From Chitinophaga pinensis (lineage in GTDB: Bacteria > Bacteroidota > Bacteroidia > NS11-12g > UBA955), in contig CAMDAF010000003.1 of NCBI GenBank assembly GCA_945888525.1, forward strand, positions 1 to 64,000: a stretch of 64,000 nt of DNA, written 5' to 3'. Numbering within the stretch: position 1 is the stretch's first letter; each line of letters starts with the position of its first letter. A model generated the notes under the pieces. It saw nothing but the letters and a program-made list of their open reading frames with translations. It had not been told where the DNA came from and ran no database searches. Positions 1 to 64,000 of this stretch are shown in pieces. Both the position numbers and the translations under genes were made by a program.

Positions 1-1305
1 TCTGAGAGCATGCGCAAGGCTCCAAGAGCGGTTATTTTAGAGTGCATGACCTTTAGAATGCGTGGGCACGAAGAAGCCAGCGGAACCAAATATGTTCCTC
101 AAGAATTGTTTGATGAATGGGGTAAAAAAGACCCGATTTTAAATTACGAAAATTTCTTGTTCGCCGAAGGTGTTCTGAACGACGACTTGAAGCAAAGCAT
201 ATACGATGAATTAAAAATGGGTATGGACGATGATTTGGCAGAAGTATTTGCTGAGGCAGAAGTTGTTGCTGATATCCAAGAGGAACTCAATGATGTATAC
301 GCGCCTTATACCGCTGAAATTATCTCGCCGGCAAGCGATAAGCACAGCACCAAACGATTGGTAGACGCTATTTCCGACGGACTTAAACAATCTATGGAAA
401 AACATTCTAATACCATTTTAATGGGACAAGATGTGGCAGAATACGGTGGGGTATTTAAAATCTCAGACAACTTTTACAAACTATTTGGTAAAGGCCGTGT
501 GCGCAACACCCCCATTACCGAATCTTCTATACTTGGCGCAGGCTACGGCTTAGCCATTATGGGATACAAAGCCATTGTAGAAATGCAATTTGGCGATTTT
601 GTGACTTGCGGATTCAATCAAATAGTAAACAACTTGGCCAAAAGCCATTACCGTTGGGCACAAGCTGCCGATGTGGTGGTGCGCATGCCGACAGGCGCTG
701 GCGTTGGAGCAGGGCCGTTTCACAGCCAAAGCACAGAGGCTTGGTTTTTCCACGTACCAGGATTAAAAATAGTATACCCAAGTAATGCCTACGACGCAAA
801 AGGCTTGCTGTGTGCGTCGATAAACGACCCAAACCCTGTGATGTTTTTTGAACATAAAGCTTTGTACAGAAGTATAGAATCTGAGGTTCCTGACGATTAC
901 TACACATTGGAAATTGGCAAAGCAAAAACGGTGCAATCGGGCGATGTGCTTAGCATTATAACCTACGGCTGGGGTGTTCAATGGGCTATAGATGCTTGCA
1001 AAGACTTGGGCATAAGTGCTGAGATTTTAGATTTAAGAACTTTGATGCCATGGGACAAAGAGGCAGTGAAAGCAGCGGTTGAAAAAACGGGTAAAGTTTT
1101 GGTATTGCACGAAGACACTATGGTTGGGGGTATTGGCGCAGAAATAGCGGCGTGGATAGGCGAGCATTGCTTTAGCAGCTTAGACGCACCAGTTAAACGT
1201 GTGGCCAGCTTGGATACACCAGTACCTTTGGCAAAAGACTTAGAAGATAATTTCTTAGCCAAAAAATATTTGAACCCAGCCTTGATAGAATTGCAAGCCT
1301 ACTAA
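1..1305 (+). CDS. 2-oxoacid dehydrogenase E1 component, alpha/beta fusion (C-terminal part; 5' end outside window)
   Basis: Frame is open upstream of the called ORF to base 1. End of the E1-alpha domain (RMRGHEEASGTKYVP) is followed by the full E1-beta domain (ILMGQDVAEYGGVFKIS, PITESSILGAGYGLAIMGYKAIVEMQFGDF, HSQSTEAWFFHVPGLKIVYPSN). Confidence 0.9.
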   Translation, partial: SESMRKAPRAVILECMTFRMRGHEEASGTKYVPQELFDEWGKKDPILNYENFLFAEGVLNDDLKQSIYDELKMGMDDDLAEVFAEAEVVADIQEELNDVYAPYTAEIISPASDKHSTKRLVDAISDGLKQSMEKHSNTILMGQDVAEYGGVFKISDNFYKLFGKGRVRNTPITESSILGAGYGLAIMGYKAIVEMQFGDFVTCGFNQIVNNLAKSHYRWAQAADVVVRMPTGAGVGAGPFHSQSTEAWFFHVPGLKIVYPSNAYDAKGLLCASINDPNPVMFFEHKALYRSIESEVPDDYYTLEIGKAKTVQSGDVLSIITYGWGVQWAIDACKDLGISAEILDLRTLMPWDKEAVKAAVEKTGKVLVLHEDTMVGGIGAEIAAWIGEHCFSSLDAPVKRVASLDTPVPLAKDLEDNFLAKKYLNPALIELQAY

Positions 1306-1442
1306 GCGCAAACGATTCTTTATCCCTTTAAGATACGCCTTTTTTACTGTTTTCTTTTATTCGCAATGCTGATAGCATAATCTTCACGATTGATGGCCAA
1401 ATAGAAGCATCATGAAAAAAAATTTGTATCTTCGCAGACAAT

Positions 1443-3140
1443 ATGGCTTATCGCTGGACCGCCGCACCGAAACTCAATGATCAAAAGGTAGAACAACTGG
1501 CTGAGCTCATTAATGTATCCCCAATAATCGCTCGGTTATTGCTTCAAAGGGGTGTTGAAACCTTTGAACAAGCCAAGAAATTTTTCAGACCTCAATTGAC
1601 CGATTTATACGACCCATTCTTGATGAAAGATATGGACAAAGCCATAGACCGAATTATTTTGGGTTTGCACCGCAAAGAGCGTTTAATGGTTTATGGCGAT
1701 TACGATGTTGATGGAACCACTTCTGTTTCGATTGTATTTTCTTACTTCTCAAAATTCACATCGAACATTGAATACTATATCCCTGACCGTTACAAGGAAG
1801 GTTATGGCATTTCTAAAATAGGCATAGATTACGCCAAGGAAACAGGCGTTTCACTGATAATTGCCCTGGACTGCGGCACCCGTTCAATCGAATTGATAGC
1901 TTATGCTGCTAGTTTGGGCATAGACTTTATTGTGTGCGACCACCACTTACCCGGCGATGAATTGCCAGATGCGGTTGCCTTATTAAACCCCAAAAGAAAA
2001 GATTGCACCTACCCATACAAAGAATTATCAGGCTGTGGCATCGGATTCAAACTGATTCAAGCATACGCGCAAGCAAACGATTTTTCTTTCGACGATGTTT
2101 GCAAATATTTAGACCTTGTGGCCGTGAGTACCTGCAGCGACATTGTGGAAATAAGAGACGAGAATAGAATATTGGTTTATTACGGACTTAAAAAAATTAA
2201 TGAAAACCCATGCATTGGCTTGCAAGCCCTATTGCAGAGTTACCAAATAAAAGAAGAATACGAGGTGTCTGACATTGTGTTTGGCATAGGCCCTAAAATC
2301 AACGCCGCCGGCAGAATAGCCGATGCAAAATCTTCTGTTAAACTTTTAATAGAAGAGGACTTTCACCAAGCGCGTTTACTAGCCAAAACCTTAATTGACA
2401 ACAATACAGAGCGCAAAGATATAGACAGCGATATCACCAAAGAAGCTATGGAAATGTTGGAAAATAGCGCTGAATTAAGAAGCCGTAAAAGCACTGTTTT
2501 ATACAGCGAAAAATGGCATAAAGGTGTCATTGGAATTGTGGCTTCGCGTTTAATTGAAACATATTACAAACCAACCATTATTTTTTCAGAAGTTAATGGC
2601 ATGTTGACTGGATCGGCCCGCAGTATCAAGGACTTTGATGTGCATGATGCCATTGGTTCTTGTGGCGATTTGGTGGTGCAATACGGAGGGCATAAATATG
2701 CGGCAGGCTTAACCATTAAAAAAGAACAATTTGAGGCCTTTACCGAAAGATTCGAAGAAATTGTCAATCAAAATTCTACCGAAGAATTAAGGACTCCCGA
2801 GATATCTTACGATACAGAAATTGACTTTAGCGAAATTACCCAAAAGTTCTTTGTGGTATTGGATCAGTTTAAACCGCACGGACCAGGCAATATGACCCCT
2901 ATTTTCAGAACCAACCATGTGGCTGATTCAGGAAGTAGAATCGTAAAAGAAAAACATTTAAAATTAGTTGCCTATCAAAGCGGTACGCGATTTGATGGTA
3001 TAGCATTTAATATGAGTGATGCCTTCCCAATGATTAGTAAAAATCTTCCTTTTGATGTATGCTATTCTTTGGAGATGAATGAATTCAAAGGTGTTCGAAA
3101 CCTACAATTAAAAGTTAGAGACATTCGCCCAACGGTATGA
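1443..3140 (+). CDS. recJ: single-stranded-DNA-specific exonuclease RecJ
   Basis: DHH phosphoesterase motifs ([35 protein letters not shown]) and DHHA1 region ([11 protein letters not shown]). Confidence 0.95.
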
Positions 3141-3889
3141 AATTAAGAGCAGAAAAACTCGTAAAACAATACAAACAAAAAAAGGTTGTAAATGATGTTT
3201 CCATTTATGTGGAACAAGGTGAAATAGTTGGACTCTTAGGTCCAAATGGCGCGGGTAAAACCACATCATTTTACATGACGGTAGGCCTGGTAAAACCAGA
3301 CGAAGGTCATATCTATTTAGACGACGAGGAAATCACCAAACTACCCATGTACAAAAGGGCTCAAAAAGGGGTTGGCTATTTGCCACAAGAAGCCTCTGTG
3401 TACCGCGACTTAACGGTTGAAGATAATATTTTGGCCGTTTTAGAATTGACCAAACTGAGCAAGACAGAACAAACCGAAAAGCTAGAAAGTTTGTTGAATG
3501 AATTCAACTTGCAAAGGGTTAGGAAAAATTTAGGCAAGGTTTTGAGCGGTGGTGAACGCAGAAGAACTGAAATTGCCCGTGCCTTGGCCACAGATCCGAA
3601 ATTCATCCTACTTGACGAACCATTTGCGGGTGTTGACCCTATTGCGGTTGAAGACATCCAAAATATTGTTTACAAACTTAAAAGCAAGAATATTGGCATT
3701 TTAATTACCGACCATAACGTGCAAGAGACCTTGAGTATTACCGATAGAGCCTATTTGCTTTTTGAAGGAAAACTTTTAAAACAAGGAAGTGCCGAAGAAT
3801 TGGCTGAAGATGAAATGGTAAGAAAAGTTTATTTAGGAAAAAACTTCGTTTTGCGAAGAGCTATAGCCCCCAACAAACCAGACGCTTGA
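3137..3889 (+). CDS. lptB: LPS export ABC transporter ATP-binding protein
   Basis: Walker [10 protein letters not shown], signature [15 protein letters not shown], Walker [13 protein letters not shown]; 4-bp overlap with recJ. Confidence 0.95.
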
Positions 3890-4446
3890 AAACTTTGATA
3901 TTTGGCCTAGGCAATATAGGCCCCGAATACAACCACACCAGACACAACATTGGTTTTGATGTCTTAGATGCCTTTGCCAAAGACATGCAAGTAGAATTTA
4001 GTTTGCAGAAGCTGGGCATGGTTGCAGAAGGGAGACTCAAAAACAAAACATTTGTTTTGGTAAAACCGACCACATTTATGAATTTAAGTGGCAAAACAGT
4101 TCAATACTACATGCAAATGAACAAGGTCACTTCTGGCGAAATCTTGGTGGTAACAGACGATTTAGCTATCGACTCTTGTATGTTACGCATCCGATTAAAA
4201 GGCAGCCATGGCGGCCACAATGGTCTTAGGAACATTCAAGAATTATTGAATACCCAAGAATACCCGCGACTTCGGTTTGGGATCGGCAATCAATTTGACA
4301 AAAATAGACAAATTGAATTTGTCTTAGGAAAATGGAAAGCAGAAGAACAAACGGTAGTTGATATTACCATTGCCAAAGCAGTTGATGCAATAAAAAGTTT
4401 TATTTTGGAAGGACCGGGACAGGCAATGACCAAGTACAATGGATAA
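3886..4446 (+). CDS. pth: peptidyl-tRNA hydrolase
   Basis: [62 protein letters not shown]. Confidence 0.95.
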
Positions 4447-4846
4447 GCAATCAAAAACAATTGAATTGGAATTTCAGGTTAGAGATTACGAACTCGACCT
4501 GCAGGGTATTGTCAACAATGCTGTGTACCAAAACTATCTAGAGCACGCCAGACACGAGTTTTTGAAATTGCATGGCTTAGATTTTAGCCAATTGCATATT
4601 GATGGTTATGACGCGGTGTTGATTCGGGCTGAAATCGATTATAAAAAATCACTAAAAAGTGGCAATCTTTTTTTGGTTCAAACCTCTGTGGAGCGCGAAG
4701 GTCGTTTGAAAATTGTTTTCAATCAGAAAATTGTAACAATATCAGACGGAATTTTGATCCTTCAGGCTAAAATATTTGTTGCATGTATTCACAATAATAA
4801 ACCTATCGAGCCCTTGCAAATTCTCGATAAAATTGGTTTGTTATAA
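4439..4846 (+). CDS. acyl-CoA thioesterase, 4HBT hot-dog family
   Basis: VRDYELDLQGIVNNAVYQNYLEHARHEFL, typical hot-dog thioesterase N-terminus. Confidence 0.85.
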   Translation: MDKQSKTIELEFQVRDYELDLQGIVNNAVYQNYLEHARHEFLKLHGLDFSQLHIDGYDAVLIRAEIDYKKSLKSGNLFLVQTSVEREGRLKIVFNQKIVTISDGILILQAKIFVACIHNNKPIEPLQILDKIGLL

Positions 4847-4975
4847 AAGCAACTTCTCAATAATTTTTACTTTTTATTCAGATGTTAATTTATTGTGTGA
4901 CGCAATAATTGTACACACTGATGTAGATTGCTTAAATTAAATAGAAAATCCGTCCTTTTTTTCTAATAGAATACC

Positions 4976-4983
4976 TATTTTTG
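4976..4983 (+). promoter_or_regulatory. Bacteroidota -7 box TATTTTTG upstream of nuoA
   Basis: Exact TAnnTTTG, 28 nt before ATG 5012. Confidence 0.45.
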
Positions 4984-5011
4984 CCTCCACTTATCCAAAA
5001 GCATTAGAAAA

Positions 5012-5395
5012 ATGTTACTATCATTAGCTGGAAATAATCTGTCGGATTATCTGCCAATCTTTTTTATGTTCATAGCCGCAATGGCCTTTATTGTACTCTC
5101 CATGGTTGCCACGCATGCACTAGGTCCGAAGAAACAATCTAAAATAAAACAGGATGCATTTGAGTGTGGAATCGAATCTCAAGGAGACGCAAGAACACCC
5201 TTTTCTATAAAGTATTTTTTAATTGCAATATTATTTGTCCTTTTTGATGTTGAAGTAATTTTTATGTATCCATGGGCAGTGAACTTCAAAACATTGGGCA
5301 TAAATGGATTAATTGAAATGTTCATGTTCATGGGCTTTTTGGTTTTGGGCTTAATCTACATCATCCGCAAAGGCGCTTTAACCTGGGAGAAATAA
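5012..5395 (+). CDS. nuoA: NADH-quinone oxidoreductase subunit A
   Basis: AFECGIESQGDARTPFSIKYFLIAILFVLFDVEVIFMYPWAV. Confidence 0.95.
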   Translation: MLLSLAGNNLSDYLPIFFMFIAAMAFIVLSMVATHALGPKKQSKIKQDAFECGIESQGDARTPFSIKYFLIAILFVLFDVEVIFMYPWAVNFKTLGINGLIEMFMFMGFLVLGLIYIIRKGALTWEK

Positions 5396-5440
5396 AAAAA
5401 ACATTTTCATCGCAGAATTGTCATTCTATAGTAAATAAAC

Positions 5441-5986
5441 ATGAGCATCGACATTAAACCCGAATTTAAGCCTGACGGCATTGAGGGTGCAGGATTTTTC
5501 GCCACATCATTAGATAAAGTTGTAGGCTTGGCAAGAGCAAATTCTCTATGGCCTTTGCCATTTGCAACGTCATGCTGCGGAATTGAATTTATGGCCACAA
5601 TGGCATCGCATTATGACTTAGCACGTTTTGGTTCAGAAAGATTGAGTTTCTCTCCAAGACAAGCCGACTTGTTAATGGTAATGGGAACCATTTCTAAAAA
5701 GATGGGTCCAATTTTGCGCCAAGTATACGAGCAAATGGCTGAACCGAAATGGGTTTTGAGCATGGGAGCTTGTGCCAGCAGTGGCGGTATATTTGACACC
5801 TACAGTGTTTTGCAAGGTATTGATAGAATCATTCCCGTAGATGTATACATTCCTGGCTGCCCACCAAGACCGGAACAGGTTTTAGATGGTATTCTCAAAA
5901 TACAAGAGCTAACCAAATCTGAGAGCATCAGAAGACGCGATTCGCCAGAATACAAAAAGATGTTAGAGCAATATGGAATTGAGTAA
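5441..5986 (+). CDS. nuoB: NADH-quinone oxidoreductase subunit B
   Basis: [48 protein letters not shown]. Confidence 0.97.
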
Positions 5987-6497
5987 TATGGAGACTAGCA
6001 ATTTAAACGAGCTAATCAGCCAATCGCTGAAAAACCGTTACGCAGATAAATTTATCAGCGAAGAGCAACAGTACGATTTCACAAATTACACCATTGATAA
6101 ATCTGTATTAATTGATGCTTTGGATTTTCTTAAAACAGACCCGGAAATTGCCTGCAACTTTTTAACAACTTTATGTGGCGTTCATATGCCTGATCAGGAA
6201 GGCTCAGAATTTGGCATGATGTATCAATTGCAAAACATGGAAAAAAATCTGCGAATCCGAGTTAAAATATGGATGTCTAAAGATGATTTGCATTTACCGA
6301 CGGCAACGGGGATATGGCCAAGTGCCAATTGGATGGAACGCCAAGAATATGATTTCTTCGGATTCAAATTTGTAGGCCATCCTGATTTAAGACGTATTCT
6401 TAACATGGATGAAATGAACTATTTCCCAATGAGAAAAGAATACCCATTGGAAGATGGATCTAGAGACGATAAAAACGATAAAATGTTTGGCAGATAA
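5973..6497 (+). CDS. nuoC: NADH-quinone oxidoreductase subunit C
   Basis: [30 protein letters not shown]; start could also be ATG 5988. Confidence 0.93.
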
Positions 6498-6502
6498 GCA
6501 CC

Positions 6503-7705
6503 ATGAGCGACATTAAAAACATCGAAGCAACAGAGGTTCAAAAAGAATACAATATTCTTAACCTTGGACCCACCCACCCTGCTACCCACGGTATATTTCA
6601 AAATGTACTGAAAATGGATGGTGAAATCATTATGCATGCCGAACCTACCATTGGATACATTCACCGTGCTTTCGAAAAATTAGCAGAACACAGACCTTAC
6701 AACCAAATAGCACCAATCACTGATAGACTCAACTACTGTTCATCTCCTATTAACAATATGGGCTGGCATATGACAGTTGAAAAACTTATTGGCTGTGAAG
6801 TTCCAAAGCGTGCAGACTACATGCGTGTCATCATCATGGAATTGGCGCGTATTTCTGACCATATTATCTGTACCACCATTATCGGTCAAGATACCGGAGC
6901 AACCACTGGGTTTTTATACTTCTTCCAAATGCGTGAAAAGGTGTATGAAATTTATGAGGAAGTATGTGGCGCACGTTTAACCACCAATATCGGAAGAGTG
7001 GGTGGCATGGAAAGAGACTTCTCTAAACGCGCAATAGAATTATTGAAAAAATTCTTAATTGAATTTCCTGAATATCTTAAAGAATTCCAAAGTCTAATCG
7101 AACGCAACAGAATCTTTATGGATAGAACCATTAACTGCGGGCCAATATCGGCCGAAAGGGCCTTGGCTTATGGATTTACTGGTCCTAACTTGAGGGCGGC
7201 TGGTGTTGACTATGATGTACGTGTTGCCAATCCTTATAGCCGTTACCAAGACTTCAACTTCAGCATTCCTATTGGAACAAATGGAGACACCTACGACCGT
7301 TTTATGGTGCGTATTCAGGAAATGTGGGAAAGTATAAGTATTATCAATCAAGCGTTTGATGGATTGCCAGAAGGACCGATACACGCTGATGTACCAAATT
7401 TCTATTTGCCTGAAAAACAAGAAGTTTACAGCAAAATGGAAGCTCTAATTTACCATTTCAAAATTGTAATGGGCGAAACCGCAATACCTAAAGGCGAAGT
7501 CTACCATTCAGTAGAAGGCGGAAACGGAGAATTGGGCTATTACTTGATAAGCGATGGAGGTAGAACCCCTTACAGATTGCATTTTAGAAGGCCATGTTTT
7601 ATTTACTACCAAGCATACCCTGAAATGATAACCAATGGACTACTAAGCGATGCTATTTTAACCATGAGTAGCATGAATGTGATAGCAGGAGAATTAGACG
7701 CATAA
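6503..7705 (+). CDS. nuoD: NADH-quinone oxidoreductase subunit D
   Basis: LGPTHPATHGIFQNVLKMDGE, TIGYIHRAFEKLAEHRPYNQ. Confidence 0.97.
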   Translation: MSDIKNIEATEVQKEYNILNLGPTHPATHGIFQNVLKMDGEIIMHAEPTIGYIHRAFEKLAEHRPYNQIAPITDRLNYCSSPINNMGWHMTVEKLIGCEVPKRADYMRVIIMELARISDHIICTTIIGQDTGATTGFLYFFQMREKVYEIYEEVCGARLTTNIGRVGGMERDFSKRAIELLKKFLIEFPEYLKEFQSLIERNRIFMDRTINCGPISAERALAYGFTGPNLRAAGVDYDVRVANPYSRYQDFNFSIPIGTNGDTYDRFMVRIQEMWESISIINQAFDGLPEGPIHADVPNFYLPEKQEVYSKMEALIYHFKIVMGETAIPKGEVYHSVEGGNGELGYYLISDGGRTPYRLHFRRPCFIYYQAYPEMITNGLLSDAILTMSSMNVIAGELDA

Positions 7706-7749
7706 AAAAGAAAAAATTAAGTAACACTTAAAAGAATATTAAAGAACTC

Positions 7750-8271
7750 ATGGCACAAACCACAGACATAAGTTTTAAACCAGAAACCTTTGAACTTATT
7801 CAGAAAATTACCAAAAGGTATCCTGATGGCAAACATAAATCAGCACTCATACCTGTTTTGCATATTGCACAGGCAGAGTTTGGTGGATGGTTAAGTCCTC
7901 AGACTATGGACCTAGTTGCTGAGGTGTTAAGACTTAAACCGATTGAAGTATACGAAGTAGCTTCATTTTATAGCATGTTTAATTTGCAGCCAGTTGGCAA
8001 ATGTTTAATTGAAGTTTGCCGAACCAGCAGCTGTTGGTTATGCGGCGCTGAAGACATCATCAACCACCTTGAACAGAAATTAAACATAAAAGTTGGGGAA
8101 ACAAGTTCGGATGGCATGTTTACTTTAAAAGCGGTTGAATGCTTGGGTAGCTGCGGAACTGCTCCAATGATGCAAGTGGGTGCCGACTACCATGAGAACT
8201 TAAGTATTGAAAAAGTAGACAAGTTAGTTGACGGATTCAGACAAGAAAACAAACAAAGCCGTTATTGTTAA
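7750..8271 (+). CDS. nuoE: NADH-quinone oxidoreductase subunit E (thioredoxin-like 2Fe-2S)
   Basis: VCRTSSCWLCGAEDI, VECLGSCGTAPMMQV. Confidence 0.95.
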   Translation: MAQTTDISFKPETFELIQKITKRYPDGKHKSALIPVLHIAQAEFGGWLSPQTMDLVAEVLRLKPIEVYEVASFYSMFNLQPVGKCLIEVCRTSSCWLCGAEDIINHLEQKLNIKVGETSSDGMFTLKAVECLGSCGTAPMMQVGADYHENLSIEKVDKLVDGFRQENKQSRYC

Positions 8272-8273
8272 TC

Positions 8274-9611
8274 ATGAGCAGAAAGTTATTACTTAAAAAC
8301 GATCATATACCGGGTATTGCTGCCCTTAAAACCTATAAAGAAAATGGTGGATACACTGCCATGGAAAAGGCTTTAAAAACCATGAGTCCAGAAGCCCTTT
8401 TAGAAGAAGTGAAAACGTCAGGACTAAGAGGCCGCGGTGGCGCAGGTTTTCCTACAGGTATGAAATGGAGCTTTTTGGCCAAGCCTGAGGGTGTTCCAAG
8501 ATACTTGGTGGTAAATGCCGACGAAAGCGAACCGGGTACTTTTAAAGACCGTTACTTAATGGAGCGCATTCCCCATTTGCTTATTGAGGGTATGGTAATA
8601 TCTAGTTTTTCGCTTGGAGCGAATAGCGCCTATATCTATGTAAGAGGTGAGTATTTTTATGTTTCACGAATTCTAGAGCAAGCCATCGAAGAAGCATACG
8701 CCTCAGGTTTATTGGGAAAAAATATTTTAGGTACCGGTTACGATTTGGACATCTATGTTCAAATAGGTGCTGGTGCATACATCTGTGGTGAAGAAACTGC
8801 CCTATTAGAAAGCCTAGAAGGCAAACGTGGCAATCCACGCATTAAACCTCCATTCCCGGCAATCGCGGGTTTATATGGTTGCCCCACAGTGGTAAACAAT
8901 GTGGAGACCATTGCAGCAATAGTGCCTATTATTGAAATGGGTGGTGCAGAATATGCTAAAATTGGTATAGGAAGAAGCACAGGAACCAAATTAATTTCTG
9001 CCTCAGGCCATATCAACAAACCTGGTGTTTATGAAATCGAAATGGGATTGCCCGTTGAAGAATTTATTTATTCTGAAGAATATTGCGGTGGTATTAAAGG
9101 TGGAAGAAAGATGAAAGCGGTTGTGGCTGGGGGTTCTTCTGTTCCGATTTTACCAACTGAATTAATTTTAAAAACAGCCGCTGGAGAACCGCGTTTAATG
9201 AGCTATGAAAGCCTAGGAGATGGTGGATTCATTACTGGAACTATGCTCGGATCAGGCGGATTCATTGTTATGGATGAAGACACCAGCATTGTAAAAAATT
9301 TATATACTTTCTCTCGTTTCTACCACCATGAAAGCTGCGGACAATGCAGTCCTTGCCGCGAAGGAACAGGATGGATGGAGAAAATACTCCATAAAATTTT
9401 AGAAGGCAAAGGCACTTTAAAAGACATTGATTTGCTTTGGGATATTCAAAGTAAAATTGAAGGCAAAACCATTTGTCCTCTTGGAGAAGCTGCGGCATGG
9501 CCTGTGGCAGCTGCTATAAGGCATTTCAGACCTGAATTTGAAGCGTATGTTACAAATCCTGAAAGCATAAAAGACGTTAAACATTATTACAGACTCAACC
9601 CAACCGTATAA
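8274..9611 (+). CDS. nuoF: NADH-quinone oxidoreductase subunit F
   Basis: GLRGRGGAGFPTGMKWSF, GAGAYICGEETALLESLEGKRGNPRIKPPFPA, ESCGQCSPCREGTGW. ATG start assigned to MSRKLL (8274), not the upstream TTG at 8265. Confidence 0.96.
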   Translation: MSRKLLLKNDHIPGIAALKTYKENGGYTAMEKALKTMSPEALLEEVKTSGLRGRGGAGFPTGMKWSFLAKPEGVPRYLVVNADESEPGTFKDRYLMERIPHLLIEGMVISSFSLGANSAYIYVRGEYFYVSRILEQAIEEAYASGLLGKNILGTGYDLDIYVQIGAGAYICGEETALLESLEGKRGNPRIKPPFPAIAGLYGCPTVVNNVETIAAIVPIIEMGGAEYAKIGIGRSTGTKLISASGHINKPGVYEIEMGLPVEEFIYSEEYCGGIKGGRKMKAVVAGGSSVPILPTELILKTAAGEPRLMSYESLGDGGFITGTMLGSGGFIVMDEDTSIVKNLYTFSRFYHHESCGQCSPCREGTGWMEKILHKILEGKGTLKDIDLLWDIQSKIEGKTICPLGEAAAWPVAAAIRHFRPEFEAYVTNPESIKDVKHYYRLNPTV

Positions 9612-9634
9612 TCCCATTCACTAAAATTTAAGCA

Positions 9635-10678
9635 ATGGTAAAATTAACAATTGACGATATTCCAGTAGAAGTTCCAAAAGGAACAACCATACTGCAAGCT
9701 GCGCGCCTTATTGGTGGAGATGTAACTCCGCCAGCAATGTGTTATTACAGCAAATTAAAAACCAGCGGCGGGTATTGCAGAACCTGCATCGTAAAAGTAG
9801 AACAAGGTTCTGAAAAAGACCCACGTCCTATTCCAAAACCAGTTGCCAGCTGCCGAACCGAAGTAGCGGAAGGCATGGTGGTGCGCAATATTACTTCGCC
9901 AGAAAATTTGGAAGCAAGAGCAGGTGTTGTTGAATTGCTATTGGTGAACCATCCTTTGGATTGTCCAGTATGCGACCAAGCAGGCGAATGCCACTTGCAA
10001 GATTTGGCTTACGAAAATGGAAAAGAAGAAACACGTTACGAATTTGAACGCAGAGAATTTGAGCCAATTGACATTGGAGACAAAATTAAATTACACATGA
10101 ACCGTTGCATTATGTGCTTCCGCTGTGTAAAGGTGGCCGATCAAATTACAGATGGCCGTTGTCATGGTGTAATCAACCGTGGTGATGCTGCTGAAATTTC
10201 AACCTATATAGAAAAAGCAATAGACAATGATTTTTCAGGAAATGTTATTGACGTTTGCCCAGTTGGCGCATTAACCGATAGAACCTTCCGATTTAAAAGC
10301 CGTGTTTGGTACACCAAACCAGTTGATGCGCATAGAGATTGTAGCAAATGTTGCGGTAAAGTAAGACTTTGGAACCAAGGTGAAGAAGTGTTGCGTGTAA
10401 CAGCTAGAAAAGACCAATGGGGTGAAGTAATGGACAATGAAGATGGCAGCACTGCATGGATTTGCAATGATTGCCGTTTTGATAAAAAACACATCAAGGA
10501 TTGGACTGTAGAAGGCCCATCAGAAATAAACAGACATTCTGTAATATCTGCAAACCATTACGATACATTGAGAAACATCAAAGCGGACACTTTGCGCATG
10601 CTGGGCGGAAAACCACATGGTGAAAAAGTAGACCTAGGAATTGGTGCGCTTGACCCTAACAACCAACATAAACAATAG
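9635..10678 (+). CDS. nuoG: NADH-quinone oxidoreductase subunit G-like 2Fe-2S/4Fe-4S protein (short form)
   Basis: CYYSKLKTSGGYCRTC, CPVCDQAGECHLQDL, CIMCFRCVKV, VIDVCPVGALTDRTFRFKSRVW; only 347 aa; position between nuoF and nuoH. Confidence 0.9.
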   Translation: MVKLTIDDIPVEVPKGTTILQAARLIGGDVTPPAMCYYSKLKTSGGYCRTCIVKVEQGSEKDPRPIPKPVASCRTEVAEGMVVRNITSPENLEARAGVVELLLVNHPLDCPVCDQAGECHLQDLAYENGKEETRYEFERREFEPIDIGDKIKLHMNRCIMCFRCVKVADQITDGRCHGVINRGDAAEISTYIEKAIDNDFSGNVIDVCPVGALTDRTFRFKSRVWYTKPVDAHRDCSKCCGKVRLWNQGEEVLRVTARKDQWGEVMDNEDGSTAWICNDCRFDKKHIKDWTVEGPSEINRHSVISANHYDTLRNIKADTLRMLGGKPHGEKVDLGIGALDPNNQHKQ

Positions 10679-10690
10679 AATAAAAAAGAA

Positions 10691-11716
10691 ATGGATCCAT
10701 TGTTATTTAAAGCAATCTTGGTAGTTGCAGTGTTTGGAATAACACTGATAGTTGCCCTATATTCTACATTTGGTGAGCGTAAAATCGCAGCTGTAATGCA
10801 AGACCGCGTTGGTCCAAACAGAGCCGGACCTTTTGGTTTGTTGCAACCACTTGCTGATGGCATTAAAATGTTCATGAAGCAAGAGTTAATTCCTTCGGTT
10901 TCGAACAAATGGTTATTTATTATTGGTCCTTGTATCGCTATGTTAACAGCCTGTATGACAGGTGTGGTTATTCCTTGGGGCGGCAGCTTGACCTTTGGTG
11001 ATCAAGTTTTTGAATTGCAAATCGCCGATTTAAACATCGGAATTTTATATTTATTTGGCGTTGTTTCATTAGGTGTCTATGGCATCATGATTGGTGGCTG
11101 GGCATCTAACAACAAATTCTCACTAATTGGCGCCATCCGTGCATCTTCACAAATGATCAGTTACGAGATAGCAATGGGTATGGCCATCATCGCTTTGGTA
11201 ATGAGCACAGGTACTTTAAGTTTAAAAGAAATTGTGATGCAACAAGATGCTGGTTTGGCAAATATTGTTTACCAGCCTTTGGGCTTCTTAATCTTCTTGG
11301 TTTGTGCATTTGCAGAGACCAACAGAGCACCCTTCGATTTGCCTGAATGTGAAACAGAATTAATTGGCGGATACCACACTGAATATTCATCGTTGAAATT
11401 GGGCTTTTATTTATTTGCCGAATACATCAACATGTTTATTTCATCTGCGGTAATTGTATCGTTTTATTTTGGTGGTTACAATTTCCCTTTCCAACATGAG
11501 TTGGGCTTGGATGGCAACTTATTAACCATCGTGCAAACTCTAGTATTCTTTGGAAAAATATTCTTCTTCGTATTCTTCTTTATGTGGGTGCGTTGGACAA
11601 TACCTAGGTTCCGTTACGACCAATTGATGCACCTTGGTTGGAAAGTATTATTGCCATTGGCCTTATTCAATATTTTTGCAACAGGCCTGGTAATGTGGGG
11701 GATGGGAAAATTATAA
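10691..11716 (+). CDS. nuoH: NADH-quinone oxidoreductase subunit H
   Basis: ERKIAAVMQDRVGPNRAGPFGLLQPLADGIKMF, AETNRAPFDLPECETELIGGYHTEYSS. Confidence 0.97.
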   Translation: MDPLLFKAILVVAVFGITLIVALYSTFGERKIAAVMQDRVGPNRAGPFGLLQPLADGIKMFMKQELIPSVSNKWLFIIGPCIAMLTACMTGVVIPWGGSLTFGDQVFELQIADLNIGILYLFGVVSLGVYGIMIGGWASNNKFSLIGAIRASSQMISYEIAMGMAIIALVMSTGTLSLKEIVMQQDAGLANIVYQPLGFLIFLVCAFAETNRAPFDLPECETELIGGYHTEYSSLKLGFYLFAEYINMFISSAVIVSFYFGGYNFPFQHELGLDGNLLTIVQTLVFFGKIFFFVFFFMWVRWTIPRFRYDQLMHLGWKVLLPLALFNIFATGLVMWGMGKL

Positions 11717-11783
11717 TTTAAAAAACACGGACAATTATTGTTAAAAACAATTCTTAACTGAAGAAAAAAATACCAATTGAAAA

Positions 11784-12386
11784 ATGCTGACAAATAGAAG
11801 TAAACAAGTGGTCAAAAAAGAGATGACAATCATGGAGAAGGCATATTTACCTGCCATCTTCAGTGGAATGCTCATTACTTTCAAACACATATTCATGAAA
11901 AAGGCGACCATTCGTTACCCTGAACAGGTTAGAGAGTTTGCCCCAGTTTACCGCGGACAACACGTCTTAAAATTAGATGAAGCTGGCGCAGAACGGTGCA
12001 CTGCATGTGGTTTGTGCGCTGTGGCTTGCCCTGCTGAAGCCATTACCATGGTGGCAGAAGAAAGAAAGAAAGGCGAAGAAAATTTATACCGCGAAGAGAA
12101 ATATGCATCTACATACGAAATCAATATGTTAAGGTGTATTTTTTGTGGCCTGTGTGAAGAGGCTTGTCCAAAAGAAGCGATATTCTTAACCGACAGAATT
12201 GTGCCTAGCACCTTCGAACGCGATGAATTCATTTATGGAAAAGATAAATTGGTTGAAACAATCGACCAAAAAGTAGATGTTACCAAAAGACAAACACCTG
12301 AAGTTTTAGAATTCAAAAAAGACAAGAAACACAAACACAATAGAACCTTTCTTGACAGGGTATTAAAACCAAGTAGCAAACACTAA
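11784..12386 (+). CDS. nuoI: NADH-quinone oxidoreductase subunit I (2x 4Fe-4S)
   Basis: CTACGLCAVACPAEAI, CIFCGLCEEACPKEAI. Confidence 0.95.
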   Translation: MLTNRSKQVVKKEMTIMEKAYLPAIFSGMLITFKHIFMKKATIRYPEQVREFAPVYRGQHVLKLDEAGAERCTACGLCAVACPAEAITMVAEERKKGEENLYREEKYASTYEINMLRCIFCGLCEEACPKEAIFLTDRIVPSTFERDEFIYGKDKLVETIDQKVDVTKRQTPEVLEFKKDKKHKHNRTFLDRVLKPSSKH

Positions 12387-12446
12387 TTTAGTGAATAAAA
12401 GTCAAATTAAAACCACTCCAATTCAACGTAATTCGCAAACAATTAA

Positions 12447-12950
12447 ATGAGCCTTACCCAATATATCTTCTGGTTTTTATCATTCCTAGCATTGATGAGC
12501 AGCTTGATGGTTGTATTTACTAAAAACGCTGTTTACAGCGTGCTTTGTCTAATCATCACCTTCTTCGCCATTGCTGGGCATTACCTTTTGCTAAATGCAC
12601 AATTTTTAGCAGCCGTTCATATCATTGTATACGCAGGTGCCATTATGGTGCTTTTCTTATATGTGATTATGATGCTTAACCAAAACAAAGACACCGAGCC
12701 CAAAAAGCATCCATACTTAATGGTTATTTCTGTAATTGCCGCTGGATTATTGATGTTAACCATGGTTGGAACCGTTAAAAGTGCTGAACTACCTGGAAGC
12801 ACGATAGCAGATGCACAAGTAGGAACAATTGAAAAGCTTGGACAAGTATTGTTCACTGACTTTCTATTGCCATTTGAGGTATCTTCAATTTTATTCTTAG
12901 CAGCAATGGTAGGTGCTGTATATTTATCTAAAAACAAACTTCAATCGTAA
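12447..12950 (+). CDS. nuoJ: NADH-quinone oxidoreductase subunit J
   Basis: Membrane protein with LNAQFLAAVHIIVYAGAIMVLFLYVIMMLN. Confidence 0.95.
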   Translation: MSLTQYIFWFLSFLALMSSLMVVFTKNAVYSVLCLIITFFAIAGHYLLLNAQFLAAVHIIVYAGAIMVLFLYVIMMLNQNKDTEPKKHPYLMVISVIAAGLLMLTMVGTVKSAELPGSTIADAQVGTIEKLGQVLFTDFLLPFEVSSILFLAAMVGAVYLSKNKLQS

Positions 12951-13267
12951 TGCAGAATTTACACGGAATTCCAATCGACTATTACGTAATATTAAGTACC
13001 GCATTATTTTGTGTAGGTGCCTTAGGTGTAATGCTTAGACGCAATGCCATCATTATTTTTATGTGTGTGGAGCTTATGCTCAATGCCGTAAATTTATTGC
13101 TTGTGGCTTTTTCATCATACTTTGGAGACAGTCAGGCCCAAGTGTTTGTATTTTTTATTATGGCAGTAGCCGCAGCTGAAGTAGCAGTAGGACTGGCAAT
13201 CTTAATCATGATATACCGCAATGCTGGTACCAGTGACACAGATGTATTGACTAAATTAAAATGGTAA
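12950..13267 (+). CDS. nuoK: NADH-quinone oxidoreductase subunit K
   Basis: MCVELMLNAVNLLLVAFS, AVAAAEVAVGLAILIMIYRN. Confidence 0.95.
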   Translation: MQNLHGIPIDYYVILSTALFCVGALGVMLRRNAIIIFMCVELMLNAVNLLLVAFSSYFGDSQAQVFVFFIMAVAAAEVAVGLAILIMIYRNAGTSDTDVLTKLKW

Positions 13268-13297
13268 GCATAATCGATATAAAGGCATACAAATAGA

Positions 13298-15196
13298 ATG
13301 GAACAACTCGTTAAATTAATTCCCTTATTTCCACTAATCAGTTTCGCCATCATCGCATTGATGAACAGACGACTGAGTAAACCCCAAGCAGCAATTATTG
13401 CTTGCCTTGGTGTGTTATTAAGTTTTATCGATTCGGCAGTGATTTTTCAATCACAATTACAATCGTTTCACCCGGTAGAGGTTAAAGTATTTGATTGGAT
13501 TATTGCTGGCAACTTTAATGCTTCATTCTCATTTTTAGTGGATCCACTGTCTTCAATTTTCTTGATGGTTATAACAGGTGTTGGATTTTTAATCCACCTA
13601 TTCTCTGTTGGGTACATGAAAGATGACGATGGCATGAGAAGATTCTTCGCTTACCTAAATTTATTTATATTCTTCATGCTGGTATTGGTGCTAGGAAATA
13701 ATTTCTTAGTGATGTTTATCGGCTGGGAGGGTGTAGGATTTTGCTCATTTATGTTGATTGGTTTTTGGTATAAAGACAACAAAAACAACGACGCAGCTAA
13801 AAAGGCATTTGTTATGAATAGAATTGGCGACCTTGGTTTTTTAATCGCCATGTGTCTTATATTCTTTAATTTCGGTAGTCTTAATTACAGCACATTATTC
13901 AGCCCTGGATTCTTAGCTGACTCATCTGTAAGCACAGAAACTTTGACACTTATTACTTTTTGCCTATTTGTAGGTGCAATGGGTAAGAGTGCACAAATAC
14001 CTTTATATACTTGGTTGCCTGATGCGATGGCGGGCCCTACCCCAGTTTCTGCATTAATACACGCAGCAACCATGGTGACTGCTGGTATATACATGGTAGC
14101 AAGAACCAATATCATGTTCTCTTTAACGCCAGATACAATGACCTTGGTGGTCATCATTGGTATCGCTACGGCTTTATTGGGTGCGGTTATCGGTTTGTTT
14201 CAAAACGACATTAAAAAAGTATTGGCTTACTCAACGGTCAGTCAATTGGGTTTAATGTTTGTTGCTCTTGGTGTTGGTGCTTATACAGCAGCAGTATTCC
14301 ACGTCGTAACACATGCTTTCTTTAAAGCCTTATTGTTCTTAGGCTCAGGTAGTGTTATTCACGCCATGAGCGGCGAGCAAGACATTCGCCATATGGGTGG
14401 TTTGAAGAAGAAGTTACCAATCACCTATTTAACTTTCTTAATTGGCACTTTAGCTATATCAGGAATTCCACCTTTGGCTGGTTTCTTTAGCAAAGACCAA
14501 ATTCTAAGTGAAGCATTCGCCCACAACAAAATATTATTTGCCTTAGGCTTATTGGTCTCATTAATGACCGCTTTCTATATGTTCCGTTTGTTTTTCTTAA
14601 CCTTCCATGGTTCATTTAGAGGAACCCAAGACCAAGAGCACCATTTACACGAATCTCCTTTAAATATGACTTTACCATTAATTGTATTGGCCATTTGTGC
14701 AGTGTTTGCAGGTTTTGTAGGCGTTCCGCATGTCATTGGCGAAGGTTTAGGCATTCACAACCTATTTGAATCGTATTTAGCACCTGTTTTAGGCAGCAGT
14801 AGCAGCCACATTGAAGCAAGTATAGAATGGATGTTAATGGGATTGACTACCGCTCTTATAGTTGCGGTAATATTGTATGCGAGACATTTATTCGTTTCTA
14901 AAAATTCTGTTCCTGAATCTGATTTGCAAATGCAGGCTGGATTTAAGAAAATAGCCTATAATAAATTCTTTGTAGATGAATTCTACAATAAAGTATTTAC
15001 TCAACCCTTAGACAAACTCTCTTTATTTCTTGAAAAAGGTGTAGACGTTCCATTGGTTGATGGCTTGGTAAGAGGTATCGGAAAATTAACACAAAGTTTA
15101 GCTTCTATAACCCGTAAAATCCAAACAGGAAATACCGGTTATTATGCCATTGTATTTGTATTCGCAATTTTATTATTGTTCATCTTTTTTATATAG
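13298..15196 (+). CDS. nuoL: NADH-quinone oxidoreductase subunit L
   Basis: FIGWEGVGFCSFMLIGFWY, GKSAQIPLYTWLPDAMAGPTPVSALIHAATMVTAGIYM. Confidence 0.97.
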   Translation: MEQLVKLIPLFPLISFAIIALMNRRLSKPQAAIIACLGVLLSFIDSAVIFQSQLQSFHPVEVKVFDWIIAGNFNASFSFLVDPLSSIFLMVITGVGFLIHLFSVGYMKDDDGMRRFFAYLNLFIFFMLVLVLGNNFLVMFIGWEGVGFCSFMLIGFWYKDNKNNDAAKKAFVMNRIGDLGFLIAMCLIFFNFGSLNYSTLFSPGFLADSSVSTETLTLITFCLFVGAMGKSAQIPLYTWLPDAMAGPTPVSALIHAATMVTAGIYMVARTNIMFSLTPDTMTLVVIIGIATALLGAVIGLFQNDIKKVLAYSTVSQLGLMFVALGVGAYTAAVFHVVTHAFFKALLFLGSGSVIHAMSGEQDIRHMGGLKKKLPITYLTFLIGTLAISGIPPLAGFFSKDQILSEAFAHNKILFALGLLVSLMTAFYMFRLFFLTFHGSFRGTQDQEHHLHESPLNMTLPLIVLAICAVFAGFVGVPHVIGEGLGIHNLFESYLAPVLGSSSSHIEASIEWMLMGLTTALIVAVILYARHLFVSKNSVPESDLQMQAGFKKIAYNKFFVDEFYNKVFTQPLDKLSLFLEKGVDVPLVDGLVRGIGKLTQSLASITRKIQTGNTGYYAIVFVFAILLLFIFFI

Positions 15197-15202
15197 ACCA
15201 AC

Positions 15203-16651
15203 ATGTTGACATTATTACTCATATTGATTCCTTTAATAAGTGGTTTTATTTTGCTTTTCACAGGAAGTAAAAACGCAAGGCAAATTGCACTTGTTTTATC
15301 ACTTATAGAATTTGGTTTTGCACTATTTGCTTTAAATATTTTAAAGTCGAGTGCTACCGAATCGCTTTCATATAGCATTCCATGGATTCCAAGCATGGGC
15401 ATATCATTCCATTTAGGAATGGACGGTATTTCTATGTTAATGGTCTTGTTAAGCACCTTGCTTATGCCATTAATTATCTATTCTTCTTTCAATAAAAGAT
15501 ACAGCAATTCGCATAACCTTTATGCTTTGATGTTTATCATGCAAAGTGCCATGGTGGGTTCATTTACTGCAATGGATGGATTCTTGTTTTACATTTTTTG
15601 GGAGGTATCATTAATTCCTATTTTCTTTATCATCTTGATGTGGGGTGGCGAAAACCGTCAGAAAACAACCTTTAAATTTTTCATCTATACTTTGTTTGGT
15701 AGCTTGTTCATGCTATTGGCATTAATCTATTTGTATTTGCATACAAGCACACACAGTTTTGATATCCAAGCCTTGTACGCCGCTGGTCGCTCTTTGTCTT
15801 TGACAGAACAAGGCTTAATAATGGGTGCATTTTTCTTGGCCTTTGCGATTAAAATGCCAATCTTTCCTTTCCATACTTGGCAGCCAAGCACCTATGTCGC
15901 AGCACCAACACCAGGCGTAATGTTATTGGGTGGTGTAATGTCTAAAATGGCAACTTATGGATTGATTCGTTGGGTACTGCCCATGGTTCCAGATGGTGTT
16001 CAAGAATATGGCTATTTAATCATCAGTCTATCGGTTGTAAGTATAATCTATGCTTCATGTATAGCCATTATCCAAAAAGACTTTAAATATTTAATTGCTT
16101 ACGCTTCTATTGCCCACATGGGATTGATATCAGCTGGTATTTTCGCCGCAAACATGCAAAGTTTGCAAGGTTCAATGGTGGAGATGTTAAGCCATGGTAT
16201 CAATACTGTTGGATTGTTCTTCGTTTACGATATCATATACAAGAGAATGCATACTTCTGAAATGTCAAAACTAGGCGGAATTAGAGGGGTAGAATCTCGA
16301 TTTGCCTTTATGTTTTTCATTATCGTATTGAGCAACGTTGCACTGCCATTTACCAATGGTTTTATTGGCGAATTTTTATTGATTTTAGGTGTGTTCCAAA
16401 CCAATATGTTGGCCGCTTCATTTGCAGGTCTGAGTATTATATTAGGCGCTGTATACATGCTAAGAGCGTATCAAAAAATGATGCTAGGTGAAACCAATTC
16501 ACTAACTTCACACTTCCCTAAACTTGAAAAGCAAGAACTAATCACTTTGTCTATAATCGTTATTTTAATTGTTGTTATGGGCGTTTACCCAAAACCTATT
16601 CTTGACATTACAGAATCATCAATTCAAACTTTACTGAAAGGCATCCAATGA
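15203..16651 (+). CDS. nuoM: NADH-quinone oxidoreductase subunit M
   Basis: LGMDGISMLMVLLSTLL, FAIKMPIFPFHTWQPSTYVAAPTPGVMLLGGVM. Confidence 0.96.
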   Translation: MLTLLLILIPLISGFILLFTGSKNARQIALVLSLIEFGFALFALNILKSSATESLSYSIPWIPSMGISFHLGMDGISMLMVLLSTLLMPLIIYSSFNKRYSNSHNLYALMFIMQSAMVGSFTAMDGFLFYIFWEVSLIPIFFIILMWGGENRQKTTFKFFIYTLFGSLFMLLALIYLYLHTSTHSFDIQALYAAGRSLSLTEQGLIMGAFFLAFAIKMPIFPFHTWQPSTYVAAPTPGVMLLGGVMSKMATYGLIRWVLPMVPDGVQEYGYLIISLSVVSIIYASCIAIIQKDFKYLIAYASIAHMGLISAGIFAANMQSLQGSMVEMLSHGINTVGLFFVYDIIYKRMHTSEMSKLGGIRGVESRFAFMFFIIVLSNVALPFTNGFIGEFLLILGVFQTNMLAASFAGLSIILGAVYMLRAYQKMMLGETNSLTSHFPKLEKQELITLSIIVILIVVMGVYPKPILDITESSIQTLLKGIQ

Positions 16652-18015
16652 AAGAACTAATTATATTATCAGCTTTAGGCGTATTATCACTTATTGCAGG
16701 TCTTTTGAGAATCAAGCGACCCTTTATGGTTGTAGTTATCGCAGGACTTCTATTAAACATTGGCTTCTGTATAATGGATTGGAACCACAATGAAAATCTT
16801 TTCAATATGATGACTCTAGACAATTTTGCGCTAGCGTTCACCATTTTGAGTTCTAGTTTGGCCATACTTTGGTTCATTGTTGCCCAGGCTTATTTCCAAA
16901 ACAGCAATACGTTTTCAGACCATTATGCTCTGGTTTTGTTTGCAATGACCGGCGGTTTGTTAATGGTGTCATTCACCAATATGGTGATGCTGTTCTTAGG
17001 TATTGAAGTGCTTTCTATACCTCTGTTTGTATTGGCAGGTAGCCACAAAACCAGCATGCGATCCAATGAGGCTGCTTTTAAATACTTTTTGTTAGGTGCT
17101 TTTGCTTCAGCCTTCTTATTGTTTGGCATTGCCTTACTTTACGGATCTACAGGTCATTTTGACAATGCAGGAATCTCTGCTTTTCTAGGCGCTAACAAAT
17201 TAAGTGGCATGGCGTTGGCAGGCATTATTTTGATGCTAGGCGCTATGACTTTTAAAGTATCTGCTGCACCTTTTCACTTTTGGGCACCCGATGTTTACCA
17301 AGGTTCTCCAACTATGATAACAACCTTCATGGCAACTTTTGTAAAAACTGTTGCATTTGCAGGTTTCTTTAGATTGTTCTTTTTAAGCTTTATGGCGGTT
17401 AGGAGCGAGTATGCAATGGTGTTTGCAGTAATTGCTGCGCTTACCATATTGGTGTCAAATTTAATTGCCAGTGCACAAAGCAATGTAAAACGTTTGTTGG
17501 CTTATTCAAGCATTTCACATGCTGGTTTTATGGTCATAACTTTACTGTGTATGAACAACAGCAGTGCTGGCGTTTTGTTATACTATACGTTGGTGTACAG
17601 CATTTCAAGTATTATTGCATTCTCTATATTTAAATGGGTTAAAACACATTCAACTGAAAATGAAGAAATCAGTGCTTTTAATGGTCTTTTGCGCAGAAGC
17701 CCACTATTGGCAGTGGTAATGACTTTAGCGCTATTGTCTATGTCAGGTATCCCGCCATTGTCTGGTTTTATGGCAAAATACATGGTCTTTACTGCCGCAA
17801 TTACCAATGGTTACATGTGGGTTGCAATCTGCGGCATAGCAGGATCATTAATGGCGGTTTACTATTATTTCAAAATAATAATGGCAATGTTTGCCGATGC
17901 CCCTGAAACAAGCGAAATAAAAGTACCGGGTAATTTGAAATTTGTACTCATCGTTTGCAGTATTGCATTGATCGCTTTAATGCTATTCCCATCGCAAATT
18001 TCAAGTCTGATTTAA
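16648..18015 (+). CDS. nuoN: NADH-quinone oxidoreductase subunit N
   Basis: GAMTFKVSAAPFHFWAPDVYQGSPTMITTFMATFVKT; 4-bp overlap with nuoM. Confidence 0.96.
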   Translation: MKELIILSALGVLSLIAGLLRIKRPFMVVVIAGLLLNIGFCIMDWNHNENLFNMMTLDNFALAFTILSSSLAILWFIVAQAYFQNSNTFSDHYALVLFAMTGGLLMVSFTNMVMLFLGIEVLSIPLFVLAGSHKTSMRSNEAAFKYFLLGAFASAFLLFGIALLYGSTGHFDNAGISAFLGANKLSGMALAGIILMLGAMTFKVSAAPFHFWAPDVYQGSPTMITTFMATFVKTVAFAGFFRLFFLSFMAVRSEYAMVFAVIAALTILVSNLIASAQSNVKRLLAYSSISHAGFMVITLLCMNNSSAGVLLYYTLVYSISSIIAFSIFKWVKTHSTENEEISAFNGLLRRSPLLAVVMTLALLSMSGIPPLSGFMAKYMVFTAAITNGYMWVAICGIAGSLMAVYYYFKIIMAMFADAPETSEIKVPGNLKFVLIVCSIALIALMLFPSQISSLI

Positions 18016-18017
18016 TT

Positions 18018-18896
18018 TTACATCCACAGGAAATTTACAATTCCTGCCACCAATAAAACTTTATAAACAGCATTAGCTGATTTGTATTTATTGTATTTTG
18101 TTAGCGTCAAAACAGAGACCAAACAAAACAAGGTAAAGAGTATAAAATAATTACGCAACATTAACCCGTCGTGTAAGAGTATGCCCAAACCACCCGCTAC
18201 TGACAATACAATTACAAAGTTTAAAAATGACTTGGCTTTATCTACGCCCAAAGAAACTGGCAATGACTGGATATTTAGAACCTTGTCGCCAGTGAAGTTG
18301 ATAAACTGCTTAACCAATTCTCTCCCATAAACCAAACTGATATAAAATGCACCATATATAAATATGTAAGGGTAAAACTTAGAATAATGCAATAAGACGG
18401 CAAAAAAACAAGTGATACTTAAAGCAGAAGCTGCTAGCTCTTTGATAAATGAAAGTCTTTGTAATTTATGCGAATACACCCACAAAGCAGAAATAAATCC
18501 GATAAAAAACAAACCAATCTTTAGGGAGGCCAAACACGCAATTAGAACTGCAATAACATTAAAAGCTATATAAAAATTAAGCGTTGTTTTCTTGCTAATC
18601 GATTTGTTAAACAAGGTAGAATCAGGTCTATTGATTAAGTCTTTTTCATAATCATAGAAATTATTGATAATAAATCCGCCTGCTATACTAAAAATTGATG
18701 ACACCACAATGGCATGGAGTTTCCAATCACCCAATAAGAGTGAAAATGTATTTGAATCTGCGCGCATTAGCACATAAGCAGACAAATATTCAGCGAAAAC
18801 AGTAAGTAAAATATTGTACCATCTAACAATGGATAACAAAGCAATAATTTTAATGGCTATTGGCTGCTTATCTTTGGAATGAGTCGCGCCAGACAT
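18018..18896 (-). CDS. UbiA-family prenyltransferase (geranylgeranylglycerol-phosphate geranylgeranyltransferase-like)
   Basis: First Asp-rich motif NNFYDYEKDLINRP, second motif YGRELVKQFINFTGDK; polytopic membrane protein; adjacent to isoprenoid genes. Confidence 0.85.
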   Translation of the reverse strand: MSGATHSKDKQPIAIKIIALLSIVRWYNILLTVFAEYLSAYVLMRADSNTFSLLLGDWKLHAIVVSSIFSIAGGFIINNFYDYEKDLINRPDSTLFNKSISKKTTLNFYIAFNVIAVLIACLASLKIGLFFIGFISALWVYSHKLQRLSFIKELAASALSITCFFAVLLHYSKFYPYIFIYGAFYISLVYGRELVKQFINFTGDKVLNIQSLPVSLGVDKAKSFLNFVIVLSVAGGLGILLHDGLMLRNYFILFTLFCLVSVLTLTKYNKYKSANAVYKVLLVAGIVNFLWM

Positions 18897-18902
18897 TTAA
18901 AT

Positions 18903-19847
18903 TTAGAATTTATAGATAACTTGTAATTGTTGGTTTTTCAACTTCTTCGCTGCCTTTTCGAAGTCTTCTGTAAAACCTAAAATATAACCTCCACCGCCGC
19001 TGCCACATAATTTTAAATAGTATGAGTTGCTGTCAATGCCTTCTTTCCATACCTTCTTATAATTATCGGGGATCATTGGGCTGAAATTGTCATATACCAA
19101 TTGTGACAATTGTTTCAATGAATGAAACAAAGGCTTGAAATCCTTTTTCAAAAAAGCTTCAATGCACTCGTCGTTGTATTTTTTAAATTGGTTTTTGATT
19201 AAATGCCTAAAACCTTCTTGCTTGCACTTCTCCAAAAATATAGAAACCATGTTTTGGGTTTGGCCAGGCAGGCCGCTGTCCATTAAGAATATAGCTCCTT
19301 TGCCATGTTCATTAGGACTAGGCAAACCCACTGTATCTAGCTGTGTTGCAGAATGTATTAGAACCGGTAAATTAAGGTAACATATTAAAGGATCTAATCC
19401 AGAGCTTTTGCCATGGAAAAAAGATTCTAACTTGCTAAAAGTTTGTTTAAGCAACAATATTTCATCGCCTTTTTGATTGGCTTCAATGCTAATTTTATCG
19501 GTGCAATAAGCATCGTACAAAGAAGCAACCAAAGCACCGCTGCTGCCTACTCCAAATCCTTGGGGAATGCTGCTGTCAAAATACAAGCCATTTTCGATGT
19601 CTGATTGTAAACGCTCAAAATTAAAATAACAACCCAATGTACCGGCTTGTTCTAAGTCTTTTAGATAGACATAAAACAACTGAATGTCTTTGTTGGATTG
19701 AACGGCAAAGTCACCACCCTCTTTCGAAAGTTTTAAGACCCCGTTAAACTTATTAAATGGAATAGATAACCCTTTTGAATCTTCTATAATTCCATACTCT
19801 CCGAAAAGAAGTATTTTGGCATAGTATAAGGATTCTTTTAATTTCAT
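18903..19847 (-). CDS. mevalonate kinase-like GHMP kinase
   Basis: KILLFGEYGIIEDSKGLSIPF, IPQGFGVGSSGALVASLYDAY, LKLCGSGGGGYILGF. Start moved to MKLKESLYYAK (19847), just after the upstream gene stops. Confidence 0.85.
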   Translation of the reverse strand: MKLKESLYYAKILLFGEYGIIEDSKGLSIPFNKFNGVLKLSKEGGDFAVQSNKDIQLFYVYLKDLEQAGTLGCYFNFERLQSDIENGLYFDSSIPQGFGVGSSGALVASLYDAYCTDKISIEANQKGDEILLLKQTFSKLESFFHGKSSGLDPLICYLNLPVLIHSATQLDTVGLPSPNEHGKGAIFLMDSGLPGQTQNMVSIFLEKCKQEGFRHLIKNQFKKYNDECIEAFLKKDFKPLFHSLKQLSQLVYDNFSPMIPDNYKKVWKEGIDSNSYYLKLCGSGGGGYILGFTEDFEKAAKKLKNQQLQVIYKF

Positions 19848-19849
19848 GT

Positions 19850-20896
19850 TTATTTTAATTCGGGACCTTTTCCAATGTGGTTGCAAAAGTAAGTCTGATT
19901 TTGGCAAAATCCTATTAATTCATTCTTAACAAATTCTTGGATTTTAGCATCTTCTGACTCAGGGTTTAATAAATGTACATTGGCCCCGGCATCTAAGGTG
20001 AACAACAAATGTAATCCCGTTTGGTTTCTGAAATCTTTTATTTTTTCTAAAACTGCTAAGGTATTGGGCTTCATAAGGATGAATGGTGTTGGAGAAGTCA
20101 TCATTAAAGCATGCAACATCAATGCCTCTGCTTCAACCAGATGAATAAATCCATCTAAATCTCCTGCCTTCAAAATATTTAATAATTTTCCTGTATTCTC
20201 TGCGGCCAAATGGTAACGGGTTCCGGCAAATGGATGCTGTTTTAGCAATGCATGTCCCGCAGTAGAAGAAACTGCCTTTTTACCTTTTTCAATAATTAAA
20301 ATGGTATCACTAAAATCTTTGAAATTGTGATGCACCAAATGGTCAATATTCACTGCAACTTGATCGCTGCTTCCTTCTAAAAATGGCGTTGAACCCCATA
20401 AATTGTATCCACCATACACGCTTCTACATGCACTACCTGAGCCGATTCGGGCCCAATAAGATGCGGTGCTGAAGAAATCCTCAAGCTTTTCGCCAGTTAT
20501 TTTCTCATGTAAACTGCAAAGACATAAAGCCATAGCACTGTAAGCCGACGCAGATGAAGCAATTCCGCTGCTGTGAGGGAACGTATTAGAAGAACTTATT
20601 TCTATATGCAAATCGTTTAACCATGCAAAATCGCGACTTGCCTTTTCCAAAAATGGCATCAACTTTTCTTCAAAAATTGGATTTTTTTGGTTTTCAAATA
20701 AAAAATCTAAACTTATTCCACTCCCCTCAGTTTTGGGACCTACCTTAAAATTTGTTTCAGTGGTGGCTTGATCCAAGGTAAAACTAATGGAAGGATTGGC
20801 TGGCAATTGCTCTCCACGTTTACCCCAATATTTTACCAAAGCGATGTTTGAAGGGCTTTTCCAACAAACCGAAGCAGTTTCTTCTTGTATTGACAT
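19850..20896 (-). CDS. mvaD: diphosphomevalonate decarboxylase
   Basis: SPSNIALVKYWGKRGEQLPANPSISFTL, HSSGIASSASAYSAMALC, SGSACRSVYGGYNLW. Confidence 0.93.
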   Translation of the reverse strand: MSIQEETASVCWKSPSNIALVKYWGKRGEQLPANPSISFTLDQATTETNFKVGPKTEGSGISLDFLFENQKNPIFEEKLMPFLEKASRDFAWLNDLHIEISSSNTFPHSSGIASSASAYSAMALCLCSLHEKITGEKLEDFFSTASYWARIGSGSACRSVYGGYNLWGSTPFLEGSSDQVAVNIDHLVHHNFKDFSDTILIIEKGKKAVSSTAGHALLKQHPFAGTRYHLAAENTGKLLNILKAGDLDGFIHLVEAEALMLHALMMTSPTPFILMKPNTLAVLEKIKDFRNQTGLHLLFTLDAGANVHLLNPESEDAKIQEFVKNELIGFCQNQTYFCNHIGKGPELK

Positions 20897-21807
20897 TATA
20901 ATATTAAGTCGTTAAATGGAATAATTCTATGGTATCCTTTGCTTTGAAAGTAAGCCATTGTGTCTTCGCCCGTGGCCAAAACATAATCGCCACCCCAGGC
21001 ACCCAAACTTTTAACGGTGCCTTTAAAATCCTCAAATAGTTCTTGCTTTATGCTGGGCAATCCGAGCACTTGACTCATTTCGTTTTCGGCCAATTCAAGC
21101 AAAAGACAAAATTCGAAATAATCGTCGTTGATGCTGATTAATTTACTAATACGTGTTATTTGCGCAACTTGAGCAGGACCTATATTGTGCCTGTAATTGG
21201 CAATTTGCTGGCGGCTGTTTTGTTTTTTATTCAAATGAACAAAATACAATTTATCTCTAAACGTTTTGTTCCATTCCAATATTTCTATAACCGGATCAGA
21301 GCCATTCATAGTATACAACAATGGTTTCCCTTCTTGCGCCACTGCAACATCAAAGCCACTGCCTTTAAATGCATTAAAGTGTAAAGAAAATGGATTGATC
21401 TTCGCCCACTGCGCAATATTGTTGGTGAGGGTTGAGCTGCTGCCCAGACCTTCGTCGTTGTCGAATTCTAAATTTGTTATTACCTGTACATCCTTGCCCT
21501 CACTTAGAAAGCTTGGATTCAAAGCCTTGGCATTGATTAAAAACCTCAACAATTGAATGGATATGTCTTGATCGGTGTATTCTAAAACAATAAAATATGG
21601 AAGCGCTATTTTTGCTTGAAACCATACCTCTCCATTTTTATTGATTGCTTTCCAAGTTAATACAGGCGAATCGGATGGGGCAAGAACTTCCACATTGAGA
21701 GATTGACCTGATTTTGTAGGCAGCGCAAAGGCACTCGCTCCATTTAACACGGCATATTCGCCGCATACCATTAATTTTCCGTGGCTATAAAATGTCTGCG
21801 AACTCAA
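20896..21807 (-). CDS. GYDIA-type GHMP kinase (candidate phosphomevalonate kinase)
   Basis: GHMP N-terminus GKLMVCGEYAVLNGASAFALPT, LGSSSTLTNNIAQWA, GSGFDVAVA; lies between HMGR and MVD genes. Family call from memory of Bacteroidota mevalonate loci. Confidence 0.8.
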   Translation of the reverse strand: MSSQTFYSHGKLMVCGEYAVLNGASAFALPTKSGQSLNVEVLAPSDSPVLTWKAINKNGEVWFQAKIALPYFIVLEYTDQDISIQLLRFLINAKALNPSFLSEGKDVQVITNLEFDNDEGLGSSSTLTNNIAQWAKINPFSLHFNAFKGSGFDVAVAQEGKPLLYTMNGSDPVIEILEWNKTFRDKLYFVHLNKKQNSRQQIANYRHNIGPAQVAQITRISKLISINDDYFEFCLLLELAENEMSQVLGLPSIKQELFEDFKGTVKSLGAWGGDYVLATGEDTMAYFQSKGYHRIIPFNDLIL

Positions 21808-23165
21808 TGTCCCTCTTTGTTTTTAATTCCTGATACCGCTGGAACCTCTATGCCCCTAATTTTACAGAATATTTCGACGGTTGAACTGTAGCTTACAATC
21901 TTGTCTTTAAAATACTCAACAATTTGAACCTTTTCTGAATCAGTTGCTTCAAGCTGGTTCAATATATTTAACAAATGCATTTTCATATGGCCCTTCTGAA
22001 TGCCAGAAGTTACCAACGAACGCAGTGCTGAAAAGTTTTGCGCCAAACCAACCACAGCGGCTACTTTCATCAATTCATTTGCATTCGGATTGCCTAATAA
22101 TTTCAATGCAAATTTAACCATAGGATGCAAACCAGTTAGACCACCAACAGTTCCTAAGGCCAAAGGAATGTCCAATCTGAATATAAATTCACCATCCTTA
22201 ATTTCTGCATGGGTTAAACTTCTGTATTGTCCACTTCGAGAAGCATAGGTGTGGGCGCTGGCTTCGACTGCTCTGAAATCATTTCCTGTTGCTATCACCA
22301 CACTGTCTACCCCATTCATTATACCTTTGTTGTGGGTAGTGGCTCTGTATGGCTCTATTTCAGCGATACGCACCGCACGGCAAAATTTCTCAGCGAATTC
22401 CAAGCCACTCATTTCATTGCCATCGGCCAAACTTTCCAAAGGTGCTCTCACTTCAGCACGCACCAAACAATTTGGTGTGTAGTTGCTCAAAATGCACATC
22501 ACCACTTGGACTTGCTTTTCCTCTTCTGTCAACAAATCTGTTTTTTCAATTTCAGATTTTAATATTTTAGCAAATTCTTCAAGCACTGAATTGATAAAAT
22601 TAGCGCCCATGCTGTCGCAGGTATCAAAAGTCGCATGGATTTGGTAATAGCCCGGTTCTAAAGCGGTTTTATCCACCAACTGGATATCCAAAATTCCACC
22701 ACCACGCAGTTGCATATTTTTGGTGATGTGTTCGGTATGGCTGTAAAATTTGTCCTTTATAGAATTGAAAAAAGCGAACAATTTTTCGGAAGACTTGCCT
22801 TCCCAAATAAAGTGTACGTGACCAACCTTTTGAACATCGATGATCTGGGTATGGAAGCCACCGCGTTCCAACCAGAAGTTGGCAGACTTCGCAGCTGCTG
22901 CAACCACCGAACTTTCTTCAATGGCCATTGGTATGCAGTACATTTTGCCATCAATTAGAAAGTTAGGCGCTATACCAAAGGGTAAATAAAAATTGCTGAT
23001 GGTGTTTTCGATAAACTCATCGTGCAGTTTTTGCACATTGCTGTCATTGTTCCAATAGCTTTTTAAAAAGTCTATCGATTCTGCATCGTTACCGATATAA
23101 TTGGCAACTATCCATTCAATTTTAGCTTCTTTACTAAGCTTAGAAAATCCTTTTATACTTGGCAT
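21804..23165 (-). CDS. mvaA: hydroxymethylglutaryl-CoA reductase, class II type
   Basis: ENTISNFYLPFGIAPNFLIDG, MAIEESSVVAAAAKSA, CDSMGANFIN, LGTVGGLTGLHPMVK. Confidence 0.93.
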   Translation of the reverse strand: MPSIKGFSKLSKEAKIEWIVANYIGNDAESIDFLKSYWNNDSNVQKLHDEFIENTISNFYLPFGIAPNFLIDGKMYCIPMAIEESSVVAAAAKSANFWLERGGFHTQIIDVQKVGHVHFIWEGKSSEKLFAFFNSIKDKFYSHTEHITKNMQLRGGGILDIQLVDKTALEPGYYQIHATFDTCDSMGANFINSVLEEFAKILKSEIEKTDLLTEEEKQVQVVMCILSNYTPNCLVRAEVRAPLESLADGNEMSGLEFAEKFCRAVRIAEIEPYRATTHNKGIMNGVDSVVIATGNDFRAVEASAHTYASRSGQYRSLTHAEIKDGEFIFRLDIPLALGTVGGLTGLHPMVKFALKLLGNPNANELMKVAAVVGLAQNFSALRSLVTSGIQKGHMKMHLLNILNQLEATDSEKVQIVEYFKDKIVSYSSTVEIFCKIRGIEVPAVSGIKNKEGH

Positions 23166-23201
23166 TTCTTTTTTGTTGATGTTTATTTTTGTTGCGAGGA
23201 A

Positions 23202-24224
23202 TTAATCCTTAATTTGTAGATACTGGTAGCAGGTTTGTAAACCTTTGCGCTGCAGTTCGCAGTAGGCTTGCAATTCTGCATATTCGCCCGTTGCGTGTTT
23301 CAAAAATGCAGATGCTTGGGCATATATGGCATTGGTTTTGGCTTTTTTCAAAAGATAATATCCATCCAAATACGTTTGAATTCCACCACTGATAATAATG
23401 TTCTTACACAAGGCTTCAGGACCCAATTCATCAATTGCTTTATTTGCGAAATCGAGCATTTCAGTGGCAGCGTGGCCGATATGTGTTAAAGGATCCAATT
23501 GTTTTTTGGTTTCCTCCTCTTGTCTATACAATTCCAATGTTGCGAAATTAGTTCCTCCATGTGCAGCAAACTCTATGGCTTCGATTGGAAGTTTAAATAA
23601 TTCTACAAACGAACGCGGACCAAAGCCTTGTCCAACTTCTTTAACAATGATTTTACAATCCAATACATCCAACAAACGCTTGATGGTGTCAATTGGGGCA
23701 AAGCGTATATGATCGCCTTCTGGTTGCAGCCATTCTTGCAATGGATTAACGTGCACGATTAAACCGTCGGCTTGCAAACTATTTACCAATTCCTTTATGG
23801 CAGGCACTTGTCCTGCCTCTAACATTTCTTCAATTTGAGCGATGCCTAAATTGGCAAACAAGGGTTGATCGCCCATAAAAGGACGCACATTGAAATCGTT
23901 AAAATACGACTTGTCTTTTAATATAATACGGCAACTTCCCAGGCCTAAACCCATGCCAAATTCAGCACAAGCCATGGCCAAGTTTTTATTTATTTTGCCT
24001 GCCAATTCAGTTCCCCCAGTCATGCTGCTAATCCACAATGGCAGGGCAAGTGACTTATTTGCAAAGCTGGTTTTTGGGATGCTGTCTTGCTTGGGATGGG
24101 GCACTAAAAATGGTTCGTAGTAAAACCGCTCATCCCTTTCTAGGGTTTGAGAAAGAAAGGCCAAATCGATGTGGTCTTTTTTGCGTTGAGATGTTTGATG
24201 GGTGTCCAAAACTGATTGATGCAC
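23202..24224 (-). CDS. fni: type 2 isopentenyl-diphosphate delta-isomerase
   Basis: RKKDHIDLAF, ISSMTGGTELAGKINKNLAMACAEFGMGLGLGSCR, VKEVGQGFG, AHGGTNFATLE; appears to use a GTG start. Confidence 0.93.
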   Translation of the reverse strand: MHQSVLDTHQTSQRKKDHIDLAFLSQTLERDERFYYEPFLVPHPKQDSIPKTSFANKSLALPLWISSMTGGTELAGKINKNLAMACAEFGMGLGLGSCRIILKDKSYFNDFNVRPFMGDQPLFANLGIAQIEEMLEAGQVPAIKELVNSLQADGLIVHVNPLQEWLQPEGDHIRFAPIDTIKRLLDVLDCKIIVKEVGQGFGPRSFVELFKLPIEAIEFAAHGGTNFATLELYRQEEETKKQLDPLTHIGHAATEMLDFANKAIDELGPEALCKNIIISGGIQTYLDGYYLLKKAKTNAIYAQASAFLKHATGEYAELQAYCELQRKGLQTCYQYLQIKD

Positions 24225-24362
24225 CTTTAGGTAACCACAAAGATACGATTTTGTTTTAAAATTCGCCTTTTTTGCTTGGATAACAGTGAATTAAGACATT
24301 ATTTATCGGTCAAATTAGCTGAATTAAACAATAATAAATACCCTTTTGCAGCGCAAAATAAC

Positions 24363-26804
24363 TTAGTCTTTCAGACCCATGGTTTTCAAAACCGCTTGTT
24401 GTTCTGCACTCAATTTGCTGATTTCAGCTTGAAGAATTTTATTTTCAGGTCCCCCTTTTTTCAATTCTTTCAAGACATCGGCACAAGGACCAGCCAATCT
24501 GCTGTTGTAGGTCAAACAAGCATCCAATAAATTTTTAGCTATTTGTTCATCTAAGAAGCCCAAACGTTTTAAAGCGTTGGCTGCATTAACACGGGTTCTA
24601 AACTCATAGTTAGCGCCGCACAATGTCACCAGTTCGTTTTTGTGTTTTGCGTTTAATTCAGGCCCATCAATATTCATAACAGCATACTCCAACCATTTGG
24701 TTCTGATGTTGTTGTTTTGACCATATAAAGACTCAGTTAATTTCAAGTATTTTACTTTTTCTTTTTGATCAATGTCTTTGCATTTCATCAATTTATCCAA
24801 AGCATTTTCTGCCACAATATTGCTGCTGTCTTTTAACAACAATTCAAAAATTGCTTTTTGCTCCACCACATTTGTATCGGCAGCAATGAAAGCATTCTTT
24901 ACTTCCGCTTTGCTGTCTTTTACCAACATCATATACCATTTGTTGAGTGACTTCTGATTGGCCAATTGCTTCGCAATTTCAGCGCGAATCGCAGGGTGTT
25001 TTTCAGCCACAAAACGGGCTTGTAATAAAGCTAATTTTTCTTTTAAAGGAATGTCTTTCATACCCACTACGGCATCGTAACGGTCTATCATATGATTGGC
25101 TTTTACTGCTTGTGCAAACAATTCTGCATTCGATTTTTTGAAATCCATTTTCTTCATCACTTTGTTTTCTTCGTCAAACAAAGTGAATTCAACTTCAGCT
25201 CCTGTGGTATTAGGAATGACAATGGTTTGACTGGCACTGTCCATTACCCAAATGGTTTTACGTTCTACACTTCCATTCTTATAGTAAATTGCAAAATCAA
25301 CTGGCATTTTAAAGTAGCGCACATGGCCATCAATCTTATGGGTTTGTTGGATATTAAATGTAATTTCTTTGTTGTTAAAACTTGAACTTACTTTATAATG
25401 AGGCTCACCACCGCGGTGTATCCATTGGTCGAAAAACCAATCGTAGTTTAAGCCCAATTTATCTTTTAAAGCTTTTTGGAAATCCCATGATTCAACATTT
25501 TTAAATCCATTCACTGCTAAGTAATGTTGGATAAAACGGGTGAAATTTTCTTCGCCCAATTGGTAGCGCAACATACCCAAAACAGCTGAACCTTTAGGGT
25601 ACAAACGGGTGGTTCCACCTTTGGTATGTCTTACAGGATAATTGTCTTTTTCACTTTGAGCCAATGCTGAATTGTATTCTCCGCGCATAGCCCATTGGTA
25701 AGCATCTTCGCCTTCTAGACTTCTAAAAAACAATTTAGGGAAAAATGTAGCGAAGCTTTCTTGCAACCACACATCGCTTCCACCGCGGGCAGTAATTAAA
25801 TCACCGAACCATTGATGGGTTAATTCATGGCAATTCACACCCATGTAATTGCGGTCTTTAAAACCACGGGCATCGGTGGTGAAGAAATCGCCGAATATGG
25901 TTGCTGAAGTATTTTCCATTGCACCATATAAGAAATTTTGCACCATGATTTGAGAATAGGTTCCCCAAGCATAAGGAGTACCTGTTGCATCTTCTAACAA
26001 TTCGATCATACGCTCAGTGTGCATGCTGGTGTATTCAACACGGTCTTTAAATTCAGGGTAGTACCAAAATTGAACAGGCGTTCCGCGTTTGGTTTTCGTT
26101 TCTTTAATATCATACACACCAATTCCTAGCATTAACAAATAACCAGCATGTGGTTTTTCCATTACATAATGCCAAGTGCTGTTGCCGTTTCCGTTGTCGG
26201 TTTGCGCTATTTTCTTGCCATTCGACAAACACTTGTATTTGCTTTCAATGCTTACAACAGTTTCAGTGGTAAATTTATCGTTCATGCAATCGTACATTGG
26301 AATCCAATGGCGGTTGTCTATACCTTGGCCTTGTGTCCATATTTGTTTGCGTATATAATTAATATCGGGTGCGCCTGTGTTTTCAGCTTGGTTCCAACCA
26401 ATAAAATAAATTCCTTTTTTAGGCAAAGCTGTGTATTCAAAAACCACGGAATGGTATTCGTCCCAGTTCAACTTTTTTGCAAAACGCAAAACCACACCTT
26501 CCGTGTTGATGCTAAAAGGCACAGGGTTTCCGTCCATGCTGGCGCTTTTTATTTGAATGCCTGGGGCATCAAAAAACAAAGTATCAATATTGTTTTGTAG
26601 GGTGGTAAAATTATGGGTTACTTTTCCAATGACCTTTCCTGCACTGGGTTCAAAACTTACCTCCACTTTCATATGGGTGATGTCTACACTGTGCTGGCGC
26701 TCGGCGGCATCAGGATCCGCCAGATAATGAATATGTGGCAATTCGGTTTGAGCGCTTATGCTGAATAGACAAGCTGAAAAAAGGAGAGTAAATAATCTTT
26801 TCAT
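24363..26804 (-). CDS. M1 family metallopeptidase (secreted aminopeptidase-like)
   Basis: HELTHQWFGDLIT (HExxH zinc site), signal peptide MKRLFTLLFSACLFSISAQ. Start set to MKRLF (26804). Confidence 0.93.
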   Translation of the reverse strand: MKRLFTLLFSACLFSISAQTELPHIHYLADPDAAERQHSVDITHMKVEVSFEPSAGKVIGKVTHNFTTLQNNIDTLFFDAPGIQIKSASMDGNPVPFSINTEGVVLRFAKKLNWDEYHSVVFEYTALPKKGIYFIGWNQAENTGAPDINYIRKQIWTQGQGIDNRHWIPMYDCMNDKFTTETVVSIESKYKCLSNGKKIAQTDNGNGNSTWHYVMEKPHAGYLLMLGIGVYDIKETKTKRGTPVQFWYYPEFKDRVEYTSMHTERMIELLEDATGTPYAWGTYSQIMVQNFLYGAMENTSATIFGDFFTTDARGFKDRNYMGVNCHELTHQWFGDLITARGGSDVWLQESFATFFPKLFFRSLEGEDAYQWAMRGEYNSALAQSEKDNYPVRHTKGGTTRLYPKGSAVLGMLRYQLGEENFTRFIQHYLAVNGFKNVESWDFQKALKDKLGLNYDWFFDQWIHRGGEPHYKVSSSFNNKEITFNIQQTHKIDGHVRYFKMPVDFAIYYKNGSVERKTIWVMDSASQTIVIPNTTGAEVEFTLFDEENKVMKKMDFKKSNAELFAQAVKANHMIDRYDAVVGMKDIPLKEKLALLQARFVAEKHPAIRAEIAKQLANQKSLNKWYMMLVKDSKAEVKNAFIAADTNVVEQKAIFELLLKDSSNIVAENALDKLMKCKDIDQKEKVKYLKLTESLYGQNNNIRTKWLEYAVMNIDGPELNAKHKNELVTLCGANYEFRTRVNAANALKRLGFLDEQIAKNLLDACLTYNSRLAGPCADVLKELKKGGPENKILQAEISKLSAEQQAVLKTMGLKD

Positions 26805-26822
26805 GTGCTGAATTAAAAAAAG

Positions 26823-26830
26823 CAAAAATA
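26823..26830 (-). promoter_or_regulatory. Bacteroidota -7 box TATTTTTG upstream of the M1 peptidase
   Basis: Exact TAnnTTTG on the minus strand, 18 nt upstream of ATG 26804. Confidence 0.5.
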
Positions 26831-26972
26831 GGGGAAAAAGTAGGACAGACAAAATGAGAGTGAGAATGAGAGCGGATGCGTTTTTTCAATCATATAAATG
26901 ATTACATTCATTAGGTGTATAGTTAAAATCTATAAACAAACGCATAAGTACGCGCCAAATTTATATAAACAA

Positions 26973-27899
26973 TTACCTATAAATCCCGAATGTTTTTTCA
27001 CCCGACATATTTATGGATGCACGGTACATACCTTCGCTGTTGAAGGGCATTTCAATATTGCCTTTGGCATCAATTGCTATCAAGCCACCTTCGCCCCCAA
27101 TTTTCACCAACTTGTCCATTACAACAATGTTGCATGCTTCTTTGAGGGATAAACCTTTGTATTCCATTAAACAGCTGATGTCGTAAGCCACCACAGCGCG
27201 TAAGAACAATTCGCCGTGACCAGTACAACTGATGGCGCAGGTACGATTGTTGGCATAAGTGCCCGCACCAATAACAGGTGAGTCGCCAATTCGGCCAAAC
27301 TGTTTGTTGGTCATACCCCCAGTGCTGGTTGCTGCGGCGATGTTTCCAAAACTATCCAATGCCACCGCGCCAACAGTGCCCATTTTATTGCCAGGATTGG
27401 CGCTGTGATCGAGTTGATAGTTTGTGCTGTCTTTTAAATCTAGCCATTGTTTGTAGCGTTGTTCGGTATAAAAATATGCATCTTCGGCAAACTCTATTCC
27501 AACTGATTTAGCGAATGCTTCCGCCCCATCACCTGCCATCATAACGTGCGCAGATTGGGTCATTACTGCTTGCGCCAAAAGTATAGGGTTTTTAATGTTT
27601 TTTACCCCTGCAACAGTTCCTGCCATTAGGTCTACACCCTGCATAATTGCCGCATCCATTTCGTGTTTTCCAATATGGTTAAAAACAGCACCTTTTCCAG
27701 CATTAAACAATGGATAATTTTCCAATTCAATTACCGCTGCAGCCACTGCTTCTGCTGCTGAGCCATTGGCCAATAGAATTTTATTTCCTGCAGAAATGGC
27801 CAAATCGAGCCCATGCAAATACGCTTTCTCCAATTCAGGGGTAAGTAATTCTTGAGCAATGGTACCAGCTCCACCGTGTAATGCAATGGCGTGTGACAT
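26973..27899 (-). CDS. iaaA: isoaspartyl peptidase/L-asparaginase (Ntn hydrolase)
   Basis: ALHGGAGTI, LFNAGKGAVFNHIGKHEMDAAIM, GTVGAVALDSFGNIAAATSTGGMTNKQFGRIGDSPVIGAGTYA (catalytic Thr of GTVG). Confidence 0.93.
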   Translation of the reverse strand: MSHAIALHGGAGTIAQELLTPELEKAYLHGLDLAISAGNKILLANGSAAEAVAAAVIELENYPLFNAGKGAVFNHIGKHEMDAAIMQGVDLMAGTVAGVKNIKNPILLAQAVMTQSAHVMMAGDGAEAFAKSVGIEFAEDAYFYTEQRYKQWLDLKDSTNYQLDHSANPGNKMGTVGAVALDSFGNIAAATSTGGMTNKQFGRIGDSPVIGAGTYANNRTCAISCTGHGELFLRAVVAYDISCLMEYKGLSLKEACNIVVMDKLVKIGGEGGLIAIDAKGNIEMPFNSEGMYRASINMSGEKTFGIYR

Positions 27900-27906
27900 A
27901 AGGGAG

Positions 27907-27914
27907 CAAAGGTA
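27907..27914 (-). promoter_or_regulatory. Bacteroidota -7 box TACCTTTG upstream of iaaA
   Basis: Exact TAnnTTTG, 7 nt before ATG at 27899. Confidence 0.55.
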
Positions 27915-27932
27915 ATGATTTTAAGGGATACC

Positions 27933-28350
27933 TTTAGGGTCTAGGGTATAGGGTATAGTTTTTATTGAGTAAACTTGAACTTTTCGCTACTTAACAGTCC
28001 ATTTTTCTTGTTAAGAAGAATAGAATAATTAGGATTTCTAATATAGAAAAACGATCTTGAAAGTATATTCAAATCCTCAGTATAGAAGCATTACGAATAC
28101 AAACCAACCACTAGTTTAAACGGCAATTAATTAAATGTCGGAATAATGAAGCAAGATCGAATCCTAATCCCTAGCCCCTAGACCCTAACCCCTGATAGGA
28201 AACGCAATAATTTGAATTAATGAGATAACTAAGCGTATTCGACCACTAAACCCTATCCCCTAACCCCTGATAGGAAACGCAATGATTTGAATTAATGAGA
28301 TAACTAAGCGCATTCGACCACTAAACCCTAGCCCCTAGACCCTAGCCCCT
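27933..28350. repeat. intergenic repeat element, copy A, with TAGGG-type inverted ends
   Basis: Left TTTAGGGTCTAGGGTATAGGGTATAG (27933-27958), right CTAAACCCTAGCCCCTAGACCCTAGCCCCT (28321-28350); subterminal TGAGTAAACTTGAACTTT (27966-27983). Confidence 0.8.
28191..28340. repeat. two tandem copies of a 75-bp unit inside repeat copy A
   Basis: cctgataggaaacgcaatRatttgaattaatgagataactaagcgYattcgaccactaaaccctaKcccctaRMc at 28191-28265 and 28266-28340. Confidence 0.95.
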
Positions 28351-28388
28351 CCTATTTTCCTTTTCTTGTTCTTTTGATTCTTTATTCT

Positions 28389-28396
28389 TAAGTTTG
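28389..28396 (+). promoter_or_regulatory. Bacteroidota -7 box TAAGTTTG upstream of the E2 gene
   Basis: Exact TAnnTTTG with a TTG (28366-28368) 20 nt upstream as a possible -33 element. Confidence 0.5.
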
Positions 28397-28418
28397 CATC
28401 TGAAATATTAATGTAAAT

Positions 28419-29642
28419 ATGGCTGTAGCAATCAAAATGCCCAAAATGAGTGATACCATGACCGAAGGTGTGGTTAGAAAGTGGAACTTCAAATTGGGCG
28501 ATACCGTTAAAAGCGGTGATATACTTGCAGAAGTGGAAACCGATAAGGCGACCATGGATCTTGAAAATTATGAAAAAGGCACTATTCTTCATTTTGCAAT
28601 CAACGAAGGTGATGCCGCTCCTGTAGATGGCATTATTGCCATTGTTGGTAAGGCTGGCGAAGATTTTTCAGCGTTATTAAGTGGCGCAGCTCCTGCTCCA
28701 CAAGCAAACGAAAGCAAAGCTGAAGCGCCTGTTGCTACAAAAGTTGAAACAGCTCCTGCAGCGCCGGTTGTGAATAACACCTCCGATAGCCGTGTGATTG
28801 CTTCTCCTTTGGCTAAAAAATTGGCTACTGAAAAAGGCATAGACATTGGTTCTGTTGCTGGTTCTGGCGAAAATGGCCGCGTGGTAAAAAGCGATATTGA
28901 AAATTTCAAAACAACAGGTTCAACTGCTGCTGCATCTAACAATTCTTATGTTGCAGGTGTAGAAAGTTTTGAAGAAATAAACGTTTCTCAAATGCGTAAA
29001 GTTATTGCTGGTCGCTTGGCTGAAAGCAAATTTACTGCACCACATTTCTATTTAACCATGGAAATAAACATGGATAAAGCACTTGCTGCCCGTGTTGCTA
29101 TGAATGCTTCAGGTGAAGTAAAAGTATCTGTTAACGATATGATCGTTAAAGCTTCTGCACTTGCCTTGCGCAAACACCCTTGGGTAAACGCAAGTTGGCT
29201 GGGTACTAAAATTCGTTTTAACCACCACATCCACATTGGTGTGGCAATGGCAGTAGAAGATGGACTATTGGTTCCTGTGGTGCGTTTCGCCGATCAGAAA
29301 TCATTGTCAAACATCAGCTCTGAGGTTAAAGTATTCAACTCAAAAGCAAAAGACAAAAAATTACAACCTGCAGATTGGGCTGGTAACACCTTTACCATTT
29401 CTAATTTGGGTATGTTTGGAATAGAAGAATTCACTGCCATTATAAATCCTCCAGATGCTTGCATCTTAGCTGTAGGAGGCGTTAAAGAAACCGTAGGTAT
29501 TGTAAATGGCGAAATAGCTAAAACCAATGTAATGAAAGTTACTTTGAGCTGCGACCACCGTGTCGTTGATGGGGTGGTAGGTTCCAAATTCCTAAACACT
29601 CTAAAAGAATTGCTTGAAGAACCCGTTAAGATGTTGGTTTAA
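28419..29642 (+). CDS. pyruvate dehydrogenase complex dihydrolipoamide acetyltransferase (E2)
   Basis: Lipoyl domain EVETDKATMDLENYEKG; peripheral-subunit-binding domain SPLAKKLATEKGIDIGSVAGSGENGRVVKSDI; catalytic SCDHRVVDGVVG. Confidence 0.95.
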   Translation: MAVAIKMPKMSDTMTEGVVRKWNFKLGDTVKSGDILAEVETDKATMDLENYEKGTILHFAINEGDAAPVDGIIAIVGKAGEDFSALLSGAAPAPQANESKAEAPVATKVETAPAAPVVNNTSDSRVIASPLAKKLATEKGIDIGSVAGSGENGRVVKSDIENFKTTGSTAAASNNSYVAGVESFEEINVSQMRKVIAGRLAESKFTAPHFYLTMEINMDKALAARVAMNASGEVKVSVNDMIVKASALALRKHPWVNASWLGTKIRFNHHIHIGVAMAVEDGLLVPVVRFADQKSLSNISSEVKVFNSKAKDKKLQPADWAGNTFTISNLGMFGIEEFTAIINPPDACILAVGGVKETVGIVNGEIAKTNVMKVTLSCDHRVVDGVVGSKFLNTLKELLEEPVKMLV

Positions 29643-29660
29643 ATAAAACCTTATTAGATA

Positions 29661-29695
29661 AAAAATCCCGCTTAATAAGTAAGCGGGATTTTTTT
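29661..29695. terminator. bidirectional intrinsic terminator between convergent genes
   Basis: aaaaatcccgctta-ataag-taagcgggattttttt, 14-bp stem with T-tract, between the E2 gene (+) and the lipoprotein gene (-). Confidence 0.9.
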
Positions 29696-29704
29696 ATGCC
29701 TTAA

Positions 29705-29926
29705 TTAATTGACCGGAGCTACACCTTCGTTTTCTGCACCAGAATTTGTATTTGATTGCTGCGCTTCTTGAGCCTTCATTATTGAATCAACATAAAGTTG
29801 GTCTTTAGATATTTGAACATTGTCTGTGCTATCGCGTTCAATTTTTTCTTGCTCTTCAGTCTTTGCATTGTTGTTGCATGCCACAGCTGAAATAGCTACA
29901 CAGGTAAAAAGGATTAATTTTTTCAT
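29705..29926 (-). CDS. small putative lipoprotein
   Basis: 73 aa; signal MKKLILFTCVAISAVAC with lipobox-like cysteine followed by an NNN/charged tail. Confidence 0.55.
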   Translation of the reverse strand: MKKLILFTCVAISAVACNNNAKTEEQEKIERDSTDNVQISKDQLYVDSIMKAQEAQQSNTNSGAENEGVAPVN

Positions 29927-29976
29927 AACTTATACCCTGCGAAAATGTAAAATATCTAAGAGAAAAACAAATCTTC

Positions 29977-30363
29977 TTATTCAAAGCTGTGCAAACCCAA
30001 ATTATCAGGCCAAAAAGCATCTTCAAAATGTTCAATCTCCGCCTCTTCACCTTTTAAAATAATAGAGATAACATCGTAGCGAATTTCAAAACCCATATTA
30101 GGGTACAAATACAAATAAGCTTCAACAGCATTCGCTATATTTTGCTGTTGTTTTCTGCTTACAAAAGATTCAGGCAAGCCAAACACATCAGTGTTTCTTG
30201 TTTTGACTTCTACAAACACCAGATACTTATTAATCTGCGCAATAATGTCAACTTCTAATTTATGGTAACGCCAATTGCAAGCCCATATTTTGTAAGATTT
30301 TTTTTCTAAAAAAGCTTTGGCTATCGCCTCTCCTTTTTTTCCTATTTCATTGTGTTCAGCCAT
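29977..30363 (-). CDS. YraN family (UPF0102) nuclease-like protein
   Basis: GKKGEAIAKAFLEKKSYKIWACNWRYHKLEVDIIAQINKYLVFVEVKTR (D-x(n)-EVK core). Confidence 0.9.
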   Translation of the reverse strand: MAEHNEIGKKGEAIAKAFLEKKSYKIWACNWRYHKLEVDIIAQINKYLVFVEVKTRNTDVFGLPESFVSRKQQQNIANAVEAYLYLYPNMGFEIRYDVISIILKGEEAEIEHFEDAFWPDNLGLHSFE

Positions 30364-30506
30364 ATAATAAAATTACTTCAAATTGCATGAAAATCCAAGC
30401 ACAATCTAGAACAAGTTTCTGCATTAAGAATTGCTTAAAAAATTAAAAAGTTTTATATACTTTTGACTCATAATAGTTTACTCTTTAACGCAATAGAAGC
30501 AGACGA

Positions 30507-31160
30507 ATGAACGAAGAAGAATTAAAAGAAATAGCCTCTCAACTTAGCAATCCGCACGGCAACTTAGGTCTCCGTGTTGCAGAAGTGATGCACAAGACCA
30601 ACATCAGCATGAGCTTGGGTGCAATCAATGCTTTGCACTTGCAAGACAAGGACAGTATATTGGAAATTGGATATGGAAATTGCGGCCATTTAAAGGATGT
30701 TTTAGATAAAGCCAAAGACCTTAAATACCAAGGTTTGGAAATTTCAGAACTCATGCACGAAGAAGCCAAAAAACACGCTGCAGAATGTGGCTTCGAAAAT
30801 GAAATTGGATTTAGTTTATTTGATGGAAAACGCATTCCATTTGAAGATGAAAGTTTTGATAAAATAATGACTGTTAACACCATCTATTTTTGGAAACGGC
30901 CTCTAAATTTTTTAATTGAAATTTACAGGGTACTCAAACCAAATGGTGTCTGCGTGATTTGCTATGGCGAAGAAGCCTACATGTCTGAATTGCCCTTTAC
31001 GGTGTACGGTTTCAACTTATACAACCAAGAAAAAATAAAATCGCTTATCGCTCTTTCACCCTTTAGTGTCGACAATACAGAAACTAAATCTGAAATGGTG
31101 CTGAGTAAAATTGGCGGAATGGCAAAGCGCGACTACACCACCATTACCTTGCATAAATAA
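30507..31160 (+). CDS. class I SAM-dependent methyltransferase
   Basis: Motif I ILEIGYGNCGHLKDVL and methyltransferase-11-like FEDESFDKIMTVNTIYFWKRPLNFLIEIYRVLKPNG. Confidence 0.88.
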   Translation: MNEEELKEIASQLSNPHGNLGLRVAEVMHKTNISMSLGAINALHLQDKDSILEIGYGNCGHLKDVLDKAKDLKYQGLEISELMHEEAKKHAAECGFENEIGFSLFDGKRIPFEDESFDKIMTVNTIYFWKRPLNFLIEIYRVLKPNGVCVICYGEEAYMSELPFTVYGFNLYNQEKIKSLIALSPFSVDNTETKSEMVLSKIGGMAKRDYTTITLHK

Positions 31161-31167
31161 TGTATGG

Positions 31168-32001
31168 CTACTGGGACCCCAACTGAAAGCGGTAACCCAA
31201 TACCACCAAGGTTTCTAGAAATGTAAAATGCTGTTTGGCTCTGTCTTGCTTTAAGCCCGTTACCACGATATTGGGCATATTGATATAACCTCCTTTTGCG
31301 GTAGCTTGCAAATAAAAATGTTTGCCAAGTGTCAAATTAATTCCGGCATTTAATGATGTTCCATAACCAGATACATGCCATTGGTCGTTGATGCTTCTGC
31401 TCAGCAAAACCGCTCTGGTTCTTGGGTACATAAAACCCAAAGAAAAACCACTGACAAAATTCAATTGAAGATGCTTATTTATTCTTACAATACCATCGGT
31501 GCGGCTTAGTTCTGCATTCAAATAATTCAAACCATCGGTGTGCTCGAATTCTAAAAAATCGCCTTTTAATTCAACCGCTCTTTGCTTGTATTGCCCATCG
31601 TATACGGTTCCTGAATTGTTGATGTACCCATCGGCAATGACGGTTTGATTCTGATTCACCACATATTTCATGTGGTCGAAGCCAATAGACAAACTGTATT
31701 TATCATTGAAGCAATAGCCCAAACGGTAATCGTATTGCGGAATGGTTAACTGGTTAATGTGCAAATATGGGTCAGCGCCCAATTTAGACTGCCTGTCTTT
31801 GGCCCTAACATCATAAAGTGTAAAGTTGTAATCGGCACCCTTGAAGTTGATGTCAGAGCGGCTATAATAGCCTCTGTTATATCCCCAATAAAAAAAGAAT
31901 TGCCCTTTTTTAAATCCAGCACCCATTCTATCGCCAGCTTGCACCAGCCAGACTTGTAAAACAAGAATCAGCAATAAGCTGATACGTTGAAAAGAAAACA
32001 T
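31168..32001 (-). CDS. hypothetical secreted/outer-membrane beta-barrel-like protein
   Basis: Signal peptide MFSFQRISLLLILVLQVWLVQAG; alternating aromatic strands; C-terminal VLGYRFQLGS. Confidence 0.6.
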   Translation of the reverse strand: MFSFQRISLLLILVLQVWLVQAGDRMGAGFKKGQFFFYWGYNRGYYSRSDINFKGADYNFTLYDVRAKDRQSKLGADPYLHINQLTIPQYDYRLGYCFNDKYSLSIGFDHMKYVVNQNQTVIADGYINNSGTVYDGQYKQRAVELKGDFLEFEHTDGLNYLNAELSRTDGIVRINKHLQLNFVSGFSLGFMYPRTRAVLLSRSINDQWHVSGYGTSLNAGINLTLGKHFYLQATAKGGYINMPNIVVTGLKQDRAKQHFTFLETLVVLGYRFQLGSQ

Positions 32002-32010
32002 TAAAGGAGA

Positions 32011-33342
32011 TTAATCGACGTTATCGTGTAGGTATTTATTGCCGTTGTCTTTAAAACGCAGTGTTTTGTTGTCTTTATCTTCTTCTAAAGAAATTTTTGA
32101 AATTTCCACACCCGCTTGCGGCTCCTCTAGAACAATGTTTTGTCTTAAATAGGCTGGCGTATCCAAATCATTTAAATTCCTTGACCTTTGCACTTCTTGC
32201 TGTGCAGGAGGAATTAATCTATCATCGTTAGACAAACCAAACAAATCCTCGGCAATTGGCGCAGTGTGTGCAACAATCTTTTCGTCTACAATAAAGTTGA
32301 CTGTTTCAAGCTCATTAAAATCGATTTCAATATTGCCCTCATCTTCGGCATCATCCACTAAAGTTATGTTGGTACTATTGTTGTCAAAACCAGTGGCAAC
32401 AAGTGTTATGGCAATCTCATTATCTAGGACATCATTTTTAGTGAGGCCGTATTTAAGGTTGGCATTCTGACCAGCCTGTTGTTGGAAGAATGCGATGATG
32501 ACATCAATTTCTGAGGCATAAGGTTCGTCGTTTCCAAAACTGATATTGATTAAAATATGTTTAGACCCTTCGATACTATTTTCATCCAACAATGGAGAAT
32601 CAAGCGCCAATTGAGAAGCGTTCATAGCACGGTCATCGCCAATGGCAACACCAGTACCCATTATTGCTCTTCCGCTATTTTCTAAGGCCGTTTTAACATC
32701 TCTAAAGTCTACATTCAACAAACCTTCTACGGTAATAATTTCAGCAATACCCTTGGCTGCGGTAAACAAAACATCGTCTGCTTTACCCAAGGCTTCTGTA
32801 ATTCTAAGATTAGAATACATTTCTAGTATTCTTTGGTTGCTAATCACCAACAATGCATCAACATGTGGTTTTAAATCTTCTATACCTTGGTCGGCTTTGC
32901 GGGCTTTTTCAGGGCCTTCATTTTTAAACGGACGGGTTACAATACCTACCGTAAGTATGCCCATTTGTTTTGCCTTTTGAGCAATAACTGGTGCTGCACC
33001 TGTTCCAGTTCCACCACCCATTCCGGCGGTTATAAACAACATTTTGGTGTTGTGTTTAAGGGCATCTTCTATCTGATTGATGCTTTCTAAGGCGCATTTT
33101 TTTCCAAATGCTGGATCACCTCCAGCTCCAAGTCCTTCCGTTAAGGTACTACCTAACTGGATTTTATTTTGTACGGGGCTTTTTTCTAAATGCTGTGCAT
33201 CGGTATTGCATAGGTAGAAATCTACCCCCTTAATGCCTTTGTTGTACATATAACTTACAGCATTGCTTCCGCCACCACCAACACCAATCACTTTTATGAT
33301 TGATGACTGCTCTCTTGGTAGTTCTACTTTGAAATAATTCAT
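32011..33342 (-). CDS. ftsZ: cell division protein FtsZ
   Basis: IKVIGVGGGGSNAV, GMGGGTGTGAAPVIA; adjacent to ftsA. Confidence 0.97.
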   Translation of the reverse strand: MNYFKVELPREQSSIIKVIGVGGGGSNAVSYMYNKGIKGVDFYLCNTDAQHLEKSPVQNKIQLGSTLTEGLGAGGDPAFGKKCALESINQIEDALKHNTKMLFITAGMGGGTGTGAAPVIAQKAKQMGILTVGIVTRPFKNEGPEKARKADQGIEDLKPHVDALLVISNQRILEMYSNLRITEALGKADDVLFTAAKGIAEIITVEGLLNVDFRDVKTALENSGRAIMGTGVAIGDDRAMNASQLALDSPLLDENSIEGSKHILINISFGNDEPYASEIDVIIAFFQQQAGQNANLKYGLTKNDVLDNEIAITLVATGFDNNSTNITLVDDAEDEGNIEIDFNELETVNFIVDEKIVAHTAPIAEDLFGLSNDDRLIPPAQQEVQRSRNLNDLDTPAYLRQNIVLEEPQAGVEISKISLEEDKDNKTLRFKDNGNKYLHDNVD

Positions 33343-33413
33343 GTTAAAGATTTAATAAATACAGTTGTGAAATATGTTGATTTTTAGCGTCGTTAATTTT
33401 TATTCGGATAATT

Positions 33414-34715
33414 TTATTGCTCTTTATAATCATCCATTCCATTTTCGTCTTTCAACCAGCTTTTAAAGCTGCCGAATAGATTTCCAAAAACACTTCCTCC
33501 ACCTTCTGTGGTAGCTTTGCTTTTGCTTTTTACTTTGTGGGTATTTTCGCCCTCAGTTGGCTCCATGTCTTCAAATCCTTTTAACACCAAACCAATGCAG
33601 GTAGCATACATAGGGCTTCTAACTTCCTCTACCAAACCTTTTCCAAGATGTGGATCAGGCAAGCCTACTTTAGCCTCACAGCCCAATATGAATTCCACCA
33701 AGTTGCTTAAATCTTTCAACTGTGCGCCACCGCCAGTTAAAACTACTCCAAGGTTTAATTTTTCTTTGTAACCTGACATTTTAATTTCGTCATTCACCAT
33801 GCTCAAAATTTCTTTTACACGGGCGTTGATTACGTGGGCCAGATTTTTCTCCATGATTTGTTTTGATTTCCGTTCTCCAATACCAGGAACTGTAATAATA
33901 ACATTGCTTCGCGTACCTTCTGGTATTGCATGTCCATATTTTACTTTAATCAATTCCGCTTGTTTTGGCATTATTCCAAAAGCATCAACGATGTCGTCGG
34001 TTATAATTTCCCCACCAAATGGAATTACGGCGGTGTGCCTAATTTTACCCCCGTGAAATATCGCCAAGTCTGTGGTACCACCGCCAATATCGATAATAGC
34101 AATACCTGTCTCTAATTCTTCTTCACTCAAAACAGCATAGGCCGATGCTATTGGTTCAACAATCACATCTGTTGCGGTTAAACCAGCATTTTCAACACAT
34201 TTTACGATCGTTTTAGCTGCACTCAAGCGACCAGTCACCACGTGGTATTTGCATTCCAATTTTGTTCCTGGCATACCTTCTGGTTCTTTGGTGGTAAACC
34301 TCGAGTCGATGATATATTCTTGCGGAAATGCATGCAGTATTTTTGAACCAGGCTCTACCGCAATGTGGTATTGCTCCTTATTCATTTCAATTAATTCTTC
34401 CTTGCTTATTTCTGTTTCTGAATTTTTGCGGATACGCACGCCACTTTGCTGAAAACTTTTAATGTGTTCTCCTGCTATACCAACATGTACATGCGCTATT
34501 TCTACATTCGATAATTTAGATGCCAATTCAACAGCTCCCTTAATGGCATCAACTGTTTTGGCAATATTGGTTACCTCACCGCGCATCACCCCACCCAGTG
34601 ATGGTTTTGATCCAACACCTAAAATATTGATTTTACCATTTTCATTCATTTGCCCAACTATGGCGCATACTTTAGTGGTTCCAATATCCAATCCTACAAT
34701 TAATTTATTTGACAT
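33414..34715 (-). CDS. ftsA: cell division protein FtsA
   Basis: GLDIGTTKVCAIVG, GIAIIDIGGGTTDLAIF, VVLTGGGAQLKDL. Confidence 0.95.
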   Translation of the reverse strand: MSNKLIVGLDIGTTKVCAIVGQMNENGKINILGVGSKPSLGGVMRGEVTNIAKTVDAIKGAVELASKLSNVEIAHVHVGIAGEHIKSFQQSGVRIRKNSETEISKEELIEMNKEQYHIAVEPGSKILHAFPQEYIIDSRFTTKEPEGMPGTKLECKYHVVTGRLSAAKTIVKCVENAGLTATDVIVEPIASAYAVLSEEELETGIAIIDIGGGTTDLAIFHGGKIRHTAVIPFGGEIITDDIVDAFGIMPKQAELIKVKYGHAIPEGTRSNVIITVPGIGERKSKQIMEKNLAHVINARVKEILSMVNDEIKMSGYKEKLNLGVVLTGGGAQLKDLSNLVEFILGCEAKVGLPDPHLGKGLVEEVRSPMYATCIGLVLKGFEDMEPTEGENTHKVKSKSKATTEGGGSVFGNLFGSFKSWLKDENGMDDYKEQ

Positions 34716-34731
34716 ATGTTTCTGAATTTAT

Positions 34732-35556
34732 TTATGGTTGTGTGGTTTGTGAATTTATCAAGTTATCATTTTTCTCAGCAACAATTTGTCCTTCGTATTT
34801 GAGGTTTATTTTTTTATATTGTTCCCATCCTACTGCGTTCAAACCTTTGATGTAAAAGGTTTTCAGTTTTTCGAATTTATTTTCAATTTGGTTTGCAGAA
34901 CCAAATACAATAGTATGATTTCCTACCTTAGGAATCAATATTATGTCCATATAATTATCTACATAGAGCTGTTCAATTTGTGCCTGCCAAAATTCATCGC
35001 TGTAACACCAGTCGGCAATTTTTAATAAATCGCGTGTTATCTGAGTGCGTAAGAACGCTGAATCAGCAAGGGTTTCAGCTATGTTTCCATTGGCAATAAT
35101 TACCCTCGGTGCAAAGCCTTCATGCAGGGGCATTTTATATCCATTTTTTGCTACATAGTAACTTTGTCCCTTATTGCTTATTATTCTAAGCAATGGCTGT
35201 CTTTGAATAATTTTAACAATAAGTCTTCCCGACAAATCGAGCGAAATATCCGCCTGGTCTATAAACGCATAGGCTTCTAATGCCGCTTCCATTTTGTCAA
35301 GCTTCAAACTTTTTTGCTGACTACCCATGATATTTTGAGAGGAATCTGCACCCTTCATTATAGATAAAACGGTTAGGCTATCAATAAAGGCCAACTCTTC
35401 TTTTGGCTCAATTTTAACTTCAATTTCTTTGACGGTTAATTGGTCTTCTTTGCCTTGAATATTTAAAAAAACAAACACCAAGAAACAGACTATTGCTATC
35501 CACAATATCATGTTCCAACGTTTATTGTTTTTTATAAAATCAATTAGCTTTCTCAT
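34732..35556 (-). CDS. ftsQ: cell division protein FtsQ/DivIB-like
   Basis: N-terminal single TM; position between murC and ftsA; SGRLIVKIIQRQPLLRII. Confidence 0.8.
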   Translation of the reverse strand: MRKLIDFIKNNKRWNMILWIAIVCFLVFVFLNIQGKEDQLTVKEIEVKIEPKEELAFIDSLTVLSIMKGADSSQNIMGSQQKSLKLDKMEAALEAYAFIDQADISLDLSGRLIVKIIQRQPLLRIISNKGQSYYVAKNGYKMPLHEGFAPRVIIANGNIAETLADSAFLRTQITRDLLKIADWCYSDEFWQAQIEQLYVDNYMDIILIPKVGNHTIVFGSANQIENKFEKLKTFYIKGLNAVGWEQYKKINLKYEGQIVAEKNDNLINSQTTQP

Positions 35557-36919
35557 ACAATTCCTTAATCGGTTTTAGCAATTGATCTATATCTCCGGCC
35601 CCAAGAATTAGCAGCAATTCTGGCTTCTCAATTTGCAAATTTTTTAATACACTTTCCTTGGCCATTAAAACAGGATTCTTTTCCATTTTTAAGGCTAAAA
35701 ATTCTGAATTAATACCTTCAATTGGCAACTCTCTTGCAGGATAAATATCCAATAACCAGCAAGCATCTAATAGATCGAGCGCTTTGGCAAAATCATCTGC
35801 AAAATCACGGGTTCTTGAAAACAAATGGGCTTGAAAAATTCCTGTCAATTTTTTATTAGGATACAGTTCCTTAACCGATTTAATACAAACCCTTAACTCG
35901 GTAGGATGATGAGCATAATCATCTATTACAGTATACTGTTCGTTGCTAAATATGGTTTCAAATCTGCGCTTTACACCCTTGAAATTTGCTGCTGCTTCAA
36001 GCAAGGGCTTTAGTGGCAATTTCAAACACAAACAAGCCGTTATGGCGGCACATGCATTTTCTATGTTGTGAAATCCTGGCAATGCATTTAAAATGCGTGC
36101 TGAATTGTTTTTAAAACTATAATCAAAACAAAAATGGTGGTCTTCAATTTTAATTTCAGAATAATTGGCTGCTGAATCAGCTTCTGGGCCATAGCGAATG
36201 CAATTGCCTTCATACTTTAAATCAAGTTGATCGTTTAAAATAGCAATGCCATTGTACTGCAATTTATGCACAAATTCGACAAATGATTTTTTAACTTCTT
36301 CGGCCTCTCCGTAAATGTCTAAATGATCCGCATCCGTGGAAGTAACAATGGCAATGTCAGGAGATAATTGCAAAAAAGAACGGTCAAATTCATCAGCTTC
36401 TACAACCATTATATTTTGAGTAAACAGTGAAACGCCGTCATCTTTGTGAAAATAATTACTTTCAAAATTGCTGCTAATTCCACCTAGAAAAGCAGTAAAA
36501 TTAACGCCACTTTCATTCAACATATGCGCAATCATGCAGCTGGTGGTTGTTTTGCCATGCGTTCCACCAACAGCAATGGTGTAGGAATTTTTAGAAATCA
36601 TTCCCAATACCTCCGCACGCTTGAACATTGGTATTTTTTTTGATGAAAAATACTTGAATTCTTTATGGTCTTTTGGGATAGCAGGCGTGTATATAACTAT
36701 TGAATCTTCACCAGAAATCACATTTGCAGGAATGGATTCTATGTCTTCAGAGTAATGAATAACAAAACCTTCACTTTCTAATTGTTTTGAAAATTCATTT
36801 CTTGTTTTATCATAGCCGTGAACATCCAACCCTATGGCTTTAAAATAGCGCGCAATAGCGCTCATGCCTATGCCGCCGATACCTAGAAAATAAGCTGTTT
36901 TTAATTCGCTGATATTCAT
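35540..36919 (-). CDS. murC: UDP-N-acetylmuramate--L-alanine ligase
   Basis: FLGIGGIGMSAIARYF, VGGTHGKTTTSCMIAHML, IDDYAHHPTELR. Confidence 0.96.
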   Translation of the reverse strand: MNISELKTAYFLGIGGIGMSAIARYFKAIGLDVHGYDKTRNEFSKQLESEGFVIHYSEDIESIPANVISGEDSIVIYTPAIPKDHKEFKYFSSKKIPMFKRAEVLGMISKNSYTIAVGGTHGKTTTSCMIAHMLNESGVNFTAFLGGISSNFESNYFHKDDGVSLFTQNIMVVEADEFDRSFLQLSPDIAIVTSTDADHLDIYGEAEEVKKSFVEFVHKLQYNGIAILNDQLDLKYEGNCIRYGPEADSAANYSEIKIEDHHFCFDYSFKNNSARILNALPGFHNIENACAAITACLCLKLPLKPLLEAAANFKGVKRRFETIFSNEQYTVIDDYAHHPTELRVCIKSVKELYPNKKLTGIFQAHLFSRTRDFADDFAKALDLLDACWLLDIYPARELPIEGINSEFLALKMEKNPVLMAKESVLKNLQIEKPELLLILGAGDIDQLLKPIKELYEKAN

Positions 36920-37998
36920 ACTAAAAGTTTTTCTATTTCATTAACTATGTCAGAAAGTGCATTTGGTTTTGCAAAGGCTGTTAAATTGTTCTTGAGGTCA
37001 TCTTGCTTTGCCACATCATTCAAAAGTGTGTGAATGGTTTCAAACAGCTTGTCATTGGCTTCGGCATCTGGCAACAATACAGCAGCATGTTTGCTCGATA
37101 GGGCCCTTGCATTTTTAGTTTGATGGTCTTCTGCCACATTGGGCGAAGGAATCAAAATACTGGCCTTATTCAACAAACTTAACTCACTTACAGAAATTGC
37201 ACCAGCTCTCGAAACCACAAGGTCTGCCGCAGCATATGCTGTAGCCATATCTTGAATAAAAGCTGAAGCTTTGACGCCTTCTAAACCATGCGTATCGGCT
37301 GTGTAATTTTTACCTGTCTGCCACAAAATCTGTGTCTTATTGCTTGAGAGTTCAGATAAAATTCCTTGAACAGCCAAATTGATGGTTCTAGCACCCAAAC
37401 TGCCTCCAATAAACAAAACCAAGGCCTCTTCTTCACTAAACCCTAAGCTTTTTTTTGTGGCGCGCCTGTCCATGCTTAAAGCTGCATAAATTTCAGAACG
37501 CACTGGATTTCCTGTCTCAACAATTTTATTTCTTGGAAAATATTTTTCCATGTTTGGATAAGCCACACAAATTTTTGAAGCTTTGCTAGAAAGCCATTTG
37601 TTGGTTAAACCAGCATATGAATTTTGCTCTTGAATTAAAATTGGAACTTTATAAGTTGATGCGGCATAAATTAATGCGGCACTTGCATATCCGCCTACTC
37701 CAATAGCAATATTTGGTTTAAAATCTCTAATGATTTTGCGGGCCATTAAAATGCTTTTTAACAATTTGAAAGGCAGTATAAAATTGGATAAGGAAAGTTT
37801 GCGCTGCAGTCCAGCGATTGGCAAACCAATAATTTTATACCCAGCCAAAGGCACCTTTTCCATTTCCATGCGCCCCAATGCGCCTACAAATAAAATTTCA
37901 GCATCTGCATGCCTGCTTTTTATTTCGTTTGCAATGGCGATAGCCGGGAAAATATGCCCTCCAGTTCCACCACCTGAAATTAGCACTCTAATTGACAT
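36916..37998 (-). CDS. murG: UDP-N-acetylglucosamine--N-acetylmuramyl-(pentapeptide) pyrophosphoryl-undecaprenol GlcNAc transferase
   Basis: ISGGGTGGHIFPAIAIANEI, IGVGGYASAALIYA, SRAGAISVSEL. Start set to MSIRVLIS (37998). Confidence 0.96.
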   Translation of the reverse strand: MSIRVLISGGGTGGHIFPAIAIANEIKSRHADAEILFVGALGRMEMEKVPLAGYKIIGLPIAGLQRKLSLSNFILPFKLLKSILMARKIIRDFKPNIAIGVGGYASAALIYAASTYKVPILIQEQNSYAGLTNKWLSSKASKICVAYPNMEKYFPRNKIVETGNPVRSEIYAALSMDRRATKKSLGFSEEEALVLFIGGSLGARTINLAVQGILSELSSNKTQILWQTGKNYTADTHGLEGVKASAFIQDMATAYAAADLVVSRAGAISVSELSLLNKASILIPSPNVAEDHQTKNARALSSKHAAVLLPDAEANDKLFETIHTLLNDVAKQDDLKNNLTAFAKPNALSDIVNEIEKLLV

Positions 37999-39151
37999 CT
38001 TGAACTCCTTTCTCATCTTCTAGTTTCTGTTCCTCAACCGAACGGCTCACACTCAACAAAACACCAAAAGCAGCACTGGTAAAAATAATACTTGTGCCAC
38101 CCATGCTAATTAAGGGGAGCGTCAAACCTGTAACAGGAAATAAACTACTGGCAACTGCCATATGGATAAAGGCTTGCAAGACCATACTAAAAGCCAAACC
38201 AACTGCCAATAAAGCCCCAAATGCACGTGGACTTTTTAACACGATTCGAATAGACCGATACAGAATTAATAAATACAATAAAATGACACTTATGCCACCA
38301 AATAGCAAACCATACTCTTCGATAATTACTGCGAAAATAAAATCTGAATAGGGATGCGGCAGATAGGCGCTTTGTTCGCCTTTACCAGGCCCCTTGCCAA
38401 ACAAACCTCCGCCTACGATTGCTATTTTTGCTTGTGTGGTTTGAAAACTCTCAGCGGAATCAGAACCTCTGAAATTTTCTATTCTTGCCTTCCAAGTAGC
38501 TGCCCTACCTGGCAGAATACTATCGGGTGCTTTGAGCAATATACCGGCCCCAATAAAGGCCACTAGCGAAAAAATCCCACCCAATAAAGCCAAATGGCGA
38601 AGCCTAGCATTTCCAATAAAGAGTAAAATGGAACAGGTCAAAAACAAAACCACAGACGTACTTAGATTCTCTGGCATAATCAATAAACAAATTAAAGTTA
38701 TGTAGGCAATTATGACAATAAACCCTTTCAAAGAACTGAGCTCTTCTTGATTTTTAGAAAGATAACGCGCAATAAACATAATGAGCGCAAACTTGGCGAA
38801 GTCACTGCTCTGAAAACTAACACCAAATACAGTGATGGTCCTTTTGGCATCGTTGATATCGTTACCAAAAACAAGCGTTAAAATCAACAAAACTATTGCT
38901 CCCCAGACGGCCATTTGAGATATCCGTGAAAAATATTTGTAATCCAACAAATGGAAAAAGTACATGAGAAAAAAACCTCCAAACAGGAACATCACATGTC
39001 GAATAACAAAATATTCTGTATTCCCCCCTTGTTTCTTAAATGCCAAGGACCCAGTTGCACTATAAACAGCAAGCAAGCCTATCAGCGATAGCATAAACAC
39101 TGCAAACCAGATGTACTGGTCACCCCTAAACTTTAACCTACCTATCTGCAT
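37988..39151 (-). CDS. ftsW: FtsW/RodA/SpoVE family SEDS glycosyltransferase
   Basis: Polytopic; HPYSDFIFAVIIEEYGLLFG, FPVTGLTLPLISMGGTSIIF. Confidence 0.94.
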   Translation of the reverse strand: MQIGRLKFRGDQYIWFAVFMLSLIGLLAVYSATGSLAFKKQGGNTEYFVIRHVMFLFGGFFLMYFFHLLDYKYFSRISQMAVWGAIVLLILTLVFGNDINDAKRTITVFGVSFQSSDFAKFALIMFIARYLSKNQEELSSLKGFIVIIAYITLICLLIMPENLSTSVVLFLTCSILLFIGNARLRHLALLGGIFSLVAFIGAGILLKAPDSILPGRAATWKARIENFRGSDSAESFQTTQAKIAIVGGGLFGKGPGKGEQSAYLPHPYSDFIFAVIIEEYGLLFGGISVILLYLLILYRSIRIVLKSPRAFGALLAVGLAFSMVLQAFIHMAVASSLFPVTGLTLPLISMGGTSIIFTSAAFGVLLSVSRSVEEQKLEDEKGVQDVN

Positions 39152-39219
39152 TGCTTATTGGTTTATTGCTCTTTTAAAATATAGTCAATTTGGTTTACCA
39201 AATAGTCGAAAAAGATTTC

Positions 39220-40572
39220 TTATAAATTCTTTACAGCGGCTTTAAACTGCCAGCCTCTATCCTCATAATTTGCGAACAAATCAAAACTCGCACAAGCAGG
39301 AGACAAAAGCACCACATCGCCCTTAGCCGCAAAGCGTTTAGCAACATGCACAGCTTCCTCAGCAGAACTGGTGTTTAACATTAAGTCAACGTCTTTTCCA
39401 AAAGCTTCGTGAATTTTATTGTTGTCAGTACCTAAGCAAACGATAACTTTTACCTTGTCTTTTACCAAAGGCAATAAGGCTGTGTAGTCGTTTCCTTTAT
39501 CGACACCACCTACGATCCAAACCACTGGCTTGTCCATACTTTCCAAGGCATACCAAGTAGAATTAACATTGGTTGCTTTGCTGTCATTAATGAATTCTAC
39601 GCCACCAACGGAGGCAACATATTCTAATCTGTGTTCTACGTTTTGAAAGTCGATTAAGCTCTCTCTAATAACATCTTTTCTGATGTTTAGAACGTTGGCC
39701 GCAATAGCAGCAGCCATGCTGTTGTAACTGTTGTGAATGCCTTTTAGGGCGAAATCATTAATAAACATAGTAAGTATATTGTTTGGGGTTGTTGATTGAT
39801 TTTCTAATAAATGAAACTCTTTGTCTACGACATAAGCACCGCTGTTCAATACTTTTCCGAATGAAAAAGGCAATTTTTGAGCGTCAATTTTATGGGTAGA
39901 AAGATTGGAAACTGTTACCTCATCGTCGGTACAATAAATAAAGTAATCGTCTTTGGTTTGGTTCATAGCGATTCTAAATTTAGAATCGATGTAGTTTTGG
40001 AATTCGTAATTATAACGGTCCAAATGGTCGGGGGTTATATTGCACAGTATGGCAATATCAGGCCTAAATGTAAAGGTGTTGTCGAGCTGAAAACTACTCA
40101 ACTCTAACACAAAATAATCGTAATTTTCTTCAGCTACTTGGCGTGCATAGCTTTTTCCAATATTACCACCCAAACCCACATTGAATCCTGCCTTCTGCAA
40201 AATGTGGTAACACATCATAGTGGTGGTGGTTTTACCATTGGTGCCTGTTATGGCCAAATGCTTTGCCTTGCTGTATCGGCTGGCAAATTCTATTTCAGAG
40301 ATAATTGGAATATTAAGGGCTTTAGCCTTTTTAATTATCTCAGCTTTATCAGGTATTCCAGGGCTTTTAATAATTTCGTCTGCATTGAGAATTAATTCTT
40401 CAGAGTGCTTGCCTTGCTCATATGTCACATTCGCTTCATCAAGCTCTTTGCTGTATATTTCCTTTAGCATACCGCTATCAGAAACAAAAACATCAAAGCC
40501 TTGCTTAAGTGCTAAGATTCCGCATCCAGCACCGCTTTCACCCCCTCCCAATATAACAATTCTCTTTGCCAC
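39220..40572 (-). CDS. murD: UDP-N-acetylmuramoylalanine--D-glutamate ligase
   Basis: ITGTNGKTTTTMMCYHIL, HRLEYVASVGGVEFINDSKATN, LLSPACASFDLFANYEDRG. Confidence 0.96.
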   Translation of the reverse strand: MAKRIVILGGGESGAGCGILALKQGFDVFVSDSGMLKEIYSKELDEANVTYEQGKHSEELILNADEIIKSPGIPDKAEIIKKAKALNIPIISEIEFASRYSKAKHLAITGTNGKTTTTMMCYHILQKAGFNVGLGGNIGKSYARQVAEENYDYFVLELSSFQLDNTFTFRPDIAILCNITPDHLDRYNYEFQNYIDSKFRIAMNQTKDDYFIYCTDDEVTVSNLSTHKIDAQKLPFSFGKVLNSGAYVVDKEFHLLENQSTTPNNILTMFINDFALKGIHNSYNSMAAAIAANVLNIRKDVIRESLIDFQNVEHRLEYVASVGGVEFINDSKATNVNSTWYALESMDKPVVWIVGGVDKGNDYTALLPLVKDKVKVIVCLGTDNNKIHEAFGKDVDLMLNTSSAEEAVHVAKRFAAKGDVVLLSPACASFDLFANYEDRGWQFKAAVKNL

Positions 40573-40575
40573 TAA

Positions 40576-41829
40576 TTATCTTAACTTTAATGTTATTATG
40601 CTCAAAACCGCGAGTAATATGCCTATAATCCAAAAGCGTATCACAATCTTGGCTTCGTGAAATCCTTTTTTCTGAAAATGGTGGTGAATAGGTGACATTA
40701 AAAACACACGTCTACCTTCTCCATATTTATTCTTTGTGTACTTAAAATAACTTACCTGTATAATTACACTTAGATTCTCTACCAAGAAAATTCCACAAAG
40801 TATTGGAATCAATAATTCTTTGCGCACAATAATGGCTAAAGCTGCTATAACACCTCCCAACATCAGGCTACCGGTATCGCCCATAAAAACTTGAGCTGGG
40901 TAACTGTTGTACCACAAAAACCCAATACAAGCTCCTACAAAGGCCCCAGCAAATACAAACAATTCGCCAAGGAATGGGATGTACATGATGTTCAAATAAT
41001 CGGCCAGCAAAATGTTTCCAGAAATAAAGGCAAACAAACCCAAGGTGGTACCAATAATTGCAGATGTTCCTGCCGCCAATCCATCGATTCCATCGGTTAT
41101 ATTGGCTCCATTCGAAACCGCAGTGATGATAAAAATCACCACCAAAACATAAACGATCCAAGCATACTTTGAACCCATGCCAAAGAAGTCGGAAATTTTG
41201 TGGTAATCAAATTCTGAAAACTTAAAAAACGGTATGGTTGTTTTTAAGGTTTTTTTATTTTGGTAGTATATCTTTTCTCCTTGAATAACGCGGGTCGACA
41301 AATGGGTGGTATCAATATTTAATTCAGCAATTTCCTTGGCCTTATAGTGCTCAGTGACCACAACGGCAGGGTTAAAATACAGCGTTAATCCAACCAATAA
41401 ACCAACAATAATTTGCCCCAATATTTTAAAACGACCAGACAATCCCTCTTTGTCTTTCTTAAAGACTTTAATGTAGTCGTCTATAAATCCAATTAAACCC
41501 GTTAATATGGTTACGGCTATCATCAGCAGCACATAAACATTGTTTAAGCGGGCCAACAACAAGGTAGGAATTAATATTGCCCCAAGCATAATTAAGCCGC
41601 CCATAGTTGGGGTGCCTTTTTTGGCTTCTTCACCTTGTAAACCTAAATCGCGGATGGTTTCAGAAACCTGCAATTTGTGCAAAGCATTTATAAGTCTTTT
41701 GCCAAATACAGCCGAAATGGTAAGCGATAAAATCATCGCCAATCCCATCCTAAAAGTCAGGTACTTCCAAACACCCAATCCCCAGATATCGGTGTGCTTG
41801 TCGAGGTATGTAAAAAAATGGTATAGCAT
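40576..41829 (-). CDS. mraY: phospho-N-acetylmuramoyl-pentapeptide-transferase
   Basis: [68 protein letters not shown]. Confidence 0.96.
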
Positions 41830-41833
41830 CTGT

Positions 41834-43294
41834 TTAATTCTCTTTAAAAATATCGATTAATATTTGCCTGTCGTCAAATGGGTGTTTGATGCCGTTAATG
41901 TCTTGATAGGTTTCGTGTCCTTTGCCAGCCAATAAAATAATGTCTTTGGATTTGCTCAACATCACCGCCGTTTTAATGGCTTCTTTACGGTCTGTAATTT
42001 TTAAAACCTTTTTATAATCCAACGGATCAACACCGCTCTGCATGTCTTCAATTATGGCACTTGGGTCTTCATTCCTAGGATTGTCGCTGGTAAATATCAC
42101 CTTATCACTCATACGAGCGGCGACTTTACCCATAACTGGTCTTTTTTCTTTGTCTCTATTACCACCGCATCCTGCAATGCTCAAAAGCTGCTCATTACCA
42201 GTTCTTATATGTTGAATTGTGCTCAATACATTATCCAATGCATCAGGGGTGTGCGCATAGTCAACAATGCCAATAATACCTTTAGGACTTCTATACACCT
42301 CAAATCTTCCATTTACCCGGCCTTGCTTAGACAAATGAGTAAGTATCTCAAAGCGGTCTATGCCCAGCAAGAATGCAGTGGCATAAACTGCCAATAAATT
42401 ATAAGCATTGAATTTTCCAATTAGGGCAAACCAAGTTTCTTCAGATTCTATTTTTAACAGTAGCCCTTCAAAATCGCTCTCTAGTATTTTGCAGGTAAAA
42501 TCTGCTGCCGATTGCAAAGCATAGGTATACCTTGCTGCAGGAGAATTTTGCAACATAATTTGTCCGTTTCGGTCGTCTTTATTTGTTAAGGCAAATGCAT
42601 CTACAGGCAGTTGATCAAAAAACTTTTTCTTTGCTTTGATGTAGTTGTCAAACGTTCCGTGGTAATCCAGGTGGTCGTGGGTTATGTTGGTGAACGCAGC
42701 TCCAGCAAAATGCAATCCGTTAATTCTTCCTTGCACTACCGCGTGGGAACTCACTTCCATAAAGCAATAAGCGCAACCTGCTTGCACCATTTCATCCATC
42801 AACGCATTTAAGCGAATTGGATCGGGCGTGGTATGGGTGCTGGTATAGGTTGTTTTTCCAATAATATATTCTACCGTACTTACAAGTCCGCAGGTATATC
42901 CCAAAGAGGTAAACAAGTTGTACAACATGGTACAAGTACTAGTCTTTCCATTGGTGCCGGTTACACCCACTAAAGTCATTTTATTTGATGGCAATTCATA
43001 AAATGCAGAGGCAAAATAGCCCACTGATTGTTGCACATCATCAACCAAAACATATGTTACATTTTCTTGTATATCCTTTGGCAATTCACTACAGACTATT
43101 GCGCTAGCGCCATCTGCAATCGCCTTAGGAATAAATTGATGGGCATCAATAGATGTTCCCTTCACAGCAAAAAACATTGCATCTTCGCTTACTTGACGTG
43201 AATCTAAAACCAAGTTCTTTACCAAAACATTGGCTGAGCCATGTATTTCTTTAATACCTGAATATTGGGCGATATCGTTTAGGTACTTACTCAT
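41834..43294 (-). CDS. murE: UDP-N-acetylmuramoyl-L-alanyl-D-glutamate--2,6-diaminopimelate ligase
   Basis: [22 protein letters not shown] motif (SDNPRNEDP), the signature of meso-DAP specificity. Confidence 0.95.
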
Positions 43295-45396
43295 GGATTT
43301 AATCTCAAATAAATAATATTACCCTTACTTGTGCGTGTACCCGCTGGGATGGATTGAAAACAAATACTTCCATATCCTTCAACGATGACTTTTACGCCGC
43401 GGTTTTCCAATAAATAGACAGCATCTTTTAAGCCCATGCCGACCACATCAGGAATCAAATTCACATCGGTGGTAATTTCTTTCAAATTCAAAGACTGCAC
43501 ACTTGGCGAACTTCTAACATACTCCGATTCAGCAGAACCAATAATTTGATGGCTGCTGATTCCAATATGGTTCAACACATATTTTATATCGCTTCTATTG
43601 CCATTTTTTACTTTAGGCATTGAAGGCGCTGCCAATCTCACAATTGGTTTGTGTAAAGAAATATTGGTGCTAAATACCTTATCGGCTATTTCTCTAAATA
43701 CAGGACCGGCTACAGTGCCTCCATAATAATCGCCTGCTGTGGGATCGTTTATAACCACTATGCAACTGTACTTCGGATTGTCTGCAGGAAAGTATCCTAC
43801 AAATGAAGCCTTGTGCGCACTCTTATCATATCCATTGCTTGAGGCCTTTTGTGCAGTGCCTGTTTTACCGGCAACTTTATAGGCCAAACCTTTTAGTCTA
43901 TTTCCGGTGCCATTTTCCACAACGCCTTCCAATAATTTCTTAAGCAGTTTAATGGTCTCTTCGCTACAGATTTTTTCGTTTAAAATACTGGTCTCGTTTT
44001 TTTGAATGATTTTTCCAAATTCTTTTACTTCCCTAACAATGAATGGCTTTACCATCGTTCCATTATTGGCTATTGTATTGTAAACCGATAATATTTGAAG
44101 TGCACTCAATTCCATTTCATAACCAATACTCATAAATGGTAAAGATGTGGTAGAACTCCATGTTTTATCTTTGGTGTTTTTAAGCAAAGGTTTTCTAGTC
44201 GATTTGATGTCAAAAGTCAAAGGTTTGTTTAAGCCCAGATTGAAGGCATATTGTAAAAATGCTTCCGGTCTGTTTTTAAAATATTTTTGAACCGACTTAG
44301 CAATCCCAACATTGCTGGAATTTTCGAAAGCATATTGAAAATTTATTTTTTTATATGGAGAACGATGCGAATCCACCATTTTCAAATCACCAAATGTGGT
44401 TGCACCCCATTCAATATCTATGGTGTCTTCTAATTTTATACTTTTACTTTCTAATAGCGCTAAAGCACTTACTAATTTAAAGGTACTTCCTGGATCACTA
44501 AATTCATTAACCGCATAATTCTCCGCTTCACTGCAAGTATTGTCTGCATTGCGTTTTAAATTGGCAATGGCTTTAACAGCACCCGTTTTAACTTCCATTA
44601 AAATGGCACATCCATGTGAAGCTTGGTTGGCCAACAAACACTGCTGAAGTGCATTTTCTGCTACGTCTTGTATGTTAATGTCAATGGTGGTATATACGTC
44701 AAAACCATTACGAGGCTCCATTTCTGAGCTGTTGTCTACAGGTTTCCAAACGCCTCCATATATTCTTTGCTCTAAACGTTTGCCTACGGTGCCCGACAGC
44801 ATTGAATCGTAAGAACCTTCTAATCCAATTTTAATGCCCGATTGATTGGTGTAACCTATGCTTCTCATCGCCAAATAACCAAAAGGTATTTCGCGTTTAA
44901 ACTTTTCAATTTTAATTAGACCCCCAATTTTATCTTTATCTACTTTAAAAATTGGCCACTCCGCTAGGTCTTTAACCGTCATGTAATCTACATCACGTTT
45001 AATTAGAAGATACCTTTCGCCCTTGTTTCTGGCTGCAAGTAAATAATTGCGCCATTCTAAATTTGTTCGGTCTGTAAATTTCAAAGCCAAATTATTGGCT
45101 AATATGTCGACATTGGCATTGAAGTATTCATTGGTAATGGTCTCAACCTTGGTATCCAATCGCAATTCATATTTAGGGATGCTGGTGGCCAACAAACTTC
45201 CATCTTCTGCATAAATATTCCCCCTTGATGCTTGAATCTCTCTCCATTTGGTGCTTTGAGCCAAACTGATGGCAGTGTATTTTCCCTTTTGAGTGAATTG
45301 CAAATTTACTATCTGCCATATTACAGCACATGCCAAAAGGATTACCATCAAAAAGGCAATCCATGATCTGAGCAATATGGCTTTCTTTAAATTCAC
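43291..45396 (-). CDS. ftsI: penicillin-binding protein / FtsI-type transpeptidase with one PASTA domain
   Basis: SxxK DPGSTFKLVSALAL, KTGTAQKA; C-terminal PASTA IPDVVGMGLKDAVYLLENRGVKVIVEG. Confidence 0.93.
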   Translation of the reverse strand: MNLKKAILLRSWIAFLMVILLACAVIWQIVNLQFTQKGKYTAISLAQSTKWREIQASRGNIYAEDGSLLATSIPKYELRLDTKVETITNEYFNANVDILANNLALKFTDRTNLEWRNYLLAARNKGERYLLIKRDVDYMTVKDLAEWPIFKVDKDKIGGLIKIEKFKREIPFGYLAMRSIGYTNQSGIKIGLEGSYDSMLSGTVGKRLEQRIYGGVWKPVDNSSEMEPRNGFDVYTTIDINIQDVAENALQQCLLANQASHGCAILMEVKTGAVKAIANLKRNADNTCSEAENYAVNEFSDPGSTFKLVSALALLESKSIKLEDTIDIEWGATTFGDLKMVDSHRSPYKKINFQYAFENSSNVGIAKSVQKYFKNRPEAFLQYAFNLGLNKPLTFDIKSTRKPLLKNTKDKTWSSTTSLPFMSIGYEMELSALQILSVYNTIANNGTMVKPFIVREVKEFGKIIQKNETSILNEKICSEETIKLLKKLLEGVVENGTGNRLKGLAYKVAGKTGTAQKASSNGYDKSAHKASFVGYFPADNPKYSCIVVINDPTAGDYYGGTVAGPVFREIADKVFSTNISLHKPIVRLAAPSMPKVKNGNRSDIKYVLNHIGISSHQIIGSAESEYVRSSPSVQSLNLKEITTDVNLIPDVVGMGLKDAVYLLENRGVKVIVEGYGSICFQSIPAGTRTSKGNIIYLRLNP

Positions 45397-45779
45397 TTTT
45401 TAACGTCTTTCTCTATAATCAATGGCGGGGTGCGCAATTCTTTAATTTCATCGGTGCTGAGGCGCTTGGCTACACTGCTTTGGTTGCTTTGTTTCATCAA
45501 ACTACTTTTTACACTGATGTACTCAGAACGCAATTCAGTTAATTCGTTTTTTAATTCTTCTTTCTCTCTTAAACTCTTTACATGAAAATGAGAAAGTGCT
45601 ATATAAACCACAATAATTCCAACCGCCATAAATATGGGTGGCATCAATTTACTCAAATTATCCTTGTCGATAAAAAAGGTGAAGTCGCTGGCTTTTTTAA
45701 GCATCTCATCAGCCTGCTCGTTCGCAGGACTTTCATGGCCTTTTTCAGGATTGATGGTATTGGGCTTAAACTGGTTCAA
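45393..45779 (-). CDS. ftsL: FtsL-like cell division protein
   Basis: Single TM followed by coiled-coil-like ELKNELTELRSEY; position between rsmH and ftsI. Confidence 0.7.
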   Translation of the reverse strand: MNQFKPNTINPEKGHESPANEQADEMLKKASDFTFFIDKDNLSKLMPPIFMAVGIIVVYIALSHFHVKSLREKEELKNELTELRSEYISVKSSLMKQSNQSSVAKRLSTDEIKELRTPPLIIEKDVKK

Positions 45780-46684
45780 ATCTTTTCTGCTATTCTTAAT
45801 TTTGCACTTCTCGACCTTCTATTTCTATCTATTTCTTCATCGCTGGGAATGATTGGCTTTTTAGTAAGAGATTTGAATAATTCTGTTTTATTTCCAAAAA
45901 AATCCTTCTCAACCTCCCCAGCTACATTTCCAGAATTGATAAAGTTTTTTACCATTCTGTCTTCCAATGAATGGTAACTCATTACCACCAAACGCCCACC
46001 TTTTTCTAAGACAGAAGCTGAATTTTCTAATAAGCTTTCTAAAGCTTTCATCTCTTCATTAACTTCTATGCGCAACGCCTGAAAAACCTGCGATAAGTAT
46101 TTGCTTTCTTCCTTTCCGGGGATACAATTGCGTATTGCATCTTTAAATTCATCGATGGTGGTGACTGGGTTAATTTTGCGCTTTGCGATGATCAACAAAA
46201 CCAATTTATACGCATTCCTTACCTCGCCATAGGTATTAAATACCCTTAGCAATTCTTTTTCAGAGTAAGTGTTCACTACATCGCTGGCTTTAAGTCCAGA
46301 TTTACGGTCCATACGCATGTCCAAGTCACCCCCTAAACGGTGCGCAAAACCTTTATCTGCCTCGTTTATCTGATGAGATGAAATACCCAAATCAGCCAAT
46401 ATACCATCAACTGGAAGCGCTTTTAAATACTGTAAAAATTGTTTGATGTATTTAAAGTTGTGGTTTATAAACACCAAGCGATCGTCGTCGGGCAAATTCC
46501 CAAGCGCATCCAAATCCTGATCAAATGCATACAACTTTCCTTTGGGGCCAAGATGCTTTAAAATTTCTTTGGAATGACCACCACCACCAAAGGTTACATC
46601 CACGTATAGACCGTCTTCTTTTATTTTAAGACCCTGAATGCACTCATTCAACATCACTGGCAAATGGTAGACTTCAGTTGTCAT
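45776..46684 (-). CDS. rsmH: 16S rRNA (cytosine(1402)-N(4))-methyltransferase
   Basis: HLPVMLNECIQGL, DVTFGGGGHSKEIL, GILADLGISSHQIN, MSYHSLEDRMVKNF. Confidence 0.96.
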   Translation of the reverse strand: MTTEVYHLPVMLNECIQGLKIKEDGLYVDVTFGGGGHSKEILKHLGPKGKLYAFDQDLDALGNLPDDDRLVFINHNFKYIKQFLQYLKALPVDGILADLGISSHQINEADKGFAHRLGGDLDMRMDRKSGLKASDVVNTYSEKELLRVFNTYGEVRNAYKLVLLIIAKRKINPVTTIDEFKDAIRNCIPGKEESKYLSQVFQALRIEVNEEMKALESLLENSASVLEKGGRLVVMSYHSLEDRMVKNFINSGNVAGEVEKDFFGNKTELFKSLTKKPIIPSDEEIDRNRRSRSAKLRIAEKI

Positions 46685-47162
46685 TGCTGTCGTTTTTTAA
46701 AGGGTTTTGCACAGGTGGATTATCCCCCATTAACTCTTCAGCCATCCTTGAAAATTCTTGGTCGTCGAACTTCAATTCTTCCTCGTAATGTTTCTTATCC
46801 CATATCTCTATTTTGTGGTTGTAACACGATACAATCACATCGCCTTTCAAAGAGGCATATTCAATCAAACTATTTGGAATGTTAATCCTGCTATTGGTAT
46901 CTATGGGAACGATGTTGGCACCATTGTTAAACTGACGGATAAACTTTCTGGCGGTTCGGTTAAAATCATTTAAAACCTGCAATTTTTCTGTTTCCATCGA
47001 CCAATCGGCAGACGTATATAAAACCAAACACTTTTCAAAACCTCTGTTGATCACCATTGCTTTGGCTTCTTTGTCTGGAATTTGCAAACGCAGCTTCGCC
47101 GGCAAGATAATTCTACCCTTGCTGTCAATTTTGCATTCAAACTCTCCGATAAACCGTGCCAT
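46674..47162 (-). CDS. mraZ: transcriptional regulator/division protein MraZ
   Basis: GEFECKIDSKGRIILPAKLR; head of dcw cluster. Confidence 0.93.
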   Translation of the reverse strand: MARFIGEFECKIDSKGRIILPAKLRLQIPDKEAKAMVINRGFEKCLVLYTSADWSMETEKLQVLNDFNRTARKFIRQFNNGANIVPIDTNSRINIPNSLIEYASLKGDVIVSCYNHKIEIWDKKHYEEELKFDDQEFSRMAEELMGDNPPVQNPLKNDSNDN

Positions 47163-47202
47163 TTAGATTCTGTAAATAATTTTGTAAAATAAAATCAAAA
47201 AA

Positions 47203-47232
47203 TCCACTTTTCTCCACTTTTCTCCACTTTGT
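47203..47232 (-). promoter_or_regulatory. putative MraZ operator: three direct repeats of AAAGTGGAGA-like boxes at 10-bp period
   Basis: Plus strand TCCACTTTTC TCCACTTTTC TCCACTTTGT; minus strand AAAGTGGAGA AAAGTGGAGA preceded by AAAGTGGA, 40-70 nt upstream of the mraZ ATG. Confidence 0.7.
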
Positions 47233-47355
47233 TGATAATTATTTTTTAAGTGCTATTCAAACTCTTGTAATTCAGTTGATTAGACCTAATTTTTTTGGTT
47301 CACATTTTTGGCTCATTTTATTTCAATTGGGCTAAAAAACCTCCCTCTAAGACTG

Positions 47356-47363
47356 TATTTTTG
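47356..47363 (+). promoter_or_regulatory. Bacteroidota -7 box TATTTTTG upstream of the putative OMP
   Basis: TATTTTTG-tgaa-ATG (47368). Confidence 0.5.
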
Positions 47364-47367
47364 TGAA

Positions 47368-48315
47368 ATGAAAAAAATTCTGTATATTATTCTGGTACTG
47401 TCTTTTATTGAAAAATTACCAGGGCAGGGTTGCAGTGATGCAGGAATTTGCACTTTAGGTTCTTCCCTTAAAAAGGACCAAACATTTGACCGTTTCTCTT
47501 TCGCTATCAACCAAAGTTTAGGCAGCGGTGAACAAAAGGTAAACGTATACAATACCCAAATTGAAATCAGTAAATCTGTATTTAAAAAAGCCCAGATACA
47601 ATTAAAACTTCCTTATATTTTTACACAAGGAAACTTGGCTAAGACCCAAGGATTGGGTGATATTAGCGCCAGTTTTACTTACCAATCTAATCAGAAAAAT
47701 GATTGGTCAATTAACTACACCTTTGGGTTCAAATTGGGTGTCAATGCAGCTGATAAAGCTTTTGAAATTCAATTGCCTGCCAACAACAGCATGATGATGG
47801 CTTTGCCTATGGTTTACCAAACCAGCTTAGGCACCCACGATATCCTCTTGGGAGCCGATGCGCGTTATAAAAGTGTTTGGCGTTTTGCTCTTGGTTTTCA
47901 AATGCCCTTAGTTCAAATTAACAAAAACAATTTTGAAAGCAGTTTGGCCCAATACACACCAAATACTTCCGCTTATTTTACTTCTAACAAACTTATGAGA
48001 AGACCAGATGCTTTGTTGCGCATAGACCGAAGTATTGCAATAAACAAACGCTTTCAAGCCAACGCAGGACTCATTGCAGTTTACCACCTTCTGCACGACA
48101 GGGTGTACAATGCCAGCAACACCGCCTCATATGCGGTGCATGGATCGAAAGGACTAACCCTCAACTTTGCTGTTAGTGGAACGTATGCCATCAACAAACA
48201 CTTCGAATTGAGCTGTCGATTTGCCCAACCACTCATAGTGCGCAAAACCAGACCAGAGGGACTCACACGCCATTATTTTATTGGACTTGAACTAAAATAC
48301 CGATTACCGTCTTAG
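47368..48315 (+). CDS. putative secreted/outer-membrane protein of unknown function
   Basis: Signal peptide MKKILYIILVLSFIEKLPGQG; beta-barrel-like; C-terminal HYFIGLELKYRLPS. Start set to MKKIL rather than the TTG at 47308. Confidence 0.6.
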   Translation: MKKILYIILVLSFIEKLPGQGCSDAGICTLGSSLKKDQTFDRFSFAINQSLGSGEQKVNVYNTQIEISKSVFKKAQIQLKLPYIFTQGNLAKTQGLGDISASFTYQSNQKNDWSINYTFGFKLGVNAADKAFEIQLPANNSMMMALPMVYQTSLGTHDILLGADARYKSVWRFALGFQMPLVQINKNNFESSLAQYTPNTSAYFTSNKLMRRPDALLRIDRSIAINKRFQANAGLIAVYHLLHDRVYNASNTASYAVHGSKGLTLNFAVSGTYAINKHFELSCRFAQPLIVRKTRPEGLTRHYFIGLELKYRLPS

Positions 48316-48402
48316 GAAAAACTGAAGTGCTTTTCATGCCAAAAATATGACTTGACAGTATGAAGAATATTTGATTAAATTTGTTGGCCTTTCGCCACAA
48401 CC

Positions 48403-48702
48403 ATGAAACCAATATATGATTACTACGGACTAATCATCAGTTTTAAACAAGAAGACAGCTTACCTATTCTGCTTATGGCTAATAGAGGCAGCTGCTGTAG
48501 CACTTTCAGCATTGGGTTTTCAGATGGTTTAATGGATGCGCCAAAACACATAAAAGGCGAAAATGAACTTGATGCCACAGACTTCAAGACGTTCACAATG
48601 TTAATCGAAAACAACAGCAGCGAAATCATCAAACTTTGGCTCGACATCTTCCTTTACGGCAAAGACCACGAAGTGGAGGTGATTAAGACAAAATTAGCAT
48701 AA
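48403..48702 (+). CDS. small hypothetical protein
   Basis: 99 aa ORF beginning MKPIYDYYGLIISFKQEDS, followed by a terminator-like hairpin. Confidence 0.5.
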   Translation: MKPIYDYYGLIISFKQEDSLPILLMANRGSCCSTFSIGFSDGLMDAPKHIKGENELDATDFKTFTMLIENNSSEIIKLWLDIFLYGKDHEVEVIKTKLA

Positions 48703-48703
48703 A

Positions 48704-48731
48704 AAAAGCCTCCCTTTCGAGAAGCTTTTTA
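48704..48731 (+). terminator. probable intrinsic terminator after the small hypothetical ORF
   Basis: aaaaagcctccctttcgagaagcttttt; AAAAGC/GCTTTT stem with mismatches and U-rich end. Confidence 0.5.
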
Positions 48732-48830
48732 AATAATATTTGTGATTGAGCAACAACAGCAAGAGGGCTGAGTTGAGTCGGAAATATTGAATGTTACCGA
48801 TACTAATAACCAATAACTATTAACTAATAA

Positions 48831-49970
48831 CTACTTCAAAATATCACGTGCAATAACAACACGTTGTATTTCACTGGTGCCTTCGTAGATTTGGGTAATC
48901 TTTGCATCGCGCATTAAACGCTCTACGTGGTACTCTTTTACGTAACCGTATCCACCGTGAACTTGAACCGCTTCAACCGTTGTTTTCATTGCTACTTCAC
49001 TGGCAAATAACTTAGCCATACTGCCAGCTCTGTTGTAATCCATATGTTGGTCTTTTAACCAAGCAGCTTTTAAACACAACATTCTAGCTGCTTCAATTTC
49101 AGTAGCCATATCAGCCAATTTGAATTGAATGGCTTGGTGGTTCATAATCTCTGTGCCAAATGCTTTTCTTTCTTTAGAATATTTAATAGCCAATTCATAA
49201 GCGCCGCTAGCAATACCTAATGCTTGAGCAGCAATACCAATACGTCCGCCAGTTAAGGTTTTCATGGCAAACTTAAATCCAAATCCATCTTCACCTATTC
49301 TGTTTGCTTTCGGAACTTTTACATCCGTAAACATTAATGAATGTGTATCACTTCCGCGAATACCCATTTTATCTTCTTTTTTTCCAACCACAAAACCATC
49401 CAGTCCACCCTCAACAATAAATGCATTGATGCCTTTATGACCAGCCTCAACATTCGTTTGTGCAATTACCAAGTAAATAGAAGCAGTTTTACCATTGGTA
49501 ATCCAATTCTTAGTACCGTTTAATAAGTAATAATCGCCCATGTCGATAGCAGTGGTTCTTTGTGAAGTAGCATCGCTACCAGCTTCTGGCTCACTTAAAC
49601 AAAATGCACCATGCACTTCGCCTTTCGCCAATGGAACCAAGTACTTCATTTTTTGTTCTTCTGAACCAAAGGTTTCCAAGCCCCAGCAAACCAATGAATT
49701 GTTTACAGACACTACCACAGAGGCAGAAGCATCTATCTTGCTCAGCTCTTCCATAGCCAATACATAACTTACTGTATCCATGCCGCTTCCCCCGTATTTA
49801 GGATCTACCATCATACCCAAAAAGCCCAATTCGCCTAACTTTTTAATTTGTTCAGCTGGAAATTCTTGGTTGTTGTCGCGCTCAATTACACCCGGTAATA
49901 ACTCGGTTTGTGCAAAGTCCCTAGCAGCTTGTTGTACTGCTAATTGTTCTTCTGTTAGTTCAAAATTCAT
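48831..49970 (-). CDS. acyl-CoA dehydrogenase
   Basis: GAFCLSEPEAGSDATSQRTTA, GGYGYVKEYHVERLMRDAKITQIYEGTSEIQRVVIAR. Confidence 0.95.
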   Translation of the reverse strand: MNFELTEEQLAVQQAARDFAQTELLPGVIERDNNQEFPAEQIKKLGELGFLGMMVDPKYGGSGMDTVSYVLAMEELSKIDASASVVVSVNNSLVCWGLETFGSEEQKMKYLVPLAKGEVHGAFCLSEPEAGSDATSQRTTAIDMGDYYLLNGTKNWITNGKTASIYLVIAQTNVEAGHKGINAFIVEGGLDGFVVGKKEDKMGIRGSDTHSLMFTDVKVPKANRIGEDGFGFKFAMKTLTGGRIGIAAQALGIASGAYELAIKYSKERKAFGTEIMNHQAIQFKLADMATEIEAARMLCLKAAWLKDQHMDYNRAGSMAKLFASEVAMKTTVEAVQVHGGYGYVKEYHVERLMRDAKITQIYEGTSEIQRVVIARDILK

Positions 49971-49978
49971 GACGGCCG

Positions 49979-49986
49979 CAAAAATA
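49979..49986 (-). promoter_or_regulatory. Bacteroidota -7 box TATTTTTG upstream of the acyl-CoA dehydrogenase
   Basis: Minus strand TATTTTTG-cggccgtc-ATG. Confidence 0.55.
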
Positions 49987-50081
49987 CATTGTTTCTAATT
50001 ACTATAAAAATTGTAAGCCACTGATTTTAATAAAAAATACATATTTACGTCAGTTTGACTTAAGGTTTCCGCCCAAACGTG

Positions 50082-50089
50082 TATTTTTG
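50082..50089 (+). promoter_or_regulatory. Bacteroidota -7 box TATTTTTG upstream of lplA
   Basis: Exact TAnnTTTG, 5 nt before ATG 50095. Confidence 0.55.
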
Positions 50090-50094
50090 CAGCA

Positions 50095-51087
50095 ATGCTC
50101 ATCATTCAAAACCCAAACAACGACCCATACTTTAACCTTGCTGCCGAAGAGTATTTACTTAAAGAATTTAACGAAAATATTTTTACCCTTTGGCGCAACG
50201 AAAACGCCATCATAGTTGGTAAGCATCAAAATACTTTGGCGGAAATTAACACCGATTATGTTCAAGCCAACGGTGTTAAAGTGGTTCGTCGCCTCTCAGG
50301 CGGTGGAGCTGTATTCCATGATATGGGAAATCTAAATTTTACCTTTATCACCAATGCCCAAACCGCCGACGATATAAAAATTGATTTTAAACAATATTGT
50401 ATTCCAATTATTGAAGTACTAAAAACTTTAGGTGTAAACGCAGAATTCTCTGGTCGCAACGACCTACTCATTGATGGCATGAAATTCAGTGGAAATGCCG
50501 AACACATTTACCACCAAAAGAAAAGAATCTTGCACCACGGAACACTTTTATTTACCAGCCAAATTGCCGACTTGTCTGCTGCCCTAAAGGTTAATCCGCT
50601 AAAGTTTCAAGACAAGGCCGTTAAATCGGTGCGCAGCCGCGTTACCAATATTAGCAGCCACTTGAAAACTGAATTGAGCGTTGATGGGTTTTACAAACTT
50701 ATAATCGACCACATGGCCGCTCAGTATTCTGATGTACAATTCTATACTTATACTGAAAAAGACATTGCAGCCATCGAACAATTGGCCAACGAAAAATACC
50801 GCAGCTGGGCATGGAATTTTGGTTACTCCCCAAAATACACCTTTGAAAAAATGTTAAAGTCTGAAGGTGGCAACATCGAGGTGTATTTATATGTTGAAAA
50901 AGGCATAATAGAAGAAGCGCGCTTTCACGGCGATTTCTTTAACATCAACGACAAAGAAGAAATCGAAAAAGCACTTAAAGGTTGTAAACATTTTAAAGCC
51001 GATATAGAAGGGGTTATTTCAAAATTTGATATCCCTAAATACTTCAACAATACCAGCGCCGAAGAACTTTTGGCCGGCATGTTCTAA
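50095..51087 (+). CDS. lplA: lipoate--protein ligase
   Basis: NPYFNLAAEEYLL, VRRLSGGGAVFHDMGNLNFTFI, SGNAEHIYHQKKRILHHGTLLF. Confidence 0.93.
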   Translation: MLIIQNPNNDPYFNLAAEEYLLKEFNENIFTLWRNENAIIVGKHQNTLAEINTDYVQANGVKVVRRLSGGGAVFHDMGNLNFTFITNAQTADDIKIDFKQYCIPIIEVLKTLGVNAEFSGRNDLLIDGMKFSGNAEHIYHQKKRILHHGTLLFTSQIADLSAALKVNPLKFQDKAVKSVRSRVTNISSHLKTELSVDGFYKLIIDHMAAQYSDVQFYTYTEKDIAAIEQLANEKYRSWAWNFGYSPKYTFEKMLKSEGGNIEVYLYVEKGIIEEARFHGDFFNINDKEEIEKALKGCKHFKADIEGVISKFDIPKYFNNTSAEELLAGMF

Positions 51088-51088
51088 A

Positions 51089-52009
51089 CTATTTTTTTCT
51101 TAACCTACCCTGCGAACGCGGATGGTACATGGCTATGGTTTCTTTTAAAAAACTCTTGTCCAAATGCGTGTATATTTCAGTGGTGGTAATGCTCTCGTGA
51201 CCTAACATTTGTTGAACCGCACGCAAGTCGGCTCCACCTTCTACCAAACAAGTGGCAAACGAATGTCTGAAGGTATGCGGACTAATGCTTTTGCGTATGC
51301 CAGCCCTTTGAGCCAATACCTTGGTCAATTTAAAAATAGATACCCGGCTTAGGGAAGATCCCAAATGGTTTAAAAACAAAGTATCGCTGTTTTTCTTTTG
51401 CATTTTCATGTGCACACGCACTTCTTCTAAATAAATACGTATGGCCTTCAAAGCGGCATCACCTATAGGCACCAAGCGCTCTTTATTGCCCTTACCTGTC
51501 ACTTTAATAAATTCGTCGTTGAAATAAATTTCAGAAATATTCAAGCCCACCAATTCGCTTACCCTTAACCCGCAACTAAACAAAGTTTCTAGAATGGCTT
51601 TGTCTCTATGCCCCATTGGCTTGCTCATATCAATGCAAGAAATCATTTCATTAATTTCTTCTAGGCTCAATACTTCGGGTAATTTGCGGGCCAACTTTGG
51701 CAGTTCTAAAAATTGGGTTGGGTCTTTTTGTAAAAGCTCCTCCATCAATAAATATTTGTAGAATGCACGCAAGCCGCTGATCATGCGCGCTTGACTGATT
51801 GCCGCCACACCAGCATGGCTTAGAGAACTTACAAAATTCAATAAATGCTCATACTCCACCTGCAAAGGTGTTATGCCAATGTTCTCGTTTTTTAAGAAAT
51901 TTTCGAAATATTTTACATCGTGCAAATACGCCGAAATGCTGTTCTTGGAAAGTGATTTTTCCAACAACAAATACTGCTTAAAGCCTTTACCGGCACTATG
52001 CCAGTCCAT
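51089..52009 (-). CDS. tyrosine recombinase XerC/XerD family
   Basis: FSCGLRVSELVGL, SPHTFRHSFATCLVEGGADLRAVQQMLGHESITTTEIYTHL (R...HxxR...H...Y). Confidence 0.92.
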   Translation of the reverse strand: MDWHSAGKGFKQYLLLEKSLSKNSISAYLHDVKYFENFLKNENIGITPLQVEYEHLLNFVSSLSHAGVAAISQARMISGLRAFYKYLLMEELLQKDPTQFLELPKLARKLPEVLSLEEINEMISCIDMSKPMGHRDKAILETLFSCGLRVSELVGLNISEIYFNDEFIKVTGKGNKERLVPIGDAALKAIRIYLEEVRVHMKMQKKNSDTLFLNHLGSSLSRVSIFKLTKVLAQRAGIRKSISPHTFRHSFATCLVEGGADLRAVQQMLGHESITTTEIYTHLDKSFLKETIAMYHPRSQGRLRKK

Positions 52010-52015
52010 AAAAAA

Positions 52016-52867
52016 TTATAAATCTATTTGTCTAACGTTTATCACCTCTTCTGTTGTGGCATCGCTCACCACACATACGATATGGCATTTGGCCAAATTG
52101 TAATCTGCAGGCACTTCAAAATCCAGTAGTTTTTCAAACGTTCTACCAGCTACCAAAGGTGCATTTAAGGCATTTCCAACCGCATTTCCAAAGGCATAGC
52201 GCAGCACATGGTTGTGGACGTAATTGTCATCGTATGCAGTTAAAGTGGTTTGCTTACTCACTATTCCAGACTCTGTAATAAACAAACTGTATTTGTGATT
52301 ATTGCTGCTGGCGGAGTTGTATTCCAATTTCATTTTAACCGTTAAGCTTCTACCACTTAAAGTTTTTTCCAATTTAATATTTACCGGGGTCGCTGAGCGC
52401 AAACGTTGGTTTACCAAATTTGGCCAGTTTGGATACGCATTGAAACGAACGGTTTGAACGCCAAATTTAGCGCGGTCAATATACCCATTTGGCAGTGCAT
52501 TTGGAATACCCAATTGGTTAATTACTTGCCCGCTATATACCGAATTTACATTTATAAATCCAGGCCACGGAGCTGTAAACGTAACATTGTAGTCGCCTGA
52601 ATATAGCGCCATCACCACCACACTGTCTTCCGATTTTTGAGCAAGGATATCCAAGGCCTTTTGAGCCGCATTAGGACAATTGTTGCAACGCACACCTGTT
52701 ATATCTTCAATTAATACCGCCTTGTGCTGCGCAGCAGGAATAACACTGGCAACATAAGTGGTATCTTTACTTACTGTTGGTTTGGTAAAATCTATATATG
52801 GTGGAATTTCTTCACAAGCGCTAAAGGCTAAGGCTAAAAAACTGCCAATAAAAACAAGACGTTTCAT
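52016..52867 (-). CDS. Omp28-related outer-membrane lipoprotein
   Basis: Lipoprotein signal MKRLVFIGSFLALAFSAC; CNNCPNAAQKAL thiol motif; VVMALYSGDY. Start at 52867, not the 53257 ORF start. Confidence 0.75.
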   Translation of the reverse strand: MKRLVFIGSFLALAFSACEEIPPYIDFTKPTVSKDTTYVASVIPAAQHKAVLIEDITGVRCNNCPNAAQKALDILAQKSEDSVVVMALYSGDYNVTFTAPWPGFINVNSVYSGQVINQLGIPNALPNGYIDRAKFGVQTVRFNAYPNWPNLVNQRLRSATPVNIKLEKTLSGRSLTVKMKLEYNSASSNNHKYSLFITESGIVSKQTTLTAYDDNYVHNHVLRYAFGNAVGNALNAPLVAGRTFEKLLDFEVPADYNLAKCHIVCVVSDATTEEVINVRQIDL

Positions 52868-52871
52868 CACA

Positions 52872-52879
52872 CAAAAATA
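52872..52879 (-). promoter_or_regulatory. Bacteroidota -7 box TATTTTTG upstream of Omp28-like gene
   Basis: Minus strand TATTTTTG-tgtg-ATG; ends 4 nt before the start codon at 52867. Confidence 0.55.
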
Positions 52880-52928
52880 ATAAATTTTGTTTAGAATTAG
52901 CGAAACAATATTAATTTTGAACCTCAAG

Positions 52929-53282
52929 ATGTCCAAAAACCCACTTCTACAGTCCTTTAAATTTGCCTTCCAAGGCCTTGCCTTCGCATGGAAAGAACGC
53001 AATTTTAAATTGCACATAGCCTCAACTCTAGCGGTACTTACTTTGGGGTTTTGTTGCCAAGTTACCAGCTTGGAATGGATTCTTTTATTGCTTTGTATTG
53101 CTGGGGTTTTAAGTCTTGAGTTGCTCAATACAGCCCTTGAGAAATTAGTCGACCTAGTTTCGCCCAGCAAACACCCTTTGGCTGGCATGGCCAAAGACCT
53201 CAGTGCTGCTGCCGTTTTGGTCTTCTCCATTGCAAGCGCCATCGTCGGCCTTATCATTTTCTACCCTTACTTTTTTAATTAA
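52929..53282 (+). CDS. diacylglycerol/undecaprenol kinase family protein
   Basis: SFKFAFQGLAFAWKERNFKLHIAS, ELLNTALEKLVDLVSPSKHPLAGMAKDLSAAAVLV. Confidence 0.9.
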   Translation: MSKNPLLQSFKFAFQGLAFAWKERNFKLHIASTLAVLTLGFCCQVTSLEWILLLLCIAGVLSLELLNTALEKLVDLVSPSKHPLAGMAKDLSAAAVLVFSIASAIVGLIIFYPYFFN

Positions 53283-53293
53283 ATAGAAGGCTG

Positions 53294-53301
53294 TATTTTT
53301 G
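53294..53301 (+). promoter_or_regulatory. Bacteroidota -7 box TATTTTTG upstream of tRNA-Leu(GAG)
   Basis: Exact TAnnTTTG, 15 nt before the mature tRNA 5' end. Confidence 0.45.
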
Positions 53302-53316
53302 CCCCTCTGTTTTCAG

Positions 53317-53400
53317 GCCCACGTGGTGAAATTGGTAGACATGCCACCTTGAGGGGGTGGTGACCGCAAGGTTGTGCAAGTTCGAATCTTGTCGTGGGCA
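53317..53400 (+). tRNA. tRNA-Leu (anticodon GAG)
   Basis: Acceptor stem GCCCACG/CGTGGGC, anticodon stem CCACC-TTGAGGG-GGTGG, long variable arm, T-arm GTTCGAATC. Confidence 0.93.
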
Positions 53401-53401
53401 C

Positions 53402-53641
53402 TTTAGTTAGGGTATAGGGGTTAGCGTATAGGGTATAGATTATAATGAGTAAGCTTGAACTTTACGTTTTTAGGAAATTGAATGCATTAAATTAATCTTC
53501 AGTTCAATACTTATAGTTTTTTGTGTAAATATTAATCAAGTTATCTTATTAATAACTAAATCAACGAAGCGTCTTCAACGACTAAACCCTAGCCCCTACT
53601 CTGCTCACCGGAGTGAAACGAAGGTGAGTCCCCTAGACCCT
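53402..53641. repeat. intergenic repeat element, copy B, with TAGGG-type inverted ends
   Basis: GCGTATAGGGTATAG-N7-TGAGTAAGCTTGAACTTT (53424-53463) and ACTAAACCCTAGCCCCTA (53581-53598) ... CCCCTAGACCCT; same left-end layout as copy A. Confidence 0.75.
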
Positions 53642-55145
53642 GTCCTCTTAAAATTTCCTCCAAAATCTCCCTATTATTGCTCAACCTTGGCACCTTGTTT
53701 TGACCACCCAATTTGCCTTTAAACTTCAACCAATTGTAAAAAGTATTGCTTGGCATTGATTGAATTCGTGGCATTTTTAAGGCAATATCTTTGTGGCGCT
53801 TGGCCTCATAGTCGCTGTTAATTTCTTTTAATTTGCTGTCTAAGGCCGAGGCAAAATCATGTAAATTATTAGGTTCGGTTTCAAATTCTATCAACCACTC
53901 ATGACCGGCATGGTCTTCCTTATCTAAATATATAGGCCCAGCTGTATACTCGCGTACCTTGCTGTCTGTTACCTGACAAGCATGTGCTATGGCCTTTTCT
54001 GCGTTTTCTATCACCACCTCTTCGCCAAAGGCATTAATGAACAATTTGGTGCGGCCAGTGATGTGAAATTTATATGGATTAACCTTTGCGAATGTAATGG
54101 TATCGCCCAATTGGTAGCGCCACAATCCACTGTTGTTGCTTATTACAACGGCATAATTAACCCCTGCTTCAACCTCCCCCAATAAATAAGTTTCGGGATG
54201 CTCTTGGGTCAAATCACTTGCCTTTATAAATTCATAAAAAATGCCATAATCTGGCATCAATTGCATAGCCGTATCGTTTAGGTCGCTTTGTATTCCAAAA
54301 AATCCCTCGCTGGCATTGTAGGTCTCCAAATACTTCATATTCGAATTGGAAATCATGCGCTTAAATAAGTCTCTATAGGGGGTAAAACTGACCCCTCCAT
54401 GAATGTACAATTGCAAGTTAGGCCAAACATCCGAAATATTATTGGTGCCTTTCATGGCCATAAGTTTTTCCATTAATACAATGGTCCAAGTAGGCACACC
54501 AGAAATACTGGTTACATTTTCTTGAACCACTTGTGTGGCCATTTTTTCAAGCTTCAATTCCCAATCGTCCATCAAAGCTATCGATTTATCGGGGGTCTTT
54601 AGCAAGTTGGCCCAAGTGGGCATATTGTTCATTAAGACCGCACTTAGATCGCCGTAAAATGAATTTTCATTAAAGGAATTGATTTTGTGTGATCCTCCAA
54701 TAAGCAAACTCTTGCCATCAAACACCTCGGTATCTGGGGCATTCATACAGTAGTATGTCAAAACATCTTTACCGCCTTGAAAATGGCATTCCTCCAGGGT
54801 TTCGTAACTAACGGGAATAAACTTGCTTTTGTCGTTGGTGGTTCCGCTGCTTTTGGCAAACCAAACAATTTCACCTGGCCATAAAACATTGGCCGCACCT
54901 TCCATTACACGCTCTATAAAAGGCTTAAGTGTTTCGTAGTCTTGTAAAGGAAAACGGTTCTTAAAATCTTGGTAATTATCTATAGATTTAAAATCGTAGG
55001 TTTTACCCCACTCAGTGTCCTTGGCATCATTCACCAAGCGTTTTAAAACATCCAATTGCACTTCGGCAGCGTTTTTTACGGCAGCATCTAAAAACGCTAC
55101 GCGCTTCCTAAAATACCATCCCATCATTGTGCTCAAAACCGCCAT
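53589..55145 (-). CDS. GH3 (auxin-responsive promoter-like) family protein
   Basis: IVWFAKSSGTTNDKSKFIPVSYE, YNASEGFFGIQSD, LWRYQLGDTITF, HITGRTKLFINAFGEEVVIENAEKA. The last about 20 codons derive from a repeat element. Confidence 0.9.
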   Translation of the reverse strand: MAVLSTMMGWYFRKRVAFLDAAVKNAAEVQLDVLKRLVNDAKDTEWGKTYDFKSIDNYQDFKNRFPLQDYETLKPFIERVMEGAANVLWPGEIVWFAKSSGTTNDKSKFIPVSYETLEECHFQGGKDVLTYYCMNAPDTEVFDGKSLLIGGSHKINSFNENSFYGDLSAVLMNNMPTWANLLKTPDKSIALMDDWELKLEKMATQVVQENVTSISGVPTWTIVLMEKLMAMKGTNNISDVWPNLQLYIHGGVSFTPYRDLFKRMISNSNMKYLETYNASEGFFGIQSDLNDTAMQLMPDYGIFYEFIKASDLTQEHPETYLLGEVEAGVNYAVVISNNSGLWRYQLGDTITFAKVNPYKFHITGRTKLFINAFGEEVVIENAEKAIAHACQVTDSKVREYTAGPIYLDKEDHAGHEWLIEFETEPNNLHDFASALDSKLKEINSDYEAKRHKDIALKMPRIQSMPSNTFYNWLKFKGKLGGQNKVPRLSNNREILEEILRGQGLGDSPSFHSGEQSRG

Positions 55146-55177
55146 AGCTTCTGTGTTTTAACGTTTAGAATTCTCAG

Positions 55178-55185
55178 CAAAAATA
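55178..55185 (-). promoter_or_regulatory. Bacteroidota -7 box TATTTTTG upstream of the GH3-family gene
   Basis: Exact TAnnTTTG on the minus strand, about 32 nt upstream of ATG 55145. Confidence 0.5.
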
Positions 55186-55371
55186 TAAATAAAATTTCAA
55201 CTTTTTTGCCCTTATTCAAGATAAGTTTTCAATCTTCTTATCTGCTTTTTTTGCTTTTGTAAAACTTTTCTAAGCAGCATTTGAGCAGAAGCCATCGCTT
55301 ATCGATAAGGCTTTGAAAACGAAAGCATTAAAAATAATTTGTTTTATTCAATTCCTTTTGATACCTTTGCA

Positions 55372-55379
55372 GCCCTGAA
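55372..55379 (+). promoter_or_regulatory. Bacteroidota -7 box TACCTTTG upstream of tRNA-Leu(TAG)
   Basis: Exact TAnnTTTG, 29 nt before the mature tRNA 5' end. Confidence 0.5.
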
Positions 55380-55408
55380 TTTAAAGGGGTTTAGTCGCTT
55401 TAAATAAT

Positions 55409-55490
55409 GCGGATGTGGCGTAATTGGTAGCCGTGCCAGACTTAGGATCTGGTGCCGAAAGGCGTGGGGGTTCGAGTCCCTTCATCCGCA
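55409..55490 (+). tRNA. tRNA-Leu (anticodon TAG)
   Basis: Acceptor stem GCGGATG/CATCCGC, anticodon stem CCAGA-CTTAGGA-TCTGG, variable arm, T-arm GTTCGAGTC. Confidence 0.93.
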
Positions 55491-55596
55491 CTTATTTTGG
55501 TTGAACAGTTTCATTAACTGCTTTAACTGTTCCCTAAAGACAATTGAGCCTTTTTAGGTTCTTAAGTACCCATAATTATATAAACACTTCATTTGG

Positions 55597-56976
55597 ATGG
55601 AATTAAATTTCAATAAAATCGACAATCTAAACGCTACCTTAGTTGTAACTTTAGAACAAGCGGATTACGCACCCTCAGTAGAAAAAGAACTTAAAAAACA
55701 GCAAAAACAAGCCGTTATAAAAGGTTTCAGACCAGGCGCTGCGCCTATGGGCATGATTAAAAGCATGTATGCTAAAAGTATTTTAGCCGAGGAAATTAAC
55801 CGTTTGGCAAGCAATGGTCTTTATGATTATTTGAAAGAACAAAGCATCGACATCATCGCCCAACCACTTCCTAGCGAAACAATAAAATCAGATATAGACA
55901 TCGAAAAAGGTGAAACTTTTATTTTTGCTTTCGATTTAGGTCTAGCCCCAATATTCGATTTCAACATTAGCAAAAAAGACACTTTAGATAAATATGTTAT
56001 TTCTGTTGACGAGTCTGAAGTAGATAAAGAAGTTGAAAATTTAGGCAAACGCTATGGCAAATTAGAAACCGTTGAAGTTTCTGAAGAGAAAGATGTCATC
56101 TACGCAACTGCAACTGAATTAAACGAAAGCAATACGTCTTTCGAAGGTGGTGTTAACGATAAAGAAATTTCTTTCACTGCAGATTTAATTACGGATGAAG
56201 CTGTTAAAAAACAATTGACCGGTGTTCAAGCTGGTACTGTTTTGAATGTAAACATTTACAGTTTATTCAACGAAAACCATACAGTAATTGCTAGCACTTT
56301 AGGCATCGCAAAAGAAGCGGCTGCAGATTTGAATCCAACGTTCAAAATCAGCATCACTGAAATTAAAAGACAAATCCCTGCAGAATTAAACCAAGAGCTG
56401 TTCGATCAAGTAATGGGCGAAGGTGTCGTTACAGAAATCGAAGCGTTCAGAGCAAAAATCAAAGAAAACCTAGAAGCTTACTATAAAAACGAAAGCGACC
56501 AACAAGTAGAGCATATGATATCTCACCTTTTAGAGGAGAAACACGAAGTGCCGCTTCCTAACGAATTCTTGAAAAGATGGTTGTTAAATACCAAAGAAGA
56601 GCAATATTCTGCTGAGAATATCGACGAGCGCTACGAAAACGAATCGAAAGTTTTGAAAGAAATTTTAATCCGTGAAAAAGCAGCTACGCAATATGAATTA
56701 AAAGTTGAACAACAAGACATTGAAGATGCTTCTTTAGGTTACACCCTGTCTTTGTTCCGCAACTATGGCATGCAAAATCCTGATTTCGAATTTGTGAAAA
56801 AATTCAGTGATGACAGTTTGAAAAAACGGGATTACATTGAACAAATGAACGATATCGCCATCAGACGTAAAGTGTACAACCAGGTTAAAGAAATTATTTC
56901 TTACAACGAAAAACCTGTGAGCATTGAGGAATTCTATAAACTTATAGAAACCCACAACCACCAGCACCAGCACTAA
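55597..56976 (+). CDS. tig: trigger factor
   Basis: KQAVIKGFRPGAAPMGMIKSMYAKSILAEEIN; immediately upstream of clpP-clpX. Confidence 0.92.
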   Translation: MELNFNKIDNLNATLVVTLEQADYAPSVEKELKKQQKQAVIKGFRPGAAPMGMIKSMYAKSILAEEINRLASNGLYDYLKEQSIDIIAQPLPSETIKSDIDIEKGETFIFAFDLGLAPIFDFNISKKDTLDKYVISVDESEVDKEVENLGKRYGKLETVEVSEEKDVIYATATELNESNTSFEGGVNDKEISFTADLITDEAVKKQLTGVQAGTVLNVNIYSLFNENHTVIASTLGIAKEAAADLNPTFKISITEIKRQIPAELNQELFDQVMGEGVVTEIEAFRAKIKENLEAYYKNESDQQVEHMISHLLEEKHEVPLPNEFLKRWLLNTKEEQYSAENIDERYENESKVLKEILIREKAATQYELKVEQQDIEDASLGYTLSLFRNYGMQNPDFEFVKKFSDDSLKKRDYIEQMNDIAIRRKVYNQVKEIISYNEKPVSIEEFYKLIETHNHQHQH

Positions 56977-57053
56977 GTAAAGGCATTTTGCTTGTAACAA
57001 ACTATTATTTGAACCGTTTGTTATACTAGACGAGCTTGTTTAAAATAATATCG

Positions 57054-57083
57054 AAAAGGCCAAAACTAAATTTGCGCCTTTTT
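57054..57083 (+). terminator. possible intrinsic terminator between tig and clpP
   Basis: AAAAGGC-N14-GCCTTTTTG. Confidence 0.4.
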
Positions 57084-57129
57084 GTCATTAAAGCTAAATT
57101 TGTACTATTATTGTTTATCATCAAATACC

Positions 57130-57825
57130 ATGAACCAAGGAAACGAATTTAAAAAATATGCTACCAAACATTTAGGATTAAATAGTTTGATGGTAGACCG
57201 CTACATCAACAGCACCACGCCTTCTGGAATTACCAATCTTACCCCAAACATCATTGAAGAGCGTCCATTAAACATCGCTGCTATGGACATTTTCTCACGA
57301 TTGATGATGGACAGAATCATTTTCTTAGGTGTGCCAATTAACGATGAGGTTGCCAATATTGTTATGGGTCAACTTCTATTTTTAGAAAGCTCTAATCCAA
57401 ACAGAGACATCCAAATATACATCAACAGCCCCGGTGGAAGCGTTTATGCAGGCTTAGGCATATACGACACCATGCAGTTTATCCCAAGCGATGTAAGCAC
57501 CATTTGCACCGGTATGGCTGCAAGTATGGCTGCAGTATTAATGTGCGCTGGAGAGAAAGGCAAACGCACCGCTTTAAAACACAGCCGTGTAATGATACAC
57601 CAACCGCTGGGTGGTGTGCAAGGTCAAGCAACCGAAATTGAAATTACCTACAAAGAAATTTCAAAACTAAAAAAAGAACTATACGATATCATTTCTATAC
57701 ACTCTGGACAACCTTTCGAAAAAGTTGAACACGACAGCGATAGAGACTTTTGGATGACCTCTGAAGAAGCTAAAGCCTATGGCATGGTTGATGAAGTGTT
57801 AACCAGAAGCAATGACAAAAAATAA
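57130..57825 (+). CDS. clpP: ATP-dependent Clp protease proteolytic subunit
   Basis: INSPGGSVYAGLGIYDTMQF, CTGMAASMAAVLM, HSRVMIHQPLGG. Start set to MNQGNEF (57130). Confidence 0.96.
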   Translation: MNQGNEFKKYATKHLGLNSLMVDRYINSTTPSGITNLTPNIIEERPLNIAAMDIFSRLMMDRIIFLGVPINDEVANIVMGQLLFLESSNPNRDIQIYINSPGGSVYAGLGIYDTMQFIPSDVSTICTGMAASMAAVLMCAGEKGKRTALKHSRVMIHQPLGGVQGQATEIEITYKEISKLKKELYDIISIHSGQPFEKVEHDSDRDFWMTSEEAKAYGMVDEVLTRSNDKK

Positions 57826-59060
57826 TGGCAAGTAAAAAAACAGGCTCATTCTGCTCCTTTTGTGGCAAACCAAAAGATGAAGCTACTATGCTGATTTCTG
57901 GCATAGAGGCTAATATCTGCGATGCATGTGTAGAACAAGCATCTAAAATTGTTGAGGTTGAATTTGGAAATACCGCTAAAAGCAAAAAACAGTCTGGGGA
58001 TTTACGCCTTAATTTGCTTAAACCACAAGAAATCAAAAAGCACCTGGATGAATATGTCATTGGACAAGACCAAGCTAAAAAAGTTTTAGCTGTTTCGATA
58101 TATAACCACTATAAGCGCATCCTAAATGCAGGTGATAAAGATGAGGTTGAGATCGAAAAATCAAACGTGCTATTAGTTGGTGAAACCGGAACCGGTAAAA
58201 CCCTTTTAGTGCGCACCCTTGCGAAAATTTTAAAAGTGCCTTTTTGCATTGCAGATGCCACTGTTCTAACAGAAGCGGGTTATGTTGGCGAAGACGTTGA
58301 AAGCGTTATATCGCGCTTATACCAAGCAAGCGACTACGACGCAGATGCTACCCAAAAAGGCATTGTGTACATAGATGAAATTGACAAAATTGCCCGCAAA
58401 GGCGACAACCCTTCCATCAGCCGTGATGTTAGTGGTGAAGGTGTTCAACAAGGTTTGCTAAAACTACTTGAAGGTACAATCGCTAACATCGCACCAGAAG
58501 GTGGCAGAAAACACCCTGATCAAAAGTTTGTCAAAATTGATACCCGCAATATTTTATTCATATGCGGAGGTGCTTTCAATGGCATAGAAAAACTAATTGC
58601 GAAACGACTCAATAATTCCTCTATCGGATTTAACTCCACCAAAAAAGACCGCATTAAAGATTCAGATTTAATTGAGCAGATAGCCCCCTCAGATTTGAAG
58701 TCATTCGGACTTATACCAGAAATTATTGGTAGAATGCCAATGATTACATATTTGCAACCATTGGACCGCGAAGCACTTCAAAATATTTTGGTTAAACCTA
58801 AAAATGCCCTGCTTAAACAATACGTCAAACTGATGGATTTGGAAGGCATTAAATTAAGTTTTGACAAAAAAGCCATAGACCTAATTGTCAGCAAAGCTGT
58901 TGAATTTAAGCTTGGTGCACGCGGACTTAGAACCATTTGCGAAAAGCTAATGCTCGATGTCATGTACGATGCGCCTTCTATGAAGGAAAAAGAAATTACC
59001 ATTACTTCCGATATGGTGGTGAGCAAATTGGCCGATTTGGACGCCACTAAAGCTGCCTAA
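57825..59060 (+). CDS. clpX: ATP-dependent Clp protease ATP-binding subunit ClpX
   Basis: Zinc finger [47 protein letters not shown]. Confidence 0.97.
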
Positions 59061-59063
59061 ACC

Positions 59064-59687
59064 ATGGACGCCCTAAAAGCTGCATTTCCAAATTTTGAAG
59101 CAGGTTTAGTTGAAGGCATTGAAACACATGCTGTACACAAACATTTAAAAGCCGGCGAAATCATTATACGCACGGGGCAATACATTCAAAGCACCTTGCT
59201 GGTTTTAAGTGGAAAAATTAAAATATTCCGCGAAGACCAAGAGGGCAATGAATTTTTAATGTATTACCTCTTGCCAGGTCAAGCCTGTGCTGTTTCTATG
59301 ATATGCGCCACCAAAATGGAAACCAGCCAAATAATGGCTAAGGTGCTTGAAGATGCAGAAGTCCTTATGATTCCCCTTCAACAAATGGAATCATGGATGG
59401 CCAATTACAAATCGTGGTATGAATTTGTAATCAATACCTACCGAAACCGTTTTGACGAACTCCTAACAGTATTAGACCAAGTTGCCTTTAGAGGAATGGA
59501 CGAGCGCTTAGAATTTTACCTTAAGCGCCAAGCTGAAAACCTAGGTCAAAAAAACATCAACATCTCCCACCAAGAAGTGGCCAACGAGCTTAATTCTAGC
59601 CGCGAGGTTATTTCGCGTCTACTTAAAAAAATGGAACAAAGGGGCTTGGTCAAATTGCACCGCAACCACATTGAGTTGTTGAATTAA
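59064..59687 (+). CDS. Crp/Fnr family transcriptional regulator
   Basis: Cyclic-nucleotide-binding-like N-terminus and HTH ISHQEVANELNSSREVISRLLKKMEQRGLVKLHRNHIEL. Confidence 0.92.
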   Translation: MDALKAAFPNFEAGLVEGIETHAVHKHLKAGEIIIRTGQYIQSTLLVLSGKIKIFREDQEGNEFLMYYLLPGQACAVSMICATKMETSQIMAKVLEDAEVLMIPLQQMESWMANYKSWYEFVINTYRNRFDELLTVLDQVAFRGMDERLEFYLKRQAENLGQKNINISHQEVANELNSSREVISRLLKKMEQRGLVKLHRNHIELLN

Positions 59688-59756
59688 TAGGCCCTGAAAA
59701 TTGCTAAAATTTTGTGCAAATGAACTCTACAAATTGTAGTAATTTGCCCTTCGGTT

Positions 59757-61667
59757 ATGATGTCTCCTGAATCCATATTAGAACAATATTTTGGCCACTC
59801 TGCGTTTAGGCCATTGCAGAAAGATATAGTAGAAAATGTGCTCAAAGGAAATGACACCATAGCCCTATTGCCTACTGGGGGCGGAAAGTCTGTTTGCTTT
59901 CAAGTGCCAGCAATTATGTTGGATGGTTTATGCATAGTGGTTACACCTCTGATTGCCTTAATGAAGGATCAGGTTGAAAATTTGAAACACAAAAACATTC
60001 AAGCCATTGCGCTATACAGTGGCATGAGCCATAGAGAAATTGAGTTTGAACTTGAGAATTGTGTCAATGGCAAATACAAGTTTTTGTATGTGTCGCCCGA
60101 GCGTTTAATGAGCCAACATTTTTTGAGCTTTGCCATACACATGCCCCTTAATTTTTTGGCCATAGACGAGGCGCATTGTATTTCTCAATGGGGCTATGAT
60201 TTTAGGCCCTCTTATTTAAAAATTGCTGACTTCAAACTGAAATTTCAAAACCTCAAGTGCATTGCTCTAACCGCATCGGCAACCCCTGAAGTTTTAAAGG
60301 ACGTAGAAGCCAAACTTGAACTTAAAAACACAGGTATTTTTAGCAAGAGTTTTAGCCGGTCCAACCTCTCTTATGTGGTGCAAGAGGAAGAGAATAAATT
60401 GGAAAAAATAAAATTAATTTGCAAGAAGATTCAAGGCACTGGTTTGGTGTATGTAAAAAGCCGAAAAAAGACTTTGGAAATTGCACATTTTTTAAGTCAG
60501 AACGACATATCTGCCGACCATTACCACGCCGGCCTTGATGTTGAATTGCGCACCCAAAAACAAGACAATTGGAAAAACAATAAAACCCGCGTAATGGTGT
60601 GCACCAATGCCTTTGGGATGGGTATAGACAAACCTGATGTGCGCTTTGTTATTCACCATCAAAAACCTGATACTTTAGAGGCTTATTACCAAGAAGCTGG
60701 AAGGGCGGGCAGAGATGGCCAAAAATCGTATTGTATTTTGCTGAGTCACCCAGTTGACTTTATAGAAGATGAAAAAAATATAGCCAACAAATACCCCAGT
60801 CCAAAAGACATCGCAAGGGTATATGAGTTGATTTGCAATTATATAAAAGTGGCTGTAGGTTCGGGACAGGGTCAGAGTTTTGACTTTGATATTAATGGGC
60901 TAGCTACTTACTTTAATATTCCGGCCAATTTGGTGTACAATGCGTTAAGAATACTCGAGTCTGATGGCTATTTTCAAGCCAGCGAATCAGTGCACTTGCC
61001 CTCGCGCATGCGCATTCGCTGCTCCTACAATGAGTTGTACGATTGGCAATTGCAGAACGAAGGTGTGGATGCCCTCTTTAAAGTCTTGCTGCGGTCGTAT
61101 GGTGGCTTGTTCGATTTCTACACCAACATTTACGAATATGAAGTTGCCCGCCGTATTCAAAAACCCGAACGCTGGGTGAAAGAGCAACTATCTAAGCTCA
61201 AAAAGATTGAGATTATAGACTATATCCCTCAGAACAATAAACCGCAATTGTATTTGTTGGAAAACCGTTTATCTTCCATACATATTTCAGAAGATAGAAT
61301 TGCTTTCTTGCGCAGCAGGTATAGAGAAAAGCTCGAATATATGAACAAGTATGTGCGCAACAAAACCGAGTGTCGTTCGGTAAATTTGGTGGACTATTTT
61401 GGCGAAAAAAACGGGCAAGCCTGTGGAATTTGTGATGTGTGCTTGGCCAAGAAAAAAAACTTAAGTCCAGCTGAAAAGTTTGACTTCTATTTCCCTAAAA
61501 TTCAACCTTTAATCGATGCAGGTGGATTCAAATTGGAGCAATTAAAATTGAAGGTAAAATCGTCTGAAACACTTGAATATTTGAGTATATTGCGTTGGTT
61601 AAAAGACAATAATTATTTGGAAGAAAACACAGAGGGCATTTGGACATGGACACAAAAAAAACATTGA
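59757..61667 (+). CDS. recQ: ATP-dependent DNA helicase RecQ
   Basis: LPTGGGKSVCFQVPA, DEAHCISQWGYDFRPSY, FGMGIDKPDVRFVIHHQKPDTLEAYYQEAGRAGRDG, zinc CGICDVC. Confidence 0.95.
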   Translation: MMSPESILEQYFGHSAFRPLQKDIVENVLKGNDTIALLPTGGGKSVCFQVPAIMLDGLCIVVTPLIALMKDQVENLKHKNIQAIALYSGMSHREIEFELENCVNGKYKFLYVSPERLMSQHFLSFAIHMPLNFLAIDEAHCISQWGYDFRPSYLKIADFKLKFQNLKCIALTASATPEVLKDVEAKLELKNTGIFSKSFSRSNLSYVVQEEENKLEKIKLICKKIQGTGLVYVKSRKKTLEIAHFLSQNDISADHYHAGLDVELRTQKQDNWKNNKTRVMVCTNAFGMGIDKPDVRFVIHHQKPDTLEAYYQEAGRAGRDGQKSYCILLSHPVDFIEDEKNIANKYPSPKDIARVYELICNYIKVAVGSGQGQSFDFDINGLATYFNIPANLVYNALRILESDGYFQASESVHLPSRMRIRCSYNELYDWQLQNEGVDALFKVLLRSYGGLFDFYTNIYEYEVARRIQKPERWVKEQLSKLKKIEIIDYIPQNNKPQLYLLENRLSSIHISEDRIAFLRSRYREKLEYMNKYVRNKTECRSVNLVDYFGEKNGQACGICDVCLAKKKNLSPAEKFDFYFPKIQPLIDAGGFKLEQLKLKVKSSETLEYLSILRWLKDNNYLEENTEGIWTWTQKKH

Positions 61668-62746
61668 TTATTGGCCTAAGTGGTAATTTTCTTTCTGATC
61701 AAAGGATGCAGAGAATAGCCTCCGCTATTACTGAAACCTCTTGGGAACCCATTGTCTATTTCCGCGATTTCTACAAATACAAAAACGGCAAGGCTTTAAA
61801 ATCCCCAAATTTTAAATACCAAATCCAGCCTGTGCGCTCAGTTTTTAAGTCGGGGATTTTGTTTTATCTGTGGTTTAATCTCTTATTGTTTTTTAAGTTG
61901 CTGTTTAAAAAAACTGAGGCTTATTATGCCGTCGACAGCGACACCCTTTTGGCCTTTGTCCTCTTGAGTAAATTGCACGCCAAACCCTTGGTATACGATG
62001 CCCACGAATATTTTGCTGAAGTGCCTGAACTCAATGGAAAAACCTTGAAAAAGAAGCTTTGGCATTGGCTGACACAATGGGGAGTTAAACAAGCAAAGGT
62101 TTGCATAACTGTGGGTGCAGAATTGGCCATTGAATTAGAGCGGGTTTATGGCAAACCCTTTGCCTGCGTGCGCAATGTAACAGACGCAAAGCCGCAAGAA
62201 GCCGTGCAGGCCTTTGAGGGAAAAACCATTATTTACCAAGGCGCTCTCAATGAAGGACGAGAATTGGAATTGCTCATAGATGCCATGAAAGATTTGCCAG
62301 AGTACCATTGCTTAGTGGTGGGTGAAGGCGATTTAAGTAAAGCACTTAGAAAACGTGCAGAAGGCTTTGGCAATATAGAATTTCTTGGTTTGTTAAGTCC
62401 TGAGGAATTGAAAAGAATTACCCCGAAGTGCTTTGCAGGATACAATCTGTTAGATGCCAGTGGGAGCTTAAGTTATTACTATTCTTTGAGCAACAAATAC
62501 TTCGATTACATACACGCCGCCCTGCCTTCAATTTCTTCTGAATTGCCCGAATACCTTAAGTTAAATGCCCAATGGGAATGTGGTGTTTGCCTTCCAAACA
62601 GCAAAGAAGCCTTGGTGAATCTATTAAACTTTTGGAAAAATAACCCTTCAGAATATGCCAAATTAAAAGAAAATACTAAGTTTGCTGCCCAAGAGAACAA
62701 CTGGACTCTTGAAAAAGAAACACTTAAAAATCTTTTAACATTCTGA
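61646..62746 (+). CDS. glycosyltransferase, GT4/group-1-like
   Basis: LVYDAHEYFAEVPEL, IIYQGALNEGRELELLIDAMKDLPEYHCLVVGEG. ATG 61646; overlaps the recQ 3' end. Confidence 0.85.
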   Translation: MDTKKTLIIGLSGNFLSDQRMQRIASAITETSWEPIVYFRDFYKYKNGKALKSPNFKYQIQPVRSVFKSGILFYLWFNLLLFFKLLFKKTEAYYAVDSDTLLAFVLLSKLHAKPLVYDAHEYFAEVPELNGKTLKKKLWHWLTQWGVKQAKVCITVGAELAIELERVYGKPFACVRNVTDAKPQEAVQAFEGKTIIYQGALNEGRELELLIDAMKDLPEYHCLVVGEGDLSKALRKRAEGFGNIEFLGLLSPEELKRITPKCFAGYNLLDASGSLSYYYSLSNKYFDYIHAALPSISSELPEYLKLNAQWECGVCLPNSKEALVNLLNFWKNNPSEYAKLKENTKFAAQENNWTLEKETLKNLLTF

Positions 62747-63864
62747 AAAAGCACTTACATATCGTTGCCTTTGATGTACCATTCCCTGCTGATTATGGAG
62801 GTGTTATAGATATTTATTATAAGATTAAAAGCCTTAAAGCAGTTGGTATTCAAATAACCTTGCACTGTTTTCAATACGGACGTGAAGAAGCGCCAGAATT
62901 GGAAAAACTTTGCAAAAAGGTAATTTACTACAAGCGCAGCAAGTACCGAAATCCTTTTATAGGCAATGTGCCTTATATTGTCTTAACCCGAAACAATGAA
63001 GCGCTTTTAGAGAACCTGTGTAAAGACCAAGCACCCATTCTTTTTGAAGGCATGCACACCACTTTCTTTTTAAACCATAGCCGTTTAAAAGACCGAATTA
63101 AATTGGTGAGAAACCACAACATTGAGCACGACTACTACAAGAACCTTGAGTTGGTGGAGTCCAATTACTTTAAAAAATATTTCTTTCGCAACGAATCAGA
63201 CAACCTAAAACACTACGAAAAGATATTAAAACACGCCAGCAAGGTATTGGCCATTTCGCCTTCAGATAACCAGTACTTAAACAAGAAATACCACAATTCA
63301 ATGCTTGTGCCTGCCTTTCATGCACAAGACGGTGTTAGCAGCAGCAAAGGCACAGGTAAGTTTATTCTCTACCACGGAAACTTGGGTGTAGGTGAAAATA
63401 ATTTTGCTGCCTTGTACTTGGTCAACGACGTGTTTTCAAAACTCGATATTCCTTGTGTTATTGCCGGCAGTAACCCAAGTGATGAATTGAAAAAAGCGCT
63501 TGTAAAATACCCACACATCAAATTGGTGGACAATTGGAACAACGAACAAATAATGGATGCGGTGGCCAAAGCACAAATCAATGTTTTGCCAACCTTTCAA
63601 GGCACTGGAATAAAACTTAAACTCTTAAATGCCTTATACGCTGGACGCTATTGTTTGGTAAATACTCTAATGGTTAAAAACACCACCCTTGAGGTAGCCT
63701 GCATTATTTCTGAGAACGCCGAAGGCATGGTGCTCGATATTAAAAGATATTGGAAAACTCCATTTGGCGAGCGTGAAATTGAAGAGCGAAAAACCGTATT
63801 AGACAAGAGCATATTTAGCAATGATAAAAACGCTCAATTGATTGTGGAAATGCTCGGTTTTTAA
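62743..63864 (+). CDS. glycosyltransferase-like protein; probable CTG (62743) or ATT (62740) start
   Basis: Frame open upstream of the listed ORF encodes LKKHLHIVAFDVPFPADYGGVIDIYYKIKSLKAVGIQITLHCFQYG, a GT-B N-terminus; in-frame TAA at 62725. C-terminal domain FILYHGNLGVGENNFAALYLVNDVF, VLPTFQGTGIKLKLLNALYAGRYCLVN. Confidence 0.8.
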   Translation: MKKHLHIVAFDVPFPADYGGVIDIYYKIKSLKAVGIQITLHCFQYGREEAPELEKLCKKVIYYKRSKYRNPFIGNVPYIVLTRNNEALLENLCKDQAPILFEGMHTTFFLNHSRLKDRIKLVRNHNIEHDYYKNLELVESNYFKKYFFRNESDNLKHYEKILKHASKVLAISPSDNQYLNKKYHNSMLVPAFHAQDGVSSSKGTGKFILYHGNLGVGENNFAALYLVNDVFSKLDIPCVIAGSNPSDELKKALVKYPHIKLVDNWNNEQIMDAVAKAQINVLPTFQGTGIKLKLLNALYAGRYCLVNTLMVKNTTLEVACIISENAEGMVLDIKRYWKTPFGEREIEERKTVLDKSIFSNDKNAQLIVEMLGF

Positions 63865-63968
63865 ATCGGATAAATTGTGTGTAGTATTCGATTTAAGGCT
63901 TGGTAAACCATTCAAAAAATAATTACTTTTGTATGCGTGCCTCTATCAGCACAAACAAACCTCATTAA

Positions 63969-64000
63969 ATGGATTGCATCAAACTTTTACCAGACAACAT
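63969..64000 (+). CDS. mutL: DNA mismatch repair protein MutL (first codons only)
   Basis: ATG-initiated MDCIKLLPDN, matching the conserved MutL N-terminus (..IIxLLPDxIANQIAAGEV); truncated by window end. Confidence 0.6.
   Translation, partial: MDCIKLLPDN

Follow-up and report, generated by a model that had tools for sequence, protein, structure and literature searches.

Noncoding intergenic elements with inverted heptad arrays, and a proposed relation to IVP genes

Results

Two noncoding elements between genes of the window

The window, i.e. the whole stretch of 64,000 nucleotides that was analysed, belongs to a genome (G000) of 2.42 Mb in 63 contigs with an estimated completeness of 98%. 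Its first element (locus 1) lies in the divergent intergenic gap of an iaaA-like gene and an E2 gene and consists, in this order, of a left TAGGGnn array, the conserved inner end, a noncoding core, a right inner end, an array facing the opposite way and two end modules. A sequence-only reading of this DNA had taken the 418 bp for one element; the extent was confirmed but the unity was not, as locus 1 is a composite in which an element of approximately 255 bp (27933-28190) precedes a tandem pair of 75-bp end modules. Its features are the following.

27933-28351, no strand: composite element, locus 1; outer boundaries common to congener G010, core different there; slot in congener G009 with an IVP gene (stand-alone gene of a 23S-rRNA-intervening-sequence protein, 'four helix bundle', PF05635)
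27935-27958, plus strand: left heptad array TAGGGTC TAGGGTA TAGGGTA TAG, from the sequence
27966-27983, plus strand: conserved inner end TGAGTAAACTTGAACTTT, from 18-mer searches and alignment of copies
27984-28163, no strand: noncoding core, including the right inner end (GGAATAATGAAGC...), by alignment a diverged homologue of other copies
28164-28194, minus strand: first right heptad array, CCCTA orientation, from the sequence
28171-28320, no strand: two tandem 75-bp end modules with a heptad array in each; 28171-28245 and 28246-28320 are 92% alike
28321-28351, minus strand: outermost right heptad array CTAAACCCTAGCCCCTAGACCCTAGCCCCT, from the sequence

The second copy (locus 2) occupies the whole gap from the 3' end of a tRNA (53400) to a GH3-like gene. 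Its right array is interrupted by an extra hairpin and also provides the stop codon of the GH3-like gene.

53402-53645, no strand: second copy, from the sequence, the Rfam tRNA, alignment with other copies and the G010 slot
53408-53438, plus strand: left heptad array of copy 2, from the sequence
53446-53463, plus strand: conserved inner end of copy 2, TGAGTAAGCTTGAACTTT, from 18-mer searches
53582-53598, minus strand: right heptad array of copy 2, in which the minus-strand TAG at 53589-53591 serves as stop codon for the GH3-like gene (53589-55145)
53599-53642, no strand: stem-loop (CTCACC GGAGTGAAACGAA GGTGAG) and last heptad of copy 2, read by eye

A search of the window with Rfam families returned two tRNAs only. 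The telomere-like character attributed to the ends holds for the sequence, but not for a location at chromosome ends, both copies being internal between genes. A different flavour of heptad (ACTAATAACCAATAACTATTAACTAATAAC) forms a third array at 48799-48837, where an acyl-CoA dehydrogenase-like gene (48831-49970, minus strand) has its 3' end and, inside the array, its stop codon. The hairpin module of locus 2 (53599-53632) was also seen within arrays on contigs C1, C6, C9, C20, C21, C28 and C41 of G000. Its stem varies between copies (CTCACC/GGTGAG, TTCACC/GGTGAA, CCCACC/..GTGGG) around a loop, TTCGTTTCACTCC, that is similar throughout, and by eye it looks like a covarying hairpin. A palindrome, CCCGATAGCTATCGGG, or close variants of it stand between heptads at C6:26064, C14:19153, C41:1169 and C21:16333.

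A dispersed family with related cores

Within the window the conserved 18-mer occurs twice, with no third match at up to three mismatches; shuffled windows gave a mean of 0.21 matches and in no case two. The spacing from TAG to the 18-mer is 7 nt at both loci (TTTTTAT and ATTATAA), and the sequence, the coordinates and this spaced pair were all as the sequence-only reading had given them. Genome-wide copy structure in G000 was taken from pattern searches and from stretches of sequence. Copies were found beyond the two loci: the 18-mer had nine matches at up to two mismatches against one for the reversed pattern, of which the match at C2:20495 is probably due to chance, because it is without surrounding arrays. 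The description of the inverted ends as built from TAGGGnn units was likewise borne out, the heptad pattern TAGGGNNTAGGGNNTAG giving 85 matches in G000 against one for the reversed control. Array pairs at most 450 bp apart were inward-facing in nine cases, outward-facing in none and in the same direction in eight.

Seven copies from G000 (both window loci and five others) and one from G010 could be aligned over their full length, with a mean column identity of 56%; the cores are therefore related and not arbitrary. Of the proposed conserved ends with a variable core, divergence of the core is thus retained, whereas an unrelated core is contradicted by the full-length alignment with six other copies. 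The similarity also extends, as had been asked of a genuine family, beyond the TAGGG ends and into relatives, the G010 copy aligning in its core and copies related to the window family being present in G009 and G010.

The heptad arrays of the window family are degenerate 7-mers in intergenic positions. In the inspected copies they form terminal inverted repeats that enclose cargo, each arm being a degenerate array of 2-5 units in variable number. Element copies in G000 are frequently located at contig ends, and draft genomes break at heptad-array repeats. Folding of the noncoding element alone as RNA gave a weak structure (covariation term +0.66), with pairing mainly between the arms.

Slots with exchanged cargo in congeners

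Among G000 and 16 congeners, heptad arrays are abundant in G000, G005, G010, G009 and G008; G001 and G013 have few, and none were found in the rest. Cargo is exchanged between species within the same slot. The IVP gene in the iaaA/E2 slot of G009 is accompanied by other repeats, and in several less closely related congeners this gap measures only some 100 bp; the locus-2 slot of G010 contains an additional end module. Between sdhA and sdhB, TAGGGnn-type arrays bracket an IVP gene in G005 and G013, noncoding heptads are found in G000 and G009, and short junctions in G015, G011, G006, G014 and G004; within the genus of the window, six species have IVP at this site, belonging to two subfamilies with different heptads. 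Several heptad flavours coexist within one slot. Although slot contents vary, neither a clean empty allele nor a target-site duplication was found in the slots compared between species. Two short ORFs with a HigBA-type toxin-antitoxin likeness, judged by eye, were noted between two heptad elements of G005 (C186:11700-12400). On contig C68 of G009 a RAYT-like transposase sits where G000 has element 3 of contig C6, a heptad element.

The elements could be classical MITEs, i.e. forms, shortened by deletion, of a DNA transposon that had heptad-rich inverted ends and whose transposase was lost or lies outside the assembly. Inverted ends, a length of 200-250 bp, several homologous full-length copies, the intergenic location and the patchy occurrence among congeners are in keeping with this origin. 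However, none of the loci read from G000, G005, G009 and G010 contained an autonomous copy in which such arrays enclose a transposase, no target duplication was seen in the slots compared, and degenerate arms of 2-5 units are unlike fixed transposon ends. We regard a MITE origin as quite unlikely. The resemblance to MITEs that had been noted from the sequence thus holds for a dispersed, multi-copy, noncoding, inverted-ended element, but not for ends matching an autonomous transposon, of which none was present in the loci read; membership is unproven, since the slots compared yielded neither a clean empty site nor a target duplication, and the loci read no transposase.

The same reading had considered a REP-like element with a RAYT partner. 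Short hairpin modules with REP-like stems do occur inside the arrays, and a congener, G009, possesses a RAYT. This RAYT is, however, flanked by its own, different inverted repeats, and G000, estimated to be 98% complete, had no Y1_Tnp (RAYT) match. Mobilisation of a REP/BIME element by a RAYT transposase is accordingly very improbable, and for G000 this reading is largely refuted. A retroelement or reverse-transcription route, including a diversity-generating retroelement (Avd relative), was also considered; against it counts that no reverse transcriptase was found in 16 of 17 genomes of the genus, G000 among them, with a single partial match overall.

IVP genes are bracketed by inverted period-7/8 arrays

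Since arrays surround the IVP gene in G005 and G013, IVP genes in general were examined for such bracketing. One named-genome scan provided 80 IVP loci from Bacteroidota, Proteobacteria, candidate phyla, Firmicutes, Chloroflexi, Acidobacteria and others; it favours one IVP subfamily, because two peptide patterns were used. The mean of the best lag-7 self-match at these loci was 18.3 of 28 upstream and 16.9 downstream, compared with 12.1 in 2186 control windows. Lag 14 was also raised and lag 8 in a minority, while other lags were at or near background. Inverted similarity of the two flanks scored 33.5 within loci, against 17.5 between loci and 17.0 in random windows; direct similarity scored 17.1.

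A second sample of 30 IVP loci was chosen by HMM only from 149 Bacteroidota genomes, which corrects the subfamily bias within this one phylum. With thresholds (18/28 and score 30) that had been set after the first distribution was seen and were kept at the same values for this sample and its control, 53% of the IVP loci had lag-7 periodicity and 40% had strong inverted arms, and for 30 ParE-toxin loci each value was 0% (p = 2e-7, only a guide because loci of one genus are not independent). IVP genes are thus generally bracketed by inverted period-7/8 arrays and the ParE controls are not; the genus set of the window itself repeats the association.

The heptads might alternatively be self-expanding simple repeats (STRR-like), propagated by slippage and recombination, with IVP or other cargo trapped and the arrays being sites and not termini. 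Dispersed heptads without an assigned mobile element are known from other genomes (PMC4692102, PMC4679880), the coexistence of flavours in one slot fits such repeats, and slots take unrelated inserts such as the RAYT in G009. Yet inverted arrays match within a locus and much less between loci, a pattern that slippage alone does not give, and ParE genes, which are likewise mobile and intergenic, are without such arrays. This alternative is considered unlikely.

IVP genes are common, being present in 117 of the 149 sampled Bacteroidota genomes with up to 16 copies. One Flavobacterium slot contains an IVP gene or its remains in 14 of 29 classified species, and a short noncoding inverted-heptad hairpin in several others. 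Two Flavobacterium species (G213 and G237) have a different inverted repeat in this slot (CCTCTCCAAAGGAGAGGG...), apparently another MITE-like family. At 3006-3430 of a viral, high-GC IMG/VR contig an IVP gene was observed between TAGGGCT and CCCAAGC heptad arrays. Inside the inverted arms of the window copies no IVP (PF05635) ORF was found, and no IVP remnants were detected at E<=0.001 in these or other element cores of G000. The two IVP genes that G000 does have (on C21 and C17) adjoin period-6 repeats (GTGAGTGTGAAA...) and not TAGGGnn arrays; the assembly thus lacks the partner of the window family.

The solved structure closest to IVP is 2GSC (XCC0516), which we take from the XCC locus tag to be an X. 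campestris protein; five chains are listed for 2GSC and five for another solved relative, 2RLD. To our knowledge, stand-alone IVP genes have no established function, and IVP is not known as a transposase. A limited literature search found nothing linking PF05635/IVP genes with heptad arrays.

TAG units at array and gene ends

The array unit differs between lineages. Reading inward, TAG was present in 51 of 82 heptad units (18.5 expected) and 16 of 19 octad units (4.7 expected), and inward runs of at least three TAGs at 7-8 nt amounted to 2.38 per kb beside IVP and 0.029 per kb elsewhere in the same loci (approximately 80-fold). The latter signature was less pronounced among the 30 HMM-chosen Bacteroidota loci, of which 5 had it; TAG is therefore common but not universal. 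TAA and TGA were not enriched, and the hypothesis that any stop codon would serve was rejected on this ground.

Arrays at gene ends could have a regulatory or processing role, supplying RNA stems and stops to translation in all three frames and thereby insulating the adjacent genes. Of 45 arrays, 11 contain or adjoin the stop codon of a long ORF, which in some cases falls exactly on the first TAG of the array, and three-frame stops on reading inward were present in 61% of arms compared with 15% after shuffling. In the C6 slot of G000 the gene upstream terminates with ...TAT TAG where the first heptad starts, its orthologs having TGA or TAA instead. Against this role stand the restriction of the enrichment to TAG, units without stops in some lineages (e.g. 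AGTGGCA) and the lack of arrays in most congeners, and we hold it to be improbable.

Discussion

The data suggest that one unrecognised class of selfish element lies behind both the noncoding repeats and the IVP-bearing loci. Probably, if with some reservation, the window family belongs to this IVP/inverted-array class as gene-less members that were spread by some activity. The layout is 5'-(TAGnnnn)n - cargo - (nnnnCTA)n-3', placed exactly between genes; the cargo is a stand-alone IVP gene in many bacteria and a noncoding core of 100-250 bp in the window family, whose copies would be gene-less derivatives. The arrays would be the functional ends, and copies may spread or turn over, perhaps with IVP binding to repeated TAG units of single-stranded DNA or RNA. 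By analogy with 23S rRNA intervening sequences the arms may pair in transcripts, and an insertion in an operon could then be processed in the same way. The slots with and without IVP in Flavobacterium and at sdhA-sdhB in the genus of the window would represent the relation proposed here between window elements and IVP elements. On the other side, the inner ends of the noncoding family have no visible relation to those of IVP elements, and the array might serve as a permissive target, or result from recombination, without being a terminus.

A wider generalisation is offered tentatively and is the more doubtful of the two: minimal mobile elements across phyla might consist of IVP with inverted (TAG-N4/5)n arms, a pentameric IVP recognising the units, in which case the many orphan heptads of bacterial genomes, including the window element, would represent their termini or forms without the gene, and a 23S rRNA intervening sequence would be the same element inserted in rRNA. 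The association of IVP genes with heptad repeats, whose origin had not been described, makes a single testable system out of two loose ends and supplies a concrete candidate binding substrate for IVP.

Several known systems resemble the window family in part. MITEs share inverted ends, noncoding content, dispersal and an association with tandem repeats, as in the P. gingivalis MITE, which reportedly carries a minisatellite (PMC4596501); the window family is unlike them in its heptad-array ends and in that no parental transposase was found in the loci read. REP/RAYT systems have intergenic hairpin modules in high copy number as well, but their transposase is absent from G000. TAACTGA heptamers of Beggiatoaceae, cyanobacteria and Bacteroidetes, for which a translational or regulatory role was proposed, are also intergenic heptads near gene boundaries with a patchy distribution, but are mostly direct and single-sided where the window arrays are inverted (PMC4679880). 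The GGGNATC heptads of Xanthomonas and Nostoc are degenerate, G-rich and intergenic, with about four units, and X. campestris has approximately 70 inverted GGGAATC pairs; they share with the window arrays the degenerate, G-rich, intergenic heptads and the inverted pairs, whereas the unit differs and neither a mobile element nor an IVP link was reported for them (PMC4692102).

The 23S rRNA intervening sequence of Coxiella is an insertion of approximately 430 nt with terminal inverted repeats as a stem and an S23p/IVP ORF in the loop. Such sequences are cleaved by RNase III, and were earlier proposed to be mobile elements with the ORF aiding mobility (PMC4990558 and work cited therein). The Coxiella sequence is located in rRNA helices and has one 28-bp stem, whereas the elements described here lie between protein genes and have arms of period-7/8 arrays; it contains an IVP ORF and the window copies contain none. 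Both have terminal inverted repeats, and in the congener elements, as in Coxiella, an IVP ORF is found between the arms.
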